DNA of 64,000 bases from an uncultured Roseicyclus sp. (GTDB lineage Bacteria > Pseudomonadota > Alphaproteobacteria > Rhodobacterales > Rhodobacteraceae). The DNA is taken from the NCBI GenBank assembly GCA_947500415.1, contig CANMRT010000001.1, forward strand, positions 1,142,982 through 1,206,981. Reading direction: 5' to 3'. Shown one piece after another: positions 1 through 64,000 of this stretch. Under the pieces are notes generated by a model that saw nothing but the letters and a program-made list of their open reading frames with translations, ran no database searches and was not told where the DNA came from. The position numbers and the translations under genes were made by a program. The stretch's first letter is position 1. The number at the start of each line of letters is the position of its first letter.

Positions 1-684
1 GCAATCATGCGCACGAATACGACGGCGATTGGCGCTGTGATGGTGCAGCGGGGCGAGGCCGACAGCATGATCTGCGGCACCTTCGGACAGTATCTGTGGC
101 ACCTGAACTACGTCTGCCAAGTCCTTGGAAATGAACCTTATCATCCGGTCGCAGCGCTGAGCCTAATGATCCTTGAAGACGGGCCATTGTTCATTGCGGA
201 CAGCCAGATCCACCCGACGCCGACACCGCAGCAAATTGCCGAAACCGTCGTTGGATGCGCGCGTCATATCCGGCGCTTTGGGGTGGAGCCGAAAATCGCA
301 CTGTGTTCGGGCAGCCAGTTCGGCAACCTCGACAGTGACAGCGGGCAGCGGATGCGGGCGGCGCTGGACATCCTCGACAGTGAGTTGCGGGACTTTGTCT
401 ATGAGGGCGAGATGCATGTCGACAGTGCGCTTGACCCTGAGCTACGGGCGCGCGTCTTCCCGAATTGCCGGCTGGAGGGGAGCGCCAACGCGCTGGTCTT
501 CGCCTCAACCGACGCGGCGGGGGCCACACGCAATATCCTGAAGACCAAGGCCAACGGCTTGGAGGTTGGCCCGATCCTGATGGGGATGGGCAACAAGGCG
601 CATATCGTGACGCCGTCGATCACAGCGCGTGGGCTGCTGAATATCTCGGCTTTGGCAGGCACACCTGTCAGTCTCTATGGCTGA
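1..684 (+). CDS. maeB: NADP-dependent malic enzyme, C-terminal part (partial)
   Basis: The 5' end lies outside the window; the frame is open from base 1 and the visible 227 codons belong to the phosphate-acetyltransferase-like C-terminal domain found in long MaeB-type malic enzymes. Recognisable stretches are NTTAIGAVMVQRGEADSMICG near the start and NGLEVGPILMGMGNKAHIVTP near the end. In MaeB the catalytic malic-enzyme domain is N-terminal (malate to pyruvate with NADP), and this PTA-like domain is thought to be regulatory and oligomerising, not a working acetyltransferase. A stand-alone Pta is possible in principle, but the fragment matches the malic-enzyme version better. Stop codon at 682-684. 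Confidence 0.85.
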   Translation, partial: AIMRTNTTAIGAVMVQRGEADSMICGTFGQYLWHLNYVCQVLGNEPYHPVAALSLMILEDGPLFIADSQIHPTPTPQQIAETVVGCARHIRRFGVEPKIALCSGSQFGNLDSDSGQRMRAALDILDSELRDFVYEGEMHVDSALDPELRARVFPNCRLEGSANALVFASTDAAGATRNILKTKANGLEVGPILMGMGNKAHIVTPSITARGLLNISALAGTPVSLYG

Positions 685-766
685 GGGGGCGCAGTTGGCG
701 GGGAAAGCGGCGTAGGGGGCTAGATTTCCCTAACAGTGCCGCGTTGCGAGGCGCATACTGACGGGG

Positions 767-2293
767 ATGAACCACAGCCGCAGCCAAGAGTCAGACGGGT
801 CTGACGGCGCTGACGCACCGGGGGATGCTCCCGGGGCGCGAACGCTCAGGCATCTGTCCCATGATATCCGATCCGCCATGTCGGACGTGATCGGTGGATT
901 GCGCCTTGTCGATCCGGCGCGATTGGATCCGCAGACGCAAACGCAGCTGGATCGCGTGCGATCTGCGGCTGATACGCTTGCCTCACTGGTGGATCACGCC
1001 TTGTTCGCGGCTGCCGGGGAAAGCCCGATGGCCCATGATCCGGGGCCGGTTTCGCTTGAAGATTGGTTAGACAACCTGTCGGACCGTTGGGGCGGGCAGG
1101 CGGCAGAGCGGAACCGGACATTCCGGGTGCAACGCATCGGGCGGTTGCCGAAATCGCTGAACGTGCCGCCTGTGGCGCTTACGCGTGTGGTGGGCAATCT
1201 GGTGGGAAATGCGTTGCGCCATGTGCCGGACGGGGATGTTGAGGTCATTGTCAGCGGCGAAGCTTCCCACGGGTTGATTATCTCGGTTCGGGACCAAGGC
1301 CCGGGGTTCCCGACGGAGGTGTTGGAGGGCAAGGAACACAGCGGCATTGGGGCGACCGCAGGGTCGGGGCTGGGCCTGAAAATCGCGCAGAACCTGTCGG
1401 CGGCTTTTGGCGCGGTGCTGACCTTGGACAATATTGAGACGGGCGCTTGCGCGACGTTGCGAATGGGGCCGGAACGGTTGGGCGATAGCGTGCCGGAGGC
1501 TGGCGTTGCAGCGATGCCGGACCTGTCGGGCCTGCAGATCCTTGTGGCCGAGGATAACCTGACGAACCAGACCATTCTGCGCCATATGCTAGACGCGATG
1601 CACGCCGAGGCGACGTTTGTGGCCGATGGGCGCGCGGCCTTGGGTGAGCTGACCGAAAAGGTCTATGACATTGCGCTGCTGGACATCGAGATGCCGGAAT
1701 TATCGGGGCTTGAGGTGATGGAGGCGGTGCGTGCCATGGGGGGCGATCTGGCCGCGATGCCATTGGTTGCGATCACCGCATATGTGCTGCGTGACAACCG
1801 CGAGGCGATATATGCGGCGGGGGCGGATGGGATCATCGGCAAACCCGTGGCCTCCACCGAGGATCTGGGCCGCGCAGTCCTGCGGCACGTGGGCAATGGC
1901 CCGCCGGAGCCGGCCCCTGATGTGCTGTTATCTGAGGGCTCCGTCCTGGATCATCGGCAGATGGATCAGCTGTTGCGGGCGGCGGGGACCGATGGGCGGC
2001 AGGAGTTGTTGCAGCGGTTGAGTGAGGATCTGACGACGACGCTGCATCTGCTGGATCAGGCGATGGAGCGGCAGGACCACAGCGAATTGCGCGCGCAGAC
2101 CCATATCCTGATTGCGGTGTCGGGGGCCGTGGGCGCGGATCGGCTGTGCCGGATGTCTGAAGCGCTCAACATCGCGGCCAAGCGGCGCATGACGGATCGC
2201 TACGGATCGCTCTTTGCGCCGCTCCGGTCCGATCTGTTGGCTTTGATGGAAGAAGTAGCGCGTCGTGGCGATGGCCCGCTGACCCCGGGCTGA
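767..2293 (+). CDS. Soluble hybrid histidine kinase (HisKA-HATPase-REC-Hpt)
   Basis: 508 residues with no predicted membrane segment and no N-terminal sensor domain. The order is a phosphoacceptor helix with H32 in an atypical H-box (HLSHDIRSAM), a HATPase domain with N-box (VVGNLVGNALRHV) and G-boxes (RDQGPGFP, GSGLGLKI), a receiver domain with acidic pair E262-D263 and phosphoacceptor D306 in LLDIEMPELSG, and a C-terminal Hpt-like helix bundle with H446 (QTHILIAVSGAVG). All parts of an internal phosphorelay are present. With no sensor region, the input is probably a protein partner or the cytosolic state. The gene stands alone, with no response-regulator gene beside it. The family is clear; the pathway is unknown. 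Confidence 0.88.
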   Translation: MNHSRSQESDGSDGADAPGDAPGARTLRHLSHDIRSAMSDVIGGLRLVDPARLDPQTQTQLDRVRSAADTLASLVDHALFAAAGESPMAHDPGPVSLEDWLDNLSDRWGGQAAERNRTFRVQRIGRLPKSLNVPPVALTRVVGNLVGNALRHVPDGDVEVIVSGEASHGLIISVRDQGPGFPTEVLEGKEHSGIGATAGSGLGLKIAQNLSAAFGAVLTLDNIETGACATLRMGPERLGDSVPEAGVAAMPDLSGLQILVAEDNLTNQTILRHMLDAMHAEATFVADGRAALGELTEKVYDIALLDIEMPELSGLEVMEAVRAMGGDLAAMPLVAITAYVLRDNREAIYAAGADGIIGKPVASTEDLGRAVLRHVGNGPPEPAPDVLLSEGSVLDHRQMDQLLRAAGTDGRQELLQRLSEDLTTTLHLLDQAMERQDHSELRAQTHILIAVSGAVGADRLCRMSEALNIAAKRRMTDRYGSLFAPLRSDLLALMEEVARRGDGPLTPG

Positions 2294-2356
2294 CGCCTTG
2301 CGCTTGGCCCGCTTGGGTCGCAAGGTGCGGGAAGACGCAATAGACTGGATGCTGCC

Positions 2357-2758
2357 TTGGCCGAGCCCCTTATCCCCCTTGCCGCGCAAGTGCGCGAGAA
2401 TGCCCACGCGCCCTACTCTGGCTTCAAGGTGGGGGCGGCTCTACGCTCGGTTGAGGACAATGTGCATCTTGGCTGTAACGTAGAGAATGTGGCCTATCCC
2501 GAAGGCACCTGCGCAGAGGCCGGGGCAATTGCGGCCATGATCGCATCGGGTGACACGCGGATTGCCGAGATTGCAGTGATTGCCGACAGTCCCACGCCCG
2601 TGCCGCCCTGTGGCGGGTGCCGTCAGAAGCTGGCGGAATTCGCTGACGGTGACCTGCGGGTGACGATGGCCACGACGGGCGGCGCGTCTGAGACGGTGAC
2701 GGTTGCCGACCTGCTGCCGGGGCAGTTCACCGCCGGGCACATGACCCACACGAAATGA
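2357..2758 (+). CDS. cdd: Cytidine deaminase
   Basis: 133 residues. Deaminates cytidine and deoxycytidine to (deoxy)uridine. The zinc site is C52-A-E54 (E54 the proton shuttle) with C85 and C88 in PCGGC, the homotetrameric cytidine deaminase pattern. The substrate motif YSGFKVGAA lies at 20-28. The best start is TTG at 2357, because no in-frame ATG or GTG lies upstream within the gap; an in-frame CTG at 2345 is the alternative. It is the first gene of a nucleoside-salvage operon and overlaps deoA by 4 nt (ATGA), so the two are probably translationally coupled. Confidence 0.92.
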   Translation: MAEPLIPLAAQVRENAHAPYSGFKVGAALRSVEDNVHLGCNVENVAYPEGTCAEAGAIAAMIASGDTRIAEIAVIADSPTPVPPCGGCRQKLAEFADGDLRVTMATTGGASETVTVADLLPGQFTAGHMTHTK

Positions 2759-4065
2759 GCGACGCACGCACGATCCTGCAAAAGCTGCGCACGGGCGATG
2801 CGCCGACGGAGGCCGAGCTGTTCTGGTTTGCCGAGGGGCTGGCCACTGGTGCGGTCAGCGATGCGCAGGCGGGCGCTTTTGCGATGGCCGTGTGCCATCA
2901 CGGGTTGGGTGACGCGGGCCGTGTGCAACTGACCAATGCGATGCGGGAGTCCGGGCGCAAGTTGAAGTGGCGCCTGGAAGGGCCGGTTCTGGACAAGCAT
3001 TCGACGGGTGGTGTGGGCGATTGTGTGTCGCTGGTGCTGGCGCCCGCGTTGGCGGCCTGCGGGGCCTATGTGCCGATGATCTCGGGCCGGGGGTTGGGGC
3101 ACACTGGCGGAACATTGGACAAGCTGGAGGCGATCCCGGGATACAATGTGGACGTCTCGCCCGATGATCTGCAAGAGATCGTGGCTGATGTGGGCTGCGC
3201 CATAGTGGGCGCAAGTGCGGGTATCGCACCGGCAGACAAACGGCTTTATGCGGTGCGCGATGTGACGGGAACGGTGGCGTCGATTGACCTGATCACGGCG
3301 TCGATCCTGTCGAAGAAGCTGGCGGCCGGGTTGGAGGCGTTGATCCTGGACGTGAAGGTCGGGACGGGGGCGTTCATGGGCGAGGAGCGCGAAGCACTGG
3401 CGTTGGCGCAGGCCCTGGTGGCGACGGCGCAGGGGGCAGGGTGCATGACCTCGGCTTTGGTGACGGACATGAACCAACCGCTGGCCAGCGCGGCGGGCAA
3501 TGCGCTGGAAGTCATCAAGGTGATGGAGGTGCTGACGGGCGTTGGTGCGGATACGGATTTGTATCGGCTGAGCGTGGCCTTGGGCGGTGAGGTTCTGGCG
3601 TTGGGCGGGTTGGCGGATGATGCGGCTGACGGAGAGGGCCGCATTCGTGCGGCGATTGACAGCGGCGGGGCTGCAGATGTGTTCGGTGAGATGGTCGCGG
3701 AACTGGGCGGGCCCGGGGATTTCGTGGAACGTTGGCCGGACCGCCTGCCTGCGGCGCGGGTCATGATCGACATTCACCCTAGCGAGGCAGGCTTTGTGGC
3801 GGGCGTCGACACGCAGGCGCTGGGCGAGATTGTCGTGGCCCTGGGTGGCGGACGGCAGAAAGAAGGCGACAAGATCGACTTTGCGGTGGGCTTGTCTGAC
3901 ATCGCGCGCATTGGTGCAGCGGTGGATGACGCCGTGCCCTTGGCGCGGATGCATGTGGCCAGCGAAGAAGCGGGACGCGCGGTGGCGGCGAAGCTACGGC
4001 AGGCGTTCCGGCTTTCAGATCGCAAAGTCGATGCGCCGCCGCTGATCCATGAAAGGATTGCCTGA
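2755..4065 (+). CDS. deoA: Thymidine phosphorylase
   Basis: 436 residues, the usual length for bacterial thymidine phosphorylase. Splits thymidine or deoxyuridine with phosphate to the base and 2-deoxyribose 1-phosphate, which DeoB then isomerises. The phosphate-binding motif KHSTGGVGD is at 81-89, and SGRGLGHTGGTLDKLE and the glycine-rich hinge follow as in the nucleoside phosphorylase II family. It overlaps cdd by 4 nt and its stop overlaps the deoB start by 1 nt (TGATG). Its position between a deaminase that makes deoxyuridine and a phosphopentomutase fits the catabolic route exactly. Confidence 0.95.
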   Translation: MSDARTILQKLRTGDAPTEAELFWFAEGLATGAVSDAQAGAFAMAVCHHGLGDAGRVQLTNAMRESGRKLKWRLEGPVLDKHSTGGVGDCVSLVLAPALAACGAYVPMISGRGLGHTGGTLDKLEAIPGYNVDVSPDDLQEIVADVGCAIVGASAGIAPADKRLYAVRDVTGTVASIDLITASILSKKLAAGLEALILDVKVGTGAFMGEEREALALAQALVATAQGAGCMTSALVTDMNQPLASAAGNALEVIKVMEVLTGVGADTDLYRLSVALGGEVLALGGLADDAADGEGRIRAAIDSGGAADVFGEMVAELGGPGDFVERWPDRLPAARVMIDIHPSEAGFVAGVDTQALGEIVVALGGGRQKEGDKIDFAVGLSDIARIGAAVDDAVPLARMHVASEEAGRAVAAKLRQAFRLSDRKVDAPPLIHERIA

Positions 4066-5273
4066 TGGCCCGCGCGTTTCTAGTGGTGATGGACTCGGTT
4101 GGCATTGGCGGCGCGCCGGATGCGGGCGACTTCTTCAACGATGGCGTGCCAGATACAGGATCGAACACGCTGGGCCATATTGCCAAGGCTTGTGCGGAAG
4201 GGCAGGCGGAAGAGGGACGTTCCGGTCTGTTGCGGATGCCGGTTCTGGATGGGCTGGGTCTGGGCGCGGCTTTGCGGCTGGCCTCTGGCGCGCGGGGTGA
4301 AGGGTTGGATGCCTTGCCTGAAGGGCTGTGGGGCGTGGCGGAAGAGATCTCTCCCGGTAAGGACACGCCGACGGGGCATTGGGAGTTGGCCGGCCTTCAG
4401 GTGCCTTGGGATTGGGCGTATTTCACGGAGAAAGAGAACTCCTTTCCGCCGGAGGTGATTGCCGAAGTGTGCCGTTTGGCGGGGACTGAGGGCATTCATG
4501 GGAACATGCATTCCAATGGTGTGAAGGTGATCGAGGATTTCGGGGCGCAGCATCAGAAGGATGGCTGGCCGATTTGCTATACCTCCGCCGATAGCGTGTT
4601 CCAGATCGCGGCCCATGAGGAGAGTTTTGGATTGGATCGGTTGCTGGCGCTTTGCGAGGGGCTGGCGCCGACGTTGCACAAGATGCGCGTGGGGCGCGTG
4701 ATTGCGCGACCTTTTGTGGGGGAGCCGGGGGCGTATACCCGCACGCCGAACCGGCGGGATTACGCGATTGAGCCACCCGGGCCGACGCTGCTGGATCTGG
4801 CGCAGTCCGATGGGCGAGTGACCTACACCATTGGCAAAATCCGCGACATCTTCGCGGGGCGCGGTGTGAGCCATGTGGAGAAGGGGCCGGATTCGAAGTT
4901 GATGGGGCATCTGGCCGATGCGGTAGCGGGGGCCGAGGATGGCAGCCTGACCTTCGCGAACTTCGTGGAATTCGACAGCATGTATGGGCACAGGCGGGAT
5001 ATTTCCGGTTACGCGCGGCATCTGGAATGGTTCGATGCGGCTATTGCGCCGGTGCTTGGCGCATTGCGCCCCGACGACCTTATGATCTTCACGGCGGACC
5101 ATGGGAATGACCCGAGCTGGACCGGGACGGACCACACGCGGGAGCGCGTGCCGGTGCTTGCGGTGGGGCCATATTCGGGGCAAGTCGGCGTCCGAGGCTT
5201 TGTGGATGTGGGCGCATCAGTTGCGGCGCATCTGGGGCTGAGCGAACGGGGCGCGGGGGAGAGTTTTCTGTGA
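4065..5273 (+). CDS. deoB: Phosphopentomutase
   Basis: 402 residues, alkaline-phosphatase superfamily. Interconverts (deoxy)ribose 1-phosphate and 5-phosphate, linking nucleoside phosphorolysis to central metabolism. The metal-site motif DSVGIGGAPDAGDF is at 9-22, DTPTGHWEL follows, and the C-terminal FTADHGNDP supplies the second metal cluster. Start at 4065 by the TGATG overlap with deoA; the stop overlaps the GTG of add. No deoC (deoxyribose-phosphate aldolase) is visible in the operon, so that step must be encoded elsewhere. Confidence 0.95.
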   Translation: MARAFLVVMDSVGIGGAPDAGDFFNDGVPDTGSNTLGHIAKACAEGQAEEGRSGLLRMPVLDGLGLGAALRLASGARGEGLDALPEGLWGVAEEISPGKDTPTGHWELAGLQVPWDWAYFTEKENSFPPEVIAEVCRLAGTEGIHGNMHSNGVKVIEDFGAQHQKDGWPICYTSADSVFQIAAHEESFGLDRLLALCEGLAPTLHKMRVGRVIARPFVGEPGAYTRTPNRRDYAIEPPGPTLLDLAQSDGRVTYTIGKIRDIFAGRGVSHVEKGPDSKLMGHLADAVAGAEDGSLTFANFVEFDSMYGHRRDISGYARHLEWFDAAIAPVLGALRPDDLMIFTADHGNDPSWTGTDHTRERVPVLAVGPYSGQVGVRGFVDVGASVAAHLGLSERGAGESFL

Positions 5274-6250
5274 GAGACTTGCCGAAGATTGAGCTGCACT
5301 TGCACCATGAGGGCGCCGCACCGCCTGCGTTTATACGTGGATTAGCTTCCGAAAAGGGCGTCGATCTGAGTGGAATTTTCCGCGAGGACGGCAGTTATTC
5401 CTACCGTGATTTCAATCACTTCCTGTCTGTTTATGAAGCCGCGACTTCTGTTCTGACGGGCCCTGAGGAATTTGCGCGCCTGACCCGCGCGGTGCTGGAA
5501 GAGAGCGCGTCGCATGGCGTGGTCTACACAGAGAGTTTCCTGAGCCCGGACTTCTGCGGTGGTGGCGATGTGGGCGCGTGGCGCGAATACCTTGCCGCAA
5601 TCCGGGAGGTGGCCGACGAGGCCGAGCGCGACATGGGCATTACCCTGCGTGGGATCGTGACCTGCATCCGCCATTTCGGGCCGGAGCAGGCGAAAACGGC
5701 GGCCACTTGTGCGGCAGAGACGGCGGGTGATTGGATCGTGGGCTTCGGCATGGGCGGTGATGAGATGGTCGGACATCAGCGCGACTTCAGCTGGTCGTTT
5801 GAATGCGCGCGGGAGGCGGGGTTGAAAATCACGACCCATGCGGGGGAATGGGGTGGTGCGGCCTCGGTCCGTGAAGCGGTGGAAGACCTGAACCCGGCGC
5901 GGATCGGGCACGGCGTGCAGGCGATTGATGACCCGGCGCTGTGTGACGTGCTGGCCGAGCGGGAGATCGTGCTGGAGGTTTGCCCGGGCTCGAACGTGTT
6001 TCTGGGTGTCTACCCGACGCTGGCGGCCCATCCGATCCAGAAATTGCGGGAGCGCGGCGTGAAAGTGACCGTCTCCACCGACGATCCACCGTTCTTTCAC
6101 ACAACCATGACCCGCGAATACGAGGGGTTGGAGAAGGCGTTTGGCTGGGGCGAGGAAGACTTTGCCGAGGTGACAGAAACCGCCCTGGCGGCCGCCTTCT
6201 GCGATGAGAGTACCAAAGACAAAATTCGGGAGCGCTTGGACCATGAGTGA
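5270..6250 (+). CDS. add: Adenosine deaminase
   Basis: 326 residues, amidohydrolase fold. Converts adenosine or deoxyadenosine to inosine or deoxyinosine. Zinc ligands H10 and H12 (ELHLHHEGA), the THAGEWGG stretch carrying a metal His and catalytic Glu, the GHG loop (RIGHGVQAI) and the STDDPPFF metal Asp are all visible. It is slightly short for an Add and could be an adenosine deaminase-like enzyme with another purine substrate, but the operon context supports adenosine. GTG start overlapping deoB by 4 nt (GTGA). Confidence 0.88.
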
Positions 6251-6875
6251 CCATCTGACCGTTGTTGATCACCCGCTTGTGCAGCACAAACTGACGCTGA
6301 TGCGGGACAAGGAATGCTCGACGAAATCGTTCCGGCAACTCTTGCGTGAAATCAGTCACTTGCTGGCGTATGAGGTGACGCGCAACCTGCCGATGACGAC
6401 GATGACGGTGGACACGCCGCTGGAGCCGATGGAGGCGCCCACGATTGCGGGCAAGAAGCTGGCGCTGGTGTCGATCCTGCGGGCGGGCAACGGGTTGCTG
6501 GACGGCATTCTTGAGCTGATCCCCAATGCGCGGGTGGGGTTTGTGGGCCTTTACCGCGATCCTGAAACGCTGCAGCCGGTGCAGTATTACTACAAGGTGC
6601 CTGAGGCGATTGATCAGCGTCTGACGGTTGTGGTCGATCCGATGCTGGCGACGGGCAATTCGTCTGCTGCGGCGATTGACCTGTTGAAAGAGGGGGGTGC
6701 GAAGAACATCCGTTTCCTCTGCCTGCTGGCCGCGCCTGAAGGCGTCGCGCGAATGAAAGAGGCGCATCCGGACGTGCCGATTGTGACCGCCGCCCTCGAC
6801 AGCCATCTCAACGACCATGGCTACATCGTGCCGGGACTAGGGGATGCGGGTGATCGCATGTTTGGCACGAAATAA
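6243..6875 (+). CDS. upp: Uracil phosphoribosyltransferase
   Basis: 210 residues starting [17 protein letters not shown], which is the normal Upp N-terminus; a longer in-frame reading from 6204 lies inside add and is rejected. Makes UMP from uracil and PRPP, so it recovers the uracil released by this operon. The PRPP loop reads [14 protein letters not shown] (often ATGGSA in homologues), and the uracil-binding [11 protein letters not shown] closes the protein. It overlaps the 3' end of add by 8 nt, the longest overlap in the operon. Confidence 0.94.
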
Positions 6876-6950
6876 GCGTTTGAGCGCCTTTACTTAACGG
6901 AACGACTCCGACAGACTATCCACAACGCGATTTCTGTGGGGGAGTTTCGC

Positions 6951-7781
6951 ATGGCGAAGACGCTATGTCTGCGCGCTGTCGTATTGGGCCTGTCATTCGG
7001 GCTTGCTGCAACCAGCGCTTCATTTGCACAACAAGGTGTTCCGGCGGAGACGCCCGGAGCGGGCTACACCGGCGATCAGTATGTCGACAGTCGGGGCTGC
7101 GTGTTCGTGCGCGTGGGCTTTGGGGCGGCGACCGAGTGGGTGCCACGGGTGGGCCGAGACCGGCAGCAGGTTTGTGGCCAGCAACCGACCGGTGGCGGTG
7201 GCGCGGCGGCAGATCCATTCTCGAACGACTCCGTTGTGGTGATTGGCGAGCAGCCGTTGCCAGCGGCGCCCGCGCCACAAGCGCCTGCACCAGTTATCGC
7301 AGCCGCTCCGGCACCAGCGCCCGCGCCCGCTCCGGCGGCACCGCAGGTTCGGGTCCAGAGCCCGGCACCGGTTACGATCATTGCGCCGACGGGTGGTGGC
7401 AACTGCGCCAACCTGCCTTCGGCGCATCAGCCCTACTTCACGGGTGACGATGTGCGCTGCGGCCCGCAAGCGGTGCATCCCGGTGATGGTCGTGCGATTG
7501 GCGATCAATCGCTGCTGGCGCCTGCCGTTATCGACGGTGTCACTGGCACGCCGCGCAGCTTTGTTCTGACGGCCCCGCCTGAAGGCTATGAGTTCGCCTG
7601 GAATGACGGACGGCTGAACCCTTACCGTGGCATCGGCACGCCGCAGGGTGAGGCGCAGATGCGCCAGGTTTGGACGGACACCGTGCCGCGTCGTCTGGTG
7701 TCGGTTCCGATCAACTCGGGCGAGATTGCCGTGGTCCAACAGCGTCCGCGTGGCTTGTTCGCCGGGATCTTCCGGCGCTGA
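6951..7781 (+). CDS. Exported protein of SPOR-like type, unknown function
   Basis: 276 residues. The N-terminus (MAKTLCLRAVVLGLSFGLAA, then ASFAQQ) is a clean Sec signal peptide; an in-frame GTG at 6936 would spoil it. A segment YVDSRGCVFVRVGFGAATEW with a following Cys resembles the N-terminal module of Rhodobacterales proteins that carry a C-terminal SPOR (septal peptidoglycan-binding) domain. A long Pro/Ala linker (about residues 105-145) separates it from a C-terminal region where I see no clear SPOR fold. Probably periplasmic. No operon partner: upp ends 75 bp upstream and the next gene is convergent. Confidence 0.6.
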   Translation: MAKTLCLRAVVLGLSFGLAATSASFAQQGVPAETPGAGYTGDQYVDSRGCVFVRVGFGAATEWVPRVGRDRQQVCGQQPTGGGGAAADPFSNDSVVVIGEQPLPAAPAPQAPAPVIAAAPAPAPAPAPAAPQVRVQSPAPVTIIAPTGGGNCANLPSAHQPYFTGDDVRCGPQAVHPGDGRAIGDQSLLAPAVIDGVTGTPRSFVLTAPPEGYEFAWNDGRLNPYRGIGTPQGEAQMRQVWTDTVPRRLVSVPINSGEIAVVQQRPRGLFAGIFRR

Positions 7782-7788
7782 AATTGGG

Positions 7789-8808
7789 TCAGCCTGCGCA
7801 GATTTCTTGCAGGCTGACCCAATCGCCGTCACTGAGGACCGGATCGGCTTGCCGACTGCGCATCGGGTCGGCCTCGATCAATCCAAGAGTAGACTCGCCT
7901 GAGACATCCCGCGCAAAGGCGTAGGGCTGGGACGAGATGCCAACCTCCGAGAAATGCGCGAGCAATGTGGCCTCATTCGCAGGGCCGGTGTCGTTGGAGA
8001 GCATATCGGCGGCATGGGCATGGATCGGCTCGGCCGCGACTTCGCCTGTGGTAAGCAGACGGAACGTCACGCTGAGGCCCGCGTGGCGCAGGAAGGCCTC
8101 AACCGGGTCGAGTGCCTCGCCGCGGACCCGTTCGGCGAGAAGGTAGCCCGCGAAAACCTCGGGCGTCTCATAATCCTCGGCCAATGCGGCGGAGGCGACA
8201 ACGATGTTGCCGGGCAGGGTCAGCGTATCGGGGATGGTGGCGGGGAAGACCACAATTTGCGGTGGGTTTTCAGGGCCGTACGTGCGGGTCGACAGACGGA
8301 TGAGCGCCGTGCGCCCGCCGGAGCCACCGCAGGGCCTGCCTGCAATTACAGCAATCTCGCCAAGCAATTGATGCCCGATTTCCAGCCGTTTGGCAGGGGG
8401 CAACAGACCCACAGTCTGGCGGATCAAAGCGTCCGGAAGCCAGAAGACGGCCAAAAGCCCGACCACGAGTGCAAAGCCCGCCCCCAGGTAAAGGCGCAGG
8501 CGGCCCGGTTTGGGGCGGGATTTGGCGATGGCCGAGCGGATGCGTTCGACGGCTTCGATCATCTCGGGGTCGGCAAGCTCCAACTCCTCCTCGCTGTCGC
8601 GGGCGGGGACATAAAGCGCGGGCAGTTTACCGGGGTTGAGGCGTTCGACGGCGGGCAGGGACCAATGACCAATCGCGTCGCCGGAGGGCGAGGACATGAC
8701 AAGAGACGCGTCACCAAGCGATACGATAACCTCGCGCCGCTGATCCTCGGCGTGTTCGCGCCAAAGGCCTATGGCTTCAAGCCGCCGGTATTCCTGTAGC
8801 GCTGTCAT
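7789..8808 (-). CDS. Membrane-anchored protein with degenerate M48-like peptidase region
   Basis: 339 residues. A soluble N-terminal part of about 100 residues comes first, then one transmembrane helix (RLYLGAGFALVVGLLAVFWL), then a periplasmic or cytoplasmic domain. After the helix, TLPGNIVVASAALAEDYETP followed by EVFAGYLLAERVRG has the spacing of the LPGGxIVV...E(L/V)AxxLAHExGH block of M48 metallopeptidases, but the HExxH zinc helix reads LLAER. It is therefore probably a catalytically dead relative. No neighbour shares its strand closely. The M48 relation is by eye only, and the function is unknown. Confidence 0.55.
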   Translation of the reverse strand: MTALQEYRRLEAIGLWREHAEDQRREVIVSLGDASLVMSSPSGDAIGHWSLPAVERLNPGKLPALYVPARDSEEELELADPEMIEAVERIRSAIAKSRPKPGRLRLYLGAGFALVVGLLAVFWLPDALIRQTVGLLPPAKRLEIGHQLLGEIAVIAGRPCGGSGGRTALIRLSTRTYGPENPPQIVVFPATIPDTLTLPGNIVVASAALAEDYETPEVFAGYLLAERVRGEALDPVEAFLRHAGLSVTFRLLTTGEVAAEPIHAHAADMLSNDTGPANEATLLAHFSEVGISSQPYAFARDVSGESTLGLIEADPMRSRQADPVLSDGDWVSLQEICAG

Positions 8809-8895
8809 TGCCTGTTATGCGTGCCCGGTGTTTATCCGTGGAATGCTACACCAGAGCGCGCGCGCCAACAACGCGGGCCGTCGTGGGGAATGCGG

Positions 8896-10527
8896 CTAGA
8901 GGTCAGCCGCCTGCTTGCGCAGTTCGAACTTCTGGATCTTGCCGGTGGAGGTTTTGGGAAGCTCCTGAAACACCACCAGTTTGGGCGTCTTGAAGCCTGC
9001 AAGGTGGGAGCGGGCGAAGGCGATGATCTCAGCCGCGTCGCCGGTTGCGCCCTCTTTCAACTCCACGAAGGCGCAGGGAATTTCGCCCCATTTGTCATCG
9101 GGCTTGGCCACAACGGCGCAGAGCGAGACGGCGGGGTGGCGCATGAGCACGCCTTCGACCTCAACGGAACTGACGTTTTCACCGCCGGAGATGATGATGT
9201 CCTTCGCGCGGTCTGCGATCTGGATGTAGCTGTCGGGGTGCTGCACGGCGATGTCGCCGGTGTGGAAGTAGCCGCCCGCGAAGGCCTCTGCCGTGGCTTC
9301 CGGGTTTTTGTAGTAGCCCTTCATCGTGGAATTGCCGCGCATCATGATCTCACCCTGGGCGGAGCCATCGCGGGGCACGGGCGCCATGGTTTCGGGGTCC
9401 ATCACAGCGATGTCGTCCATGTTGGGGAGCGGCACGCCTTGGCGGGCCTTGATGGCGGCGCGATCGTCGGCGGGCAGCGCGCCCCAAGCGTCATCTTGCC
9501 AGACGCATTCGGTGGCGTGGCCGTAGGTTTCGGTGAGACCGTAGACCTGCGTGACGTTGAAACCCATGGTTTCAATCGCCGCGAGCGTCGCGGCGGCGGG
9601 TGGGGCCCCGGCGGTGAAAACTTCAACGGTGTGACCAAAGCTGCGGCGGTCTTCGTCCTTAGCGTTTACAATCATGTTCAGCACGATGGGTGCACCGCCG
9701 AAATGCGTCACGCCACGGTCCGCGATGGCGTCGTAGATTGCCCTGGCAGTGATGTCGCGGCAGCAGACCAGCGTGCCGCCGACGGCGGGCATGGTCCAGG
9801 TGTGGCACCAGTTGTTGCAGTGGAACAAAGGCACAATCGCAAGGATCGTGGGGTAAAGTGTCATCCGCCATGCAATCGGCGTGCCCATGGTGATGAGGTA
9901 GGCGCCCCGGTGATGGTAGACCACGCCCTTGGGCCGCCCGGTGGTGCCGGAGGTGTAGTTGAGCGCGAGGCTTTCCCATTCGTCTTCGGGCATGTGCCAG
10001 GGGGCGTTCGCGTCGCCTTCGGCCAGCAATTCCTCGTAGGTCGTGTAGCGGCCCGTGGCGGGGTGGCCCGCGTCGGAGTCGGGGCATTCGATAACGATGG
10101 GGGCGGGGCCTTCCATTGCTTCGATGGCCTGTTCGACGAGGGGCAGGAATTGCGTGTCCGCCAGGATCATGCGCGCTTCGCCATGGTCGAAAATGTAGGC
10201 GACCGTTGAGACGTCGAGGCGGATGTTGATGGCGTTCAGAACGGCCCCTGCGGCGGGTACGCCGAAATGCGCCTCCATATGGGGGTAGGTGTTGGGCAGG
10301 ACGGTGGCGACCACGTCGCCCGGTTTAATGCCGCGCGCGGTCAGGGCCGACGCGAGCTGTGAGACGCGGGCGTGGTATTCGGCGTAGGTTTTCTGATGCG
10401 CGCTATCGACGACGGCCAAACGGTTCGGAAAAACCTTGGCGGCGCGTGCCAGATGGCTGAGCGGGGTCAGCGGCACGTAATTGGCCGCGGTTTTGCCCAA
10501 ACCGGTTTCGTCTGTCATCCACCCCAT
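8896..10527 (-). CDS. Acyl-CoA synthetase (AMP-forming)
   Basis: 543 residues, ANL superfamily. Activates a carboxylic acid with ATP and CoA. Motifs in order: YTSGTTGRPKGVVYHHRG (A3, phosphate loop), GLTETYGH (A5), YFHTGDIAV (A7), KDIIISGGENVSSVE (A8 hinge) and PKTSTGKIQKFELR with the catalytic Lys (A10). The start MGWMTDETG at 10527 follows a GGGAGG ribosome site; a longer frame to 10728 is upstream noncoding. The nearby beta-oxidation genes suggest a fatty or branched acyl substrate. Chain length cannot be read from the sequence, and a 3-methylmercaptopropionate ligase role is possible but unsupported. Confidence 0.88.
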   Translation of the reverse strand: MGWMTDETGLGKTAANYVPLTPLSHLARAAKVFPNRLAVVDSAHQKTYAEYHARVSQLASALTARGIKPGDVVATVLPNTYPHMEAHFGVPAAGAVLNAINIRLDVSTVAYIFDHGEARMILADTQFLPLVEQAIEAMEGPAPIVIECPDSDAGHPATGRYTTYEELLAEGDANAPWHMPEDEWESLALNYTSGTTGRPKGVVYHHRGAYLITMGTPIAWRMTLYPTILAIVPLFHCNNWCHTWTMPAVGGTLVCCRDITARAIYDAIADRGVTHFGGAPIVLNMIVNAKDEDRRSFGHTVEVFTAGAPPAAATLAAIETMGFNVTQVYGLTETYGHATECVWQDDAWGALPADDRAAIKARQGVPLPNMDDIAVMDPETMAPVPRDGSAQGEIMMRGNSTMKGYYKNPEATAEAFAGGYFHTGDIAVQHPDSYIQIADRAKDIIISGGENVSSVEVEGVLMRHPAVSLCAVVAKPDDKWGEIPCAFVELKEGATGDAAEIIAFARSHLAGFKTPKLVVFQELPKTSTGKIQKFELRKQAADL

Positions 10528-10825
10528 GGCCTTGCCTCCCTTACGACCAAACTGCGGGACGTGATGACCGATTCCGAAGTGAATTGAAAGAACGTTGCGG
10601 GGGAGGGGCCGTCCGCCCCAGGGAATGGAACAGAAGGGGCGGACGGCAAAGCGGCGGACATACGAGGCAAAGTCCGACGCTTGAGGGACGCTGAAAGAAC
10701 CCGTCTGGCCGTGAATGGTTCCCTGCACCGGCGGAAAATTGCTGACTTATCCACAGAAACCCTTTGCCCTCGGAGTCCCCGATGCTGTAGCGATGCAGGC
10801 AAAACATACAAAATATGAGGCAAGC

Positions 10826-11392
10826 ATGCAGTATTCACGGGTTTTCGCGGCGTGTGCCGCATTGATGATTACATCCCCAGCGGTCGCGCAGGATGTGGAT
10901 TGGACCGGCCTTTACGGCGGGGTGCAGTTGGATTTCGCAACGGTCGATCTGTCGATCCCCGGTGGCGGGGCGGCGACAAACGACGGCAACGGGCTGATGT
11001 ATGGTCTGAATGGCGGCTATCGGCGTGACCTGGGCCAGGTGGTTCTGGGGGCGGCCGCGACGCTGAGTTTCGGCAATTTCGACACGGACCCTGTTGGCGG
11101 TGGCAGCGATGGATCGTCGTTCGGGTCACTCGCGACCGTTGGTGTCGAGGTCGGTTATGACCTGGGCGATGTGCTAGTTTACGGCGAGTTGGGCCATACC
11201 TGGGCCACGCGTTCGGACGCGGGCAACACGCGCCGGTTTGAGGGTGGCCTGCAGTACGGTGTCGGTGCTGATTTCATGCTGAACGATCAGATTATGATCG
11301 GTGGCAGCGTGTCGCAGACGGATCTGGACAACTTCGGCTCCCGCGATGCGACGGTCACAACCTTCGGCGCGCGGGCGGCTTTGCGGTTCTGA
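10826..11392 (+). CDS. Outer-membrane beta-barrel protein
   Basis: 188 residues. Signal peptide MQYSRVFAACAALMITSPAVAQ followed by WTGLYGGVQLDFA, the usual opening of small 8-stranded barrels (OmpA/Omp25-like porin family), with alternating hydrophobic residues and a terminal strand ending in aromatic F (ARAALRF). Probably a structural or adhesive outer-membrane protein; no ligand is indicated. The start at 10826 is set by the signal peptide. A strong rho-independent terminator follows 20 nt after the stop. Confidence 0.8.
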   Translation: MQYSRVFAACAALMITSPAVAQDVDWTGLYGGVQLDFATVDLSIPGGGAATNDGNGLMYGLNGGYRRDLGQVVLGAAATLSFGNFDTDPVGGGSDGSSFGSLATVGVEVGYDLGDVLVYGELGHTWATRSDAGNTRRFEGGLQYGVGADFMLNDQIMIGGSVSQTDLDNFGSRDATVTTFGARAALRF

Positions 11393-11412
11393 AAGCGGCT
11401 TCATGGTACGAG

Positions 11413-11442
11413 AAAGGGCGCCCTGAGAGGCGCCCTTTTTTT
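11413..11442 (+). terminator. Rho-independent terminator after the barrel gene
   Basis: Stem GGGCGCC (11416-11422) / GGCGCCC (11429-11435) with loop CTGAGA, extended by AAA/TTT pairing and followed by seven T. It lies between two convergent genes and ends the plus-strand outer-membrane protein transcript. Confidence 0.9.
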
Positions 11443-11457
11443 CGGGTTGCGAATGGC

Positions 11458-13659
11458 TTACGCGGCTTTGCTGTCGACGCCTTCGCCGAAGCGTCCGTAG
11501 AAGCTTTGACCCTTCTCTGCCATCTCGCGCAGGAGGGGCGGGCAGGCGAAGCGGTCGCCATATTGGGCGGTGAGTTGATCGCAGCGTTCGGCGGCGTAGG
11601 CGGTGCCGAGGATGTCGAGCCAGCCGAAGGGGCCGCCGGACCACGGCGCGAAGCCCCAGCCGAGAATGGCACCGACGTCACCTTCGCGGATGTCCATGAG
11701 GACGCCAGCCTCTAGCGCTCGGACGGCTTCGAGGACTTGGGCGAAGAGCAGGCGGTGTTGAACTTCGACCAGCTCGGGCTGTGCGTCGGCGGCGGCGTAA
11801 CGGTCGGTCAGGCCGTCCCACAGGCCGGTGCGCTTGCCTTTGTCGTCATAGGCATAGAACCCGGCAGATGCTTTACGGCCAAGCCGGCCTTCGCCTTCCA
11901 TCCAGAAGATCAGCTCATCCGTGGTGTCGTCATAATCCGGGTCGCCCGCTTTGGTGGCGCGGGCAATCTTGGCGCCGAGGTCGATCGAGGTCTCATCGGT
12001 CAATTGCAGGGGACCAAGGGGCATGCCAACGAGCTTGGCGGCATTCTCGATCAGCGCGGGGGCCACGCCTTCCTGCACCATGCGGACGCCTTCGTTGACG
12101 TAGGGCAGAATGCAGCGGTTGGCGTAGAAGAACCGCTCGTCGTTGACCACGATGGGCGTCTTGCGAATCTGGCGGACGAAATCGATGGCCTTGGCGACGG
12201 CGACATCGCCGGTCTGCTTGCCCTTGATGATCTCGACCAGCAGCATCTTGTCGACCGGTGAGAAGAAGTGGATGCCGATGAATTGCTCAGGGCGCGATGA
12301 CGCCTTGGCGAGCATTGTGATCGGCAGGGTGGAGGTGTTGGTGGCGAAGATGCCATCGCCGTTCATGGCGGCCTCGGCTTTTGCGGTCACTTCGGCCTTC
12401 ACCTTCGGGTCTTCAAAGACGGCCTCAACGATCAGATCGCAGCCGTTGAGCGCGTTATAGTCGGTTGTGGCGGTGATCTGGCCGAGCACTGCCGCCTTCT
12501 TCTCTTCCGTGACCTTGCCGCGCTTCATGCCCTTATCGAGCAGGCCCTCGGAATAGGCTTTGCCCCGGTCGGCGGAGTCTTTGGCCGCATCGATCAGGAC
12601 AACTTCGATGCCTGCAAGCGCAGACACATAGGCAATGCCCGCGCCCATCATGCCGGCGCCGAGGATGCCGACCTTTTTGACGGTCTGATCTTCGACGGCG
12701 GGGCGGTTCGCACCTTTCTCCAACGCTTCCTTGTTGAGGAAGAGGGACCGGATCATCGCGGACGACGAGGGGTTCATCAGGACTTGCGTGAAGTAGCGGG
12801 CTTCGATCCGCAGGGCGGTGTCGAAATCGACCAATGCGCCTTCGTAGATGGAGGAGAGCAGGGCCTTGGCCGCCGGGTAGACGCCCTTGGTCTTGCCGTG
12901 GATCATCGCGGAGGCGCCCACGAAGGTCATGAAGCCTGCAGGGTGATAGGGCGCGCCGCCGGGCATTTTGAAGCCCTTGGCGTCCCAGGGTTTGACGATG
13001 TCGGCGGGGGTGGCGTTCAGGACCCACTCTTTCGCCTTGGCCAGCAATTCATCGGCAGGGACTACGTCGTCGATCAGCGAGGCGGATTTGGCCTTCTTGG
13101 GGTCCAGCATCCGGCCTTCGAGCAGCACGGGTGCTGCGGCCATTGCGCCGACCATGCGGGAATAACGAGTGGTGCCGCCCGCGCCGGGGAAGAGGCCCAC
13201 GAGGATCTCGGGCAGGCCGATCTTGGCCTTTGGATTGTCGGCCATCACGCGGTGGTGACAGGCGAGTGCAATCTCGGTCCCGATGCCCGCACAGGTGCCG
13301 GGGAGGGCGCAGGCGATGGGCTTGCCGCCTTTGTTTGTCTTGGGCTCCATCCCCGCACGTTCGATTTTGCGCAGGATGCGGTGACCGTTCATGATGAAAT
13401 CGAAGAGGCCCTGTGCCGGGTTGTCGCCGCTCTCTTCACGGATCGAGGCCAGCACGTTGAGGTCCATGCCGCCTGCGAAGTCTTTTTTGCCGGAGGTAAT
13501 GACGATGCCTTTGACCGCATCATCAGCCAGCGCCTGATCGATCAGGTCTTCGCAGGTCGAAAACGCCTCACGGTTGAGGACATTCATCGACTTTCCCGGC
13601 ACGTCCCAGGTGACAACCGCGACGCCGTCTGCGTCGATTTCCATGGTGAAATCGGTCAT
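11458..13659 (-). CDS. fadB: FadB/FadJ-type enoyl-CoA hydratase / 3-hydroxyacyl-CoA dehydrogenase
   Basis: 733 residues. The N-terminal crotonase domain (about 1-190) has FAGGMDLNVL and PGTCAGIGTEIALACH oxyanion-hole segments. The 3-hydroxyacyl-CoA dehydrogenase NAD domain starts near residue 330 (VGILGAGMMGAGIAYVSALAG) and carries FIGIHFFSPVDKM, and the C-terminal domain ends with GFAPWSGGPFGWLD. Performs hydration and NAD-dependent oxidation in beta-oxidation. It is the last gene of a minus-strand unit with the thiolase and an NTF2-like gene, overlapping the latter by 4 nt. FadB and FadJ cannot be told apart from sequence here. Confidence 0.93.
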   Translation of the reverse strand: MTDFTMEIDADGVAVVTWDVPGKSMNVLNREAFSTCEDLIDQALADDAVKGIVITSGKKDFAGGMDLNVLASIREESGDNPAQGLFDFIMNGHRILRKIERAGMEPKTNKGGKPIACALPGTCAGIGTEIALACHHRVMADNPKAKIGLPEILVGLFPGAGGTTRYSRMVGAMAAAPVLLEGRMLDPKKAKSASLIDDVVPADELLAKAKEWVLNATPADIVKPWDAKGFKMPGGAPYHPAGFMTFVGASAMIHGKTKGVYPAAKALLSSIYEGALVDFDTALRIEARYFTQVLMNPSSSAMIRSLFLNKEALEKGANRPAVEDQTVKKVGILGAGMMGAGIAYVSALAGIEVVLIDAAKDSADRGKAYSEGLLDKGMKRGKVTEEKKAAVLGQITATTDYNALNGCDLIVEAVFEDPKVKAEVTAKAEAAMNGDGIFATNTSTLPITMLAKASSRPEQFIGIHFFSPVDKMLLVEIIKGKQTGDVAVAKAIDFVRQIRKTPIVVNDERFFYANRCILPYVNEGVRMVQEGVAPALIENAAKLVGMPLGPLQLTDETSIDLGAKIARATKAGDPDYDDTTDELIFWMEGEGRLGRKASAGFYAYDDKGKRTGLWDGLTDRYAAADAQPELVEVQHRLLFAQVLEAVRALEAGVLMDIREGDVGAILGWGFAPWSGGPFGWLDILGTAYAAERCDQLTAQYGDRFACPPLLREMAEKGQSFYGRFGEGVDSKAA

Positions 13660-14636
13660 TGCTTGTTCATCCTCTTCTGAATTTCGGACATGGTCGGGAG
13701 GCGCGACGAGGCCGTGAAGCCCGCCTCAGGCGGAAGGCCGTGGTCACCCGACAGTGAGTTTGTGACGGAACTGCATTTCCACTGTCCCTCAGCGAGGGTC
13801 AGGATCATGCGGCTTTTGACGGGGTCCATTTGCAGCTTGCCACCACCTTCAAAGGTCGTTTCGTGGTAGCCGCAAATACGATCGGACGAGATGAAATTGG
13901 CGGACGTGATGGTTCGGTGGACCTGACCGCCGGTGTCTTCGACAAGCTTGAGCATCGCTTCGAAGAAATCCCGCATATCTTCAGGCGTCTCATAGACCAT
14001 GTCTGACCCATCGTAGTGCGCCGTGATCGGGCATTGAAACCGGTTTGCCCAACCGTCGAAATTCGCGTCGTTCTGGTTTCTGTCCAACACGTCAAGAAAG
14101 GCGCGGTAGAGTGGTTCGGCATTGGAATGGGACACGCGGATGTCGTTTTGCGTATCCTGCCACTTCTCGGCAAAGCTGCCCGGCTGCGATTTCATCGCGC
14201 CGATGGGGAAGCGCAGATTTTCCAACTCATGCTCGGCTTCGATGACCTTCCAGATGCCATCGCCGGTGTCGCGCAGGAACATGTGGCTTTGGTAGCTCGG
14301 CAGGACCGAAGTGGCATCACGCAAGACGTAGGTTTCGTGCCAGCCCTCGATGAGCGTCTCGGACAATTGCCGTGCCTGTTTGACGAGACGAATGTAGTTC
14401 GTCACGCCGTGTCCATTGAGGCTTTCTGAGTGTTGGCGGGTGTCGTTGAGCATGTCTTCGTGGGTTTCGATGAGCGTTTCGCCCTTACCGGTGCGGATCA
14501 GCAGGGGCAGCGCGAAGTAGTTCACGCATTCTGCGATATGGCCCGCGAACAGAAGGTCGGACACGCAATCAAGGTGGTCCTGGTAAATGATCGCGGCCCG
14601 GTCTTGCGTGGCATCAGTTGGCTCGGGGGCGCTCAT
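13656..14636 (-). CDS. Tandem NTF2/SnoaL-like protein in the beta-oxidation operon
   Basis: 326 residues; start MSAPEPTDATQ at 14636. Two halves of similar layout can be seen. About residues 15-150 run from a helix (DHLDCVSDLLFAGHI) to strands ending LENLRFP. About 165-315 run from EPLYRAFLDVLDRNQ to WKCSSVTNSLS. Each half looks like an SnoaL/NTF2 cone fold with an N-terminal helix and curved sheet. No catalytic residue is identified. It sits between thiolase and fadB, overlapping fadB by 4 nt, so it is probably co-translated and linked to acyl-CoA turnover. The fold assignment is by pattern and the function is unknown. Confidence 0.6.
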   Translation of the reverse strand: MSAPEPTDATQDRAAIIYQDHLDCVSDLLFAGHIAECVNYFALPLLIRTGKGETLIETHEDMLNDTRQHSESLNGHGVTNYIRLVKQARQLSETLIEGWHETYVLRDATSVLPSYQSHMFLRDTGDGIWKVIEAEHELENLRFPIGAMKSQPGSFAEKWQDTQNDIRVSHSNAEPLYRAFLDVLDRNQNDANFDGWANRFQCPITAHYDGSDMVYETPEDMRDFFEAMLKLVEDTGGQVHRTITSANFISSDRICGYHETTFEGGGKLQMDPVKSRMILTLAEGQWKCSSVTNSLSGDHGLPPEAGFTASSRLPTMSEIQKRMNKQ

Positions 14637-14698
14637 TGCGCTGTCCCGGCGAACCGGGTCCCTTGCCTGATATGACGCGCCGACCGGGCCAATGTTTC

Positions 14699-15910
14699 TT
14701 ACACGCGCTCGAGAATGGTGGCCGATCCCATGCCAGCGGCGACGCAAAGCGTGGCGAGGCCGGTTTCCTTGTCGGCGCGCTCCATCTCATCCAAGAGCGT
14801 GCCGAGGATCATTGCACCTGTGGCGCCCAGTGGGTGACCCATGGCGATGGCGCCGCCGTTCACGTTGACCTTGGCGTGGTCGACATCAAAGGCCTGCAGG
14901 AAACGCAGAACGACCGAAGCGAAGGCTTCATTGACCTCAAAGAGGCCGATGTCGTCGATGGTCATGCCGTTCTCGGACAGGATCTTTTCGGTGACTGGGA
15001 CGGGGCCGGTGAGGTTGATGGTGGGGTCGGTGCCGATCTTGGCGTTGGCCTTGATGCGGGCGCGGGGGGTGAGGCCCCATTTCTCGCCGAATTCCTTGTT
15101 GCCGATCAGCACGGCGGCGGAGCCGTCCACGATGCCCGAAGAGTTACCGGCGTGGTGGATGTGATTGATCGCCTCAAGGTGGGGGTATTTCATCAGGGCA
15201 ACGGTATCGAAGCCGGGCATGACTTCGCCCATTTCCTTGAAGGCGGGCTTAAGGGACCCGAGCGACTGCATGTCGGTCTGCGGGCGCATGTATTCGTCGC
15301 GGTCAAGGATGGTGAGGCCGTTTTGGTCCTTCACCGTGATGACGGATTTGCCGAAGCGGTTGTCTTCCCAAGCAGCGGCGGCGCGGCGCTGGGACTCGAC
15401 GGCGAATTCATCGGCTTGATCGCGGTTGAATCCGTATTCGGTGGCGATGATGTCGGCGGAGATGCCTTGCGGCACGAAATAGCTGTCCATGGCGAGCTGC
15501 GGATCGACGGCCATGGCCGCCCCGTCCGAGCCCATGGCGACACGGCCCATCATTTCGACCCCGCCTGCGATGTATCCATCACCGGCGCCGCCTTTGACCT
15601 GGTTGGCGGCGAGGTTCACGGCCTCAAGGCCGCTTGCGCAGAAGCGGTTGATGGCGAGGCCGGGGATCGATTCATCAAGGTCGGAGGCAAGAACGGCGGC
15701 GCGGGCAAGGCAGCCGCCCTGTTCCATAACCTGGGTGACGTTGCCCCAGATGACGTCTTCGACCGCGTGGCCTTCGAGGCCGTTGCGTTTCTTGAGCGTG
15801 TTCAGCGTGAAGGCCGAAAGGCGCGCGGCGGTGACTTCGTGCAGCGCACCATCCTTGCGGCCTTTGCCACGGGGGGTGCGGATCGCGTCATAGATGTAAG
15901 CGTCGGTCAT
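14699..15910 (-). CDS. fadA: Acetyl-CoA C-acyltransferase (thiolase)
   Basis: 403 residues. Final thiolytic step of beta-oxidation. The nucleophilic Cys is in [12 protein letters not shown], the His in [10 protein letters not shown], and the second Cys in [11 protein letters not shown], where many thiolases have CxGGG; the two Ala substitutions sit beside the oxyanion turn but leave the Cys intact. The N-terminus [14 protein letters not shown] is standard. It lies upstream of the NTF2-like and fadB genes on the same strand, forming an AB pair for fatty acid oxidation. Confidence 0.93.
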
Positions 15911-16029
15911 CGGGTGTCTCCATCATTCCAGACCTGCGGCGCGCGCAGTGTTCCCTATAGACATGGGGCTATCGCATGGCTCTGTGCAAGCAACAGAACC
16001 GTGCGCGACGTAACGTTTTCCGGCAGTTT

Positions 16030-16593
16030 TTAGCCGCAGGAGGGGGCGCAATCGCAGCCGCCGCATCCGTCGCAGGACGGGACGGAGCAATCGAGGCCGC
16101 CGAGGTCGCAGCCGCTGCCGTCCGGGGCTGCGTCAGGCGAGGGGTTTGCCATCTTGTCGGGCGAAGGGGCTGGCTGTGCCTCGGACCCGGCGGAGGCGGC
16201 GCAGAAGGCGGGCAGGGCAATGGCGGGAAGGCATCGAGGAGCGGCGCAATCGCAGGCGTCGCAGGCCGCGTCTTTACCATTTTGCTTGCGGCGTTTCTTG
16301 CCCCAGGGCGCGCGGTTCGGGCGGCCATCTTCGCCGGATCCATCCTCAGGGTCTTGCTGGGAGTGCACCGCGCAATTGGCGCGCAAGGTAAGAGAGGCGT
16401 CTTTGCAGTCGCGCAGGCGTTGGCGGATAAGCGGGATTGCCGCCCAAAAGCCGTGGTCGCGGATTGCGTGTTTGGCGTGACCGGAACAACCCGTGCCGCC
16501 ATGCAGGACGGAATGGGCGCAGCGCCAGCCTTTGCGTGGCGAGACGTAGCGCTGATAGCCCCAGATTGCGCCCAATGCGATTTGACTGACCAT
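16030..16593 (-). CDS. yidD: YidD-family protein with long Cys-rich tail
   Basis: 187 residues. The first 65 resemble YidD (membrane protein insertion efficiency factor): a hydrophobic opening LGAIWGYQRYVSPRKGWRC, then conserved Cys, an IRDHG motif and an Arg-rich helix ending RQRLRDC. YidD is normally about 70-110 residues; here a tail of about 120 residues follows, ending in a Cys/Gly/Asp cluster (CDGCGGCDCAPSCG). The usual yidD neighbours (rpmH, rnpA, yidC) are absent, so this may be a paralogue with another job. The Cys-rich tail suggests metal or disulfide chemistry. Confidence 0.65.
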   Translation of the reverse strand: MVSQIALGAIWGYQRYVSPRKGWRCAHSVLHGGTGCSGHAKHAIRDHGFWAAIPLIRQRLRDCKDASLTLRANCAVHSQQDPEDGSGEDGRPNRAPWGKKRRKQNGKDAACDACDCAAPRCLPAIALPAFCAASAGSEAQPAPSPDKMANPSPDAAPDGSGCDLGGLDCSVPSCDGCGGCDCAPSCG

Positions 16594-16669
16594 GTTGCCC
16601 TGTTCGTATTTCCTTCAGTTTGCGTGGGCTTAGCGGACAAGACCAGCGAAATTATGGCGTGTTGCCGTT

Positions 16670-17299
16670 TCACCCCGGCAGGCCCCGTTGCATCAGGTCG
16701 TAGGGGTGTTTCCAGCCGGACATTTCGCTGATGCGGGTGAGCCAGGCATCGATTGCTGGGTAGTCGGCACGGTCGAAGGTAAATTGCTCTTCGTAGAACA
16801 GGTATCCCGCACAGGAGATGTCGGCACAGGTCAGGGCGTCACCCACAAGCCAATCGCGGTTCGACAGTTCGGCTTCCAGAACTTGAAGGGAAGCTTTCAG
16901 GCGCCCGGCCATGAACCCGTTGACGTCGGCATTGCGCTTTTCTTCGGGCAGGAAATTCATCATGAACCGGAGTGGACCTGCCATACCTGAGATCTTTTGG
17001 TTGTCGAAGATGGTCCAACGAAGGATCTCGCGGCGGTGTTCGGGTTTTTCACCACCGAGTTTTTCGGTCGTCTCCATCACCCAATCCTGAATAACGCCCG
17101 ATTGGGTGAGGATCACACCGTCGGCGTCGAGCACGGGGACTTCGCCCATCGGGTTGATCGCTTTGAATTCGGGGCTGCGTGCCTCACCCTTGAAGAAATC
17201 CACAAAGCGCGGGGTCCAATCGACGCCTGCCAGTTCCAGCGCCAGCGCGGCCTTGTAAGCGTTCCCGCTTTCACCGAAGCAATAAAGAGTGTTTGTCAT
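16670..17299 (-). CDS. Glutathione S-transferase family protein
   Basis: 209 residues. N-terminal thioredoxin-like domain (TLYCFGESGNAYKAALALEL, with MGEVPVLDADGVILTQSGVI carrying the cis-Pro and the glutathione gamma-glutamyl site) and an all-helical C-terminal domain. The catalytic position has Ser in place of Cys, so it is a transferase or isomerase type, not a reductase. Near the beta-oxidation block on the same strand but 76 bp from the YidD gene. Substrate unknown. Confidence 0.85.
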   Translation of the reverse strand: MTNTLYCFGESGNAYKAALALELAGVDWTPRFVDFFKGEARSPEFKAINPMGEVPVLDADGVILTQSGVIQDWVMETTEKLGGEKPEHRREILRWTIFDNQKISGMAGPLRFMMNFLPEEKRNADVNGFMAGRLKASLQVLEAELSNRDWLVGDALTCADISCAGYLFYEEQFTFDRADYPAIDAWLTRISEMSGWKHPYDLMQRGLPG

Positions 17300-17360
17300 G
17301 GTTCCCCCCCAAGGTGCGGGCGTTTGTACCAGGCCCGCGATTGTCTCGTTTCATAGGTTT

Positions 17361-17384
17361 GGTAACCTTTTATTAAGGTTAACC
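17361..17384. promoter_or_regulatory. AT-rich dyad upstream of the GST gene
   Basis: AACCTT (17364-17369) and AAGGTT (17375-17380) form a 6-bp inverted repeat flanked by GGT and AACC, about 60 bp upstream of the GST start. It could be an operator or part of a promoter. The rest of the 220-bp gap to the next gene shows nothing I can name. Confidence 0.25.
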
Positions 17385-17519
17385 GTCAAATATCGCCATG
17401 CGGCGTCGATTGCAGAGTCGGCGGCCCAAAAGGTGAAGGCGTCGTGCCCCATTTGACTGTCCGGACTGGACCCCGGGGCGTTTCATGCGGTGCGGCGCCG
17501 ATCCGACTTGCAGCGAGTC

Positions 17520-17732
17520 TCACCGCTTGCGGGCATCAATCTCGGAATTGAACAGGCGCAGGCGGGCGATGAACTTTTCTTCATTGATGACGCTGCCCCA
17601 GTGTTCGAACAGGAAGCTCAGGAACTCACCTTCATCCAGGCCCGCCTCAGCGGAAAGAGCGCGCAGCTTGCGAAACCCATCCTCGGACATGGCGATATTC
17701 GGACGGCGGGTCAGGCGCAGGCGTTTGGGCAT
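17520..17732 (-). CDS. Small hypothetical protein (70 aa)
   Basis: Begins MPKRLRLTRRPNIAMSEDGF; a GTG one codon upstream (17735) is also possible. Basic N-terminus, then a helical stretch (FRKLRALSAEAGLDEGEFLS), compatible with a small DNA- or protein-binding helical fold, but I recognise no family. Its start overlaps the stop of the upstream two-helix membrane protein (TGATG), so it is part of the acyl-CoA dehydrogenase operon. Confidence 0.5.
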   Translation of the reverse strand: MPKRLRLTRRPNIAMSEDGFRKLRALSAEAGLDEGEFLSFLFEHWGSVINEEKFIARLRLFNSEIDARKR

Positions 17733-17941
17733 CACTTATCCTTGGGCTTCATGCGAGAGGCGATTACGAAAACAATTCCCAGCACCACTACCGCAATTGG
17801 CGGCGCGAGCGAACCCGTTGTTCGATCGGACAAGGGTCGGAAGGCGTCTTTAATCTGACCACCGAACCGCACCATAAACCAAAACAGGCCCGCGGCGAGT
17901 GCCGCGAGCCCGATCCAAAGCAAAATGCGCCGTTTGGGCAT
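17732..17941 (-). CDS. Small two-helix membrane protein (69 aa)
   Basis: Two hydrophobic segments, ILLWIGLAALAAGLFWFMV (about 6-24) and IAVVVLGIVFVIAS (about 49-62), with a short soluble loop and a Lys-rich C-terminus. The start overlaps the stop of the acyl-CoA dehydrogenase gene by 1 nt, and its own stop overlaps the next gene, so the three are co-transcribed. No family recognised. Confidence 0.6.
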   Translation of the reverse strand: MPKRRILLWIGLAALAAGLFWFMVRFGGQIKDAFRPLSDRTTGSLAPPIAVVVLGIVFVIASRMKPKDK

Positions 17942-19716
17942 CAGAAGTTGGCGGCTTCCAACGCCATGACGTCTTCGCCACCGGCCTGAATGCGCGCCAG
18001 ATGCGTCGCGGTCATCGGCAGGGTGCGGTTCATGTAGAACCGGCCCGTGGCCAGCTTGGTGTTATGGAAGTCAGGGTCAGTGGTGCCCTCGGACAGCGCT
18101 TTCAGCGACGCCTTCGCCATCATGCCCCACATCAGGCCAAGGCAGGTGTGGCCGAAGAGGTGCATGAAGTCATACGATCCCGATAGCGCGTTGTTGGGGT
18201 TCTTCATGCCTTCCTGCATGAAGTACATGCCGGCGGCTTGAAGGTCCTTGGAGGCGCGCTTGAGGGGTTCAATGAACTCACCCATGCCTTCGGTTTCGGC
18301 GTTTTCCTTGCAGAACGTCTTGACCAGATCGAAGAAAGCCATGACGTGCTTGCCGCCGTCCTGTGCAAGCTTGCGGCCCACCAGATCGAGCGCTTGCACG
18401 CCGTTCGCACCCTCGTAGATCATCGCGATCCGGGCATCGCGGGTGTACTGCGACATGCCCCATTCTTCGATGTAGCCGTGCCCGCCATAGACCTGCTGCG
18501 CCTGCACAGTCATGTCGTAGCCTTTGTCCGTCAAGAAGCCCTTGATGACCGGCGTCAGGAGTGAGATCAGGCCATCGGCATCCGCGTCTTCGTTGCGGTG
18601 CGCGCGGTCGATCAGGGTCGAGCCCCACAGAAGGAAGGCACGGCCCCCTTCGGCAAAACTCTTTTGTTCCATCAGGTTACGGCGAATGTCGGGGTGCACG
18701 ATCAGCGGATCGGCGGGGCCTTCGGGGTTCTTGATGCCAGTTACGTCGCGGCCCTGAAGGCGGTCCTTGGCGTATTCGAGCGCGTTCTGGAACGCGACCT
18801 CGGCCTGGGCAAGGCCCTGCATGCCGACACCCAGACGGGCTTCGTTCATCATGGTGAACATGGCGCGCATACCCTTGTGCTCTTCGCCGAGCAGGTAACC
18901 GGTCGCCTCGTCGTAGTTCATCACGCAGGTGGAATTGCCGTGGATGCCCATCTTTTCTTCGATCTTGCCGCAGCTGACGCCGTTACGCGGCCCGAGCGAG
19001 CCATCTTCGTTTACAAGGAACTTAGGCACGATGAAGAGCGACACACCTTTGATACCCTCGGGCCCACCGACAATCTTGCCGAGGACGAGGTGGACGATGT
19101 TGTCCGCCATGTCGTGCTCGCCAGCGGAGATGAAGATCTTCTGGCCGGAGATTTTGTAGGAGCCGTCACTCTGCGGTTCAGCCTTGGTGCGCATCAGGCC
19201 CAGATCGGTGCCGCAGTGCGGTTCCGTCAGGTTCATTGTGCCCGTCCATTCGCAGGAGATCATCTTGGGCAGATAGGTGTCTTTCTGCTGATCCGTGCCG
19301 TGGGCCAGAATTGCGGAGGCCGCGCCATGGGTCAGGCCGTGATACATGGTGAAGGCCTGATTGGCGGAAGAGAACATCTCACCCGTGGCGGTGTTCATGA
19401 CATAGGGCAGGCCCATGCCGCCATACTGCTCAGGCATGTCGATGCCGGGCCAACCGCCCTCACGGGTCTCGTCAAAGGCTGCCTTGAAGCCGGTGGGTGT
19501 GCGCACCACGCCGTTTTCCATGGTGCAGCCTTCGGTGTCACCCACCACGTTCAGCGGTGCCAGCACTTCGGACGCGATTTTGCCCGCTTCGCCAAGGATG
19601 GCACTTGTGAAGTCGCCGTCCAGGTCGGAATAGCCGGGGATATCCTGGCCCGAAATGTTGAGGACGTCGTGCAGGATGAACTGCATGTCTTTGGTGGGGG
19701 CGGTGTAGCTGGGCAT
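17941..19716 (-). CDS. Acyl-CoA dehydrogenase (long form with C-terminal domain)
   Basis: 591 residues, longer than classical acyl-CoA dehydrogenases (about 380) because of an N-terminal extension and a C-terminal domain, as in FadE12/DmdC-like enzymes. Core motifs are visible: [20 protein letters not shown] (FAD/substrate), [20 protein letters not shown] and [19 protein letters not shown], where the Glu of YEGA is the likely catalytic base. Catalyses the first FAD-dependent step of acyl-CoA oxidation. It overlaps the two small genes downstream, and the MerR gene lies 36 bp upstream. A 3-methylmercaptopropionyl-CoA role (DmdC) is possible given the family, but no dmd partners are nearby. Confidence 0.9.
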
Positions 19717-19752
19717 AGAATGTCCTCCCGAAGGGTGGGCTGGTGGTGTTGG

Positions 19753-20142
19753 TCAGGCGGCGGGCTTGTTGCTGGCAAGCATGTCGCCCACCAACTGCAT
19801 CTGTGTGCGCAACTCGTCGATGGCTTCATCAAGTTCTGCGCGCTGACGTTCCATGTCGCCAAGACGATCGTTGGCGATGTCGAGCGTGCGGCTGAGCTGC
19901 GTTTCCTGGCTGTCGTCGACGTAGTAAAGATCGAGCAGCTGCCGAATTTCTTCGAGGCTGAACCCAAAGCGCTTGCCGCGCAGGATCAGCTTCAGGCGCG
20001 CCCGGTCGCGGCGCGTGAACAGGCGGCGCTGGCCGTCGCGGATGGGGAACAGCAGTTCCTTGGACTCGTAGAAGCGCAAGGTGCGCGGGGTCACGTCAAA
20101 TGCATCACACATCTCACGGATCGTCATGGTTTCCTGGGTCAT
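19753..20142 (-). CDS. MerR-family transcriptional regulator (1)
   Basis: 129 residues from MTQETMTIREMCDAFDV; an ATG at 20127 or 20169 is also possible. N-terminal winged HTH (VTPRTLRFYESKELLFP), then LILRGKRFGFSLEEIRQLLD and a C-terminal coiled coil (about 75-120) for dimerisation. No Cys metal site, so the effector is probably an acyl-CoA or another organic ligand, as in LiuR-type MerR regulators. It lies 36 bp upstream of the acyl-CoA dehydrogenase gene, its likely target. Confidence 0.85.
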   Translation of the reverse strand: MTQETMTIREMCDAFDVTPRTLRFYESKELLFPIRDGQRRLFTRRDRARLKLILRGKRFGFSLEEIRQLLDLYYVDDSQETQLSRTLDIANDRLGDMERQRAELDEAIDELRTQMQLVGDMLASNKPAA

Positions 20143-20220
20143 GGCGTGGCTCTCGATACTGTCAAACATGCCGTTTTATGGCCCTCATCTGCGAGTCGAT
20201 GCCTGTGTATACAAGCGAAG

Positions 20221-20252
20221 ATGACGTGGACGTAAACGAGACGTCACGTCAT
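20221..20252. promoter_or_regulatory. Inverted repeat, candidate MerR operator
   Basis: ATGACGTG (20221-20228) and CACGTCAT (20245-20252) are perfect inverted arms around a 16-bp spacer that itself contains GACGT and ACGTC steps. It lies 79 bp before the start of MerR gene 1 and its operon, and downstream of MerR gene 2. MerR regulators bind dyads in stretched promoters, so this is a plausible operator. Confidence 0.5.
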
Positions 20253-20369
20253 TTCCCGGCTGACGAAAGGTTAAGCAAAGTGACGTAGGGTCATTCGGAA
20301 TAAAGCTATCGCGCTATCCCGGGTCTTGGCCTGGTCTGGGGCAGAGAAGCGTGCGTGATCCGCCCGGGA

Positions 20370-20738
20370 TCAGGTGCTGGCAGCCGTCTCGTCGCGTAAT
20401 AGTTTGAGCTCGGCAATCACTTCGTCCAGCTCGACCCGACGTTGATGCAACTCAGCAAGCTGCTTGTCGGCATACTCAAGCCAGATTTCCTTCTGCGCTT
20501 CCCAGCCCTCGCCCTTGTCGTAGATTTCCAGCCATTGCCGGATCTCCTCAAGCGAGAACCCAAAGCGTCGTCCACGCAGGATCAACGTCATGCGGGCCAC
20601 TTCACGGGGGCCATAGAACCGCGCGCGACCTTCACGTTCGGGGGAGAGCAGCTCGATATATTCGTAATGGCGCAAAGTGCGCGGCGTTACATCAAAACGC
20701 GCGCACATCTCTTTGAATTCCAATCGATCTTCAGCCAT
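20370..20738 (-). CDS. MerR-family transcriptional regulator (2)
   Basis: 122 residues from MAEDRLEFKEMCARFDV. Same plan as MerR gene 1: winged HTH (VTPRTLRHYEYIELLSP), LILRGRRFGFSLEEIRQWLE and a C-terminal coiled coil. The two proteins share most positions in the HTH region, so they are tandem paralogues. A longer in-frame reading to 20834 covers upstream noncoding DNA. Divergent from the thioesterase gene at 20864, with a 125-bp shared control region. Confidence 0.83.
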   Translation of the reverse strand: MAEDRLEFKEMCARFDVTPRTLRHYEYIELLSPEREGRARFYGPREVARMTLILRGRRFGFSLEEIRQWLEIYDKGEGWEAQKEIWLEYADKQLAELHQRRVELDEVIAELKLLRDETAAST

Positions 20739-20863
20739 GTGCGATGTCTCTTTTCGCCCCCTGCACATAGTATGCCGCGTGAAATTGCGTTTGTTAAGAG
20801 ACTTCCCCCTTGCACCCACACACGGGCCGCGCATGATCGCGGTTGGACAGGGAAGGCAGCAAG

Positions 20864-21295
20864 ATGGCGAGTGAGACAGCAGACAAGGCGCGTATCGCCC
20901 GGCAATTCATCGAGGCGATCCCCTTTTCCAAAGCGCTGAAGATGAGCCTCGATGAAATTGGCGATGGTCTGGCTGTGATTTCAATGCCTTACGACGAAGG
21001 GCTGGTGGGTGATCCGCGCACGGGCGTGATCCATGGCGGCGCAGTTTCGGCTCTGATGGACACCTGTGGCGGGGCGGCAGTGATGAGCCACCCTGAGGCT
21101 TTGGCGGCCACGGCAACGATTGATTTGCGGATCGACTATATGCGGCCTGCCACGCCGGGAGAGCGGATTACGGCGCGGGCGCATTGCTATCATGTCACCC
21201 GCTCGGTCGCGTTTATCCGTGCGGAGGCTTTCGACAGTGATGAGGCCCGGCCGGTGGCGGCCGCAACCGGCGCGTTCACGGTGACAAGGGGTTAG
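20864..21295 (+). CDS. PaaI-type hotdog thioesterase (1)
   Basis: 143 residues, start MASETADKARIARQFIE after a GGAAGG ribosome site. Hotdog fold with the characteristic GVIHGGAVSALMDTCGG, where the HGG turn and the acidic residue on the long helix form the active site. Hydrolyses an acyl- or aryl-CoA thioester. Divergent from MerR gene 2, which could control it. Followed after 9 bp by a second, related thioesterase gene. Confidence 0.85.
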   Translation: MASETADKARIARQFIEAIPFSKALKMSLDEIGDGLAVISMPYDEGLVGDPRTGVIHGGAVSALMDTCGGAAVMSHPEALAATATIDLRIDYMRPATPGERITARAHCYHVTRSVAFIRAEAFDSDEARPVAAATGAFTVTRG

Positions 21296-21304
21296 GTTAT
21301 CCAC

Positions 21305-21808
21305 ATGAGACAAGCACCGGAACCCGTTCACATCATTAAGGAAAGACGCGACAAGGCGCTGGCCGCTTTGGTTGAAGGCGTGCCCTACATCCGCACACTT
21401 GGGGTTGGGTTTGACCGCCGGGGCGATGAGCTTACGGCGGTGCTGAACTACGACGACAAGCTGATCGGCAACCCGCTTTTGCCCGCGCTACATGGCGGGG
21501 CGACGGCCTCCTTTCTTGAAGTGTCGGCGATTATGGAGCTGTCGTTTCACATCCTTTGGGATGAAATCGAAAATGGGCGGTTGGATGCGGATACGTTGAC
21601 CCCTGAAACGTTACCAAGGCTGCCAAAAACCATTGACTTTACAGTGGATTATCTGCGGTCTGGTCTGCCGCGCGACGCCTATGCGCGGGCGCGGGTGAAC
21701 CGATCCGGTCGGCGCTACGCGAGCGTGCATGTAGAGGCTTGGCAGGACAATCGTGACCGGCTGTTTGCGCAAGCGACAGGGCATTTCCTGATGCCGGATC
21801 GAAGTTAA
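21305..21808 (+). CDS. PaaI-type hotdog thioesterase (2)
   Basis: 167 residues. Same fold as its neighbour, with LPALHGGATASFLEVSAIM as the active-site helix region and an insertion (about 85-105) before the strand TIDFTVDYLRSG. The pair may act as a heteromer or on different chain lengths. It ends 4 bp before the MATE transporter gene, so the three plus-strand genes form a unit. Confidence 0.82.
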   Translation: MRQAPEPVHIIKERRDKALAALVEGVPYIRTLGVGFDRRGDELTAVLNYDDKLIGNPLLPALHGGATASFLEVSAIMELSFHILWDEIENGRLDADTLTPETLPRLPKTIDFTVDYLRSGLPRDAYARARVNRSGRRYASVHVEAWQDNRDRLFAQATGHFLMPDRS

Positions 21809-21812
21809 CCAT

Positions 21813-23150
21813 ATGGACGTGCCAGCAGACGCCAGCACCCCACCGAAGCCGCTGACTCACCGCCGTGTTCTTAAAATTGCCGGACCTATTGTGCTGTCCA
21901 ACGCCACGGTACCGCTTTTGGGCATCGTAGATGTGGGCGTTGTGGGCCAGATGGGCGAGGCTGCACCGATCGGGGCCGTGGGCATTGGCGCGATCATTCT
22001 GACCAGTGTTTTCTGGATTTTCGGCTTCCTGCGCATGGGGACGGTAGGCCTTGTGGGGCAGGCCGAGGGGGCGGGGGACATGGCCGAGGTGTCGGCGATC
22101 CTGACACGCGCCTTGATGATTGCGGGAGCCGGTGGCTTGCTGCTGGTCGCGCTTTATCCGGTCATCATTTGGGGGGCGTTTTCGTGGGATCCGACCAGCG
22201 AAGAAGTGGAGACGCTGGCGCGGGAATATCTGTTCATCCGCATCTGGACCGCGCCCTTTGCGATCTCGGTCTACGCGCTGACGGGCTGGCTGATCGCTCA
22301 GGAAAGAACCGGGGCGGTGTTCTGGATTCAGCTGCTGATGAACGGGCTGAATATCGGACTTAACTTCCTGTTTGTATTGGGTTTTGATTGGGGCGTCGAG
22401 GGCGTGGCGCTGTCCACAGCTATCGCCGAAATCGTGGGTGCAGGGCTGGGATTGTGGTTCTGTCGGAACGCTTTTGATAGGCCGGAATGGCGCGATTGGG
22501 GGCGGGTTTTTGACCGCGCGCGGATGGTGAAGATGGCGCTTTTGAACGTCGACATCCTGATCCGCTCGGCGCTGTTGGTTTCGATCTTCACCTCCTTCAC
22601 GTTTTTGGGCGCGCAGTTCGGGGATGTGACCTTGGCGGCGAACGAAGTTCTCATACAATTCATGTACTTAACCGCCAACGCGATGGATGGATTTGCCTTT
22701 GCGGCAGAGACCCTGATCGCGCGCGCCTATGGGCGGAAAGACCCCGCGCGTGTGCGGCGGTCGGCGGTTTTGACGTCGATCTGGGGGATGGTGATTTGCC
22801 TGGGTCTGGCCATGCTGTTTTTGGTCTTAGGCCCTGTTTTCATTGATGTTTTGGCCAAGGATGCGGAGGTGCAGGCGACGGGCCGGGTCTTCCTTCCGTG
22901 GATGGTTGCGGCCCCGATTGTGGGCTGCGCGGCCTGGATGCTGGATGGCATCTTCATTGGCGCGGCGCGGGGGCGCGACATGAGAAACATGATGATTCTC
23001 AGTGCTTTGGTCTATGTGGCAGCGGTGATCGTGCTGATCCCGATCTTTGAAAACCACGGCGTCTGGATGGCGCTTTTGGTGAGTTTCGCGGCGCGCGGGA
23101 TTACGTTGGGTCTGCGCTATCCGGCGTTGGAGCGGGCGGCAAAACCCTGA
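21813..23150 (+). CDS. MATE-family efflux transporter (DinF-like)
   Basis: 445 residues with about 12 hydrophobic segments in two similar halves. The N-terminal half shows KIAGPIVLSNATVPLLGIVD and the conserved GxxxxGQ region FLRMGTVGLVGQAEGAGD; the second half opens near MALLNVDILIRSALLV. Exports organic cations or drugs by Na+ or H+ antiport in this family. Cargo unknown; co-occurrence with two thioesterases suggests an acyl-type metabolite, but that is inference. Confidence 0.88.
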   Translation: MDVPADASTPPKPLTHRRVLKIAGPIVLSNATVPLLGIVDVGVVGQMGEAAPIGAVGIGAIILTSVFWIFGFLRMGTVGLVGQAEGAGDMAEVSAILTRALMIAGAGGLLLVALYPVIIWGAFSWDPTSEEVETLAREYLFIRIWTAPFAISVYALTGWLIAQERTGAVFWIQLLMNGLNIGLNFLFVLGFDWGVEGVALSTAIAEIVGAGLGLWFCRNAFDRPEWRDWGRVFDRARMVKMALLNVDILIRSALLVSIFTSFTFLGAQFGDVTLAANEVLIQFMYLTANAMDGFAFAAETLIARAYGRKDPARVRRSAVLTSIWGMVICLGLAMLFLVLGPVFIDVLAKDAEVQATGRVFLPWMVAAPIVGCAAWMLDGIFIGAARGRDMRNMMILSALVYVAAVIVLIPIFENHGVWMALLVSFAARGITLGLRYPALERAAKP

Positions 23151-23216
23151 CCAGATGGTCACTTATGCATCCATCTGGTCACAGATTTCGCAAAAAATGC
23201 GTTCATCTGGTCACAG
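23150..23216. repeat. Direct and inverted repeats in the MATE-arsC gap
   Basis: CATCTGGTCACAG occurs twice (23172-23184 and 23204-23216), and ACCAGATGG at 23150-23158 is the inverted partner of CCATCTGGT at 23171-23179. A degenerate copy (TGACCAAGTGGT) lies near 23249. The spacing of 32 bp between direct copies suggests protein-binding sites or a small repeat element. The rest of the gap to 23318 is otherwise blank. Confidence 0.5.
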
Positions 23217-23318
23217 TTTGGTCGCCGCATTCGTGGGACGCGAAACAATGACCAAGTGGTTACATGTTGCACCGGTCAGCTGCGAGGACAGCCGAAGGCT
23301 GGAGGAGGGGCTGACCCG

Positions 23319-23660
23319 TCAGAGCATTGTCAGAATCTGCTCGGGCGGACGTCCGATGACGGCATTCGCGCCTGCCAGCAGGATGGGGCGTTCGATCAGG
23401 ATGGGATGCGTTGCCATGGCGACGATCAGCGCGGTGTCGTCGGCGTCCTTCAGGCCCAGATCCTTGTAGAGCGTCTCGCCCGTCCGCATCATGGCGCGCG
23501 GCGCGATCTGAAGGCGGGTCAGAACCTCGATGATCTCAACCTCCGTCGGTGCGTTGGTGAGGTAGAGGCGCACGGAAGGGGCGTGGCCGCCGTCTTCCAG
23601 AAGCGCAAGCGCTTGGCGGGATTTGGAGCAGCGCGGGTTGTGCCACAGGGTCAGGTCCAT
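23319..23660 (-). CDS. arsC: ArsC-family reductase
   Basis: 113 residues, the length of glutaredoxin-coupled arsenate reductases and Spx/YffB relatives. The catalytic Cys is C11 in [10 protein letters not shown]. An RP(I/L) motif appears late (IERPILLAG), with the conserved Arg near the C-terminus as in ArsC. No other arsenic genes lie nearby, so a housekeeping ArsC-like role is as likely as arsenate resistance. It overlaps the 3' end of pyrD by 10 nt. Confidence 0.82.
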
Positions 23661-24709
23661 TCCGATACTCCACTTCCGACGGCCTGCGCGACATTGGCGT
23701 GGCCGTCCCGTTCCAGAAGGGCGTCGAGGCCCTTGGCGATGTCATTGACCAGCGACAGCCCGCCGTAGACGAGGCCGGTATAAAGCTGCACGGCGGAGGC
23801 CCCTGCGCGGATTTTGGCGTAGGCCTGTTCGGCCGAGGCTACGCCGCCGACGCCGATGAGGGGGATCGTGCCGCGGGTCAGCGCGTGGAGTTGCGCGAGC
23901 ACGCGGGTGGATTTCTCGAAAACGGGCTGGCCGGAGAGACCGCCTTTTTCGTGCGCGTTGGGGCTTTGCAGGCCGTCGCGGTCGAGCGTGGTGTTGGTAG
24001 CGATGATGCCGGAGATGCGGCCCGGCGCGTCGAGGATGACGGAGACGATGTCTTCGATGTCCTGCGCCGTGAGATCGGGCGCGATCTTGAGGAAGAGGGC
24101 GACCGGCTCAGCTTCGATCAGGCGGACGGCGTCGACGCGGGTGATGATTTCGGCCAGCGCCTCCTTCCCCTGAAGGTCACGCAGCTTCTCGGTGTTCGGC
24201 GAAGAGACGTTGATTGTGGCGAAGTCGATGTGGGGCGCGCAGCGGCGGTATACGGCAGCGAAATCTTCCAGCCGGTCGGCGCTGTCTTTGTTGGCACCGA
24301 GGTTCAGGCCGATGGGGATTTCGCGCGGCGTCTTTTCCAGCCGGTCGGCGATGACGTCCATACCGTCATTGTTGAAACCGAAGCGGTTGATAGCGGCTTG
24401 ATCTTCAGTCAGGCGAAAGAGGCGTGGTTTGGGGTTGCCTGGCTGCGATTTCGGCGTGGCGGCGCCGACTTCGATGAAGCCGAAGCCTGCACGTTGCAAA
24501 GGACCTGCCGCCTCGGCGTTCTTGTCGAAACCGGCGGCCAGGCCAATCGGGTTGGGCATGTCTAGGCCCGCGACGGTCGTGGCGAGGCGCGGGGTGGTGT
24601 AGGGGCCGGTCAGGGGACCGAGGCCCATCTTGAGGGCGGTCAGGGCGAGGCCGTGGGCGCGTTCCGGGTCAAACGCGTGCAGGACTTTGAGGCCGAAATT
24701 TTCGAGCAT
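23651..24709 (-). CDS. pyrD: Dihydroorotate dehydrogenase (quinone), class 2
   Basis: 352 residues. Oxidises dihydroorotate to orotate at the membrane with quinone as acceptor, the fourth step of pyrimidine synthesis. The N-terminal extension ([19 protein letters not shown]) is the membrane-associating helix pair of class 2 enzymes. FMN and substrate motifs follow: [44 protein letters not shown] with the catalytic Ser, and [17 protein letters not shown]. It directly abuts the DUF952 gene upstream. Confidence 0.95.
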
Positions 24710-25045
24710 TTACAGATCTGCCGGGAATTTGTGCACGCCACCTTCCAGCGGAAGGGGCGCGTGCCAGATGATGTCGACCAGCCGCAGGGGCCCGTAGAGA
24801 TGGGGGAATTTGTCGCCGCCGCGCGAGACCTCCCATTTCAGGGCCGGGCCCAGATCGTCCGCTTCAAGGGCCGCGAGGATCAAGCCCTCTGCGCCTGCGA
24901 AATGCTTGGCCGCCGTCTCCTGCGCCTGGGCGGCGGTGGAGAAATGGACAAAGCCGTCGGCCACGTCGATGGGCGCGCCTTGGGTTTCGCCCCTGGCCTG
25001 AAGGTCGGCCCATTCGGAGGCCCGGAGGATTTTGTAGATGCGCAT
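24710..25045 (-). CDS. DUF952 family protein
   Basis: 111 residues from MRIYKILRASEWADLQARGE; the longer frame to 25180 crosses the divergent promoter region. DUF952 proteins are small cytosolic alpha/beta proteins of unknown function; typical segments are DGFVHFSTAAQAQETAAKHF and FPHLYGPLRL. The stop codon touches the pyrD start without overlap, so the two are co-transcribed. Confidence 0.82.
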   Translation of the reverse strand: MRIYKILRASEWADLQARGETQGAPIDVADGFVHFSTAAQAQETAAKHFAGAEGLILAALEADDLGPALKWEVSRGGDKFPHLYGPLRLVDIIWHAPLPLEGGVHKFPADL

Positions 25046-25170
25046 GGGGGGCGTTTCGCCCGAGGGTGGCGTGGCGTCAAGTGTCACGGGTCTGTGACTT
25101 GGGCGCTTTACTTGGGGAAACGAGAACGCCAAGCTGTCGGCAGTCCAACAAAAAACCTGGGAGATTTTCA

Positions 25171-26769
25171 ATGATCGCACGCATTTTGGGATCCACCGCG
25201 ATTCTGGCGGGTCTTGGCATGGCCGCCCCCGCCGCCGCCGATACGACCCTGCACCTGCTGCATATCAACGATCTGCACAGCCGTATTCAGCCGATCAACC
25301 GTTTCGACAGCACCTGTGGCGCCGAAGACGACGCGGCGGGTGAGTGCTTTGGCGGTGTGGCGCGGGTTGCCACAGCCATCAACACGCTGCGAGGCGAGCT
25401 TGAGGCCGCAGGTGAGAACGTTCTGGTGCTGGACGCGGGCGACCAGTTTCAGGGCAGCCTGATGTACACGACCTACAAGGGCGACGTGGAAGCGGAGTTC
25501 ATGGAGGCGATTGGGTTTGACGTGATGGCCGTGGGCAACCACGAGTTTGACGATGGGCCAGAGAACCTGGCGCGGTTCGCGGAGATGGTGAGTTTCCCGA
25601 TCATTTCGGGCAATCTGGATCTGAGCCAGTCGAATGTTCTGTCCGATGAGATGATCCCGGATCATGTCGTGCTGGATGTGAACGGGGTGCAGGTTGGTGT
25701 GATCTCGGCACTGGCGACGGATACGGCTGAGACCTCCAGCCCCGGCCCGTCGATTATCTTCCAGGATGAGATCGACGCGCTTCAGGCCGATGTTGATGCG
25801 CTGACCGAGCAGGGCGTGAACATCATCATCGCGCTGACCCATGTGGGACTGCCGATGGATATTGCGATTGCGGAAGCCGTGACGGGCATTGACGTGATCG
25901 TGGGCGGGCATTCGCACACCTATCTGTCTTCGTCTGATCCAGATCGTGCGGGCGCCTATCCGACGATGATCACGAACCCTGACGGGGATTTCGTGCCGAT
26001 TGTTCAGGCCTATGCTTATTCGAAATATCTGGGCCACCTTGAGGTGACCTTCGATGATGACGGCAACGTGGTTTATGCCTCGGGCGATACGATGGTGCTG
26101 GACGCCTCCGTCACGCCGGATGCGGATATCGCAGCGCGGGTGGCGGAACTGGCCGGCCCGATTGAGGAGGCCATGGCCGAGGTGATCGGCGAGGCATCGG
26201 ATGTGATCGAAGGCTCACGCGAGGTTTGCCGGGCGATGGAATGCGCCATGGGCAACCTTGTGGCAGATGCGATGCTTGAGCGGGTGGCCGATCAGGGTAT
26301 CCAGGTGGCAATCCAGAACGGTGGCGGTCTACGGGCCACCATCGACAGTGGCGAGATCACCATGGGTGAGGTCTTCACGGTGCTGCCCTTCCAGAACACG
26401 CTGGCCACGTTCGAGCTGACCGGTGCGGGCATCGTGGAAGCGCTGGAGAATGGCGTGAGTGCCGTGGAAGAGGGCGCGGGTCGTTTCCCGCAGGTTTCGG
26501 GCATGTCCTACACCTTTGACCTGAGCCAGGAGCCAGGCAGCCGGGTTTCAGACGTGATGGTTGGCGGTGAGCCGATTGATCTGGAAGCCACCTACGGCGT
26601 TGTGTCCAACAACTACATGCGCGGTGGCGGCGACGGGTATTCCAGCTTTACCACCGCCGAAAACGCCTATGATTTTGGTCCGGGTCTGGAGCAGGTTGTG
26701 GCTGACTATGTCGGCGAGAACAGCCCCTATACGCCCTATACGGACGGTCGCATCACGCAGGCGGAGTAA
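25171..26769 (+). CDS. Secreted 5'-nucleotidase / metallophosphatase
   Basis: 532 residues with a Sec signal peptide (MIARILGSTAILAGLGMA, cleavage after AAA). N-terminal metallophosphoesterase domain with LLHINDLHSR, LDAGDQFQGS, GNHEFDDG and GGHSH dimetal motifs; C-terminal 5'-nucleotidase domain with the aromatic substrate stack (NNYMRGGGDGYSSF). Hydrolyses periplasmic nucleotides to nucleosides, which could feed the salvage operon at 2.4-6.9 kb. Start at 25171 is supported by the signal peptide and GGGAG ribosome site. Followed by a terminator. Confidence 0.92.
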   Translation: MIARILGSTAILAGLGMAAPAAADTTLHLLHINDLHSRIQPINRFDSTCGAEDDAAGECFGGVARVATAINTLRGELEAAGENVLVLDAGDQFQGSLMYTTYKGDVEAEFMEAIGFDVMAVGNHEFDDGPENLARFAEMVSFPIISGNLDLSQSNVLSDEMIPDHVVLDVNGVQVGVISALATDTAETSSPGPSIIFQDEIDALQADVDALTEQGVNIIIALTHVGLPMDIAIAEAVTGIDVIVGGHSHTYLSSSDPDRAGAYPTMITNPDGDFVPIVQAYAYSKYLGHLEVTFDDDGNVVYASGDTMVLDASVTPDADIAARVAELAGPIEEAMAEVIGEASDVIEGSREVCRAMECAMGNLVADAMLERVADQGIQVAIQNGGGLRATIDSGEITMGEVFTVLPFQNTLATFELTGAGIVEALENGVSAVEEGAGRFPQVSGMSYTFDLSQEPGSRVSDVMVGGEPIDLEATYGVVSNNYMRGGGDGYSSFTTAENAYDFGPGLEQVVADYVGENSPYTPYTDGRITQAE

Positions 26770-26801
26770 TTCGCTAACCGCCTGAATTTTAGGCAAATTG
26801 G

Positions 26802-26833
26802 ACCGGCTGAGGGCAACCTTGGCCGGTTTTTTT
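26802..26833 (+). terminator. Rho-independent terminator after the nucleotidase gene
   Basis: ACCGGC (26802-26807) pairs with GCCGGT (26822-26827), with inner AGG/CCT pairing, and is followed by a run of seven T ending at 26833. Confidence 0.8.
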
Positions 26834-26948
26834 GTGCCATGCATTCCGTGCAAGGCGGGTTTCGCAAAACGGGGGATGGTGGTTTGCGTTAGCGCTCACA
26901 TATTGGGGTCACGAGAGACGAAATCACGAGCCAAAAAGGAGCTGTACC

Positions 26949-27116
26949 ATGGCCTCGATCCTCAACACGATCCGTACTGCCGCCCAAAAGCGTGCAGCCT
27001 ATAACCGTACTGTCGCCGAAATCTCGGCCATTTCGACCGAGCTGGGTGTCGAAGACCTGGGCATCTTCCCAGGTGATGCACACAAGATTGCAATGCGCAC
27101 CGTTTACGGGCGCTAA
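26949..27116 (+). CDS. DUF1127-like small protein (55 aa)
   Basis: Starts MASILNTIRTAAQKRAAYNR after an AAGGAG site. Arg/Lys-rich helix, then ELGVEDLGIFPGDAHKIAMR, the second half typical of DUF1127/YjiS-type proteins (L-x-D-(I/L)-G-(I/L)). Alphaproteobacterial DUF1127 proteins include RNA-binding regulators of phosphate and sRNA metabolism; this copy's role is unknown. Stands alone between terminators. Confidence 0.8.
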   Translation: MASILNTIRTAAQKRAAYNRTVAEISAISTELGVEDLGIFPGDAHKIAMRTVYGR

Positions 27117-27138
27117 GCCGGTCGTTTAGTCTGCGGCC

Positions 27139-27819
27139 ATGTGTGGCCGCATGACCATGACCCATCCCACAGACGCGATGGCGCAGCTTTTCGAGGCTGC
27201 GCCAGCCAATGATCTACCTCAGCCGCCCACGTATAATCTGTGTCCCACACAGAGCGTGGGCGTTGTCGTATCTGCAGGATCGCAAGGGAAAACCGTATCT
27301 GAAGAGGGGCGAAGCTATCGCCCCATGCGCTGGGGATTCCTGCCGCATTGGTACAAGGCAATGAACGGTGGTCCGCTTCTGATCAACGCGCGGGCCGAGA
27401 CGATTGCCGAAAAGCCCGCCTTCAAGGCCGCCGTGCGCGAGCGGCGGTGTTTGATTGCGGCGACGGGATTCTACGAATGGACCAAGGATGCGGAGGACAA
27501 TCGACTTCCGTGGTATTTTTCCCGCCCTGAGGGCGAGCCGCTGGTGTTTGCAGGCATCTGGCAGATGTGGGGGAAGGATGATCCGGTGCCGACCTGTGCG
27601 ATTGTGACGACCGGAGCGAGCGATTGGATGGCGGAGACCCATCACCGAGAGCCGGTTGTCTTGGCGGAGGAGGATTGGGCGACCTGGTTGGGGGAGACCG
27701 GGGAGAAGGCCGCGCCCTTGATGAGGTCTGCGCCCGAGGGGACCTATCAGCGATGGCGGGTGGACCGGGCGGTGAATTCGAATAGGGCGAGCGGACCAGA
27801 CTTAATTGAGCCGATTTGA
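27139..27819 (+). CDS. yedK: SOS-response-associated peptidase (YedK/HMCES)
   Basis: 226 residues. HMCES/YedK proteins form a covalent thiazolidine link to abasic sites in single-stranded DNA, shielding them. C2 (MCGRM, exposed after Met removal) is the nucleophile; NARAETIAEKPAFK carries the active-site Asn and Glu, and ATGFYEW and TTGASDWM (with the following HHREPVVL) the rest. Starts 22 bp after the DUF1127 gene. No LexA box evident at this site by eye. Confidence 0.9.
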   Translation: MCGRMTMTHPTDAMAQLFEAAPANDLPQPPTYNLCPTQSVGVVVSAGSQGKTVSEEGRSYRPMRWGFLPHWYKAMNGGPLLINARAETIAEKPAFKAAVRERRCLIAATGFYEWTKDAEDNRLPWYFSRPEGEPLVFAGIWQMWGKDDPVPTCAIVTTGASDWMAETHHREPVVLAEEDWATWLGETGEKAAPLMRSAPEGTYQRWRVDRAVNSNRASGPDLIEPI

Positions 27820-27831
27820 CGGTTTGAGGGT

Positions 27832-27878
27832 GTGGGCGGGCCTGCCCGCCCACTCCTTTTCGGGGGCGCTGCCCCCTG
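27832..27878 (+). terminator. Bidirectional terminator hairpins between yedK and cobQ
   Basis: GTGGGCGGGC (27832-27841) and GCCCGCCCAC (27844-27853) form a perfect 10-bp stem followed by TCCTTTTC. A second GGGGGC-GCT-GCCCCC hairpin follows immediately. The two flanking genes are convergent, so the structure can stop both transcripts. Confidence 0.65.
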
Positions 27879-27924
27879 TCCCCCCGGAGTTCTACAGCCA
27901 AGATGAAGCGAGCGTGTCGCGTGC

Positions 27925-29370
27925 CTATCGGGCCGTCGCGAAGAGGGCGTCGGCGTCGAGGTGGTTGCGTAGGTGGGAGGCCAAGGCGTCGAGGGTCGCG
28001 TCGACGGTGGCGTCGTAGTTGGTGGTGCTTTCGGCGTTGAACTTGGCGAGCCATGCGGCGCGGAATTGGTCGTCGCGGAAGAGGCCGTGGAGGTAGCTGC
28101 CAGTGATTTTGCCGCTTTCGCTGTGCGCGCCTTCGGGTTGGCCGTCGATATGGGCGAAGGGGCGGGCGCGGTCGGGGCCTTGGGTCTCGCCGATATGGAT
28201 CTCGTAGCCGCGCACGGGCAGGTTGGTGCCGGCGTAGGTGGCAGTGACTTCGGTGAGGGTTTTCATGGGGGTCATGGTGGTGGTGACGTCGAGCAGGCCC
28301 AGGCCCGGATCGGTGCCGGGGGCGTCTTCGATGCCGTCGGGGTCTGAGATGGACTTGCCGAGCATCTGGTAGCCGCCGCAGATGCCGAGCACGTGCCCGC
28401 CGCGTCGGATATGTGCGGTCAGGTCGGTGTCCCAGCCTTGCGCGCGCAGGAAGGCGAGGTCGCCGCGTGTGGATTTGGAGCCAGGAATCACGACGATGTC
28501 GGCGTCGCCCGGGATGGGCTGGCCCGCGTTCAACATGGTGAGGCGGACGGAAGGCTCCTGCGCGAGGGGGTCCATATCGTCAAAATTGGCGATGCGGGAG
28601 AGGCGCAGGCAGACGATATGGAGGCCGCGGGTGCGGTTCGGGGTTGCGATGTCGAGCGCGTCTTCGGCGGGGAGTTTGTGGGCGTCGGCGAACCACGGGA
28701 TGACGCCGAAACCGGGCCAGCCTGTGTGGGTCTTGATCAGATCATAGCCATCATCGAAGAGGCTGGGGTCGCCCCGGAACTTGTTGATCATGAAGCCTTT
28801 TATGAGGGCGGCATCGGCGGGGTCGATCACGGCCTGGGTGCCAACGATCTGGGCGATGACGCCGCCGCGGTCGATGTCGCCGCAGAGGATGACGGGGCAG
28901 TCGGTGGCGCGCGCGAAGCCCATATTGGCGATGTCGCCGGGGCGGAGATTGACCTCCGCCGGGGAGCCAGCGCCTTCTACGATGATGAGGTCGTGTTGGG
29001 ATTTAAGGCGTTGGAAGCTGTCGGTGACGGCGTGCAGGAGCTGTGGTTTGAGCTTGGCGTAATCGCGGGCGCGGACGGTGGTGAGGCGTTTGCCGTGGAC
29101 GGCGACCTGGGAGCCGGTGTCGGTCTCGGGTTTCAGGAGGACAGGGTTCATGTCGGTGTGGGGCGCGAGGCCAGAGGCCAGCGCCTGCAGTGCCTGGGCG
29201 CGGCCGATTTCGCCGCCGTCAGAGGTCACGGCGGCGTTGTTGGACATGTTCTGCGGTTTGAAGGGCGCGACGGAGAGGCCGTTTTGCTTGGCGATGCGGC
29301 AGAGGCCCGCGACGAGCACGGATTTGCCGACGTTGGAGCCGGTGCCCTGGATCATCATCGCGCGGGTCAT
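27925..29370 (-). CDS. cobQ: Cobyric acid synthase
   Basis: 481 residues from [20 protein letters not shown]; the long upstream reading lies over the HAD gene. ATP-dependent amidation of adenosylcobyrinate a,c-diamide at b, d, e and g side chains with glutamine. N-terminal P-loop amidoligase ([20 protein letters not shown]) and C-terminal class I glutamine amidotransferase with nucleophile Cys in [13 protein letters not shown] and catalytic His in GSYLHGLF. Overlaps the HAD gene by 3-4 nt and is last in the minus-strand unit cobO-cupin-HAD-cobQ. Confidence 0.96.
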
Positions 29371-29966
29371 ATGAGGGCCTGCGGGAGGTCTGCGCGGGTT
29401 GCGTCCGTGAAGTGGAAGACGCGCCAGCCGAGGGCGCTTGCGGCCTCGCAATTGGGCGCATTGTCGTCGACGAGGAGCGTGTTTTCGGGGGCCACGCCGG
29501 ACCAGTGGGTGATGGTTTGGAAATAGGCGGGGTCGGGTTTGGCGAGCTTTAGGCGGCCCGAGGCGAAGACGTGTTCGACGAGAGTGGAGAACCCCATTTC
29601 GGTTTCGATATAGGCGGCGCGGCTGGCGGGGTTGTTGGTGCCGATGACGTGGCGCGCGGGATGAGTTTTGAGGTGCGCGATGACTTCTGCATCCGGGCGG
29701 GCATCTTTGGCGAACCAATAGGCCATGAAGGCCTCGGGCGTGATGTCTGTATTTTGGGTGGCGAGCCATTCGGCGGAAACATCGACGAGCTCTTCCTCGC
29801 CCCGGATCACCGAGCGGATGCGGCCCGATTTGAAGATGTAGTCTTGCAGGCTTTCGAGGCTGAGGCCCAGGTCGGCCTCCAGATTGTCGGCCCAGATGAA
29901 GCGGCCATCAACAATGTTGCGATTCAGGACGCCGTCGAAATCCCAGACGATCAGCTCAGGTGGCAT
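29367..29966 (-). CDS. HAD-superfamily hydrolase
   Basis: 199 residues. Motif [10 protein letters not shown] (nucleophile Asp and general acid Asp), motif II IGTNNPA (Thr), motif III Lys in [11 protein letters not shown] and motif [15 protein letters not shown] are all present. Phosphatase or phosphoglucomutase-like; subtype resembles YihX/epoxide-hydrolase-type HADs. Set between cupin and cobQ with overlaps on both sides, so it is co-expressed with cobalamin genes, but no HAD step is assigned in the aerobic pathway. Confidence 0.85.
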
Positions 29967-30411
29967 GGTAGGGTTCGACCTTGGTGATATTGCCCTCCGC
30001 GTCGCGGTAGACCTTTTCGTCGGCGATGATCGTGACGGTTTCGCCGGTTTTGGAATAGGTCACGGTGTCGTCGTGAGACCGGGTGCCGATCACGAGGTAA
30101 CGGCAGGGCGCCTGCGTCCGGTTTTCCAGATGGTGCCCGACGGGAACGCCCGCTTTGAAGGTGGCGGTGTCGCCCTGGATCAAGTCGGTTGTTGTGTCGC
30201 CCTCGATCAAGGTGACGGTGCCGGAGAGGACGTGGATCATCTCATCCTCATTGGCGTGCCAGTGGTTTTTCGAGGCGGCAGAGCCGGGCCAGAGCGTCTC
30301 AATGAAGGCGCCGAATTGGGTGAGGCCGCCGGCATCGGAGAGGAGTTCGGCGCGGTAGCGACCGATCTCGTCCGCACCTTCGTCGACTTTCGGGTTTTCG
30401 ACCTTGGGCAT
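29956..30411 (-). CDS. Cupin-domain protein
   Basis: 151 residues. The double-stranded beta-helix motifs are visible: KNHWHANEDEMIHVLSG (HxH, then Glu; cupin motif 1) and GVPVGHHLENRTQAPCRYL (cupin motif 2, His). Metal-binding, so possibly an isomerase, dioxygenase or ligand sensor. It begins 3 bp after cobO ends and overlaps the HAD gene by 11 nt, so it belongs to the cobO-cobQ transcript. No substrate can be inferred. Confidence 0.82.
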   Translation of the reverse strand: MPKVENPKVDEGADEIGRYRAELLSDAGGLTQFGAFIETLWPGSAASKNHWHANEDEMIHVLSGTVTLIEGDTTTDLIQGDTATFKAGVPVGHHLENRTQAPCRYLVIGTRSHDDTVTYSKTGETVTIIADEKVYRDAEGNITKVEPYHAT

Positions 30412-30414
30412 TGC

Positions 30415-31032
30415 TCAGAACTCCACACCTTTCTGGGCCTTCACGCCGTCGCGGAAGGGGTGCTTGATGAGGGTCATCTCGGTCACCAGATCCGCGGCCT
30501 CGATTAGTTCGGGCTTGGCATTGCGGCCTGTGAGGCAGACATGGGTCATTTGCGGTTTCTGGTGCAGCAGGAAATCGACCACCTCGTCGATATCGAGGTA
30601 ATCGTAGCGGAGCGCGATGTTGATCTCGTCCAGAAGGACAAAGTCGATGTCGGGGTCGAGGATCTGTTCCTGCGCGATTTTCCAGCCATTTTGGGCGGCG
30701 GCGATGTCGCGTTCGCGGTCCTGGGTTTCCCAGGTGAAGCCTTCGCCTGAGACGAAGAAACGGCATTCGTCGGCGAAGCGTTCGCGGAGGAAGCTTTTTT
30801 CACCCGTATCCCAATTGCCCTTGATGAATTGCACGACGGCCACGCCCATCTGATGCTGGATCGCGCGCATGACCATTCCGAAGCCGGAGGAGGATTTGCC
30901 CTTGCCCGGCCCGGTGTGGACCATGATCAGACCCTTCTCCTCGGTCTTGGTCTCCATCATCTTGTCGCGGGCCGCCTTGATCTTTTTCATCTTCTCGGCG
31001 TGGCGGGCGTTTTCGTCGGCGGTCTCGGTCAT
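30415..31032 (-). CDS. cobO: Cob(I)yrinic acid a,c-diamide adenosyltransferase
   Basis: 205 residues from MTETADENARHAEKMKKIKA. Attaches the adenosyl group to cobalt. CobA/CobO P-loop HTGPGKGKSSSGFGMV at about 43, Walker-like VLLDEINIALRYDYL, and the C-terminal TEMTLIKHPFRDGVKAQKGVEF typical of this family. The start is about 80 bp from the plus-strand cobalamin riboswitch, so the two transcription units diverge. No riboswitch is visible in this gene's own short leader. Confidence 0.95.
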   Translation of the reverse strand: MTETADENARHAEKMKKIKAARDKMMETKTEEKGLIMVHTGPGKGKSSSGFGMVMRAIQHQMGVAVVQFIKGNWDTGEKSFLRERFADECRFFVSGEGFTWETQDRERDIAAAQNGWKIAQEQILDPDIDFVLLDEINIALRYDYLDIDEVVDFLLHQKPQMTHVCLTGRNAKPELIEAADLVTEMTLIKHPFRDGVKAQKGVEF

Positions 31033-31109
31033 GGGGTCCTCCGTGGGGTCAGGCAAAGGGGTGACATCGCGCGGGCCGATTGACAAGCGGGTCAGCCCGT
31101 GAGCAGTGT

Positions 31110-31290
31110 TTTCGACGATGGTGCGCCGGTTTGGCGCCGAAGAGGGAATGGGGTGAGATGCCCCGGCTGCCCCCGCAACTGTGAGTGGTTTGCTTCTTGT
31201 CAAAAGGCCACTGGGCGATGCCCGGGAAGGCGACAGGAAGCGCGGGCCACAAGCCAGGAGACCTGCCATCGCAACTGGAACTTATGTGCC
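31110..31290 (+). ncRNA. Cobalamin riboswitch (plus strand)
   Basis: Shows the conserved order of cobalamin riboswitch elements: GGTGC near 31120, GAAGAGGGAA, GGTGAGA, then GCTGCCCCCGCAACTGTGA, GCCACTGGG and CCCGGGAAGGC, and the B12 box AGCCAGGAGACCTGCC at 31252-31267. It sits in the leader of the 14-gene cobalamin run that starts with the DUF1636 gene at 31320, so adenosylcobalamin should repress that run. Confidence 0.93.
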
Positions 31291-31319
31291 GGGCGGGGTG
31301 CCTCGGGCTTGGGGGATGA

Positions 31320-31724
31320 ATGGATACCGAAAACGGCCCTGCGCCGGTTGAACTGATGGTCTGCGTGAAATGTTTGCGCGGCGGCGAGGCGACCGAAGAT
31401 GGGGAAAGGCCGGGCACGCGGCTCTACGAGGATTTGCGCGCGGCGGGGATGCCTGAGGGTGTGACGTTAACGCCCGTGGAGTGCCTGCAGAATTGCGACA
31501 GCGGATGCTCGGTTGCCCTGCGCGGCGGCAATGAACGCTGGACCTATGTTTACGGAAACCTCCTTGAGGGGTCGCATACGGACCTGCTGATCGAGGGCAC
31601 GGCCCTATACCGGGACGCGGCGGACGGGTTGATCCCGTGGCGTCAGCGGCCCGAGCACTTCAAACGTAACTGCATTGCGCGCATTCCGCCGGTTGAGGCG
31701 GGCGCACCCAAGCTGGGGGGATAA
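31320..31724 (+). CDS. DUF1636 metal-binding protein (1)
   Basis: 134 residues. Paired Cys CVKC near 16-19 and CLQNCDSGC near 57-65 give a thioredoxin-like [2Fe-2S] ferredoxin-type arrangement, and the protein ends with CIARIPPVE. DUF1636 genes are commonly found beside cobW/cobN. It is the first gene under the riboswitch, 4 bp ahead of cobW. It may deliver cobalt or electrons to corrin synthesis; this is inference. A paralogue ends the same operon at 44790. Confidence 0.83.
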   Translation: MDTENGPAPVELMVCVKCLRGGEATEDGERPGTRLYEDLRAAGMPEGVTLTPVECLQNCDSGCSVALRGGNERWTYVYGNLLEGSHTDLLIEGTALYRDAADGLIPWRQRPEHFKRNCIARIPPVEAGAPKLGG

Positions 31725-31727
31725 GAC

Positions 31728-32780
31728 ATGGGCGATTTGGCGAAACTGCCGGTGACGATTGTGACGGGATTTCTGGGGTCGGGGAAGACGACGCTGATCT
31801 CGCAACTGATGCAGAATCCGGGCGGCAAGCGGCTGGCGATTGTGGTGAATGAATTCGGCGACGTGGGGGTTGATGGTGAGATCCTGAAGGGATGTGCGAT
31901 CCCGGATTGCCCGGCGGAAAACATCATGGAATTGGCGAATGGGTGCATCTGCTGCACCGTGGCCGATGATTTCATTCCGACGATTGAGGCGCTGATGGCG
32001 CTGGAGCCGCGGCCCGAGCATATTGTGATTGAGACGTCTGGTCTGGCGCTGCCGAAGCCCTTGCTGAAGGCGTTCGACTGGCCGGATATCCGGTCGAAAA
32101 TTACCGTCGATGGCGTGATCGCGTTGGCCGATGCGGAGGCCGTGGCGGATGGTCGGTTTGCGCCGGATGTGGCGCGTGTGGATGCGCAGCGGTTGGCGGA
32201 TGAAAGCATCGACCATGAGACGCCTTTGTCTGAGGTGTTCGAGGATCAGATTTCCTGCGCGGACATCGTGCTTTTGACCAAGCCGGACCTTGCAGGACCG
32301 GAGGGCGTAGCCAAGGCCAAAGCGGTGATCGAGGCTGAAGCGCCAAGGGCTTTGCCGATTGTGGAAGTTGCGGAGGGTAAGGTTGATCCGCGTGTCATTC
32401 TTGGGCTGGAAGCGGCGGCGGAAGATGACATGGACGCGCGGCCTTCGCATCACGATGGGCATGACGACCATGAGCATGATGATTTCGAGAGCATCGTGGT
32501 GAATATTGCGCCCGTTACAGACCCAGCGGAATTGGTGGCGCGGATCGAGCGGCTGGCAAATGAGCAGAATATCCTGCGTGTGAAAGGATATGCCGATGTG
32601 GCTGGCAAGCCGATGCGCTTGCTGGTGCAGGCGGTAGGCGCGCGGGTGCGGCATCAGTATGACCAGCCCTGGGGTGAGCGGCCTCGGATGGGTCGTCTGG
32701 TGGTGATTGCCGAGCATGACGATGTCGATGCGGCGGCGATCCGGGCGGTTCTGGCGCCGGAACTGGCGGCTGCCGAGTAG
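31728..32780 (+). CDS. cobW: CobW, G3E-family GTPase
   Basis: 350 residues. G3E GTPase metallochaperone thought to supply Co(II) to cobaltochelatase. P-loop GFLGSGKTT at 14-22, metal-binding CxCC loop in NGCICCTVADD, a guanine-specificity motif LLTKPDLAG and a His-rich segment (SHHDGHDDHEHDD, near 240) before the C-terminal CobW_C domain. Directly upstream of cobN by 6 bp, consistent with feeding cobalt to the chelatase. Confidence 0.95.
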   Translation: MGDLAKLPVTIVTGFLGSGKTTLISQLMQNPGGKRLAIVVNEFGDVGVDGEILKGCAIPDCPAENIMELANGCICCTVADDFIPTIEALMALEPRPEHIVIETSGLALPKPLLKAFDWPDIRSKITVDGVIALADAEAVADGRFAPDVARVDAQRLADESIDHETPLSEVFEDQISCADIVLLTKPDLAGPEGVAKAKAVIEAEAPRALPIVEVAEGKVDPRVILGLEAAAEDDMDARPSHHDGHDDHEHDDFESIVVNIAPVTDPAELVARIERLANEQNILRVKGYADVAGKPMRLLVQAVGARVRHQYDQPWGERPRMGRLVVIAEHDDVDAAAIRAVLAPELAAAE

Positions 32781-32786
32781 CATGAC

Positions 32787-35700
32787 ATGCACGTCATCTT
32801 CCGCGAAAGCCATGGGTTAGAAGAGACCGAGACCCCACAGGATCTGGCGCAGTCGCCCGCCGATCTTGTGGTGTTGTCGCTGTCGGATTCTGATCTGGGC
32901 GCGTTTGCGGAGGGGTGGCGGCGGTCAGAGGGTGCGCTGCCAAGCTTGCGGCTCGCCAATATTGTGGCGCTGAAACATCCTTTGTCTGTCGACACTTATG
33001 TGGAGCAGACGCTGGAGGGGGCGAAGGGCATCCTGATCCGCTTGATCGGCGGCGTGCCGTATTGGCCCTACGGGTTGCAGCAGATTTCGGCGCTGTGCCG
33101 GGAGCGCGGGATTGCTTTGGCGGTGCTGCCCGCCGATGGGCGCGAGGACAAGCGGCTCGATGAGATTTCGACGCTTCCGGTGAGCACTTTGCGGCGGTTG
33201 CAGCATCTGTGTGATGCGGGCGGAGCGGTGGCCGCGCAGGCGGCGTTGCAGCAGATGGCTTTGGCTTCGGGGCTCTATGCCGGGCCGGTGAAGGGCGCGA
33301 AGGGTGTCGCGCAGGTGGGCGGGTGGACGCCGGAGGATGGGGTGTGCTGCCCGGTGTTGGCGGGGGACGAGAAGCTCGTTCTGGTGACGTTCTACCGGTC
33401 CTATCTGGTGGCCGCCGACCTGGCCCCGATTGAGGCAATGTTTGGTGCGTTGCGCGCACAGGGCTTCACGGTGATGGGCCTGTTTGCGCCGTCGCTGAAA
33501 GCGCCGGGGGCGGCGGAATGGATACGGCGGATGGTGGCGCATCTGGCCCCGGTTGCGGTGGTCAATGCGACGTCGTTTTCGGGGAAGGGGGCGTCGGGGG
33601 CTTCGCCGCTGGATGCGGGCGAGGCGCCGGTGTTTCAGGTGGCCTTGGCGACCTCCACGGAGGAGGCTTGGGCCGAGGCGGAGCGCGGGTTGTCGCCCGC
33701 CGACCTGGCCATGCATGTCGTTTTGCCGGAGGTGGACGGTCGCATCTTTGCAGGTGCCGTCAGCTTCAAGGAGCCGCAGGCGCGGGATGAAGAACTGCAG
33801 TTTGCGCGGTTTGTGCATAGGGCGAACGCTGATCGAGTTGAAGCTGTCGCGCGGCGGGTCGCGGCGTGGCATCGGATGGCGGTGGTGGAGGAGCGGCGCG
33901 TGGCGCTGGTTCTCAGCACCTATCCGGGGCGGGAATGGAACCTCGCTCATGCGGTTGGGCTCGACGCGATTGCTTCGGCTGAGGCGATTTTGGGCGACCT
34001 TGGGATTGCGGCCACTTTAGACGTTGGTGACCTGCGCGACGCGCGCATTGTTTGGCCGTTCGCAGACTACAAAGCCGCTTTGTCTCGCCTTCCCAGATGC
34101 TTGCTGGGCGACCTTCAAGCTGCTTGGGGCCGTTGCGAGGAGGATGCGGATGCGTCCGAGGAGGGGCTGGCCTTGCCGGTTTTGCAGCGAGGGACCGCTT
34201 GGGTCGCACTACAGCCCGAACGCGGGAATCCGAAGCTCAGGGATGCTGAATACCACGACCTCGCGCGGGTGCCGCGGCATGGGTATGTGGCGTTCTATTT
34301 GTGGATGCAGCAACACGCCGACGCGCTGATCCATATCGGCGCCCATGGCACGTTGGAATGGTTGCCGGGCAAGTCGGTTGCCTTGTCAGAGGAATGCTGG
34401 CCCGAGGCGCTGACCGGCGATTTGCCAGTGATCTATCCGTTCATCGTGAACGATCCCGGTGAGGCCGCGCAGGCGAAACGGCGCATCGGGGCGGTGACAT
34501 TGGGACATATTCCGCCGCCGCTGAAGCGGTCGGACACGCCCACGCGGTTGGTGCGGTTGGAAGCTCTGTTGGATGAGTTCTCGAATGCGGACGGGTTGGA
34601 CCCGAAGCGGCGGGATCGCTTGCAGGAGGATATCCGCGCCGAGGCGCAGGCGTTGGGAGTGGAGGCCGATCTGGGGCTGGGGGCGGCCACCTGTTCGGCT
34701 GAGGCCATCACGCGGATAGACCGCTTTGTGTGCGACGTGAAGGACAGCCAGTTTGGCGATGGTCTGCATGTCTGGGGCCGGGCAGGACCGGAGACAGAGG
34801 CGTTTGATGGCGTGGCGTCGGCTGCTGCAGAGCGCGCCAGCCTGTTGGATGCGCTGGCCGGCCAACGGATTGAGGCGGGACCGAGTGGATCGCCTTATCG
34901 GGGGCGGACGGATGTTCTGCCCACGGGGCGGAATTTGTACACGACCGATCCGCGTTCGGTGCCGTCGCGGGCGGCGTACCGCCAAGGTGAAGTGCTGGCG
35001 GACGAATTGATCCGGCGGCATTTGCAGGACGAAGGCGACTATCCCAAGGGGTTGATCGTGGACCTCTGGGGCAGTGCCACCATGCGCACTGCGGGCGAGG
35101 AATTCGCCATGGCGCTGGCGCTGTTGGGGGTGCGGCCCGTGTGGGACGAGGGCAGCGAGCGGGTCAGCGGCATCGAGGTGCTGCCGATTGCAGAGTTGGA
35201 GCGCCCCAGGATCGATGTGACGCTTAGGGTGTCGGGGCTGTTCCGCGATGTGTTCCCGCAACTCTCTGCGCTGTTCCAGCAGGCCGTACGTGCTTTGGCG
35301 GCGCGGGACGAGGCCGCGGATTGGAATCCGTTCGTGGGCCGTGAGGGTGCGCGGGTTTACGGGCCTGCGCCGGGGTCTTTCGGAGTTGGGATTGGCCAGC
35401 ATCTGGGCGATTACTCGGACGAGGCCAAGCGCGCGGTGGGCGAGGCTTGGTTGGCGGCTTCGGCCTTTGCGTTGGATGGGGAAATGGTGGCGAAGGATGC
35501 CGAAGGGATTGCGGCACGGGTCGCATCGGCGGACGCATTTGTGCACCTTCAGGACCTACCCGAGACGGACATTCTGTTGGCTGAGGACTACGCGACCCAC
35601 GAGGCGGGCTTTGCCGCGGCGCAGGGTGTGACGGGCGGGAAGGCCGCGCTTTACCATTTGGATGCGACGGATCCGGATCGGCCCCGCGCCCGTGGATTGA

Positions 35701-36032
35701 CCGAGGAAGTGGCGCGCGTGGTCCATGCGCGGGCAGCGCATCCGGGCTGGATCGCGGGGATGCAACGGCACGGATTCCGGGGGGCGGCTGAGATCGCCGC
35801 GACGTTGGAAAATATGGCAGCTTTCGCGCAGTTGGCGGGTGTTGTGCCGTCACATCTGTTCGATTTGTACTATGAAGCAACGCTCGGCGATGACGCGGTT
35901 GAGGCGTTTCTGGCCGATGCGAACCCCGAAGCGCTGGCCGCAATGCGGGACCGGTTTGCGGCGCTGCACGCGGCGGGGCTTTGGGTGTCGCGGCGGAATT
36001 CGATCCTGGCTGACTTGGAGGCTGCGGAGTGA
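32787..36032 (+). CDS. cobN: Cobaltochelatase large subunit
   Basis: 1081 residues, somewhat shorter than the roughly 1250-1280 of well-studied CobN. Inserts Co(II) into hydrogenobyrinate a,c-diamide together with CobS and CobT, which are not in the window. The diagnostic active-site segment HIGAHGTLEWLPGKSVALS is present near residue 515, followed by YPFIVNDPGEAAQAKRR and LIVDLWGSATMRTAGEEF. It overlaps cobG by 4 nt. The reduced length appears to come from the N-terminal part and inter-domain loops. Confidence 0.95.
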   Translation: MHVIFRESHGLEETETPQDLAQSPADLVVLSLSDSDLGAFAEGWRRSEGALPSLRLANIVALKHPLSVDTYVEQTLEGAKGILIRLIGGVPYWPYGLQQISALCRERGIALAVLPADGREDKRLDEISTLPVSTLRRLQHLCDAGGAVAAQAALQQMALASGLYAGPVKGAKGVAQVGGWTPEDGVCCPVLAGDEKLVLVTFYRSYLVAADLAPIEAMFGALRAQGFTVMGLFAPSLKAPGAAEWIRRMVAHLAPVAVVNATSFSGKGASGASPLDAGEAPVFQVALATSTEEAWAEAERGLSPADLAMHVVLPEVDGRIFAGAVSFKEPQARDEELQFARFVHRANADRVEAVARRVAAWHRMAVVEERRVALVLSTYPGREWNLAHAVGLDAIASAEAILGDLGIAATLDVGDLRDARIVWPFADYKAALSRLPRCLLGDLQAAWGRCEEDADASEEGLALPVLQRGTAWVALQPERGNPKLRDAEYHDLARVPRHGYVAFYLWMQQHADALIHIGAHGTLEWLPGKSVALSEECWPEALTGDLPVIYPFIVNDPGEAAQAKRRIGAVTLGHIPPPLKRSDTPTRLVRLEALLDEFSNADGLDPKRRDRLQEDIRAEAQALGVEADLGLGAATCSAEAITRIDRFVCDVKDSQFGDGLHVWGRAGPETEAFDGVASAAAERASLLDALAGQRIEAGPSGSPYRGRTDVLPTGRNLYTTDPRSVPSRAAYRQGEVLADELIRRHLQDEGDYPKGLIVDLWGSATMRTAGEEFAMALALLGVRPVWDEGSERVSGIEVLPIAELERPRIDVTLRVSGLFRDVFPQLSALFQQAVRALAARDEAADWNPFVGREGARVYGPAPGSFGVGIGQHLGDYSDEAKRAVGEAWLAASAFALDGEMVAKDAEGIAARVASADAFVHLQDLPETDILLAEDYATHEAGFAAAQGVTGGKAALYHLDATDPDRPRARGLTEEVARVVHARAAHPGWIAGMQRHGFRGAAEIAATLENMAAFAQLAGVVPSHLFDLYYEATLGDDAVEAFLADANPEALAAMRDRFAALHAAGLWVSRRNSILADLEAAE

Positions 36033-36901
36033 GCGTCCCGGATCGCAAAGCCTGGGGATGGTGTCCGAGTGTCTTGCGGCCAATGCCGCTGGACGACGGC
36101 TTGATGGTGCGCATCCGGGTGCCGGGCGGGGCGCTGTCGGCGGCGCAGGCGGAGGGCTTGGCGGAGCTGGCGGAGCGATTTGGCGCAGGCGTCATTGAAC
36201 TGACGAACCGCGCAAACCTTCAGGTGCGTGGGTTGTCGGAGGCTGACCATGCGGCGCTTGTGCCGGAGCTGGAGGCGCTGGGGCTGGCTCAGATTGACCA
36301 TACGCCGAGCGGTCGGGTGAACATCACGCAAAGCCCGTTTCGGGGTGTTTCTGCCGCCGGGATTGCGGCGGAGCTTGCGGATCATCTGGCAGCAGCCGAG
36401 TTCGGAGCTTTGCCGCAGAAGTTTGGCTTTGTGGTGGACATCGGCATGAGCCGGGTGTTGGCCGATGTTCCGGGGGATGTGCGGATCGAAGCCGCTGGTG
36501 CCGAGCTGATCGTGCGGGCGGAGGGGAGTGCTGTGGGCTGCGTGACGGGCGAGCCAGTGCGCGCTGCGTTGGATCTGGCGCGTTGGTTTGTGGCGGCCGA
36601 TTGCGTGGGCGCGGATGGGCGTGGGCGGATGGCGGAACACGCGGCAAAGGTGCCGGATACTTTGCGCGGCGACACGCAGCCGAACGACGCAGTGCGGGTT
36701 CGGACTGACGGGCCGGAATGGCTTTGCGCGCCGGAAGGTGTTCTTTCCCCAAAGGCGTTGCGCGCGGGACTGAAGCACCACGTAACCAAACTGCGTGTGA
36801 CGCCGTTTCGTGCGCTCTACATGCCGGAGCTTGCGCCCGGAGACATCCAAGACAATAAGGCCGAATTGGCCATGGGGAGGGGCGGCGTAGATGCCGTATG
36901 A
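36029..36901 (+). CDS. cobG: Precorrin-3B synthase-like protein (short CobG)
   Basis: 290 residues. Nitrite/sulfite reductase ferredoxin-like half domain: opening WGWCPSVLRPMPLDDGLMVR, ELTNRANLQVRGLSE and a second half starting ALPQKFGFVVDIG. Classical CobG (about 400-460 residues) has a C-terminal Cys set binding a 4Fe-4S cluster; only scattered Cys are visible here and no CxxxxxC...CxxxC pattern. It may be a shortened CobG or rely on another oxygenase (CobZ-type) for ring contraction. Overlaps cobN by 4 nt and cobH by 11 nt. Confidence 0.8.
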   Translation: MSVPDRKAWGWCPSVLRPMPLDDGLMVRIRVPGGALSAAQAEGLAELAERFGAGVIELTNRANLQVRGLSEADHAALVPELEALGLAQIDHTPSGRVNITQSPFRGVSAAGIAAELADHLAAAEFGALPQKFGFVVDIGMSRVLADVPGDVRIEAAGAELIVRAEGSAVGCVTGEPVRAALDLARWFVAADCVGADGRGRMAEHAAKVPDTLRGDTQPNDAVRVRTDGPEWLCAPEGVLSPKALRAGLKHHVTKLRVTPFRALYMPELAPGDIQDNKAELAMGRGGVDAV

Positions 36902-37520
36902 ATACGAAAAGAACGGTCAGGCGATCTATGATGAGAGCTTTGCCACGATCCGGGCGGAGGCCGATCTGGGCCGCTTCGACGCGGACAGTGAGCAGGTCGT
37001 TGTGCGGATGATCCATGCCGCGGGCATGGTGGGTCTTGAGGCGCATGTGAAGGTCTCGGACGGCATGGTCGCAGCGGCGCGTGGCGCAATGGATGCAGGC
37101 GCGCCGATTTTTTGCGACGCCTATATGGTCAGCGAGGGCGTGACGAGTAGACGCCTACCTGCGGACAACGACGTGATCTGCACGCTCCGCGATGAACGGG
37201 TTCCGGGGATGGCGGCTGAGATGGGGACAACACGCTCGGCCGCAGCGCTGGAGCTGTGGCGCGACCGGTTGGAGGGCAGCGTTGTGGCAATTGGGAACGC
37301 GCCGACGGCTCTGTTTCACTTGTTGGAGATGTTGGAAGACCCAGACTGCCCGCGCCCTGCGGCAATCATCGGCTGCCCCGTTGGCTTTGTCGGTGCGCGC
37401 GAAAGCAAGGATGCGTTGTGGGAGGCGCTGCCTGTGCCGTCGCTGATCGTTGAGGGGCGGTTGGGTGGTTCGGCCATCACGGTCGCTGCGATCAACGCCA
37501 TTGCGAGCCGCGCGGAATGA
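36891..37520 (+). CDS. cobH: Precorrin-8X methylmutase
   Basis: 209 residues. Moves the C11 methyl to C12, giving hydrogenobyrinic acid. Catalytic H42 in VRMIHAAGMVG, then IFCDAYMVSEGVTSRRL, IGNAPTALFHLLEML and IIGCPVGFVGARESK match CobH/CbiC. The first 11 nt overlap cobG and the stop overlaps cobI by 4 nt. Confidence 0.96.
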   Translation: MPYEYEKNGQAIYDESFATIRAEADLGRFDADSEQVVVRMIHAAGMVGLEAHVKVSDGMVAAARGAMDAGAPIFCDAYMVSEGVTSRRLPADNDVICTLRDERVPGMAAEMGTTRSAAALELWRDRLEGSVVAIGNAPTALFHLLEMLEDPDCPRPAAIIGCPVGFVGARESKDALWEALPVPSLIVEGRLGGSAITVAAINAIASRAE

Positions 37521-38242
37521 GCGGGGTGATTTACGGCGTGGGGCTGGGGCCGGGGGATCCGGACCTGATGAGCGTGAAGGCAGATCGTTTGCTGCGGAAC
37601 GCCAAGCACGTGGCGTTCTTCCGGAAGGCTGGTCGGGCAGGTCGCGCGCGCAAGATTGTAGAGGGGATGCTGCACGCGGATGTGGTTGAATTCGCGATGG
37701 AATATCCGGTGACAACAGAAATTCCGCTGAGCGATCCGCGTTACAACGAAGTGCTGTCGGGCTTCTATGCGGAAGTTACGGCGCATCTGTGCAGGCTTGC
37801 CTCGAACGGCGAGGAGGTGGTGGTTTTGTGCGAGGGCGACCCGTTTTTCTATGGCTCGTTCATGCACCTTTATGAGCGGCTGAAGGACACTTGCGACGTG
37901 CAGGTCGTTCCCGCAATCACGGGCATGTCGGCGGCCTGGACGGCGACGGGCGCGCCGATCACCTGGGGCGACGATGTGTTGTCGGTGGTGATGGGGACCT
38001 TGGCTGAAGATGCGTTGGCAGATGCCATGGAACGCGCCGATGCGCTGGTGGTGATGAAGATCGGGCGCAATTTGGCGAACGTGCGCCGCGCGCTGGAGGC
38101 AGCAGGCAAGTCAGACCGCGCGGTGCTGGTGCAATATGCGGCGATGGAGGGGGAGGCTGTCTGTCCGTTGGCAGAGTTTGACGGCGAGGTGCTTCCCTAT
38201 TTCTCGATCATTGTGGTGCACGGGAAGGGGCGGCGCCCGTGA
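37517..38242 (+). CDS. cobI: Precorrin-2 C20-methyltransferase
   Basis: 241 residues, tetrapyrrole methylase fold. N-terminal SAM-site segment YGVGLGPGDPDLMSVKA, then CEGDPFFYGSFMHLYERL and VPAITGMSAAWTATGAPI. Converts precorrin-2 to precorrin-3A. Four-nt overlaps with cobH and cobJ imply coupled translation. Confidence 0.95.
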   Translation: MSGVIYGVGLGPGDPDLMSVKADRLLRNAKHVAFFRKAGRAGRARKIVEGMLHADVVEFAMEYPVTTEIPLSDPRYNEVLSGFYAEVTAHLCRLASNGEEVVVLCEGDPFFYGSFMHLYERLKDTCDVQVVPAITGMSAAWTATGAPITWGDDVLSVVMGTLAEDALADAMERADALVVMKIGRNLANVRRALEAAGKSDRAVLVQYAAMEGEAVCPLAEFDGEVLPYFSIIVVHGKGRRP

Positions 38243-38976
38243 GCGGCTGGGTTGTCGTGGCAGGCCTTGGGCCGGGGGACGCGGCTTTGATAACGCCGGA
38301 AGTCTCCGCCGTGTTGGCTGAGGCGACGGACGTAGTGGGATATATCCCTTACGTGAGGCGTGTCGCGGCGCGGCCAGGCCTGACATTGCATGAAAGCGAC
38401 AACCGGGTGGAGTTGGACCGCGCGGCCCATGCGTTGCAGATGGCGGCGGAGGGCAAGCGGGTGGTCGTGGTCTCGTCTGGCGATCCGGGCGTGTTTGCGA
38501 TGGCAAGCGCTGTGTTTGAGGCGCTGGAGGCCGGGCCTGCGGAGTGGCTTGGGTTGGACGTGCGCGTGCTGCCCGGCATCTCAGCGATGTTTGCGGCGAG
38601 CGCGAAGGCGGGTGCAGTGCTTGGGCATGATTTTTGCGCCATTAACCTGAGCGACAACCTGAAGTCGTGGGATCTTATAGAAAAGCGACTAAGGTTGGCG
38701 GCGGAGGCGGATTTCGCGATGGCCTTCTACAATCCCCGCTCCAAGGCGCGACCCGAGGGGTTCGGGCGGGTTTTGGAGGTTTTGCGGGAAGCTTGCGAGC
38801 CGGAGCGGGTGATCGTGTTCGCGCGGGCGGTGTCGACCGACGAAGAAGCGCTGCGGGTCGTACGCTTGGCCGAGGCGGAGCCTGAGATGGCGGATATGCG
38901 GACGGTGGTTTTGGTCGGCTCTTCAAAGACGCGCGTGGTGGGCGATTGGGTCTATACGCCGAGGTTCGTGGAATGA
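38239..38976 (+). CDS. cobJ: Precorrin-3B C17-methyltransferase
   Basis: 245 residues. Methylates C17 and drives ring contraction after CobG-type oxygenation. VVAGLGPGDAALITPE at the start, SSGDPGVFAMASAVFE, LPGISAMFAASAKAGA and HDFCAINLSDNLKSWD, and DFAMAFYNPRSKARP are typical of CobJ/CbiH. Its last 25 nt overlap the 3' end of cobK, which runs on the other strand. Confidence 0.95.
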   Translation: MSGWVVVAGLGPGDAALITPEVSAVLAEATDVVGYIPYVRRVAARPGLTLHESDNRVELDRAAHALQMAAEGKRVVVVSSGDPGVFAMASAVFEALEAGPAEWLGLDVRVLPGISAMFAASAKAGAVLGHDFCAINLSDNLKSWDLIEKRLRLAAEADFAMAFYNPRSKARPEGFGRVLEVLREACEPERVIVFARAVSTDEEALRVVRLAEAEPEMADMRTVVLVGSSKTRVVGDWVYTPRFVE

Positions 38977-39704
38977 TGGATCCAGTCGAGCACTTCGCCG
39001 GGCGTGGCCAGCTCGTGCCGCTTTGGCTGAGGCGGGCGGTCAATCATGACGACCGGCACGTTCAGCGCGCGTGCTGCGGCGAGCTTGGCATAAGCGCCTG
39101 TTCCACCGGAGTTTTTGGAGACGACGAGGTCGATCTTGTGGGCCTCCATCAGAGCCTTGTCGGAGGCTTCGTCAAACGGTCCCCGGTCAACGATGATCTC
39201 TGTGTTCGGCAAGGGCAGGGGCGCTTTGGGCGGATCAACAAGGCGCAGGACGTAGCGGTGCTGCGGGTTCGGGGCGAACGCGGCCAGATGCATTCGGCCC
39301 ACGGCGAGCAAGACGTTGCAGGCCGGGCGGTCGAGGGCCGTGACGGCGGCGGGGATGTCGGGCACGTGGGTCCAGTTGTCGCCCGAATGCGCGCGCCAAG
39401 CGGGCCGGGTGAGCGCGACCATGGGCACATTTGCGGCGTTTGCGGCGGCCACGGCGTTGTGGCTCATCACAGAAGCGAAGGGATGCGTGGCGTCGATCAG
39501 GTGGCTGATCTTGGCCTCGCGCAAGTAGGTGGCCAGGCCATCAACGCCCCCGAACCCACCGACACGCTGGGGCAGGGGTTGGCGCACGGGGCGGTCGACG
39601 CGGCCTGCGAAACTGACGGTGCCCGAAAGGCCAGCCTCGGCCACGGCGCGGGCCAGTGCGGTGGCCTCAAGCGTGCCGCCAAGGATCAGGAGGTTGGTCT
39701 GCAT
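38952..39704 (-). CDS. cobK: Precorrin-6A reductase, antisense inside the cob operon
   Basis: 250 residues from MQTNLLILGGTLEATALARA. NADPH-dependent reduction of precorrin-6A. LILGGTLEAT (dinucleotide loop), LIDATHPFASVMSHNA and VVSKNSGGTGAYAKLAAAR are CobK/CbiJ hallmarks. It is the only gene on the minus strand between cobN and cobF. It overlaps cobJ tail to tail by 25 nt, and its ATG (complement of 39702-39704) and the cobL ATG (39703-39705) share the palindrome CATG. Its ribosome site (AAGG about 9 nt upstream) lies within cobL. It must have its own promoter inside cobL. Confidence 0.93.
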   Translation of the reverse strand: MQTNLLILGGTLEATALARAVAEAGLSGTVSFAGRVDRPVRQPLPQRVGGFGGVDGLATYLREAKISHLIDATHPFASVMSHNAVAAANAANVPMVALTRPAWRAHSGDNWTHVPDIPAAVTALDRPACNVLLAVGRMHLAAFAPNPQHRYVLRLVDPPKAPLPLPNTEIIVDRGPFDEASDKALMEAHKIDLVVSKNSGGTGAYAKLAAARALNVPVVMIDRPPQPKRHELATPGEVLDWIHHSTNLGV

Positions 39705-40902
39705 GGCTGAGCCTTGGATCACGATCATCGGTCTGGGCGAAGATGGACCGGACGGCTTGTCGGCTGCAAGCCGGGAGGCGCTGGAAAAGGCCGAGGTGGT
39801 GATGGGACCGTCTCGGCACTTGGGTCTGATCGAGACGAGTGCGGAGACCGTGGAATGGCCGGTGCCGTTTGCGGACGGCTATGCGGTGCTTGAAGGTTTG
39901 CGCGGCAAACAGGTTGCGGTTTTGGCCTCTGGCGATCCGTTCTGGTTCGGGGCGGGTCGCGCGATTTCGGGGCATTTCCCCGGCGAATGGCGGGCATTTC
40001 CCGGGGTGTCGATCTTCGGACTGGTCGCTTCGCGGCTTGGGTGGGCGTTGGAAGACGTCGCCTGCGTTGGATTGCATGCCGCGCCCTTTGCCCGTCTGCG
40101 ACGGCACTTGGTGGAAGACGCGTTGATCATCGCAACCCTGCGCGACGGCCCGTCGGTTTCGAAACTTGCCCGCTATCTACGCGACACCGGGTTTGCAGGG
40201 ACGCGCATGTTTGTCTGCCATGCCATAGGCGGACCGCTTGAATACGTGGAAGGCATGTCCGTTTTTGAGGCTTTGAAAGGCGGCTTCAAGCATCCGGTCG
40301 CTGTCGGTCTGTCGATTGCGGCAAAGGACATTTCGTACACATTGCCCCGCGCAAGCGGCATCGCTGACGCGTTCTTCGACACGGATGGCGTGATGACCAA
40401 ACGGCCGCTTAGGGCCATGACCCTTTCTGCGCTTGCGCCACGTAGGGGTGAGCATTTGTGGGACATCGGTGGGGGATCGGGGAGCATTGCGATCGAATGG
40501 CTGCTGGCTGACGATCTGTGCCGCGCAACCATCGTGGAGCCGCGCGCCGACCGGTGTGCGCTGATCCGGGCCAATGCGGAAGCCCTTGGCGTCGAACATC
40601 GTTTGGAAGTGCTGGAGGCCAGCGCACCTGAGGTTTTGCCCGCCTTGGACCGCCCCGATGCTGTCTTCATCGGGGGCGGCTTGGACGCGGACACGCGTTT
40701 GGCGATCTGGGCTGCAGTGGCGGAAGGGACGCGGGTTGTGGCCAATGCGGTGACGCTTGAAACTGAGGCGTTGTTGGTGGATTGGCAGGCCAAATTCGGC
40801 GGAGACTTGATGAAGGTTGAGATTTCCAGTTCAAGCCCGATGGGCAGCAAACGTGGCTGGAAAGCGGCCTATCCGGTTGTGCAATGGAGCGTCGTACGAT
40901 GA
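39703..40902 (+). CDS. cobL: Precorrin-6Y C5,15-methyltransferase (decarboxylating)
   Basis: 399 residues. N-terminal tetrapyrrole methylase domain (TIIGLGEDGPDGLSAASREA, CbiE-like) and, from about residue 240, a Rossmann methyltransferase domain with HLWDIGGGSGSIAIEWLLA (CbiT-like, which also decarboxylates). The start at 39703 follows AGGAGG at 39688-39693, which lies inside cobK on the other strand; a longer frame upstream to 39529 is cobK antisense. Ends in an ATGA overlap with cobE. Confidence 0.94.
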   Translation: MAEPWITIIGLGEDGPDGLSAASREALEKAEVVMGPSRHLGLIETSAETVEWPVPFADGYAVLEGLRGKQVAVLASGDPFWFGAGRAISGHFPGEWRAFPGVSIFGLVASRLGWALEDVACVGLHAAPFARLRRHLVEDALIIATLRDGPSVSKLARYLRDTGFAGTRMFVCHAIGGPLEYVEGMSVFEALKGGFKHPVAVGLSIAAKDISYTLPRASGIADAFFDTDGVMTKRPLRAMTLSALAPRRGEHLWDIGGGSGSIAIEWLLADDLCRATIVEPRADRCALIRANAEALGVEHRLEVLEASAPEVLPALDRPDAVFIGGGLDADTRLAIWAAVAEGTRVVANAVTLETEALLVDWQAKFGGDLMKVEISSSSPMGSKRGWKAAYPVVQWSVVR

Positions 40903-41252
40903 TCGTGGCAGGGTTCGGATTTCGCGGATCAGCGACCGAGGAAAGCTTAGCTGACGCCTATGCCAAAGCTGGCACGGCGCATGTCGCCGCGACTGTTTCG
41001 GATAAGGTTGCTGGGGCATTCAGTGCATTTGCGAAGGCTCAAGGGCTGTCTGAAAAAGGCGTTTCTGCAGAGGATTTGGTTGTCCAAGACACGGTGACGC
41101 AAAGCTTCACTTCGCTGGCGGAACGCGGCACGGGCTCGGTGGCGGAGGCTGCAGCCCTGGCGGCGGCGGGAGAGGGCGCGCGGTTGATCAAGGCGCGGGT
41201 GATCTCAGACGATGGATGCGCAACTTGCGCCTTGGCGGAGAGCGCGGAATGA
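40899..41252 (+). CDS. cobE: CobE / CbiG C-terminal-domain protein
   Basis: 117 residues. [21 protein letters not shown] is the standard CobE/CbiG_C opening, and ends in [10 protein letters not shown]. In the aerobic pathway its exact role is unsettled; the anaerobic homologue CbiG opens the ring-A lactone. Start by ATGA overlap with cobL, and its own stop overlaps the cobM ATG. Confidence 0.88.
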
Positions 41253-42043
41253 CGGTGCATTTCATTGGCGCAGGGCCGGGCGCGCCGGACCTTTTGACTT
41301 TGCGCGGGCGCGACCTGATCGCGGCCTGCCCGGTGTGCCTCTATGCCGGATCGCTGGTGCCGGAGGCGGTGCTGGAGCATTGCCCGGAAGGGGCGCAGGT
41401 GGTGAATACCGCGCCGATGTCGCTGGATGAGATCATCGGGACGATTGCTGTTGCCCATGACGCGGGCAAAGACGTGGCTCGGCTGCATTCCGGCGATCTG
41501 TCAGTCTGGTCCGCGATGGGCGAACAGATCCGGCGGCTGGAGGCCCTTCGCATCCCCTACACGGTGACGCCGGGCGTGCCCTCCTTTGCGGCGGCAGCGG
41601 CCACGCTTGGGCAAGAATTGACGCTACCGGGTGTTGGGCAATCGCTGGTGCTAACGCGCACGCAGGGCAAGGCGACGTCGATGCCGGAAGGGGAGAGCCT
41701 TGTGAACTTTGGGCGGACGGGCGCGACATTGGCGCTGCATCTGTCGATAGGGCAGATGGAGAAAGTCGTGGCGGAATTGGTTCCACATTATGGGGCGGAT
41801 TGCCCGGTGGCCGTTGTCTACCGCGCGTCTTGGCCCGATGAGAGGGTGATCCGGGCGACGTTGGGAACGCTGGAAGAGGCTGTGGATGAGGGCATCGCGC
41901 GGACGGCGCTGATCTTTGTGGGGCCTGCGATTGGGGCGTCCGATTTCACCGAAAGCCGTCTTTATGCGGCGGATTATGATCGCCGGTATCGGCCCCAGAC
42001 GGCGGATAGTCCGTGGAGCGAATGGCAGCATGGCGATGACTGA
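41249..42043 (+). CDS. cobM: Precorrin-4 C11-methyltransferase
   Basis: 264 residues. [56 protein letters not shown] and [16 protein letters not shown] are CobM/CbiF signatures. Converts precorrin-4 to precorrin-5. Start set by ATGA overlap with cobE; a longer frame from 41216 is unlikely. Confidence 0.95.
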
Positions 42044-43340
42044 GATGCGCGGTTTGATGGTGTCTGCACCCGCCTCTGGCACGGGCAAGACGACGGTGAT
42101 GTTGGGCCTTTTGCGCGCGCTTCGTGAGGACGGGCTAGAGGTGCAGCCGTTCAAGAGCGGGCCGGATTACATCGACCCGGCGTTTCATCTGGCGGCCGCA
42201 GGGCGGGCCTCGTTCAACCTTGATACGTGGGCAATGGATGGCGGGCTTCTGGATGGCATCGCTGCGCAGGCGGCGGGGGCTGAAATCTGCGTCGCAGAAG
42301 GGTCCATGGGCCTCTACGACGGGGTGGCGACCGAGGGGCAAAGCGGGTTTGGCAGCAGCGCCGAGACGGCGCGGCGCATGGGCTGGCCGGTGGTTTTGGT
42401 GATCGACGCGGGCGGGCAGGCGCAATCGGCGGCGGCCACCGCGATGGGCTTTCAGGCCTACGCGCCTGAGGTGCCCTTTGCAGGCGTGATCGTGAACCGC
42501 GTGGCCTCTCCCCGCCATGAGCGGCTGATCCGGCGCGGGATGGATCAAGCCGGGTTGAACGTATTGGGTGTTTTGCCCCGGCGAGGCGATCTGGCTTTGC
42601 CGGAACGACATCTGGGGCTGATCCAGGCGGTTGAGCATCCCGATTTGGAGGCTGCAATTGCGGGCTATGCCACGTTCCTGCGTGAGAATGTGGATTTGGA
42701 GGCGATCAAGGCGGCGGCGCGGGGTGGGACCTTGCCTTCTGGTGCCTTGCCGAAACCACCTGCGCAGCGCATTGCACTGGCCCGCGATGCGGCGTTTTCC
42801 TTCACTTATCCGCATTTGTTGGAAGGCTGGCGCGCGGCTGGGGCGGAGATTTTGCCGTTCTCGCCCTTGGCCGATCAGGCCCCCCCCGAGGCCGATTTGG
42901 TTTGGCTGCCGGGCGGCTACCCGGAGCTGCATGCGGGCCAACTGGCGGCGGCCTCGACCTTCATGGAGGGCTTGCGCAAGCATGCTGAGACCAAGCCGGT
43001 TCACGGGGAGTGCGGCGGCTACATGGCCTTGGGCGAAGTGTTGGTCGATAAGGAAGGGGTGCGGCACCAGATGGCCGGTTTGCTTGGTGTTGCAACGTCG
43101 TTTGAAAAGCGGAAGTTTCATCTGGGCTACCGTCGTGCCGTGCTGAAGGCGGGTATGATGGGATTTGCGGCGGGCGCTGTGCTGCGCGGGCATGAGTTTC
43201 ACTACACCGTTGTTTTGGAAGAACCGGACCAGCCGCTGGCAGAGGTCGCTGACGCGGACGGAAATCCGGTGCCGGAGACAGGTGCGATCCGGGGCAATGT
43301 GACCGGCACCTTCTTTCACATGATCGCGGAGGAGGCATGA
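42030..43340 (+). CDS. cobB: Cobyrinate / hydrogenobyrinate a,c-diamide synthase
   Basis: 436 residues if it starts at 42030; an ATG at 42036 gives 434 and I cannot separate them, though a GGAG lies 11 nt before the first. P-loop [47 protein letters not shown], and a glutamine amidotransferase domain with the catalytic Cys in [13 protein letters not shown]. Amidates the a and c side chains before cobalt insertion. Overlaps the 3' end of cobM by 14 nt and cobA by 4 nt. Confidence 0.95.
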
Positions 43341-44059
43341 GCGGATTTGTCTCTTTCGTGGGGTCCGGCCCCGGTGATCCTGAATTGCTAACGTTGAAGG
43401 CGGTGGACCGGCTCAAACGCGCCGACGCGGTTCTGTTTGATGATCTGTCCAGCGGCCCGATCCTGACCCATGCGCGGGCTGGCGCGGACCTTGTTGGCGT
43501 AGGCAAACGCGCCGGGCGGCCTTCGCCGAAACAGCGCCATGTATCACAGTTGTTGGTGGATTACGCACAGCAGGGCGGGCGTATTGTGCGCCTGAAGTCC
43601 GGCGATAGCGGGCTGTTCGGGCGGCTGGAGGAAGAGCTGGTTGCGCTGCGTGAGGCAGGGATCGATTACGAGATCATTCCGGGTGTGCCGAGCGCGATTG
43701 CCGCAGCCGCCGCCCACGGCATTCCCCTGACCCGGCGGATGACCGCGCGGCGGGTGCAGTTTGTGACGGGCCACGATGTGTCGGGTGAATTGCCTAAAGA
43801 CATCGACCTGGCAGCTTTGGCGGACCCGACAGCCTCCACAGTCGTGTTTATGGGCAAGCGGACGTTTCCGAAGCTGGCAGAGGCGCTTATCGAACGGGGC
43901 TTGCCCGCCGACACGCCCGCATTGCTGGCTGAAGGGGTTAGCACGCCGGAGCAGGCCTTGCACCGGATGAGTGTCGCGGAATTGATCGAGCGTCTGAGCG
44001 GAGAGTTGGGGAGCGCGCCTGCGTTGATCCTTTATGGCCCATTGGCGGAGCCGGAGTGA
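43337..44059 (+). CDS. cobA: Uroporphyrinogen-III C-methyltransferase
   Basis: 240 residues, SUMT. SFVGSGPGDPELLTLKA, VGVGKRAGRPSPKQ, RLKSGDSGLFGRLEEEL, IPGVPSAIAAAAAHGIPLTRR and the later VFMGKRTFPKLAEAL fit. Methylates uroporphyrinogen III at C2 and C7 to precorrin-2, the branch point into corrin synthesis; having it in the riboswitch-controlled operon places flux control there. It lacks the CysG NAD/ferrochelatase domain. Confidence 0.94.
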   Translation: MSGFVSFVGSGPGDPELLTLKAVDRLKRADAVLFDDLSSGPILTHARAGADLVGVGKRAGRPSPKQRHVSQLLVDYAQQGGRIVRLKSGDSGLFGRLEEELVALREAGIDYEIIPGVPSAIAAAAAHGIPLTRRMTARRVQFVTGHDVSGELPKDIDLAALADPTASTVVFMGKRTFPKLAEALIERGLPADTPALLAEGVSTPEQALHRMSVAELIERLSGELGSAPALILYGPLAEPE

Positions 44060-44793
44060 TGGACCTGTGGCTGATCGGGATCGGCACGGGCAATCCGGAG
44101 CATGTCACGCTTGAGGCGCGGCGGGCTTTGCGGGAGGCGGGGACGATCCTCGTGCCAAGAAAGGGCGCGGGTAAGGACGATCTGGCCGGATTGCGGCATC
44201 AGATATTGGCGGAAGCCGGGGCTGAGGGTAGGGTCGTGGAATTCGACTATCCGGTGCGGGATGAAGCGCTACCCTATCGTGAGCGGGTCACGGCCTGGCA
44301 TGATGAGATTGCGCGACGTTGGGTTGACGCGGTGGGGGATGCGGAAGGCTCCATCGCACTGCTCGTTTGGGGCGATCCGTCGCTTTACGACAGCACGTTG
44401 CGGATCGCGAAGCGGCTGGACCCTGAGCCGCGCATCCGTGTGGTGCCGGGAATTACGGCGCTCAGCGCTTTGACGGCGGCCCATGAGATCACATTCAACA
44501 CCTTGGCGGGTGCAGTCGTTGTAACCACAGGGCGGCGTTTGCGGGACCACGGCTGGCCCGAGGGCGCGGAAAGCGTGGTGGTGATGCTGGACGGGGAATG
44601 CAGCTTTATGGGGTTGGACCGGCCCGATCTACGCATCTGGTGGGGCGCTTATCTGGGCATGGAAGAGCAGGTACTGGAAGCGGGTCTGCTGGCGGAGGTT
44701 GGCCCCCGGATCGTGGAGCGTCGCGCGGCAGAGCGCGAGCGGCACGGGTGGATCATGGACACCTACCTTTTGCGGCCCGAGGGTCTGGAATGA
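44059..44793 (+). CDS. cobF: Precorrin-6A synthase (deacetylating)
   Basis: 244 residues. Methylates C1 of precorrin-5 and removes the acetyl group; diagnostic of the aerobic pathway. WLIGIGTGNPEHVTLEARRA at the start, then VWGDPSLYDSTLRIAKRL and VPGITALSALTAAHEI. The ATG at 44059 overlaps the cobA stop by 1 nt (TGATG); GTG at 44056 is an alternative. Confidence 0.93.
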   Translation: MDLWLIGIGTGNPEHVTLEARRALREAGTILVPRKGAGKDDLAGLRHQILAEAGAEGRVVEFDYPVRDEALPYRERVTAWHDEIARRWVDAVGDAEGSIALLVWGDPSLYDSTLRIAKRLDPEPRIRVVPGITALSALTAAHEITFNTLAGAVVVTTGRRLRDHGWPEGAESVVVMLDGECSFMGLDRPDLRIWWGAYLGMEEQVLEAGLLAEVGPRIVERRAAERERHGWIMDTYLLRPEGLE

Positions 44794-45122
44794 GCGCTGT
44801 ATTGCGCCTTTGCGTGAGTTGTGACGGGGCGGATGTGTCCGCGTTGCAAGTTGCGTTGGACGCCGCCGGGTTGGACATCAAAGTGATGCCGCAGGATTGC
44901 ATGAACGCCTGCGCCACGCCGGTCAGCCTTGCGTTGCAGGATGTCGGGCGGGCGACGAACTTCTTCGCCGGTGTGGACCCGGTGGCGGATCAGGCAGACA
45001 TAGTAACCACGGCGCGTGCCTATCTGGATGCGCCGGGTGGCTGGATTGACGATGCGACAGTTTGTGGACGCTTGCGGTTCTGCCTTGTCGGGCGGGTGCC
45101 CCCGCTCAGTTCTGGATCGTAA
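44790..45122 (+). CDS. DUF1636-like metal-binding protein (2)
   Basis: 110 residues, start by ATGA overlap with cobF. CVSC near residues 8-11, then CMNACATPVSLALQ and a C-terminal CLVGRVPPL. This matches the plan of the DUF1636 protein at 31320 (CVKC, CLQNCDSGCSVAL, CIARIPP), so the operon begins and ends with related proteins. The Cys layout suggests a thioredoxin-like [2Fe-2S] fold. Its last 17 nt overlap the convergent His-rich protein gene. Confidence 0.78.
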   Translation: MSAVLRLCVSCDGADVSALQVALDAAGLDIKVMPQDCMNACATPVSLALQDVGRATNFFAGVDPVADQADIVTTARAYLDAPGGWIDDATVCGRLRFCLVGRVPPLSSGS

Positions 45123-45588
45123 GCGTCTGACTCACGGGCGTGTCGCCCACGGCAAGCTGCCGATGATCGTTGGCAAAGAGGCCCACGCGGATTTCGACCT
45201 CGCCATCTGGCAACCCATCGAGATGCACCCACGAACCATAGAAACGGCCGAGCTTCACGCCATCGATATAGACATGGGCGTGCCCTTCACCGGGGATGTG
45301 ATCGAGGCTCGCATTCTCGGGGGAGAAGGTGAAATTCTCGGTGATGATATGCAGGTTCCAGCCTGCCATCGGATCCTCAACAACCGTGATTGCAAGGGTG
45401 GGGGCGTCGGCGTCTTCGGGCAGCGAGAGAACCTCTTCATGCATCACTGAATGGTCGGTGCCGCCATGGTGCGTTGGATCGGAATGGTCGTGACCGTCAA
45501 GCGTGATGCCATTGGCCGCCGCGATGGTGAAGCCAAGGCCGCCGCCAAAGATCAGACCGATGGCCAGCATGGGAAGAGAGGTGTTCAT
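45106..45588 (-). CDS. His-rich exported protein beside the cobalt transporter
   Basis: 160 residues. Begins MNTSLPMLAIGLIFGGGLGF, an uncleaved anchor or signal peptide, followed by a His/Asp cluster (DGHDHSDPTHHGG then DHSVMHEE). The rest is a beta-rich domain with GEGHAHVYIDGVKLGRFYG and WVHLDGLPDGEVEIRVGLFANDH, where His residues recur. Located 57 bp after cbtA on the same strand. Probably a periplasmic metal-binding partner of CbtAB; cobalt is inferred from context only. The name of the family is unknown to me. A longer in-frame reading from 45630 is less likely. Confidence 0.6.
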   Translation of the reverse strand: MNTSLPMLAIGLIFGGGLGFTIAAANGITLDGHDHSDPTHHGGTDHSVMHEEVLSLPEDADAPTLAITVVEDPMAGWNLHIITENFTFSPENASLDHIPGEGHAHVYIDGVKLGRFYGSWVHLDGLPDGEVEIRVGLFANDHRQLAVGDTPVSQTLTIQN

Positions 45589-45617
45589 GGACCACTCCGA
45601 GACAAAAGGAAGGAACG

Positions 45618-45645
45618 ACGCGGGCACCAATGGCCCGCGTTTTTC
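45618..45645 (+). terminator. Plus-strand terminator beyond the convergent His-rich gene
   Basis: CGCGGGC (45619-45625) and GCCCGCG (45633-45639) with a 7-nt loop, followed by TTTTT on the plus strand. On the minus strand the same hairpin lacks a T tract. It could end transcripts from the cob operon after they have run antisense through the His-rich gene. Confidence 0.6.
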
Positions 45646-46347
45646 TTAGGCCGTTTGCGATTGTTCCGACGCACCCACACCGCGCGACCAGAAGTAGCCT
45701 GCGAAGGTGCCAACTAACGCCCAGGCGACCATGCCAATGCCAAGGGCGCGCGCCGCAAATAACGCGCCAAGCTCGGTCGGGACGGGGCCGGAGAAGACTT
45801 CAGGCTCGGGCGCGCCGTAGACATGCGGGGCGAGCAGCAAGACCGCCGCGCCGATCCACGCGGCCCAGTTGGAGCCGAAAGCGATCAGCCACATGGCGCC
45901 TGCGGCCATCGCAACCGTGATGAACCACCAGACCTGTCGCACGGTGACATCCGCTGCGGCCACACCGGGCACTTCCGGGGCCAGGCTGAAGCCCGGCGCG
46001 AAGTGGACCGCAACGAACCCCGCAAGACCCCAAAGTAGGCCGGTGCGCGCGTTGATCTGCGCGCCTTGGCCCTCGGCTACCGACATCAACGCGGTCAGAA
46101 CCAACGCATATCCGCAATAGATTAGCATGGTGAAGACGATGGACAGCCCATCGCGGATCGGGTCGAAGCCGGGAAGCTCTTGCGCCGCAGGCACAATGCT
46201 ATCGACGCCGAAATGAACCAGATCGCCGCCTTCGTAGAGTTCGGCATGGAGCAGGACAGGTTGGACGAACCAAAGCTGCAACAGGGCCGTCAACAGGCCT
46301 GCAGCTGCGCCAGCGAATAGACCGCTGGTCAGCAAACGTGTGAACAT
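45646..46347 (-). CDS. cbtA: Cobalt transporter subunit CbtA
   Basis: 233 residues, start MFTRLLTSGLFAGAAAGLLT. About five to six hydrophobic helices with conserved acidic and His residues typical of CbtA (for example GLAGFVAVHFAPGFSLAPEVPG and WFITVAMAAGAMWLIAF). CbtAB is a predicted cobalt importer regulated by cobalamin riboswitches. Follows cbtB by 16 bp. Confidence 0.92.
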   Translation of the reverse strand: MFTRLLTSGLFAGAAAGLLTALLQLWFVQPVLLHAELYEGGDLVHFGVDSIVPAAQELPGFDPIRDGLSIVFTMLIYCGYALVLTALMSVAEGQGAQINARTGLLWGLAGFVAVHFAPGFSLAPEVPGVAAADVTVRQVWWFITVAMAAGAMWLIAFGSNWAAWIGAAVLLLAPHVYGAPEPEVFSGPVPTELGALFAARALGIGMVAWALVGTFAGYFWSRGVGASEQSQTA

Positions 46348-46363
46348 GATGTGCCCCTGGGGT

Positions 46364-46528
46364 TTAGTGGCAGGGGAAGCCGGTGGCGTGGCGCACGTCG
46401 TGGGCCGCGTCATGCAGCGTGGCGGCCTGAACATGGCCGGTCACAACCATGATGGCGATACCGATCATCGCAACGAGGGTTGCGGCGCCGATGGTGGCCT
46501 TCGAGGAAGTCTGCGTTTGCATCGTCAT
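46364..46528 (-). CDS. cbtB: Cobalt transporter subunit CbtB
   Basis: 54 residues from MTMQTQTSSKATIGAATLVA after AAGGAG (46537-46542). One transmembrane helix and the diagnostic His-rich tail HDAAHDVRHATGFPCH, which is thought to bind cobalt. First gene after the minus-strand riboswitch. Confidence 0.93.
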   Translation of the reverse strand: MTMQTQTSSKATIGAATLVAMIGIAIMVVTGHVQAATLHDAAHDVRHATGFPCH

Positions 46529-46577
46529 GTCATCTGCTCCTTGCGACCGCCACCCCGGCGGCTGGTTTGCGTTACAC

Positions 46578-46757
46578 ACACGGCAGGTCTCCTGGCTCGT
46601 GGCCTTGGTCTGGATGGCCTTCCCGGATCGAAATCCAGTGGCATATGCATCCAGACGGCCCACTTACAGTTGCGGGGGCAGCTGCCGGTTTGCACCGCAT
46701 TGGTGCGCACGACATTCCCTCTTACCTCCCGGTCGATGCCGGGAACCGAATGTAAGA
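46578..46757 (-). ncRNA. Cobalamin riboswitch (minus strand)
   Basis: Read on the minus strand, the B12 box (GAGCCAGGAGACCTGCC, plus-strand 46582-46597) is preceded by GGGAAGGCC, GCCACTGG and GCTGCCCCCGCAACTGTAA, with GAGGTAAGAGGGAATG further 5'. It precedes cbtB by about 50 bp and should lower cobalt import when cobalamin is high. Confidence 0.92.
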
Positions 46758-46806
46758 TGGTTCTGACAGACGCGCGTAAGGAGAGTCAAACCCGAAAGCG
46801 ACCCAT

Positions 46807-47115
46807 TCAGGGGGTCTTCGCGTCATTGGAAAGGGTGATTGGCTGCCCGTGGGGCGTGCGGGCGGCGGCCTGTTTCCAGGCCTGGGCCGTGTGGGCCAGT
46901 TGATCGGCAGTTGAGATGCCTTTCGCGGCGATTAAGGCCTCAAGCGCGCTGAGCCAGTGGCCGTAGTAAGTGCGGTCTGTGCCGGAGTGGATCTGGGTGG
47001 AGAGCGCTCCGGCCCATTCATTCCAGGTGAAGTGTCCTTGGTCATGCAGGTGAACGGTTAGGGCAAAGGCCTGGGCCTGCCAGGGTTCTTCGAATGGATG
47101 ATCCGGGTCGGTCAT
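46807..47115 (-). CDS. Nitrile hydratase accessory protein
   Basis: 102 residues from [20 protein letters not shown]. Small proteins of this family (SH3-like, related to the beta-subunit N-terminus) act with cobalt-type nitrile hydratases to load cobalt and aid maturation. FTWNEWAGALSTQI and TYYGHWLSALEALI are typical. Its start overlaps nthB by 4 nt. Confidence 0.88.
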   Translation of the reverse strand: MTDPDHPFEEPWQAQAFALTVHLHDQGHFTWNEWAGALSTQIHSGTDRTYYGHWLSALEALIAAKGISTADQLAHTAQAWKQAAARTPHGQPITLSNDAKTP

Positions 47116-47774
47116 TCGGCGGGCCTCAGGTAAGGCTCCCACAGATCAAGGGTGACGCGGTCGTTTGGATTGGCGCGGTTTCCCCAAAGGGCATAAGCGG
47201 TGAAACTGACCTTGTAGAGCCAGGTTGGCTGTTCGCCTTCGCCGCGCGCATTGGTGTCGGGGAAGACGTGGTGGCCGTGGATGCGTTCGATCATACCCGT
47301 CTTGTCGCGCGCGTAGCGGGGCAGGCGGGTGTGGCTGTCGGGGTGGATGTTGATGGTTCGGATGATGTCGCCGGGAGCGAAGGTGGGGTGCGTTTCAGCC
47401 GGACGGTCTACGGGGCCGCCTTTTGCCAGCGCGGCGGGTACGTCGGCGGGGGACAGGGTGCGTTTGACGGGGATGGGATCGGCGATCGCGCGGCCCGCGG
47501 TCAGCTCGCCCTCCGTCACCATGCCGCGTTCGAGCATCAGCTTTTGCGCGGCTTCCAACCAGATCGCGTAGTAGGGCAGGGACATGTAGTCGGCGGGCGA
47601 CAGGCTTTCGCGGGCAAAGCGAGACTGGTCGAGGTTCCATTGACCCGCCGCGCCAAGGGCAACGACCATGCCCATCACGCGAGCCTCCCAATCGGCATGG
47701 AAGTTCGGCTCGTTTTCTTCCGGGACAACCGGGCCAAACCCCATCATCCCACCCAGATCCGCGCCGCCGTTCAT
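47112..47774 (-). CDS. nthB: Nitrile hydratase subunit beta
   Basis: 220 residues. [23 protein letters not shown] is the standard start; the SH3-like C-terminal domain includes [23 protein letters not shown] and the ending [15 protein letters not shown]. Forms the catalytic heterodimer with NthA; two Arg from beta contact the metal-site sulfenate and sulfinate. Overlaps both neighbours by 4 nt. Confidence 0.93.
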
Positions 47775-48370
47775 GGCGCGTCTGCCAGGGCGGTGCCGAT
47801 CATGCTATCGCGATTGACCAGTGTGGCAAGCTGCTCCTCTGACCAACTGTCCGTGCCTTCGGGGCGCTCGGGGATCACGAGGTAGCGCATCTCGGCTGTG
47901 GAATCGTGGACCGTGATGGCGGTGTCTTCGGGCAATGTCAGTCCGAAATCCGCCAGAACCCCGCGCGGGTCGATGACCGCGCGAGACCGGAACGGTGGCG
48001 ATTTGTACCAGACCGGCGGCAGGCCCAGGACCGACCACGGGTAGCAGGAGCAGAGCGTGCAGACGACAAGGTGGTGCTGGCCCGGCCCGTTGAAGACGGC
48101 CTGCATGTGTTCGCCTTGCCGCGACGCGTATCCAAGCGAATGGATGGCGGCGGTGGCGTCCTGTTCCAACCACGCGCGGAACGCCGGATCGCTCCAGGCC
48201 TTCGCCACGACATGGGCGCCGTTGCGCGGCCCGATCTCGGTCTCATACGTCTGGATGATCGCATCGACCGCCGCCGGGTCGATGTAGCCCTTCTCGGTCA
48301 GAACCGTCTCAAGTGCGCGCACGCGGGCCTCGGTATCCGTCATGTGGGAATGGTCAGAATGGTCATGCAT
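47771..48370 (-). CDS. nthA: Nitrile hydratase subunit alpha, cobalt type
   Basis: 199 residues from [20 protein letters not shown]. The metal claw is C104-T-L-C107-S-C109; Thr at the second position is the marker of cobalt-type enzymes, whereas iron-type enzymes have Ser. Hydrates nitriles to amides. The unusual N-terminal HDHSDHSH stretch could be an extra metal-holding segment. A longer upstream frame to 48520 would overlap the divergent glucosidase gene and is not used. Confidence 0.93.
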
Positions 48371-48500
48371 GAATGCTGCGAGCCCTGGCAGTTGCGGTCG
48401 CGATACACTGCAATGAATGAACGGGCCTGACCACCCATTCGTGGTGGCGGCGGCACCGGACGCTGCTACGGTCATCCTTCGAATCAAGGGGGAGGCATCC

Positions 48501-50120
48501 ATGTCGGACTGGTGGCGCAATGCCGTGATCTATCAGGTCTATCCGCGGTCGTATCAGGACGACAGTGGTGACGGCGTGGGCGACCTGAAGGGGATCACCC
48601 GCAGGCTGCCGCATATCGCGTCGCTTGGCGTCGATTGCATCTGGATCAGCCCGGTCTTCACCTCGCCTCAGAAGGATATGGGCTACGATGTCAGCGATTA
48701 CTGCGATGTCGATCCGCTGTTTGGCACGCTCGCGGATTTCGATGCGCTGATCGAGGCGGCGCACGCCCTCGGCCTCAAGGTCATCACCGATCAGGTGCTG
48801 TCCCACACGTCCGACCAACATCCATGGTTCCGCGAAAGCCGGGTCAGCCGCGATAATCCGCGCGCCGATTGGTATGTCTGGGCCGATCCGCTGCCCGATG
48901 GCTCGCCTCCGACAAACTGGCACAGTCACTTTGGCGGGCCGGCGTGGGAATTCGACCCCGGGCGGGGGCAATATTACCTGCACAATTTCCTAGCCGCGCA
49001 GCCTGATCTGAACTTCCACAATCCGGATGTTCAGGACGCGATCCTTGAGACGTGTCGCTTCTGGCTCGACCGCGGCCTCGACGGCTTCCGCCTGGATACC
49101 GTGAACTACTATGTCCACGACCAAAAGCTGCGCTCCAACCCGCCCGCGCAGAAGGGGCCGCAGGTCATGGCGACCGACCTCTATGGGATGCAGGACAACA
49201 TTTATAACAAGAACCGGCCCGAGAACCTGGCCTTCATTGAGCGCCTCCGCGCGCTGACCGATGAATACGCGGACATCATGATGGTGGGCGAAGTGGGTGA
49301 CATGGGGGACCGATCCATCAAGCTGATGGGCGAATATACCGAAGGCAAGACGCGCCTGCATATGGCCTACAGCTTTGCGATGCTCAGCCCGGAATTCAGC
49401 GCCGATCATTTCCGGTCCTGCATCGAAGGGTTCCAGCAAGGCGCGCCTGAGGGGCATCCGAAATGGTCGTTCTCCAACCACGACGTTGAGCGCCACGTGA
49501 GCCGCTGGGGCGACCACGCCACGTCTGATGACGACATGGCGCGGCTGGCTTGCATGATGTTGATGTGCTTCGAGGGCGCTATTGGCATTTATCAGGGGGA
49601 GGAGCTGGGCCAGCTTGAGACAGAACTGGTCTATGAAGAGCTAACGGACCCGCCCGCCTTGCGCTTCTGGCCTGCAGTCAAGGGACGCGACGGGTGCCGC
49701 ACACCGATGGTGTGGGAGGCAGACGCAGTAAACGCGGGCTTCTCCACTGGCCCGCCGTGGCTGCCCGTGAAACCGCCGCAAGCGTCGCGGGCCATAGATA
49801 CGCAGGAGGGGGATGAAACCTCTATCCTCTCGTTCTACCGCACCGCCATCGCGTTCCGTAAATCGAACCCGGCACTACAGGCGGGCAAAACCACGTTCCT
49901 GACCTTGCCCGAGCCGATACTGGCATTCCGCCGCAGCGCTGAGGGACAGGCACTGACCTGTGTGTTCAACCTGTCGCGTGACCCGCAAAGCCTGACGTTG
50001 TCGGGCCCCGCTGCCTTGACCGGCCCCAACAACGCGGACCTTGCAGGCGAAACGCTTTCCCTTCCCGGCAACGGATTTGCAATCCTTGCCCATGACGGTG
50101 AAATCGCGCTCAAGGCCTGA
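48501..50120 (+). CDS. Alpha-glucosidase, GH13 family
   Basis: 539 residues from [20 protein letters not shown]. Oligo-1,6-glucosidase/alpha-glucosidase-type GH13 barrel. Catalytic nucleophile D199 (GFRLDTVN), acid/base E264 (MMVGEVGD) and transition-state D328 ([10 protein letters not shown]) are in place, as is the region [19 protein letters not shown]. Hydrolyses maltose- or sucrose-type oligosaccharides in the cytosol. Divergent from the nitrile hydratase operon; no transporter adjacent. It is the last core-type gene before the island. Confidence 0.93.
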
Positions 50121-50177
50121 TCTTCGCCGCCCGCGCTTGACGAGCACTGAGCCATAACTTAGGTCAGTCGGCGTTGC

Positions 50178-50240
50178 GCGGGCGTTGTGTAATGGTAAGA
50201 CCTCAGCCTTCCAAGAAGGTAACCTAATTCACGCCGCGAT
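50178..50240 (+). pseudogene. tRNA-Gly(UCC) remnant at island edge
   Basis: The first half is a good tRNA-Gly: acceptor GCGGGCG (50178-50184), D arm ending AATGGTAAGAC, anticodon stem TCAGC and loop CTTCCAA with anticodon TCC. The 3' stem should then read GCTGA but reads GAAGG, and no T arm or matching CGCCCGC acceptor strand follows in register (a loose ATTCACGCCGCG is present). The D stem also has a G-G mismatch. The integrase gene begins about 105 bp downstream, so this is probably an integration scar; the matching 3' half is not in the window. Confidence 0.6.
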
Positions 50241-50344
50241 GCGCTGAGCTTCGTGTCGCTTTGTTTTATTGGCTTTGGACTTGCATCTTCGTTCGTCGAG
50301 TATCATGCTCTATCGTGCAATTTCCGACAAATGACCTACAAAAA

Positions 50345-51433
50345 ATGCCAAAGCTCACAGAGACCTATGCCCGGAAAGTCCGTCACTCTGCATCAGGAAC
50401 TGACAAGCATTGGGACAGCGAAGTTAAAGGCCTTGTGCTGTTTGCAGGTAAGCGCAGCAAGACCTGGTACTTTCAGAAGGATGTGGGAGGGCGCACTAAG
50501 CGAGTAATGATCGGACGCTTCCCAACAATTTCGGCTGATGTTGCCCGACTTACAGCTATGGGTCTCGCGCTGGAAATGGGGCGCGGAGCCGGGAAGGTCA
50601 TGCAGATTGGGGCGCCAACGCTTCAGGAGGCCATGGATGTCTATCTAGCACGGCCCAAACTTCGGTCGGACGCACATCGCAATGGCCTTCGACAGCAGTT
50701 CGAGCTCCACCTCCGCGATTGGCTGAAGCTGCCGCTCGACGACATCACCAAACGAATGGTTGTCGAAAGGCACCGAGCACTAGGTGATCGGCCCTCAACG
50801 GCGAACCATACGCTGAAGTACTTCAGAACTGTCTGGAACCATGCCCGCCGTATCCACGATTTGCCCGAGTCGCCGACAATGGCCATCGAATGGTATGAGG
50901 AGAACCCACCCGGCTCGATTATCGAAGACCTTTGTGAATGGCGTCGAGTAGTCGATGATCTCCAGAACCCGATCCACCAAGTTTACTACGAACTGATCTT
51001 GTTCACTGGTTTTCGCAAAACTGAGGCGCTGACGTTGGAATGGAAGCACATACATGAAGATCACATCCATCTTCCTATGACCAAGAACGGGCGGAGTTTT
51101 GATTTGCCAATTCTTCAGATGCATCATGAAATTCTGGCACCGGTTCGTGGGTTGTCACAAAAATGGGTCTTCCCGTCACCCAAGGCAGCTTCAGGCCACA
51201 TTTCCAAGCCTGAGCGGATGAAATGGTCGCCGCATATGCACCGAAGAACGTTCGCGACCGTTGCGATGGAGGCGGGGGTTCTGGAAGAAGTAGTCGGCCG
51301 GCTTTTGAACCATACGCCTTTGTCGATAACCAGCCAACGCTACGTGAAGCCATCTGTCGACGCCCTGAGACCTCAGATGGAAGTCGCGTGCCGCGCACTC
51401 CAGTCTAGAATTGGTAGGTTGGAAATTGGCTAG
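50345..51433 (+). CDS. Tyrosine recombinase / integrase
   Basis: 362 residues from MPKLTETYARKVRHSASGTD; the longer frame to 50261 lacks a ribosome site. N-terminal DUF4102-like arm-binding part, SAM-like core-binding domain, then the catalytic domain: R224 (FTGFRKTEAL), Lys in the beta-hairpin (MTKNGRSF), H297-x-x-R300 (HMHRRTF), H323 (LNHTPLS) and nucleophile Y333 (QRYV). All catalytic residues are intact. It follows a broken tRNA-Gly, the typical site of such integrases. Its 3' end overlaps the next gene. Confidence 0.93.
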   Translation: MPKLTETYARKVRHSASGTDKHWDSEVKGLVLFAGKRSKTWYFQKDVGGRTKRVMIGRFPTISADVARLTAMGLALEMGRGAGKVMQIGAPTLQEAMDVYLARPKLRSDAHRNGLRQQFELHLRDWLKLPLDDITKRMVVERHRALGDRPSTANHTLKYFRTVWNHARRIHDLPESPTMAIEWYEENPPGSIIEDLCEWRRVVDDLQNPIHQVYYELILFTGFRKTEALTLEWKHIHEDHIHLPMTKNGRSFDLPILQMHHEILAPVRGLSQKWVFPSPKAASGHISKPERMKWSPHMHRRTFATVAMEAGVLEEVVGRLLNHTPLSITSQRYVKPSVDALRPQMEVACRALQSRIGRLEIG

Positions 51434-52478
51434 AGAAGATTGCCTGTTGGGCGCAACTCATCTCGTCGCGCTGGAAGCCTTCAAAGGCCGAACCAAGCTA
51501 ATCGAACCCGGAGAAAGCTTTTCCGTGGAGTACCCGGATGTGAAGTCCTTCTTGTTGGATGGTCGGGCCGAACTAGCGAGACTGCAAGATCATCCTCCAA
51601 CGGAAACACTAAACGACTTAACCGCCGATCTGTTGGACTGCTCGCGCCTTGGTCCCATCTGCCTCGCAGTGAAGGCGATTCAGAATGTGGAAGAGCAGAT
51701 CCTTCCCTCCGGTTTGCCGCGAAATGCTGTGGCGGGCTCCGTCCTGCATTGGAAAGCCGGGACAAAAGAGTTGGAAAGTGCCGTTCTTTCCAATCTCACG
51801 GTGAGTAGGGAACTCTATCTTTCGCTGATCCATCAGTTCACGTCGTGCATGGAGGCGAAGCTCAAAAGCTCTGCTACGGTCCATTTCACCACAGGGCGTT
51901 TGAGTGATGCTGAAGCCATCGAGAAGGGATTGGCTGTTTATAAGGTACCGTCTCGTGCCGTCCGTAGCCTTCAACGCGAGAGCGGATCTACGCCGCGGCA
52001 ATGGGAGTATGCCGCTACCGGGCGAGATTGGGCAGAGTTCAAGATAGCGGTGGACCGATTTCAAGGACTGCTCAACAAGCTGACCCTAACGGCATTGCAA
52101 GATGGGCGGATCCTGGCAGCAAAACGCGTGGGAGAGTTGTACAGATTGATCGCGCCATGGGTTTGGAATGAATCTGCTGAGAAGCCACGCCTCGGCAAAG
52201 ACTGGAATTATTTGTTCTCACGAGATTTGCCTTCGGAATGGTTCCCCAAAGCCAAGCAGCTTCGTGGCCCCGAACGGGAACGCATGATCTCAAGAATCGT
52301 GGCAGACCTTCATAGCCGGTACATCGCTGCCGCTCCGAACCATTCGGCGTACAAAAAAGAGCCGATTATTGCAGAGCTAGCGAGCCAGCACGGTGTCGGA
52401 AAAACGCTCGTTCGAGAGGCTTGGTCGAAAGCCGATCTGCCCAACTGGAGTGTGCCCGGTGTCCGCAAAAGCCGCTGA
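51411..52478 (+). CDS. Unrecognised island protein with C-terminal HTH
   Basis: 355 residues if started at the TTG at 51411 (an in-frame TTG at 51426 is the other choice); no early ATG exists. The protein is mostly helical. The last 40 residues include IIAELASQHGVGKTLVREAW, which looks like a helix-turn-helix. No nuclease, helicase or transposase motif is visible. The start lies within the integrase 3' end (23-nt overlap), so it is probably coupled to it and may help excision or replication. I do not recognise the family. Confidence 0.55.
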   Translation: MVGWKLAREDCLLGATHLVALEAFKGRTKLIEPGESFSVEYPDVKSFLLDGRAELARLQDHPPTETLNDLTADLLDCSRLGPICLAVKAIQNVEEQILPSGLPRNAVAGSVLHWKAGTKELESAVLSNLTVSRELYLSLIHQFTSCMEAKLKSSATVHFTTGRLSDAEAIEKGLAVYKVPSRAVRSLQRESGSTPRQWEYAATGRDWAEFKIAVDRFQGLLNKLTLTALQDGRILAAKRVGELYRLIAPWVWNESAEKPRLGKDWNYLFSRDLPSEWFPKAKQLRGPERERMISRIVADLHSRYIAAAPNHSAYKKEPIIAELASQHGVGKTLVREAWSKADLPNWSVPGVRKSR

Positions 52479-52594
52479 TTTTCTCGTGAACGCGCGTCTT
52501 TGAAATCGATTCATTTGGGTTAGGGCAGTTGCCGGGGTTTCACGGTACCGGTTTCGCCGCACGTTGGTTGCACTACGAATGGAGGTGCAAGCCA

Positions 52595-52789
52595 ATGAAA
52601 CAAGACGAAGATGATTTCCTATTGAGCAGGCGTGAAGTCGAGGAGCGTTTCGGGCTGTCCAAGCGTTTTTTGGAACTGGCGGGATTGAAAGGGCAGGGAC
52701 CTCGGATTGTGCGCCTGGGACGTGCCGTGCGGTATCGCGTTGGCGACGTGCGCGATTGGATCGCAAAGCAAGCTGAGGAGGCATCCTGA
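52595..52789 (+). CDS. AlpA/excisionase-like DNA-binding protein
   Basis: 64 residues from MKQDEDDFLLSRREVEERFG. MerR-like winged HTH plan: LLSRREVEERFGLSKRFLEL, then IVRLGRAVRYRVGDVRDWIA, the LGRxVRYR...DVxxWI pattern of AlpA-type excisionases and prophage regulators. Usually controls integrase expression and element excision. Preceded by GGAGG; ends 1 bp before the next gene. Confidence 0.82.
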   Translation: MKQDEDDFLLSRREVEERFGLSKRFLELAGLKGQGPRIVRLGRAVRYRVGDVRDWIAKQAEEAS

Positions 52790-52790
52790 T

Positions 52791-53144
52791 ATGGGCGGCT
52801 TCCCGTTGAAAAAGTGGTGGGCTCTGCAGATCGTAAGTTTGGATTCGAGGGTCGGGAAGGGTCCTACACAACTCTTCTGCCGCCTTCTGGAGTATCACAA
52901 TTCCAAGACTGGCCTTTGTTTTCCGGGTCAGGCGCGACTTTCTGACGACTTGGGGGTCAGTGCTCGAACCATCAGGACCTGGACAAAGTGCCTATGTCGA
53001 TGTGGCTATGTCGAACTCGTTCCGAAAGGTGGCCGCCACGGAACATATGCGTACAAGCTTTGGCAACCGACCGGAAAGCTCGAGTTCAATGAAGCGGAAA
53101 AAACACTGCGCGGGCGGCGGAAGAGAACTTCCGCCAAACCTTAA
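52791..53144 (+). CDS. HTH_36-like protein, possible replication regulator
   Basis: 117 residues from MGGFPLKKWWALQIVSLDSR. A winged HTH is visible in LEYHNSKTGLCFPGQARLSD and LGVSARTIRTWTKCLCRCGY, followed by VELVPKGGRHGTYAYKL (wing) and a basic C-terminus. HTH_36 proteins occur in phages and integrated elements as replication or transcription regulators. It starts 1 bp after the AlpA-like gene. Confidence 0.7.
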   Translation: MGGFPLKKWWALQIVSLDSRVGKGPTQLFCRLLEYHNSKTGLCFPGQARLSDDLGVSARTIRTWTKCLCRCGYVELVPKGGRHGTYAYKLWQPTGKLEFNEAEKTLRGRRKRTSAKP

Positions 53145-53927
53145 CAATAACCTTCCAAGAGAACCTAAGACAGAGAAGACGTTGCACGGTCTTAGCGAAC
53201 AGCAGCGAGGTAAGAGAAGCTGGGGAACATTCATAGAAAAGGGCTGCACAAACCAGCTTACTTATGGGACCTCATTTGAAAAGAGCGGCGACCCTCAACT
53301 CAGGGTCGCGGGCGAGGACCAGATCACTGGGCGTATAGCATGGGTCTTTCGAGGGTTTAGCGGATACGGTGCGGCGAAGCATGCAGGCATTGCCATCGCA
53401 GGTTTGGCAAAGGGTGCAACGTTGCAGCGTTTCAAAGTTGCAGCAACGGACCTACAAATAAGCCTGGGTCGTTGTCGTTGTGCGTAATTCGGGTAAGGAG
53501 CCATACTTAGGGCCTTGGGTCCTTCCCACGATCGAAGGCACGGGGGTATTTCGCACCGCGGAAGTCTTGGCGACGTGAAATAACCGGAATGTGTGTGTTA
53601 CGGTTGTTGTTGTCGTTTGGGCTCCATGTGCTGCAACTACTAAATACTGGCCGATAGGGAAAGCACTTGGCGAGGTCGCGACAACAATGGTCGAGTTGGG
53701 CGGAAAGCGGACATTCGCTGCGAGTGCGAGCGGCCTATCTTTCCAGGCAAAAATCTGCCCTCCGCTGCAGGAATGAGCCATGGAGAAAACTGGGCGTGCA
53801 ACGTGATTTCGTGGAGAAGACTTCAACGCTATCCTGTTTCTTTTTTAGAAGTAAAACTGAGCGCCGAGCAGGCTCCCACCGACATCGAAACCTCGCGATT
53901 GACATTCGAGCGACATATGCGACGCCA
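53145..53927. other. Gene-poor stretch within the island
   Basis: About 780 bp with no convincing gene. Open frames on both strands are short, lack ribosome sites or overlap one another. The 53690-53780 part reads, on the minus strand, like a phrase (AANVRFPPN) I recall from many spurious alphaproteobacterial ORFs, so it is probably a decayed repeat. Confidence 0.5.
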
Positions 53928-53943
53928 TTTACACTTTGTTAAG
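53928..53943 (+). promoter_or_regulatory. Weak CtrA-like box
   Basis: TTTA-CACTTTG-TTAAG, a one-off match at each half to TTAA-N7-TTAAC, 49 nt before the small ORF at 53993. Listed because three better matches occur in this island. Confidence 0.25.
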
Positions 53944-53992
53944 GATCAGGTGGCACAACTTGGCAGATACTCATGTATACAGGCAGCCAGCA

Positions 53993-54148
53993 ATGAATTT
54001 GAACGAGTCAATCGCGACAACATGCGATGCGATCGCGCAAGCCGAACAAAACCAAATGGAACAAACGCGGAGAGTTCTTGAACGCGAGCTCATCCACCTT
54101 TTTCAGAAATGGAGTTCGGAAGGACACAGACAACCGCTAAGCGCATAG
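53993..54148 (+). CDS. Possible small protein (51 aa)
   Basis: MNLNESIATTCDAIAQAEQN, then a basic amphipathic helix (TRRVLERELIHLFQKWSS). Mostly helical and plausible as a coil-forming small protein, but without a strong ribosome site. Kept because it lies in a run of similarly sized plus-strand genes. Confidence 0.3.
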   Translation: MNLNESIATTCDAIAQAEQNQMEQTRRVLERELIHLFQKWSSEGHRQPLSA

Positions 54149-54248
54149 TCTTAGCAGAAAGCCCACTTTGAGATATCTTGCCTTGTTCCGTTTACCCCGT
54201 ATTAACTCAATCTGTGGGTTTCTCTTCCACTCAAAGGGGGCATCCAGA

Positions 54249-54467
54249 ATGGCAGACGAACAATTCTTCAAACAGCTTGCGCAGGTCATTGCTGTATCCT
54301 CAGAATACAACATGCCGCTATCCCAAGATCTAGAGGAGACGCTGTATAACGCTGTCGCGATGGATCTCGGGCTGAGTCCGAAACGTGTCGAGACAATGGT
54401 GAAGCTGCACTCGAAAGAGGGTGTTGCTCGAAGTGACGTGGAGCGTTTCTGCGCATCGCTACACTAA
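54249..54467 (+). CDS. Small acidic helical protein (72 aa)
   Basis: MADEQFFKQLAQVIAVSSEY, later LEETLYNAVAMDLGLSPKRV and EGVARSDVERFC. Preceded by GGGGGC with good spacing. Compact helical protein, no family recognised. It lies upstream of the CtrA-box-linked pair of small genes. Confidence 0.55.
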   Translation: MADEQFFKQLAQVIAVSSEYNMPLSQDLEETLYNAVAMDLGLSPKRVETMVKLHSKEGVARSDVERFCASLH

Positions 54468-54514
54468 GCGACAATCCGCCAGAATTCCTCAGTTAGAGAC
54501 CAAGCAGGCCAGCG

Positions 54515-54530
54515 TTAACACTATGTTAAC
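54515..54530 (+). promoter_or_regulatory. CtrA-type box 1
   Basis: TTAA-CACTATG-TTAAC, an exact match to the alphaproteobacterial CtrA consensus TTAA-N7-TTAAC, followed by C. It ends 43 nt before the ATG at 54574; a further TTAAC follows at 54536. This places the second half near a -35 position. Confidence 0.6.
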
Positions 54531-54573
54531 CCAGCTTAACGATCCTGCAGTCACTCGAAAACGGAGTGAAACT

Positions 54574-54747
54574 ATGGAACGCACGCATCTGCCCCTTCAC
54601 GCGTCGTCCTATGAAAAACAGCTACGAACCGCCATCGAGATGGCGGAACTAAATGGCTTCCAACACACTGCGGAGGCACTTCGCGCTTTGTTGGATCGGC
54701 ATAGAAAGGACTACGAGAATGTCCGTTTAATCGCTGCCGCTTCTTAG
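54574..54747 (+). CDS. Small protein, paralogue A (57 aa)
   Basis: MERTHLPLHASSYEKQLRTA then IEMAELNGFQHTAEALRALL. The helix-turn-helix-like core (A-x(n)-G-x3-TAxAL-x2-L) recurs in the 67-residue protein at 56401-56604 on the other strand. ATG follows GGAG and a CtrA-type box. An upstream ATG at 54523 overlaps the box and is less likely. Followed 7 bp later by another small gene. Confidence 0.6.
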   Translation: MERTHLPLHASSYEKQLRTAIEMAELNGFQHTAEALRALLDRHRKDYENVRLIAAAS

Positions 54748-54754
54748 GTGACAT

Positions 54755-54925
54755 ATGACGATCCGCGATCCGCGCCAGATTTTCAAAGTAAGCTGGCGCG
54801 GATCACGAAATCAAACTATCTATATTGAGTTTTCCGAAGTTGTTGCGAAGCGTCCTCGACAAGATCTTGATCTGTCGCAGTTTGATGCTGCTTCTTTGAT
54901 AGCATTATTGCATCAAAGCAGATGA
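54755..54925 (+). CDS. Small hypothetical protein (56 aa)
   Basis: Open frame MTIRDPRQIFKVSWRGSRNQ ... SLIALLHQSR, 7 bp after paralogue A and so probably in the same transcript. Basic N-terminal half with a beta-strand-like TIYIEFSEVV, helical C-terminus. The stop lies 6 bp before the remnant IS3 element, which could have truncated the original neighbour. No family recognised. Confidence 0.45.
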   Translation: MTIRDPRQIFKVSWRGSRNQTIYIEFSEVVAKRPRQDLDLSQFDAASLIALLHQSR

Positions 54926-54934
54926 ACTATTGGA

Positions 54935-55204
54935 CTGAAGCGGAAGGACGAATTCCGCCAAGATGCTGTGCGGATCGCGCTGACCAGCGGGCTAACGCGC
55001 AAGCAGGTTGCTGATGATTTTGGCGTTGGTATGTCGACGCTGAACAAGTGGATCACAGCGCACAGAGACACGGATGTAGTTTCCAAGGAAGACCGAGACC
55101 TTGCCCGCGAGAATGAACGGCTTCGACGCGAGGACCGCATTCTCAAGGAGGAGAGGGGCATCTTTAGTGAAGCCACAGCCTTCTTCGCGAGCCGAAAGCC
55201 ATGA
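54935..55204 (+). pseudogene. IS3 orfA (HTH transposase subunit), 5' end lost
   Basis: Coding text begins LKRKDEFRQDAVRIALTSGL with no ATG: the previous in-frame codons lead to a TGA at 54923. HTH region TRKQVADDFGVGMSTLNKWI and leucine-zipper ENERLRREDRILKEER follow. GIFSEAT replaces the usual DILKKAT near the end. The family identity is clear; expression is doubtful. Confidence 0.75.
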
Positions 55205-56058
55205 GGGTTAGGTTCGTCGAAGAACACTACGCTGAGTTCTCTACAACGCGTTTGTGCGAGGTTTTGGATGTCAGCAGTCGTGGACTACGTGCTTTCCGCA
55301 GCCGACCGGCCAGTCGCAGACAGCGGGCGGACATGGTGACCTTGGCCCACATCAAGGAACAGTCATGTCTTGGACTGGGCAGCCATGGTAGGCCGAGCAT
55401 GACTGAAAAGCTGAAGGAGATCGGTCTGACGGTCGGGCATCGGCATGTGGGCAGATTGATGCGCCAGAACGGCATCTCCGTTATCAGAACTCGCAATCAC
55501 AAGGTCACGGCGGATAGCGACCGAAAGTTCAACAATGCGCCAAATCTGCCGGACCCAGACTTCATGGCAGATGGTCCAAACCAGAAATGGGCGGGCGATA
55601 TCAGCTAGGTCTGGACACGTGAGGGCTGGCCGCATCTGTCTGTCGTCCTAGACCTGCACGCCCGCCGTGTCATTGGACGGGCCGTCAGCAATCGCATGAA
55701 ACGTGATCTAGCGTCCCGGGCCTTGAAGATGGCGATAGCGTTCAGGGGACTGCCCAAAGGCTTCATCCACTATACGGATCGCGGCAGTCAGTATTGCTCA
55801 CACGACTTCCAGAAGATCCTGCGCCAAGACGGCTTCAAGGTATCGATGAGTGGCAAGGGCAATTGTTATGACAACGCTGCTGTCGAAACGTACTTCAAGA
55901 CAATCAAAGCAGAACTGAACTGGCGACAGACATGGGAAACGAGGCGGCAAGCTGAGATGGCCGTCTTCGAATACATCAATGGGTTCTAAAATCCACGTCG
56001 CCGCCACTCAGCGCTGGGCTGGAAAAACCCGGTCACCTTCGAAGGGAAGGTGAGCTAA
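55201..56058 (+). pseudogene. IS3 orfB (DDE transposase) with two nonsense codons
   Basis: A single frame of 286 codons interrupted by TAG at 55606-55608 and TAA at 55987-55989. Each stop stands where IS3 transposases usually have Tyr (GDIS-Y, INGF-Y), so both are probably point mutations of Tyr codons. DDE residues are otherwise recognisable (GDIS, HYTDRGSQY, NAAVETYF), and the end reads NPRRRHSALGWKNPVTFEG. Confidence 0.85.
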
Positions 56059-56096
56059 ACGAGCACTCGGAGCGGCACGAAAGCGCGACAGGTCCA

Positions 56097-56394
56097 GTGT
56101 TGTGTTTCCAGAAATCCTGTGCGAATAACGCCGATCTTCCAACATTTTCGCAACCAACTTCGACTGCACTTCCGCGATTGGTCGACCGCTATCCAAACTC
56201 AAAGCGATGACAAAATCATCGAAACTCTGAAGCAGACCAGAACGACCACTTAATTCTGCATCAACAATTAGATCAGCAACAATGCCCAATGCACTATCCA
56301 AGTTACCCAAAGTAAGCCCCTCCCTCTCTATGAAGGCCCTCCACCTTGCAACCAAGATGGTTAACAAAGCCCTAATGGGGCATCCATGACTCAC
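56097..56394 (-). pseudogene. Helical protein gene truncated by IS element 1
   Basis: The first about 99 codons (MSHGCPIRALLTILVARWRA ... HRISGNTTLD) are ordinary coding sequence. The frame then runs into the IS right end and stops at 56008, giving an artificial tail (SRFRAAPSARLAHL). So the C-terminal part of the original protein was lost. It lies 6 bp after paralogue B and shares its transcript. Helical, no family recognised. Confidence 0.55.
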
Positions 56395-56400
56395 TCACCC

Positions 56401-56604
56401 TCAAACCTGTTGCTGGCAAGCTACGCCAATCGTCAGGGTATTGTGCGTTCTGGAACCTTGATCGAGTGGGTAGATTCCTCCAAGACGGTTGCGCTCGGTT
56501 GAAATTAGTCGCTCAAGCGCCTTAGCGGTGTTGAAGTATCCATGTTTTTCAGCCGCATGTGCTGCGACGATCAGATTGCAAAGATGGTCTATGTCCCCGT
56601 ACAT
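56401..56604 (-). CDS. Small protein, paralogue B (67 aa)
   Basis: MYGDIDHLCNLIVAAHAAEK then HGYFNTAKALERLISTERNR. Compares with paralogue A through A-x(n)-G-(Y/F)-x(2)-TAxALxxLI. ATG preceded by AAAGGAAG and, 42 nt upstream, an exact CtrA-type box. The two paralogues are convergent on the IS element. Function unknown. Confidence 0.6.
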   Translation of the reverse strand: MYGDIDHLCNLIVAAHAAEKHGYFNTAKALERLISTERNRLGGIYPLDQGSRTHNTLTIGVACQQQV

Positions 56605-58096
56605 TTCACTTCCTTTCCCACAATAAAACTAGTGTTGTAAACCTTGGTTAAGGAACCGTTAATGATGAACTCGCGTGAGCGGATACTGGCCGATATGTGG
56701 TGCGCCGATAATCGCTGACATCAACTTCTAGAGCTTCCGCTGGGTAAACTTTTGCGCGCAATGTTGGCAGAGGTTAGTCATGCGTGATCACACGTTGCGT
56801 GTTGGTTGTGCCATGACCATCGTCTTTTGAAAAACGCCAAAAATGCAGCGCGTGAACGTAAAATCGGAGGCGGCGAAAAGTTGACACGTTCTGCTCCTGT
56901 TTGCCTGTCGGACAAATTCGGATGCATCCCCCTAGAGGAAATCGATCGTTGAGCGACAGCCCATCATGGATGAATATAAAGTATTTGCGGGAGAAGTTCC
57001 ACGAGGCCAACGCGAACGCGCGGATGGACCAAGAAGAAATTCAACACTCCGGAATGAACAGCACAGGTTCACGAAGTAGTCCTGGTCATATTGGTAGAGG
57101 CGCAGACGCTATCTCTATTTGGAGCGGAGTCGACTTTAGGTCGTTCGGTCAAAATTCAAAACGCACTAAATTGTATCCGAGAATACCGAACTAATACTCT
57201 AGTGACAATGAGACGCAGTTTTCCCGATGGCTCAAAGTTTACGGCAACGGGTGACGCCTTAGCGGAACGCAAAATGGAGCAACGCACAACAAGAAGCGAA
57301 AGATCCACCCGAGGCGGTCGACAACATCAACAAGGGACGGCGATCGAAGGCCTGGACGGTTTGTCCCTCACAAGCTTGGAGAGACCGACAATTGGGGGCA
57401 GAAGCCAAATAGGTATGCGCCAAGATCGAGATTCTGGTGCTCGAAAATGACTCTTTTCTACCGAGGACCGAGCAATAAGCCTGGGCATACGTAAAGCACT
57501 GTTCAATTGTGATCGCACAGAACTGAAAATGACTAAGTGCTTGCGATCGTTGAACATACTCTGTTTGATGCAGTAATATCCGCTGCTTGGGGCAAATGCT
57601 CAGACATTAGAATAGACAAAGGGCATTGGTCGCACGCTCGGCGAATACCTCTACCTCATTTTCGGCAGCCCTCCAGTTTGAAGCCTACCCGCTAAGGAAT
57701 AAGTGCCAAGCTCTTTGTGGGCGCATGCGCTGCTTGGTGGTTTTGATCAAGCTACAGGCTTACTAAAATGCCTATACAAAAGTTTGATGCATCCACATTG
57801 TCGGCTCTCGCCGTATCGGCGACGGGAGCTACCAATCACGCAGCCGATTCGTTTCTGGCCCAGGAAGAAAGCACACTCTCCCACACGGCGTGGGTTCTTG
57901 TGTTTGGCGGCAAGCATGGACTGGGCCACCAGCAAGGTTTTCGCGTAGCGGGAGACGAGCGTACTGAACATCAGCGATGGCGTAAAGCCCGAACTGTCAT
58001 CCGCCGGTCCGCATTCCGCAAAAGGTTTGAGAGACCAAACTACTGCCCCGAAAAAACAATCAGTTCAACCCGAACGCCCTAAGATCGGGTGTGCAA
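56605..58096. other. Long gene-poor stretch
   Basis: About 1.5 kb. Besides the CtrA box just upstream of paralogue B, I see no supported gene. Frames at 57091-57450 (+), 57327-57557 (-), 57747-57971 (-) and 57768-58082 (+) overlap, lack ribosome sites or have atypical composition, and look like decayed DNA. Confidence 0.5.
56647..56662 (-). promoter_or_regulatory. CtrA-type box 2
   Basis: On the minus strand TTAA-CGGTTCC-TTAAC, an exact consensus match followed by C, 42 nt before the ATG of paralogue B. Same layout as box 1. Confidence 0.6.
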
Positions 58097-58112
58097 TAAA
58101 CCAATCCTTAAC
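58097..58112 (+). promoter_or_regulatory. CtrA-type box 3
   Basis: TAAA-CCAATCC-TTAAC followed by C; one mismatch in the first half. It ends 44 nt before the ATG of the GGDEF/EAL gene, the same spacing as boxes 1 and 2. Confidence 0.45.
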
Positions 58113-58156
58113 CATGTTCGCTAACTCTCACCGCCAAACAGCAGCTAGGATTTGGC

Positions 58157-59569
58157 ATGTACCAAGATCAGAAGTCGTACCTTTCCGAGGTCAATGACGC
58201 CAGTATACCAGAATCTCAACCCACTTTTGCTCACACTGCGCAAATCGTTCCTACGGTTGATGCATTGAGCGGACTTTGGAACCGAGAGACCTTCTTTCAT
58301 AAAGCAAAAGAAATGATTGGACGATCCAGATCGCCACTATCGTTGGCGATCCTTGACCTAGACAAGCTCAAAAGAGCAAACGATCTCTACGGGCATACCT
58401 TTGGAGATAGCTACATAAAGTCTTTCTCGCGATTGCTTCAAGCGTTAGTTTCCCCTGACTGCCTAATTGGTCGAATTGGCGGCGATGAGTTCTCTATCCT
58501 ATACAAAGACAGCTATGGAAAAAGTTACCTAGGCGCACTTCGTAGTCTGAGTGAACGTCTGAAGAACGAGTTTCCGAATGCATCCACCCTTGGCCTCGGG
58601 GGCGTATCAATAGGCATACACTCAACAAGTAATACAGATACCGAACTCGAGGATCTCTACGAAAAGGCCGATACTGCCCTGTATGCTGCAAAAGATTCCG
58701 GGCGGAATATCATTAAGCGCTATAATGAATTTGTAGAGCAGCGATATAGTATAAAGCACCAAATTGAAACAGTTAATGAAGCCGAACAAAATGATCGGTT
58801 AGAAGTTGCGTTTCAACCCATTATAAACTTGGAGGATGGGAAATGCGCTGGATATGAAGCTCTCACTCGAATTACTCTAGAGAGTGGCAAGCGACTACTC
58901 CCTACAAGTTTCTCAAAGGCGCTGCGAGATAGGCAATGTGCGTTACGACTATCAAACTACGTCCTTAACGATGGAATTTCAGCTTGGAAGATTCTACGCG
59001 AAGGACTCATGAAGGGATCGCGTCTCTCAATAAATGTAACAGAACACGATATCGCGGATTGGAAATTCTTTTACGTCGTTGCGAATGCCCTAGAGAATCA
59101 TCACATCTCAGGTAGAGAGTTGCGCCTCGAGATATCAGAGACCGCCATCTTGGACCCAAATTGTGAAAAGGTGATCCAAATACTCCAAAAATTTCGAAGC
59201 ATAGGAATTGAAATTGCAATAGATGGCTTTGGTACAGGTTTCTCGGGCTTGACATGTCTAAGGAAATGGCCCGTCGATGTCATAAAAATCGATTATGGTT
59301 TCTTGGCTGATGTCTCATCAAGTAACCGAGAGAAACAGATAAATAGGCATATTTGTTCACTGGCGTGCAGCCTCGGGATCAGTGTCATTGCGCAAGGCAT
59401 CGAAGACGAGGCCACGCTGAACATTGCCAAAACGGATGGGGTCATTCTCGGACAAGGCTTCTATTTTGGCAGGCCACGGCATTCATCGGTTGCTTTGTTA
59501 CTGCACCGATCTGCCGTTGCATCAAGGAGTGCACGAGAATTTTTGACCACTTGCCGAGCCAGAGTATAG
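58157..59569 (+). CDS. GGDEF protein with degenerate EAL domain
   Basis: 470 residues, no membrane segment. GGDEF domain about 35-195 with intact G108-G-D-E-F112, so diguanylate cyclase activity is expected; the product-inhibition RxxD site is absent (VSPD). EAL domain about 210-450 keeps E234-A-L, INVTEHD and ISETA, but the DDFG loop reads D356-G357-FG and the AEGVE motif reads AQGIE (Q413). Losing these two acidic positions should abolish phosphodiesterase activity, so the EAL part may serve as a c-di-GMP sensor. No sensor domain N-terminal to GGDEF. Confidence 0.9.
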   Translation: MYQDQKSYLSEVNDASIPESQPTFAHTAQIVPTVDALSGLWNRETFFHKAKEMIGRSRSPLSLAILDLDKLKRANDLYGHTFGDSYIKSFSRLLQALVSPDCLIGRIGGDEFSILYKDSYGKSYLGALRSLSERLKNEFPNASTLGLGGVSIGIHSTSNTDTELEDLYEKADTALYAAKDSGRNIIKRYNEFVEQRYSIKHQIETVNEAEQNDRLEVAFQPIINLEDGKCAGYEALTRITLESGKRLLPTSFSKALRDRQCALRLSNYVLNDGISAWKILREGLMKGSRLSINVTEHDIADWKFFYVVANALENHHISGRELRLEISETAILDPNCEKVIQILQKFRSIGIEIAIDGFGTGFSGLTCLRKWPVDVIKIDYGFLADVSSSNREKQINRHICSLACSLGISVIAQGIEDEATLNIAKTDGVILGQGFYFGRPRHSSVALLLHRSAVASRSAREFLTTCRARV

Positions 59570-59647
59570 AGTTAGTAGGATCCATGATTTTGTCCAGTCA
59601 ACAAAAAATGAGCACCAGTGTTCGTAAATATTGTGGGGCATCTTGAA

Positions 59648-60049
59648 ATGCACGTTCCTCTTTCACGTTTGGAGGTTTCCCTTATCCTAAAAGTTGACGA
59701 GACTTCTGTTGAATTACTTTGGTCTTCGGGTAAACTCGCTCGTTCCATATATAGTGAGCACCGGGACTGCCGAGAGCTCTGCGTTTCTTCGGTTTTTGAT
59801 TTGATTGAATATCAGATAGCCCGATCTGCTAAATGGTTTGGTGTGAATCCATCCGAGGCGAGTATGTGGGTTGACAACTTAGCGGAGGTTTTGGAAGGCG
59901 ATGATTTACACCATAATGAAATTGCATCTATTTCGAGAAACCTTCTTTCGAACTCAATAGAAGACAGAATTTGTGAAGAAAACGCGAATAGCCGAGCACT
60001 GGCAGTGGCCTGTGCGGCAATGTATGCGAGGATTATGACACTACTTTGA
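59648..60049 (+). CDS. Hypothetical protein (133 aa)
   Basis: Start MHVPLSRLEVSLILKVDETS (an in-frame ATG at 59618 is also possible). Beta-strands in the first 40 residues, then a helical body (VFDLIEYQIARSAKWFGVNP). Located 78 bp after the GGDEF/EAL gene on the same strand, so it may be its partner. No family recognised. Confidence 0.5.
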   Translation: MHVPLSRLEVSLILKVDETSVELLWSSGKLARSIYSEHRDCRELCVSSVFDLIEYQIARSAKWFGVNPSEASMWVDNLAEVLEGDDLHHNEIASISRNLLSNSIEDRICEENANSRALAVACAAMYARIMTLL

Positions 60050-60310
60050 TGTAACTCATCCGTCTCCCAAGGATGAGTGCGTGGAGTCTACGTTACTCAC
60101 GGTAATATTTTCCTACGTACACCGCAAACATAAGGTAGTAAAATGTGCTTGTATGCTTCCGGCGCAGAAAAGAAGCGACGTTATGCATAACTTCACAATT
60201 GGCTTGTTTCCTTTGGAGATGCATGCATCAAGTCGCCTTTATTGGGAAAATAGTGTTGGGAGAATTTTTAGACTGAATTGATCAGAATCCTACCAAGGGA
60301 TTAGCTACAT
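60050..60310. other. Short intergenic stretch left of IS element 2
   Basis: A 66-codon frame (60081-60281) lacks a ribosome site and is not supported. ACAT at 60307-60310 is one copy of the IS target duplication. Confidence 0.4.
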
Positions 60311-60375
60311 TGACCTAGGACCCGTTTCCTCCTCCCTTTTAAGGTAGAGTTGTCCCATCGAAGGAGACGAATAGA

Positions 60376-60642
60376 ATGAAGAGGTCACGGTATAACGAAG
60401 AGCAGATCACCACGATCCTGAGGCAACATAAGAGTGGCATGGCGACGGCAGATGTGTGCCGCGAGCATGGGATTAATTCGGCGACGTTCTACAAGCGGAA
60501 ATCGAAGCTCGGCGGCCTTAAGGTCTAAGATGCCCGGAAGCTGAAGGCGTACGAGAACGAGAACGCGAAGCTGAAGAAGCTGCCGGCAGAGCAGATGCTG
60601 GACAATGCGATGTTGAAGGATATCGCCTCGCGAAAGTGGTGA
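60376..60642 (+). pseudogene. IS3 element 2 orfA with internal stop
   Basis: MKRSRYNEEQITTILRQHKS, HTH (ADVCREHGINSATFYKRKSK), then TAA at 60526-60528 where homologues have Ser, and the frame continues DARKLKAYENENAKLKKLPA to TGA at 60640. Eighty-eight codons in all. Confidence 0.8.
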
Positions 60643-61471
60643 CGCGCGGCGCGAAACGGGATGCTTTAGCGCATCTATGCAGGGAGCATGAGGTGGGACA
60701 GCGGCGGACGTGTTCTATTCTTGGCGTTGATGGTCTAGCGTGCGGTATTGAAGCGTACGCTCGGGCGATACCGAGTTACGCAAGCGATGAAGGCGGGGGC
60801 TGCCGAGCGCCGTCGGTTCGGCCATCGGCAGATGAATGCGATGTGTGAGAGACAAGGCTGGCATGTGAACCAGAAGAAGCTGCGGCGGCTATTTCGCGAG
60901 GAGAAATTGCAGGTACGCAAGCGCGGCGGCCGGAAGCGAGCCCTGGGGATGCGCAGGCCGCTTCTGGTGCTGAAGCGACCCAATGAACGCTGAACTAGAT
61001 TTCATCTCGGACACATTCACTGATAGGCACAGGTTCCGTGTTCTGGCCATCGTCGATGACTTCAGCCGGAAATGCTTTGCGCTGGTCCCAGACCCGTCGA
61101 TCTCTGGGCTGCGTGTCACCCGTGAACTGACGGCGATCATAGCACGGCGCGGACGACGCAAGACCATAGTCAGCGACAACGGTACGGAACTGACCAGTCT
61201 GGCGGTGCTAAGATGGTGCCAGTAAACACAGATCGACTGGCACTACATCGCGCCAGGAAAGCCGATGCAGAACGCCTCCGTGAAGAGTTCCAACGGCAGC
61301 TTCAGAGACGAACTCTTGAACGAAATCCTATTCTCGTCGCTGGCTGAAGCCCGCGAGAAAGTCACCGCTTGTAAGGAGGGCTACAACCGCACCAGACCGC
61401 ACTCATCCCTAGGCAATCTCACGCCGCAGAAATTTGCAATGAAATCGATACTGAAAACCAAGACCGCATGA
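60636..61471 (+). pseudogene. IS3 element 2 orfB (DDE transposase), frameshifted
   Basis: The text moves between three frames: VTRGAKRDALAHLCREHEVG (from 60636), AAERRRFGHRQMNAMCERQG (frame of 60748), and LDFISDTFTDRHRFRVLAIV onward (frame of 60983). TAA at 61223-61225 then interrupts before [20 protein letters not shown]. The catalytic Glu expected in NAFVESFNG is Lys here. Not functional. Confidence 0.85.
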
Positions 61472-61530
61472 GGCCACAAAAACACCGACGGATTCTACCC
61501 AACACTGGAGGGAAGTCTGGTCTCAGGTCA

Positions 61531-62053
61531 ACATGATTGAAGCTCAAGCTAAGCTCATGGAGCCGAAGTCGTTTCGAGCCCTTCGTTTCGCAATCACAAT
61601 TGCAGTCCTAACTTCTGCCAAAAATGTGTCACATATTAACAATTTGTTTATCCTCATGACCCACTAATGTTTGACGTTGAGCAGTCACTAAAATTATCAA
61701 ATTACTCAAAATGAAAATGACATAGTGGCGGTCAGGGGGCTGATCCTCTGGCCGCATGTGATTTTGCGTTCCATGATGTCATCCTCAGCTGGCCTGTCCA
61801 TCTTCTCATCTGTAACTGCATAAGGTGCGGCCGAACGCGACAGGCTCCATTGTTTGACAAATTTCTCCCAATAGCTTCTTGAAAGTCGCCGCGATTTAGA
61901 CTCTGAGATGCCATAGTTGCGACACTGGTGCTTTCAAAACCTTTCGTAAACGATTGAACATTCAAACGAACGTTCATCAGTTAGTCCCAATTCGATCAAC
62001 AAGTTGTACGGGGAGCACCATCATTACTGACCCATCACTTTGGAGGATGGGCA
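61531..62053. other. Intergenic stretch before the RTX gene
   Basis: About 520 AT-rich bases. A minus-strand frame (61732-61977) has no ribosome site or recognisable content. Presumably holds the promoter of the RTX gene; ACAT at 61531-61534 is the second target-duplication copy. Confidence 0.4.
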
Positions 62054-64000
62054 ATGAGTCTCTATCAAGTTGCATATATCGAAGAAACTGGACTACATTC
62101 CAACGACGGGCATTTCAATGTAAATGTCCTTCCTGGTGCAAACACAGGAGAGACACCTTGGGGCGGGAACGATGGGAACCCACTCGGGTCTCCAACGTAC
62201 CATACAATCGAGGCGCTATCAGAATTCCGTGTCGAATATACGAGATTTCCGGCAGGGCAAGAGAAGGAAGCCTTTGCCAAATATGGGATAGTCAACGACG
62301 GTCAGCTTAGCGATTTTCTGAACGAATATCTTGCATATTGCCACGAAAACGAAATCAAGGTGAGTTTGGTTGTTCCGGTCGAAACACTCGAGCCACATGG
62401 CGGTATCGGCGCCAATGAACTTTATGATCAACTTGCAACCATGGCCGAACTCATCGGAGAGCAATACCCCGGCACGGTCGCTTCTTATGAGCTTGGAAAT
62501 GAATACTGGATCAAGCGGACTCCCGGCGATGAGAGCGTTGAGGTCGATTATGGTAGCGGAGCTGCCCATGCGGCTTTAGCCTTGCAATCTGGCATGACGG
62601 CTTCCGGCGACGATCCGGCTATTCTTCTGCAAGCCTGCGGTAACTTGGGTGGCAGCTACGGAAACTCAATTTCCTTAGCCAATGAGGCAATCCAGGATGC
62701 GTTTGACGAAGTCGCCGACCCTACCGGCTTGATCGATGGCATTGTTCGAAATTTCTATTGGCGCGACTCGGATACTGGTTCCTTTCAAGATGACTCCGGA
62801 ATATTCAGTGAAGACCGAGGTCTTGGCGAAAACTTCGACGGCGGCGAGACAGCGAACTGGCAAGACTGGGCCGGGACAGACCTGCTGCGAGTCGTGGGTG
62901 AATTTAATATCAACAGGAACATTGCGCTTCGGGGCGACGAGATTGATATCGGCATCCACGGTGCTTCGTTCATTCTCGAGCACTATACCAACCTCGTTGA
63001 GGCTGACGTCGATTTTTCCTTTGCCTGGCCAATCATTCACAGCACGCAAAACGCCTACCTCAACCGAAATGAAGACATCTTGACCGAAACGATAAACGGC
63101 TACGATGTGGTAGTTAACTCTACGCGCGCGGCCATGTTCGACATTCTGGGCGAAACGGTCGTTGGTCTGGAACTGATGGAGTCGGATTGGAACAATTCAG
63201 ACGGGTTGAACGGTCTCGAACTGACAGTCTTCAGATCTCCCAATGAACCTGCGGAACTGGGCCAAAGAACTGAGGTTTTCCTCAGCTCGCGCTCGGCCGA
63301 AGCCGGGATATTCACTATCGATCTCTCCCTTCTCTCAGAAGAAGGGGCTCTTCGGACAGCCTACATCATTGGTTATTCGCCAAATGGCGGCAACCATAGA
63401 AATGCGCAGTTGCGCGAGATAGATCTCAGCTCGGCTTGGGAGAATGGTGTTCTGGAGGTGTTTCTTAACCCATACGAAGTAGTTCATATTACGTCCGTCG
63501 TACTGCCAAACGAACCCGACACGTCCCCCGAGGAAACAGTGTATGAAATCCTTGGGACCGGAGGTGATGACTTTCTATTTGGCCTTGAAGATGGGGAAAT
63601 TATGACTGGTTACGACGGCAACGATGTGCTGATCGGCGAAGGTGGGAACGACGTGATCTACGGCGGTACCGGAAACGACACTCTCTTGGGCAGTACCGGC
63701 AACGACGATCTTTTCGGGGACGCCGGCAACGATGTCTTGGACGGTGGTTTGGGCAACGATACCGCTTTCGGAGGCCAGGGCGCAGACACAATCCTGGGCC
63801 ATGATGGACGCGACGTCCTGGAGGGCGGCGACGGCAATGATTTTCTCGTTGGCGGCGCAGGCGAAGACACGATCCGCGGCGACGAAGGTCACGATCGCCT
63901 GCATGGGCAAGAACAAGACGACCTCATTTTTGGCGGGACAGGGAATGACACAATCTATGGGGATGCTGGCTTTGATTTTCTTTCTGGAGAGACAGGCAGC
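62054..64000 (+). CDS. RTX protein with glycoside-hydrolase-like N-terminal domain (partial)
   Basis: Open for 649 codons with no stop, running off the right edge. Start at 62054 after GGAGG with 7-nt spacing; no signal peptide, as expected for type I secretion. Residues 1 to about 380 look like a GH-A clan barrel: ELGNEYW with E150 at the acid/base position and VVGEFNI with E283 at the nucleophile position. A beta-sandwich-like region follows (about 385-490). From 63553 onward tandem RTX nonapeptides (GGxGxDxLx: GNDVLIGEGGNDVIYGGTGN and so on) fill the rest, forming Ca2+-binding beta-rolls. Probably a secreted polysaccharide-active enzyme. Confidence 0.85.
   Translation, partial: MSLYQVAYIEETGLHSNDGHFNVNVLPGANTGETPWGGNDGNPLGSPTYHTIEALSEFRVEYTRFPAGQEKEAFAKYGIVNDGQLSDFLNEYLAYCHENEIKVSLVVPVETLEPHGGIGANELYDQLATMAELIGEQYPGTVASYELGNEYWIKRTPGDESVEVDYGSGAAHAALALQSGMTASGDDPAILLQACGNLGGSYGNSISLANEAIQDAFDEVADPTGLIDGIVRNFYWRDSDTGSFQDDSGIFSEDRGLGENFDGGETANWQDWAGTDLLRVVGEFNINRNIALRGDEIDIGIHGASFILEHYTNLVEADVDFSFAWPIIHSTQNAYLNRNEDILTETINGYDVVVNSTRAAMFDILGETVVGLELMESDWNNSDGLNGLELTVFRSPNEPAELGQRTEVFLSSRSAEAGIFTIDLSLLSEEGALRTAYIIGYSPNGGNHRNAQLREIDLSSAWENGVLEVFLNPYEVVHITSVVLPNEPDTSPEETVYEILGTGGDDFLFGLEDGEIMTGYDGNDVLIGEGGNDVIYGGTGNDTLLGSTGNDDLFGDAGNDVLDGGLGNDTAFGGQGADTILGHDGRDVLEGGDGNDFLVGGAGEDTIRGDEGHDRLHGQEQDDLIFGGTGNDTIYGDAGFDFLSGETGS
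63553..64000 (+). repeat. RTX nonapeptide coding repeats
   Basis: At least 15 tandem 27-bp units encoding GGxGxDxLx-type repeats, continuing past the window. Individual units differ at third positions and several positions are degenerate (for example GQEQDDLIF), so this is an old array. Confidence 0.9.

Follow-up and report, generated by a model that had tools for sequence, protein, structure and literature searches.

Organization of the cobJ-cobK-cobL region

The window, i.e., the whole 64,000-nt stretch of DNA from an uncultured Roseicyclus sp. that was analysed, harbors a cob operon preceded by a cobalamin riboswitch, and within this operon cobK is placed between cobJ and cobL in the opposite orientation. 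The arrangement raises the question of how the operon is read across a gene that faces against it. The features of the region are as follows.

31102-31284, plus strand: cobalamin riboswitch (RF00174) preceding the cob operon, matched above the Rfam gathering cutoff with 131.8 bits
38239-38976, plus strand: cobJ, precorrin-3B C17-methyltransferase (TIGR01466, 5.9e-86)
38952-39704, minus strand: cobK, precorrin-6A reductase (NF005968, 2.3e-97; PF02571, 1.2e-72)
39688-39693, plus strand: AGGAGG, SD of cobL inside cobK codons, 9 nt before the cobL ATG
39702-39705, both strands: CATG common to the divergent cobK and cobL starts
39703-40902, plus strand: cobL, precorrin-6Y C5,15-methyltransferase (TIGR02467 and TIGR02469, CbiE and CbiT)
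39712-39715, minus strand: AAGG, SD of cobK inside cobL codons 4-5, 7 nt before the cobK ATG
40899-41252, plus strand: cobE-like gene, ATGA-coupled to cobL (from the junction list, with starts assigned manually)

The first-pass annotation had described an antisense cobK inside the operon, divergent starts in a single CATG, mutually embedded SDs and a 25-nt tail-to-tail overlap of cobK with cobJ, all of which were borne out by the window sequence: the cobK ATG occupies 39704-39702 on the minus strand and the cobL ATG 39703-39705 on the plus strand, the cobK SD reads from 39715 to 39712, and the cobK stop at 38952 places the overlap at 38952-38976. A second in-frame cobK ATG is present at 39728, 24 nt upstream; the family profile begins at the inner ATG, and no SD was seen for the outer one on inspection by eye. 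The cobE-like gene matched NF004467 weakly, over the C-terminal part of the profile (7.5e-5). The first-pass annotation had named a plus-strand terminator before cobK as evidence against an operon crossing the gene. In 38200-40300, the terminator scan predicted one site, which lies within cobJ at 38491 (1.8 sites in shuffled sequence); the interval from cobJ to cobL had none. No RNA family matched at E<=0.1 within 38200-40950.

For comparison, loci were chosen as best matches to CobK. The gene order was found in 202 of 263, which is not a prevalence because of this choice, and 200 non-identical loci were analysed; 59 of the 61 other loci served as the control group, after removal of a locus that had no cobK match and of another that was short or a duplicate. 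The order with a backward cobK in the B12 operon occurs in many proteobacteria, with the frame described below conserved over several orders; class and order names are assigned from the organism names in the record titles, and some records are metagenome bins. The shared CATG, the conservation of which the first-pass annotation had left to be checked, proved widespread (142/200 loci at the nearest ATGs, and 165/200 if any in-frame ATG is allowed).

An open reading frame antisense to cobK

Opposite all of cobK except its 3' end lies a plus-strand ORF, missed in the first-pass annotation and referred to here as the bridge ORF.

38961-38964, plus strand: GAGG, SD of the bridge ORF embedded in the cobJ tail, 8 nt before the bridge ATG
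38973-39710, plus strand: bridge ORF, 245 codons long, running antisense to cobK with the codons of the two aligned; the frame is open and in phase at 186/200 loci
39708-39710, plus strand: TGA stop of the bridge ORF, at +5 from the cobL ATG

The bridge ATG overlaps the cobJ stop (ATGA) and the bridge TGA overlaps the cobL start (ATGGCTGA), and once this ORF is counted, every junction from cobN to cobM in the window is an overlap. The plus strand opposite cobK is probably a translated bridge; we infer its translation, and Rho polarity and coupling as the reason for it, from sequence comparison. The ORF was absent from the existing annotation of four annotated plasmid loci (seven fetched of 248 records, with an incomplete gene table), and searches of the open-access literature yielded no report that was recognised as describing an ORF opposite cobK or the bridge ORF.

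Depletion of stop-making codons in cobK

Three cobK codons, TTA, CTA and TCA, each put a stop in the bridge ORF. In the 194 loci with GC3>=0.5, these codons were found 13 times vs 202 expected from cobJ and cobL usage. The depletion was also seen when each 60%-identity cluster was represented by a single locus (30 loci, 2 codons against 33.5 expected); clustering at 50% identity left seven representatives with 2 vs 6.6 expected, the loci being related. In the 190 in-phase loci, 5 of 45,274 cobK codons within the bridge span were stop-making, as against 4 of 1,261 in the cobK tail beyond it. The other two plus frames opposite cobK contained 773 and 899 stops in the 186 open loci.

GC-rich genes often have long ORFs on the opposite strand, and the bridge ORF could be an ordinary by-product of composition, with the overlaps as relics of compaction. 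High GC does lower the use of TTA, CTA and TCA, and by chance 93.5 of the 194 loci would lack these codons; however, 185 had none. At GC3 of 0.6-0.9, cobK in other gene contexts used these codons normally (65/11,006 codons in 46 control loci vs 13/43,336 in 177 in-order loci; Fisher P 1e-32), and a GC-driven antisense ORF was rejected on the basis of these equal-GC3 controls. Low-GC3 loci such as L035 also stay open, with 5 stop-making codons in cobJ, 11 in cobL and 0 in cobK (a gene-wise tally that left out three AT-rich loci, the later stop-making-codon count covering all 200), and start and SD are kept as well. A by-product is thus hardly credible, and the comparison shows that the bridge frame is kept open by selection, which would act on the synonymous codons of cobK.

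Of 36 distinct spacings between cobJ and cobK, 30 retained the frame, as did 12 of the 15 distinct spacings without overlap (P 3e-4), with L029 counted in phase although its frame has six stops. In seven plasmid loci, no stop-making codon was found, the start was XTGA in 7/7, and the stop was at +5 or +1 of an ATG or GTG in 6/7. The bridge ORF was also present in the single strains of Ruegeria pomeroyi (L034) and Bradyrhizobium (L091) that were read. The strict bridge ORF was missing in 14 of the 200 loci, including all six with GC3<0.5, five of which had stop-making codons at or above the neutral expectation; the gene arrangement can therefore exist without the bridge ORF.

Start, stop and ribosome-binding sites of the bridge ORF

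In 173 of the 186 open loci the bridge ORF starts with XTGA at the cobJ stop, and in the remaining 13 the start is at most 12 nt away. The GAGG of its SD uses the rare Arg codon AGG as cobJ codon 242, and AGG occupied that position in 70 of the 183 loci, against 8 expected. Relative to synonymous resampling, SD energy was strongly biased both for the bridge SD in the cobJ tail (z=-14, 173 loci) and for the cobL SD in the cobK head (z=-14, 157 loci), with a weaker signal for the cobK SD inside cobL (z=-4.5, 157 loci). The bridge stop was at +5 of the nearest cobL ATG in 145/186 loci and at +1 or +8 in 19 more, and within -5..+20 in 176/186; when the cobL start was picked by best SD instead, the values were 110/186 for +5 and 141/186 for -5..+20. 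The start over the upstream stop (173/186) and the stop at +1, +5 or +8 (164/186) are the usual geometries of coupled cistrons.

This geometry would also fit a bridge ORF that mainly delivers ribosomes to cobL by termination-reinitiation, at fixed stoichiometry and with no part for Rho. Such a role is possible but rather doubtful as the main one, as cobL keeps its own strong SD, a short ORF near cobL would be enough for coupling, and of the 21 loci whose nearest ATGs for cobK and cobL are separated by >=10 nt, only 13 have the bridge stop within -5..+20 of cobL, with 8 outside this range.

Sequence constraint and predicted fold of the bridge peptide

The ATGA and ATGNNTGA coupling, the SD and the open frame resemble those of a normal operon gene, and the antisense ORF might accordingly encode a working protein, making it and cobK a true overlapping gene pair. 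Synonymous identity, evaluated for 6000 of the 16,653 pairs among 183 of the 200 loci (those with full cobJ and cobL in which any stop-making codon fell among the last 15), was 1.119 for cobK vs 1.121 for cobJ and 1.093 for cobL; only in the eight closest pairs were the synonymous sites of cobK slightly more alike than those of cobJ (1.62 vs 1.54). The antisense BLOSUM excess in the 183 loci was likewise no higher in cobK (0.330) than in the control genes (cobJ 0.307, cobL 0.341). The bridge ORF of the window had no Pfam match, and the peptide was predicted to be unfolded (AlphaFold pLDDT 33 with 16 sequences, run without a folded control). The amino-acid sequence thus showed no conservation beyond cobJ and cobL by this comparison, and a functional antisense protein, not supported by any of these four analyses, appears very improbable. 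Of what is expected of an antisense overlapping gene, selection on the open frame was found and selection on the amino acids was not (183 loci). Since the peptide is not conserved beyond the controls and is predicted to be unfolded, it is probably the translation of the bridge ORF that matters rather than its product.

A putative cobK promoter inside cobL

The first-pass annotation had proposed that cobK is transcribed from a promoter within cobL, and codon usage in cobL lends support to this proposal.

39740-39745, minus strand: predicted -10 of the cobK promoter, CATCTT, 18 nt from TTGCAG (bias in cobL codons 13-14)
39764-39771, minus strand: predicted -35 region of the cobK promoter, GCTTGCAG (bias in cobL codons 22-23)

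At cobL codon 22, GCA was present in 130 of 147 loci with Ala vs 14 expected, the most pronounced codon bias across cobJ, cobK and cobL, and at codon 23, AGC was present in 127 of 136 loci with Ser vs 38 expected; GCA AGC reads GCTTGC on the cobK strand. At codons 13-14, GAA (114 vs 72 expected) and GAT (136 vs 75 expected) were favored. In the control loci, GCAAGC was found at codons 22-23 in none of the ten that were readable (19 had a cobL match), a weak control as the amino acids differ there; two of the same ten had GCA at codon 22, and L214 has GCAAGC a few bases earlier. The codon bias supports a cobK promoter inside cobL. A promoter of the E. coli consensus type was dropped as a candidate, a scan of 38200-40300 having found none. 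Other codon columns had z values of 10 to 26 (e.g., K244, K75, J141 and J2), K244 being within the cobJ/cobK overlap.

Proposed role of the bridge ORF

Comparison among loci showed a frame that selection keeps open, that begins at the cobJ stop and that usually ends at the cobL start, together with embedded SDs and a promoter-like constraint. In the mechanism proposed here, ribosomes ending cobJ would re-start at the overlapping ATGA on the 245-codon bridge ORF, read it antisense through nearly all of cobK and end at ATGGCTGA atop the cobL start, where the same ribosomes, or ones recruited by AGGAGG, would begin cobL. The bridge peptide would be disposable. The benefit would be a riboswitch-controlled polycistronic RNA without a 726-nt untranslated gap, so that Rho-dependent polarity would be prevented, the ribosome-covered RNA would be protected against pairing with the cobK mRNA, and cobL would be coupled to cobJ, although this coupling need not be required because cobL has its own strong SD. 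cobK would be read from its own promoter inside cobL, with its own SD.

The first-pass annotation had instead suggested a noncontiguous operon in which the long transcript acts as an antisense RNA on the cobK mRNA and processing of the duplex links cobK dosage to the operon and to B12. An antisense gene within a riboswitch-led operon, promoter-like constraint for cobK inside cobL and the lack of a visible terminator between cobJ and cobL agree with this, and such regulation could coexist with the bridge. However, it predicts no open frame, frame-keeping, SD or stop at cobL, all four of which were seen, and the plus-strand segment could not be upheld as a non-coding antisense RNA. Given the frame with its start, SD and usual stop at cobL, the segment is probably covered by ribosomes, which would oppose full-length pairing with the cobK mRNA. 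Regulation of cobK by RNA duplexes is less likely if the stretch is translated, and we regard this explanation as improbable.

Relation to known systems

Translationally coupled cistrons and leader or coupling ORFs have ATGA and ATGNNTGA junctions, and in them translation itself can be the function; they are short or encode a useful protein on a free strand, whereas the bridge ORF has 245 codons opposite another gene. Known operon answers to antisense stretches are antitermination and internal promoters. The noncontiguous-operon layout of the first-pass annotation stands as far as an opposite-strand gene inside an operon of related genes is concerned, as in the Staphylococcus aureus operon menE-menC-MW1733-ytkD-MW1731, the inner gene of which is transcribed against the operon with overlapping mRNAs expected (PMC7154746). 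It does not extend to the polycistronic mRNA, described for that operon as untranslated opposite the inner gene (PMC7154746), whereas the cob locus has an ORF joined to both neighbours, known from sequence and presumably translated. In E. coli O157:H7, long overlapping genes such as pop and laoB are similarly embedded antisense to annotated genes and have been proposed as protein-coding (PMC7103648, PMC5810103, PMC9927249); unlike these, the cob open frame is conserved over several orders and its peptide is not. For the Rhizobiales, the passages on cob gene order in the account of Ensifer adhaerens/Pseudomonas denitrificans SC510 report stop and start codons that overlap between the neighbours in cobH-I-J-K-L; they do not mention an ORF on the antisense strand, a constraint on its frame or a promoter for cobK (PMC4070679).

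We lean towards regarding the full-length antisense bridge ORF as a new kind of element, whose sole job would be to be translated and which would let an operon cross an opposite-strand gene without Rho polarity or pairing. It would add to the means by which operons get past an antisense stretch, and it would be a case in which selection keeps a frame open but leaves the product unconstrained. The bridge would force the inner gene to avoid three synonymous codons, and a single synonymous change in cobK is predicted to lower the expression of cobL and of the genes downstream. Codon depletion of this kind offers a simple test for translated antisense frames in any genome, and if the arrangement is general, antisense genes that lie inside actively translated operons may have bridges in other GC-rich genomes as well.

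Organization of the cob operon and an open frame opposite cobK

The cob operon of the window is headed by a cobalamin riboswitch. Its plus-strand genes are cobW, cobN (named by place and length), cobG, cobH, cobI, cobJ, cobL, cobE, and cobM; cobK, on the minus strand, separates cobJ from cobL. The features concerned are as follows:

31102-31284, cobalamin riboswitch (RF00174)
38973-39710, plus strand, bridge ORF
39688-39693, AGGAGG, SD of cobL
39702-39705, CATG common to the cobK and cobL start codons
45646-46434, CbtA-type cobalt transporter gene (TIGR02458)
46565-46765, minus strand, second cobalamin riboswitch (121 bits)

The shared CATG, the cobL SD and a 25 nt overlap of the cobJ and cobK tails, all described in the first-pass annotation, were borne out by the sequence. 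The absence of any stop codon on the plus strand opposite cobK over the span of the bridge ORF had been overlooked. The ATG of this ORF and the cobJ stop form ATGA, with GAGG 8 nt 5′ of the ATG, and its TGA and the cobL start form ATGGCTGA. With the starts assigned by us, 4-nt ATGA/GTGA overlaps were found at cobN-cobG, cobH-cobI, cobI-cobJ, cobL-cobE, and cobE-cobM, and an 11-nt overlap at cobG-cobH. As the neighboring junctions all overlap, the bridge ORF closes the only gap in the chain. The second riboswitch points toward the CbtA-type gene and a small ORF upstream of it, which may be cbtB.

Overlaps of cobJ, cobK, and cobL have already been reported in Ensifer (PMC4070679); no report of the bridge ORF was found among the open-access papers listed in literature searches.

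Conservation of the bridge ORF

Among 263 loci, chosen as best CobK matches and hence giving no prevalence, 202 (200 once identical copies were removed) carried cobK antisense between cobJ and cobL. Among the named loci, this order was seen in Rhodobacterales, Sphingomonas, Novosphingobium, Acetobacter, Bradyrhizobium, and Mesorhizobium, and also in Variovorax, Aquabacterium, Curvibacter, and Halomonas. The CATG sharing proved to be kept in relatives, by the nearest ATGs in 142/200 loci and by some in-frame ATG pair in 165/200. In seven loci (L010, L012, L076, L096, L097, L111, and L112) CATG is changed to GATG, TATG or AATG; the cobL ATG is kept, and in place of its ATG cobK has ATC/ATA/ATT, or an ATG/TTG in frame at another position. 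The cobK start in these loci is possibly non-canonical or shifted.

The bridge ORF was open and in phase in 186/200 loci, and in all of these a start codon lay no more than 12 nt from the cobJ stop: ATGA in 142, GTGA in 29, TTGA in 2, an ATG at the final base of the stop in 7, and other forms in 6. The stops were TGA (170) and TAA (16), with no TAG. Relative to cobL, taking the nearest in-frame ATG as start, the ORF ended at +5 in 145, +8 in 11, and +1 in 8, and within −5 to +20 in 176/186; with the best-SD start, the counts were 110/186 at +5 and 141/186 within that range. Seven plasmid loci (three of Rhizobiaceae and one each of Azospirillum, Nitratireductor, Paracoccus, and Pseudosulfitobacter) all had an XTGA start, and no stop-making codons in the part of cobK examined. 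Their bridge stops lay at +5 in five, +1 in one, and +11 (TAG) in one, relative to ATG/GTG.

Selection for openness of the frame

The cobK codons TTA, CTA, and TCA are stops in the bridge frame. Against the cobJ and cobL codon usage of the same locus, 13 such codons were seen where 202 were expected (194 loci, GC3 ≥ 0.5), and 185 loci contained none, compared with 93.5 expected. With one locus per 60%-identity cluster, the counts were 2 vs. 33.5 (30 loci); at 50% identity they were 2 vs. 6.6, with just 7 loci left. Stop-making codons were used normally by control cobK genes outside this gene order (59 of the 61 remaining loci): for the three GC3 bins between 0.6 and 0.9 the rates per 250 codons were 2.12, 1.64, and 0.87, vs. 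0.24, 0.07, and 0.05 within it. In 190 in-phase loci, 5/45274 codons inside the ORF span were stop-making, and 4/1261 in the cobK tail outside it.

Spacing between cobJ and cobK took 36 distinct values. The frame was kept at 30 of them, whose range runs from an overlap of 67 nt to a gap of 278 nt, and at 12/15 of the non-overlapping spacings (P 3e-4); this test counts L029 as in phase, though its frame contains stops. In the 21 loci whose nearest cobK and cobL ATGs were separated by ≥10 nt, the bridge stop was at +1/+5 of cobL in 12, within −5 to +20 in 13, and elsewhere in 8; the bridge end thus follows cobL often, not always.

In the 186 open loci, cobK showed a deficit of TCG (317 vs. 540 expected), which would read as CGA (Arg) in the bridge frame, and an excess of AGC (628 vs. 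360). The TCN codons are one step from stop-making TCA.

Exceptions

The strict bridge test failed in 14/200 loci. Ten were out of phase (L055, L057, L059, L154, L177, L189, L193, L200, L203, and L240), L189 and L240 having no stop opposite cobK, and four were in phase with stops (L029, L097, L151, and L261). All six loci with GC3 < 0.5 fell among the 14: stop-making codons were near or above neutral expectation in L055, L057, and L059 (close relatives), L154, and L193, and numbered 3 vs. 8.5 expected in L261. The constraint looks on or off in pattern. Weak targeting of AT-rich RNA by Rho would, as a conjecture, be in keeping with this.

Signals within the coding sequences

Codon-bias columns of cobJ, cobK, and cobL were scanned in 183 loci. 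The strongest of the three genes was cobL codon 22 (GCA, 130 vs. 14), adjoined by codon 23 (AGC, 127 vs. 38). Read from the cobK strand, these two codons give GCTTGC, whose TTG resembles a −35 element. The cobL codons at the matching −10 place (GAA, 114 vs. 72; GAT, 136 vs. 75) read as CATCTT. At cobJ Arg 242, AGG (70 vs. 8 expected) creates the bridge SD. Compared with synonymous resampling, SD strength gave z = −14 for the bridge (173 loci), and −14 for cobL and −4.5 for cobK (157 loci each). The last cobL codon was among the top columns, as its ATGA overlap with the next gene predicts, and served as positive control; several further columns also scored high. Alignment codon 75 of cobK (Ser AGC, 145/179 vs. 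50 expected) corresponds to none of the elements above. An in-frame upstream cobK ATG at 39728 (minus strand), a few nt 3′ of the predicted cobK transcription start, would add eight residues (MIVIQGSA); it recurs in some relatives, owing to the TIIG that cobL encodes at this place.

Product or process

If the bridge peptide were important, the third positions of cobK would be expected to be fixed. Synonymous codon identity over expectation was 1.119 for cobK, 1.121 for cobJ, and 1.093 for cobL in pairs of about 50% CobK identity, and cobK and cobJ differed by ≤0.02 in bins from 0.4 to 0.8; the closest bin (8 pairs) gave 1.62 vs. 1.54 and 1.43. Antisense-frame amino-acid similarity above expectation was 0.330 for cobK, and 0.307 and 0.341 for the control genes cobJ and cobL (3000 pairs). 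The bridge ORF of the window had no Pfam match, and AlphaFold gave a pLDDT of 33, with no folded control for comparison. Together with the codon depletion, these results indicate that the openness of the bridge frame is selected and that its sequence, within the reach of such comparisons, is not.

Noncontiguous operons are a known type, whose internal stretch is described as untranslated (PMC7154746). Here, ribosomes would traverse the antisense stretch opposite cobK. The first-pass annotation had proposed mutual control by antisense RNA; this could be superimposed, but the observations are explained without it. Ribosome passage may serve relief of Rho polarity, delivery of ribosomes to cobL or shielding from the cobK mRNA. 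The full-length frame favors polarity relief and shielding, and the usual stop at cobL favors delivery. The 13/21 support at separated starts weakens this reading slightly; taken as a whole, it is probable that the bridge ORF carries ribosomes of the cob operon across cobK.
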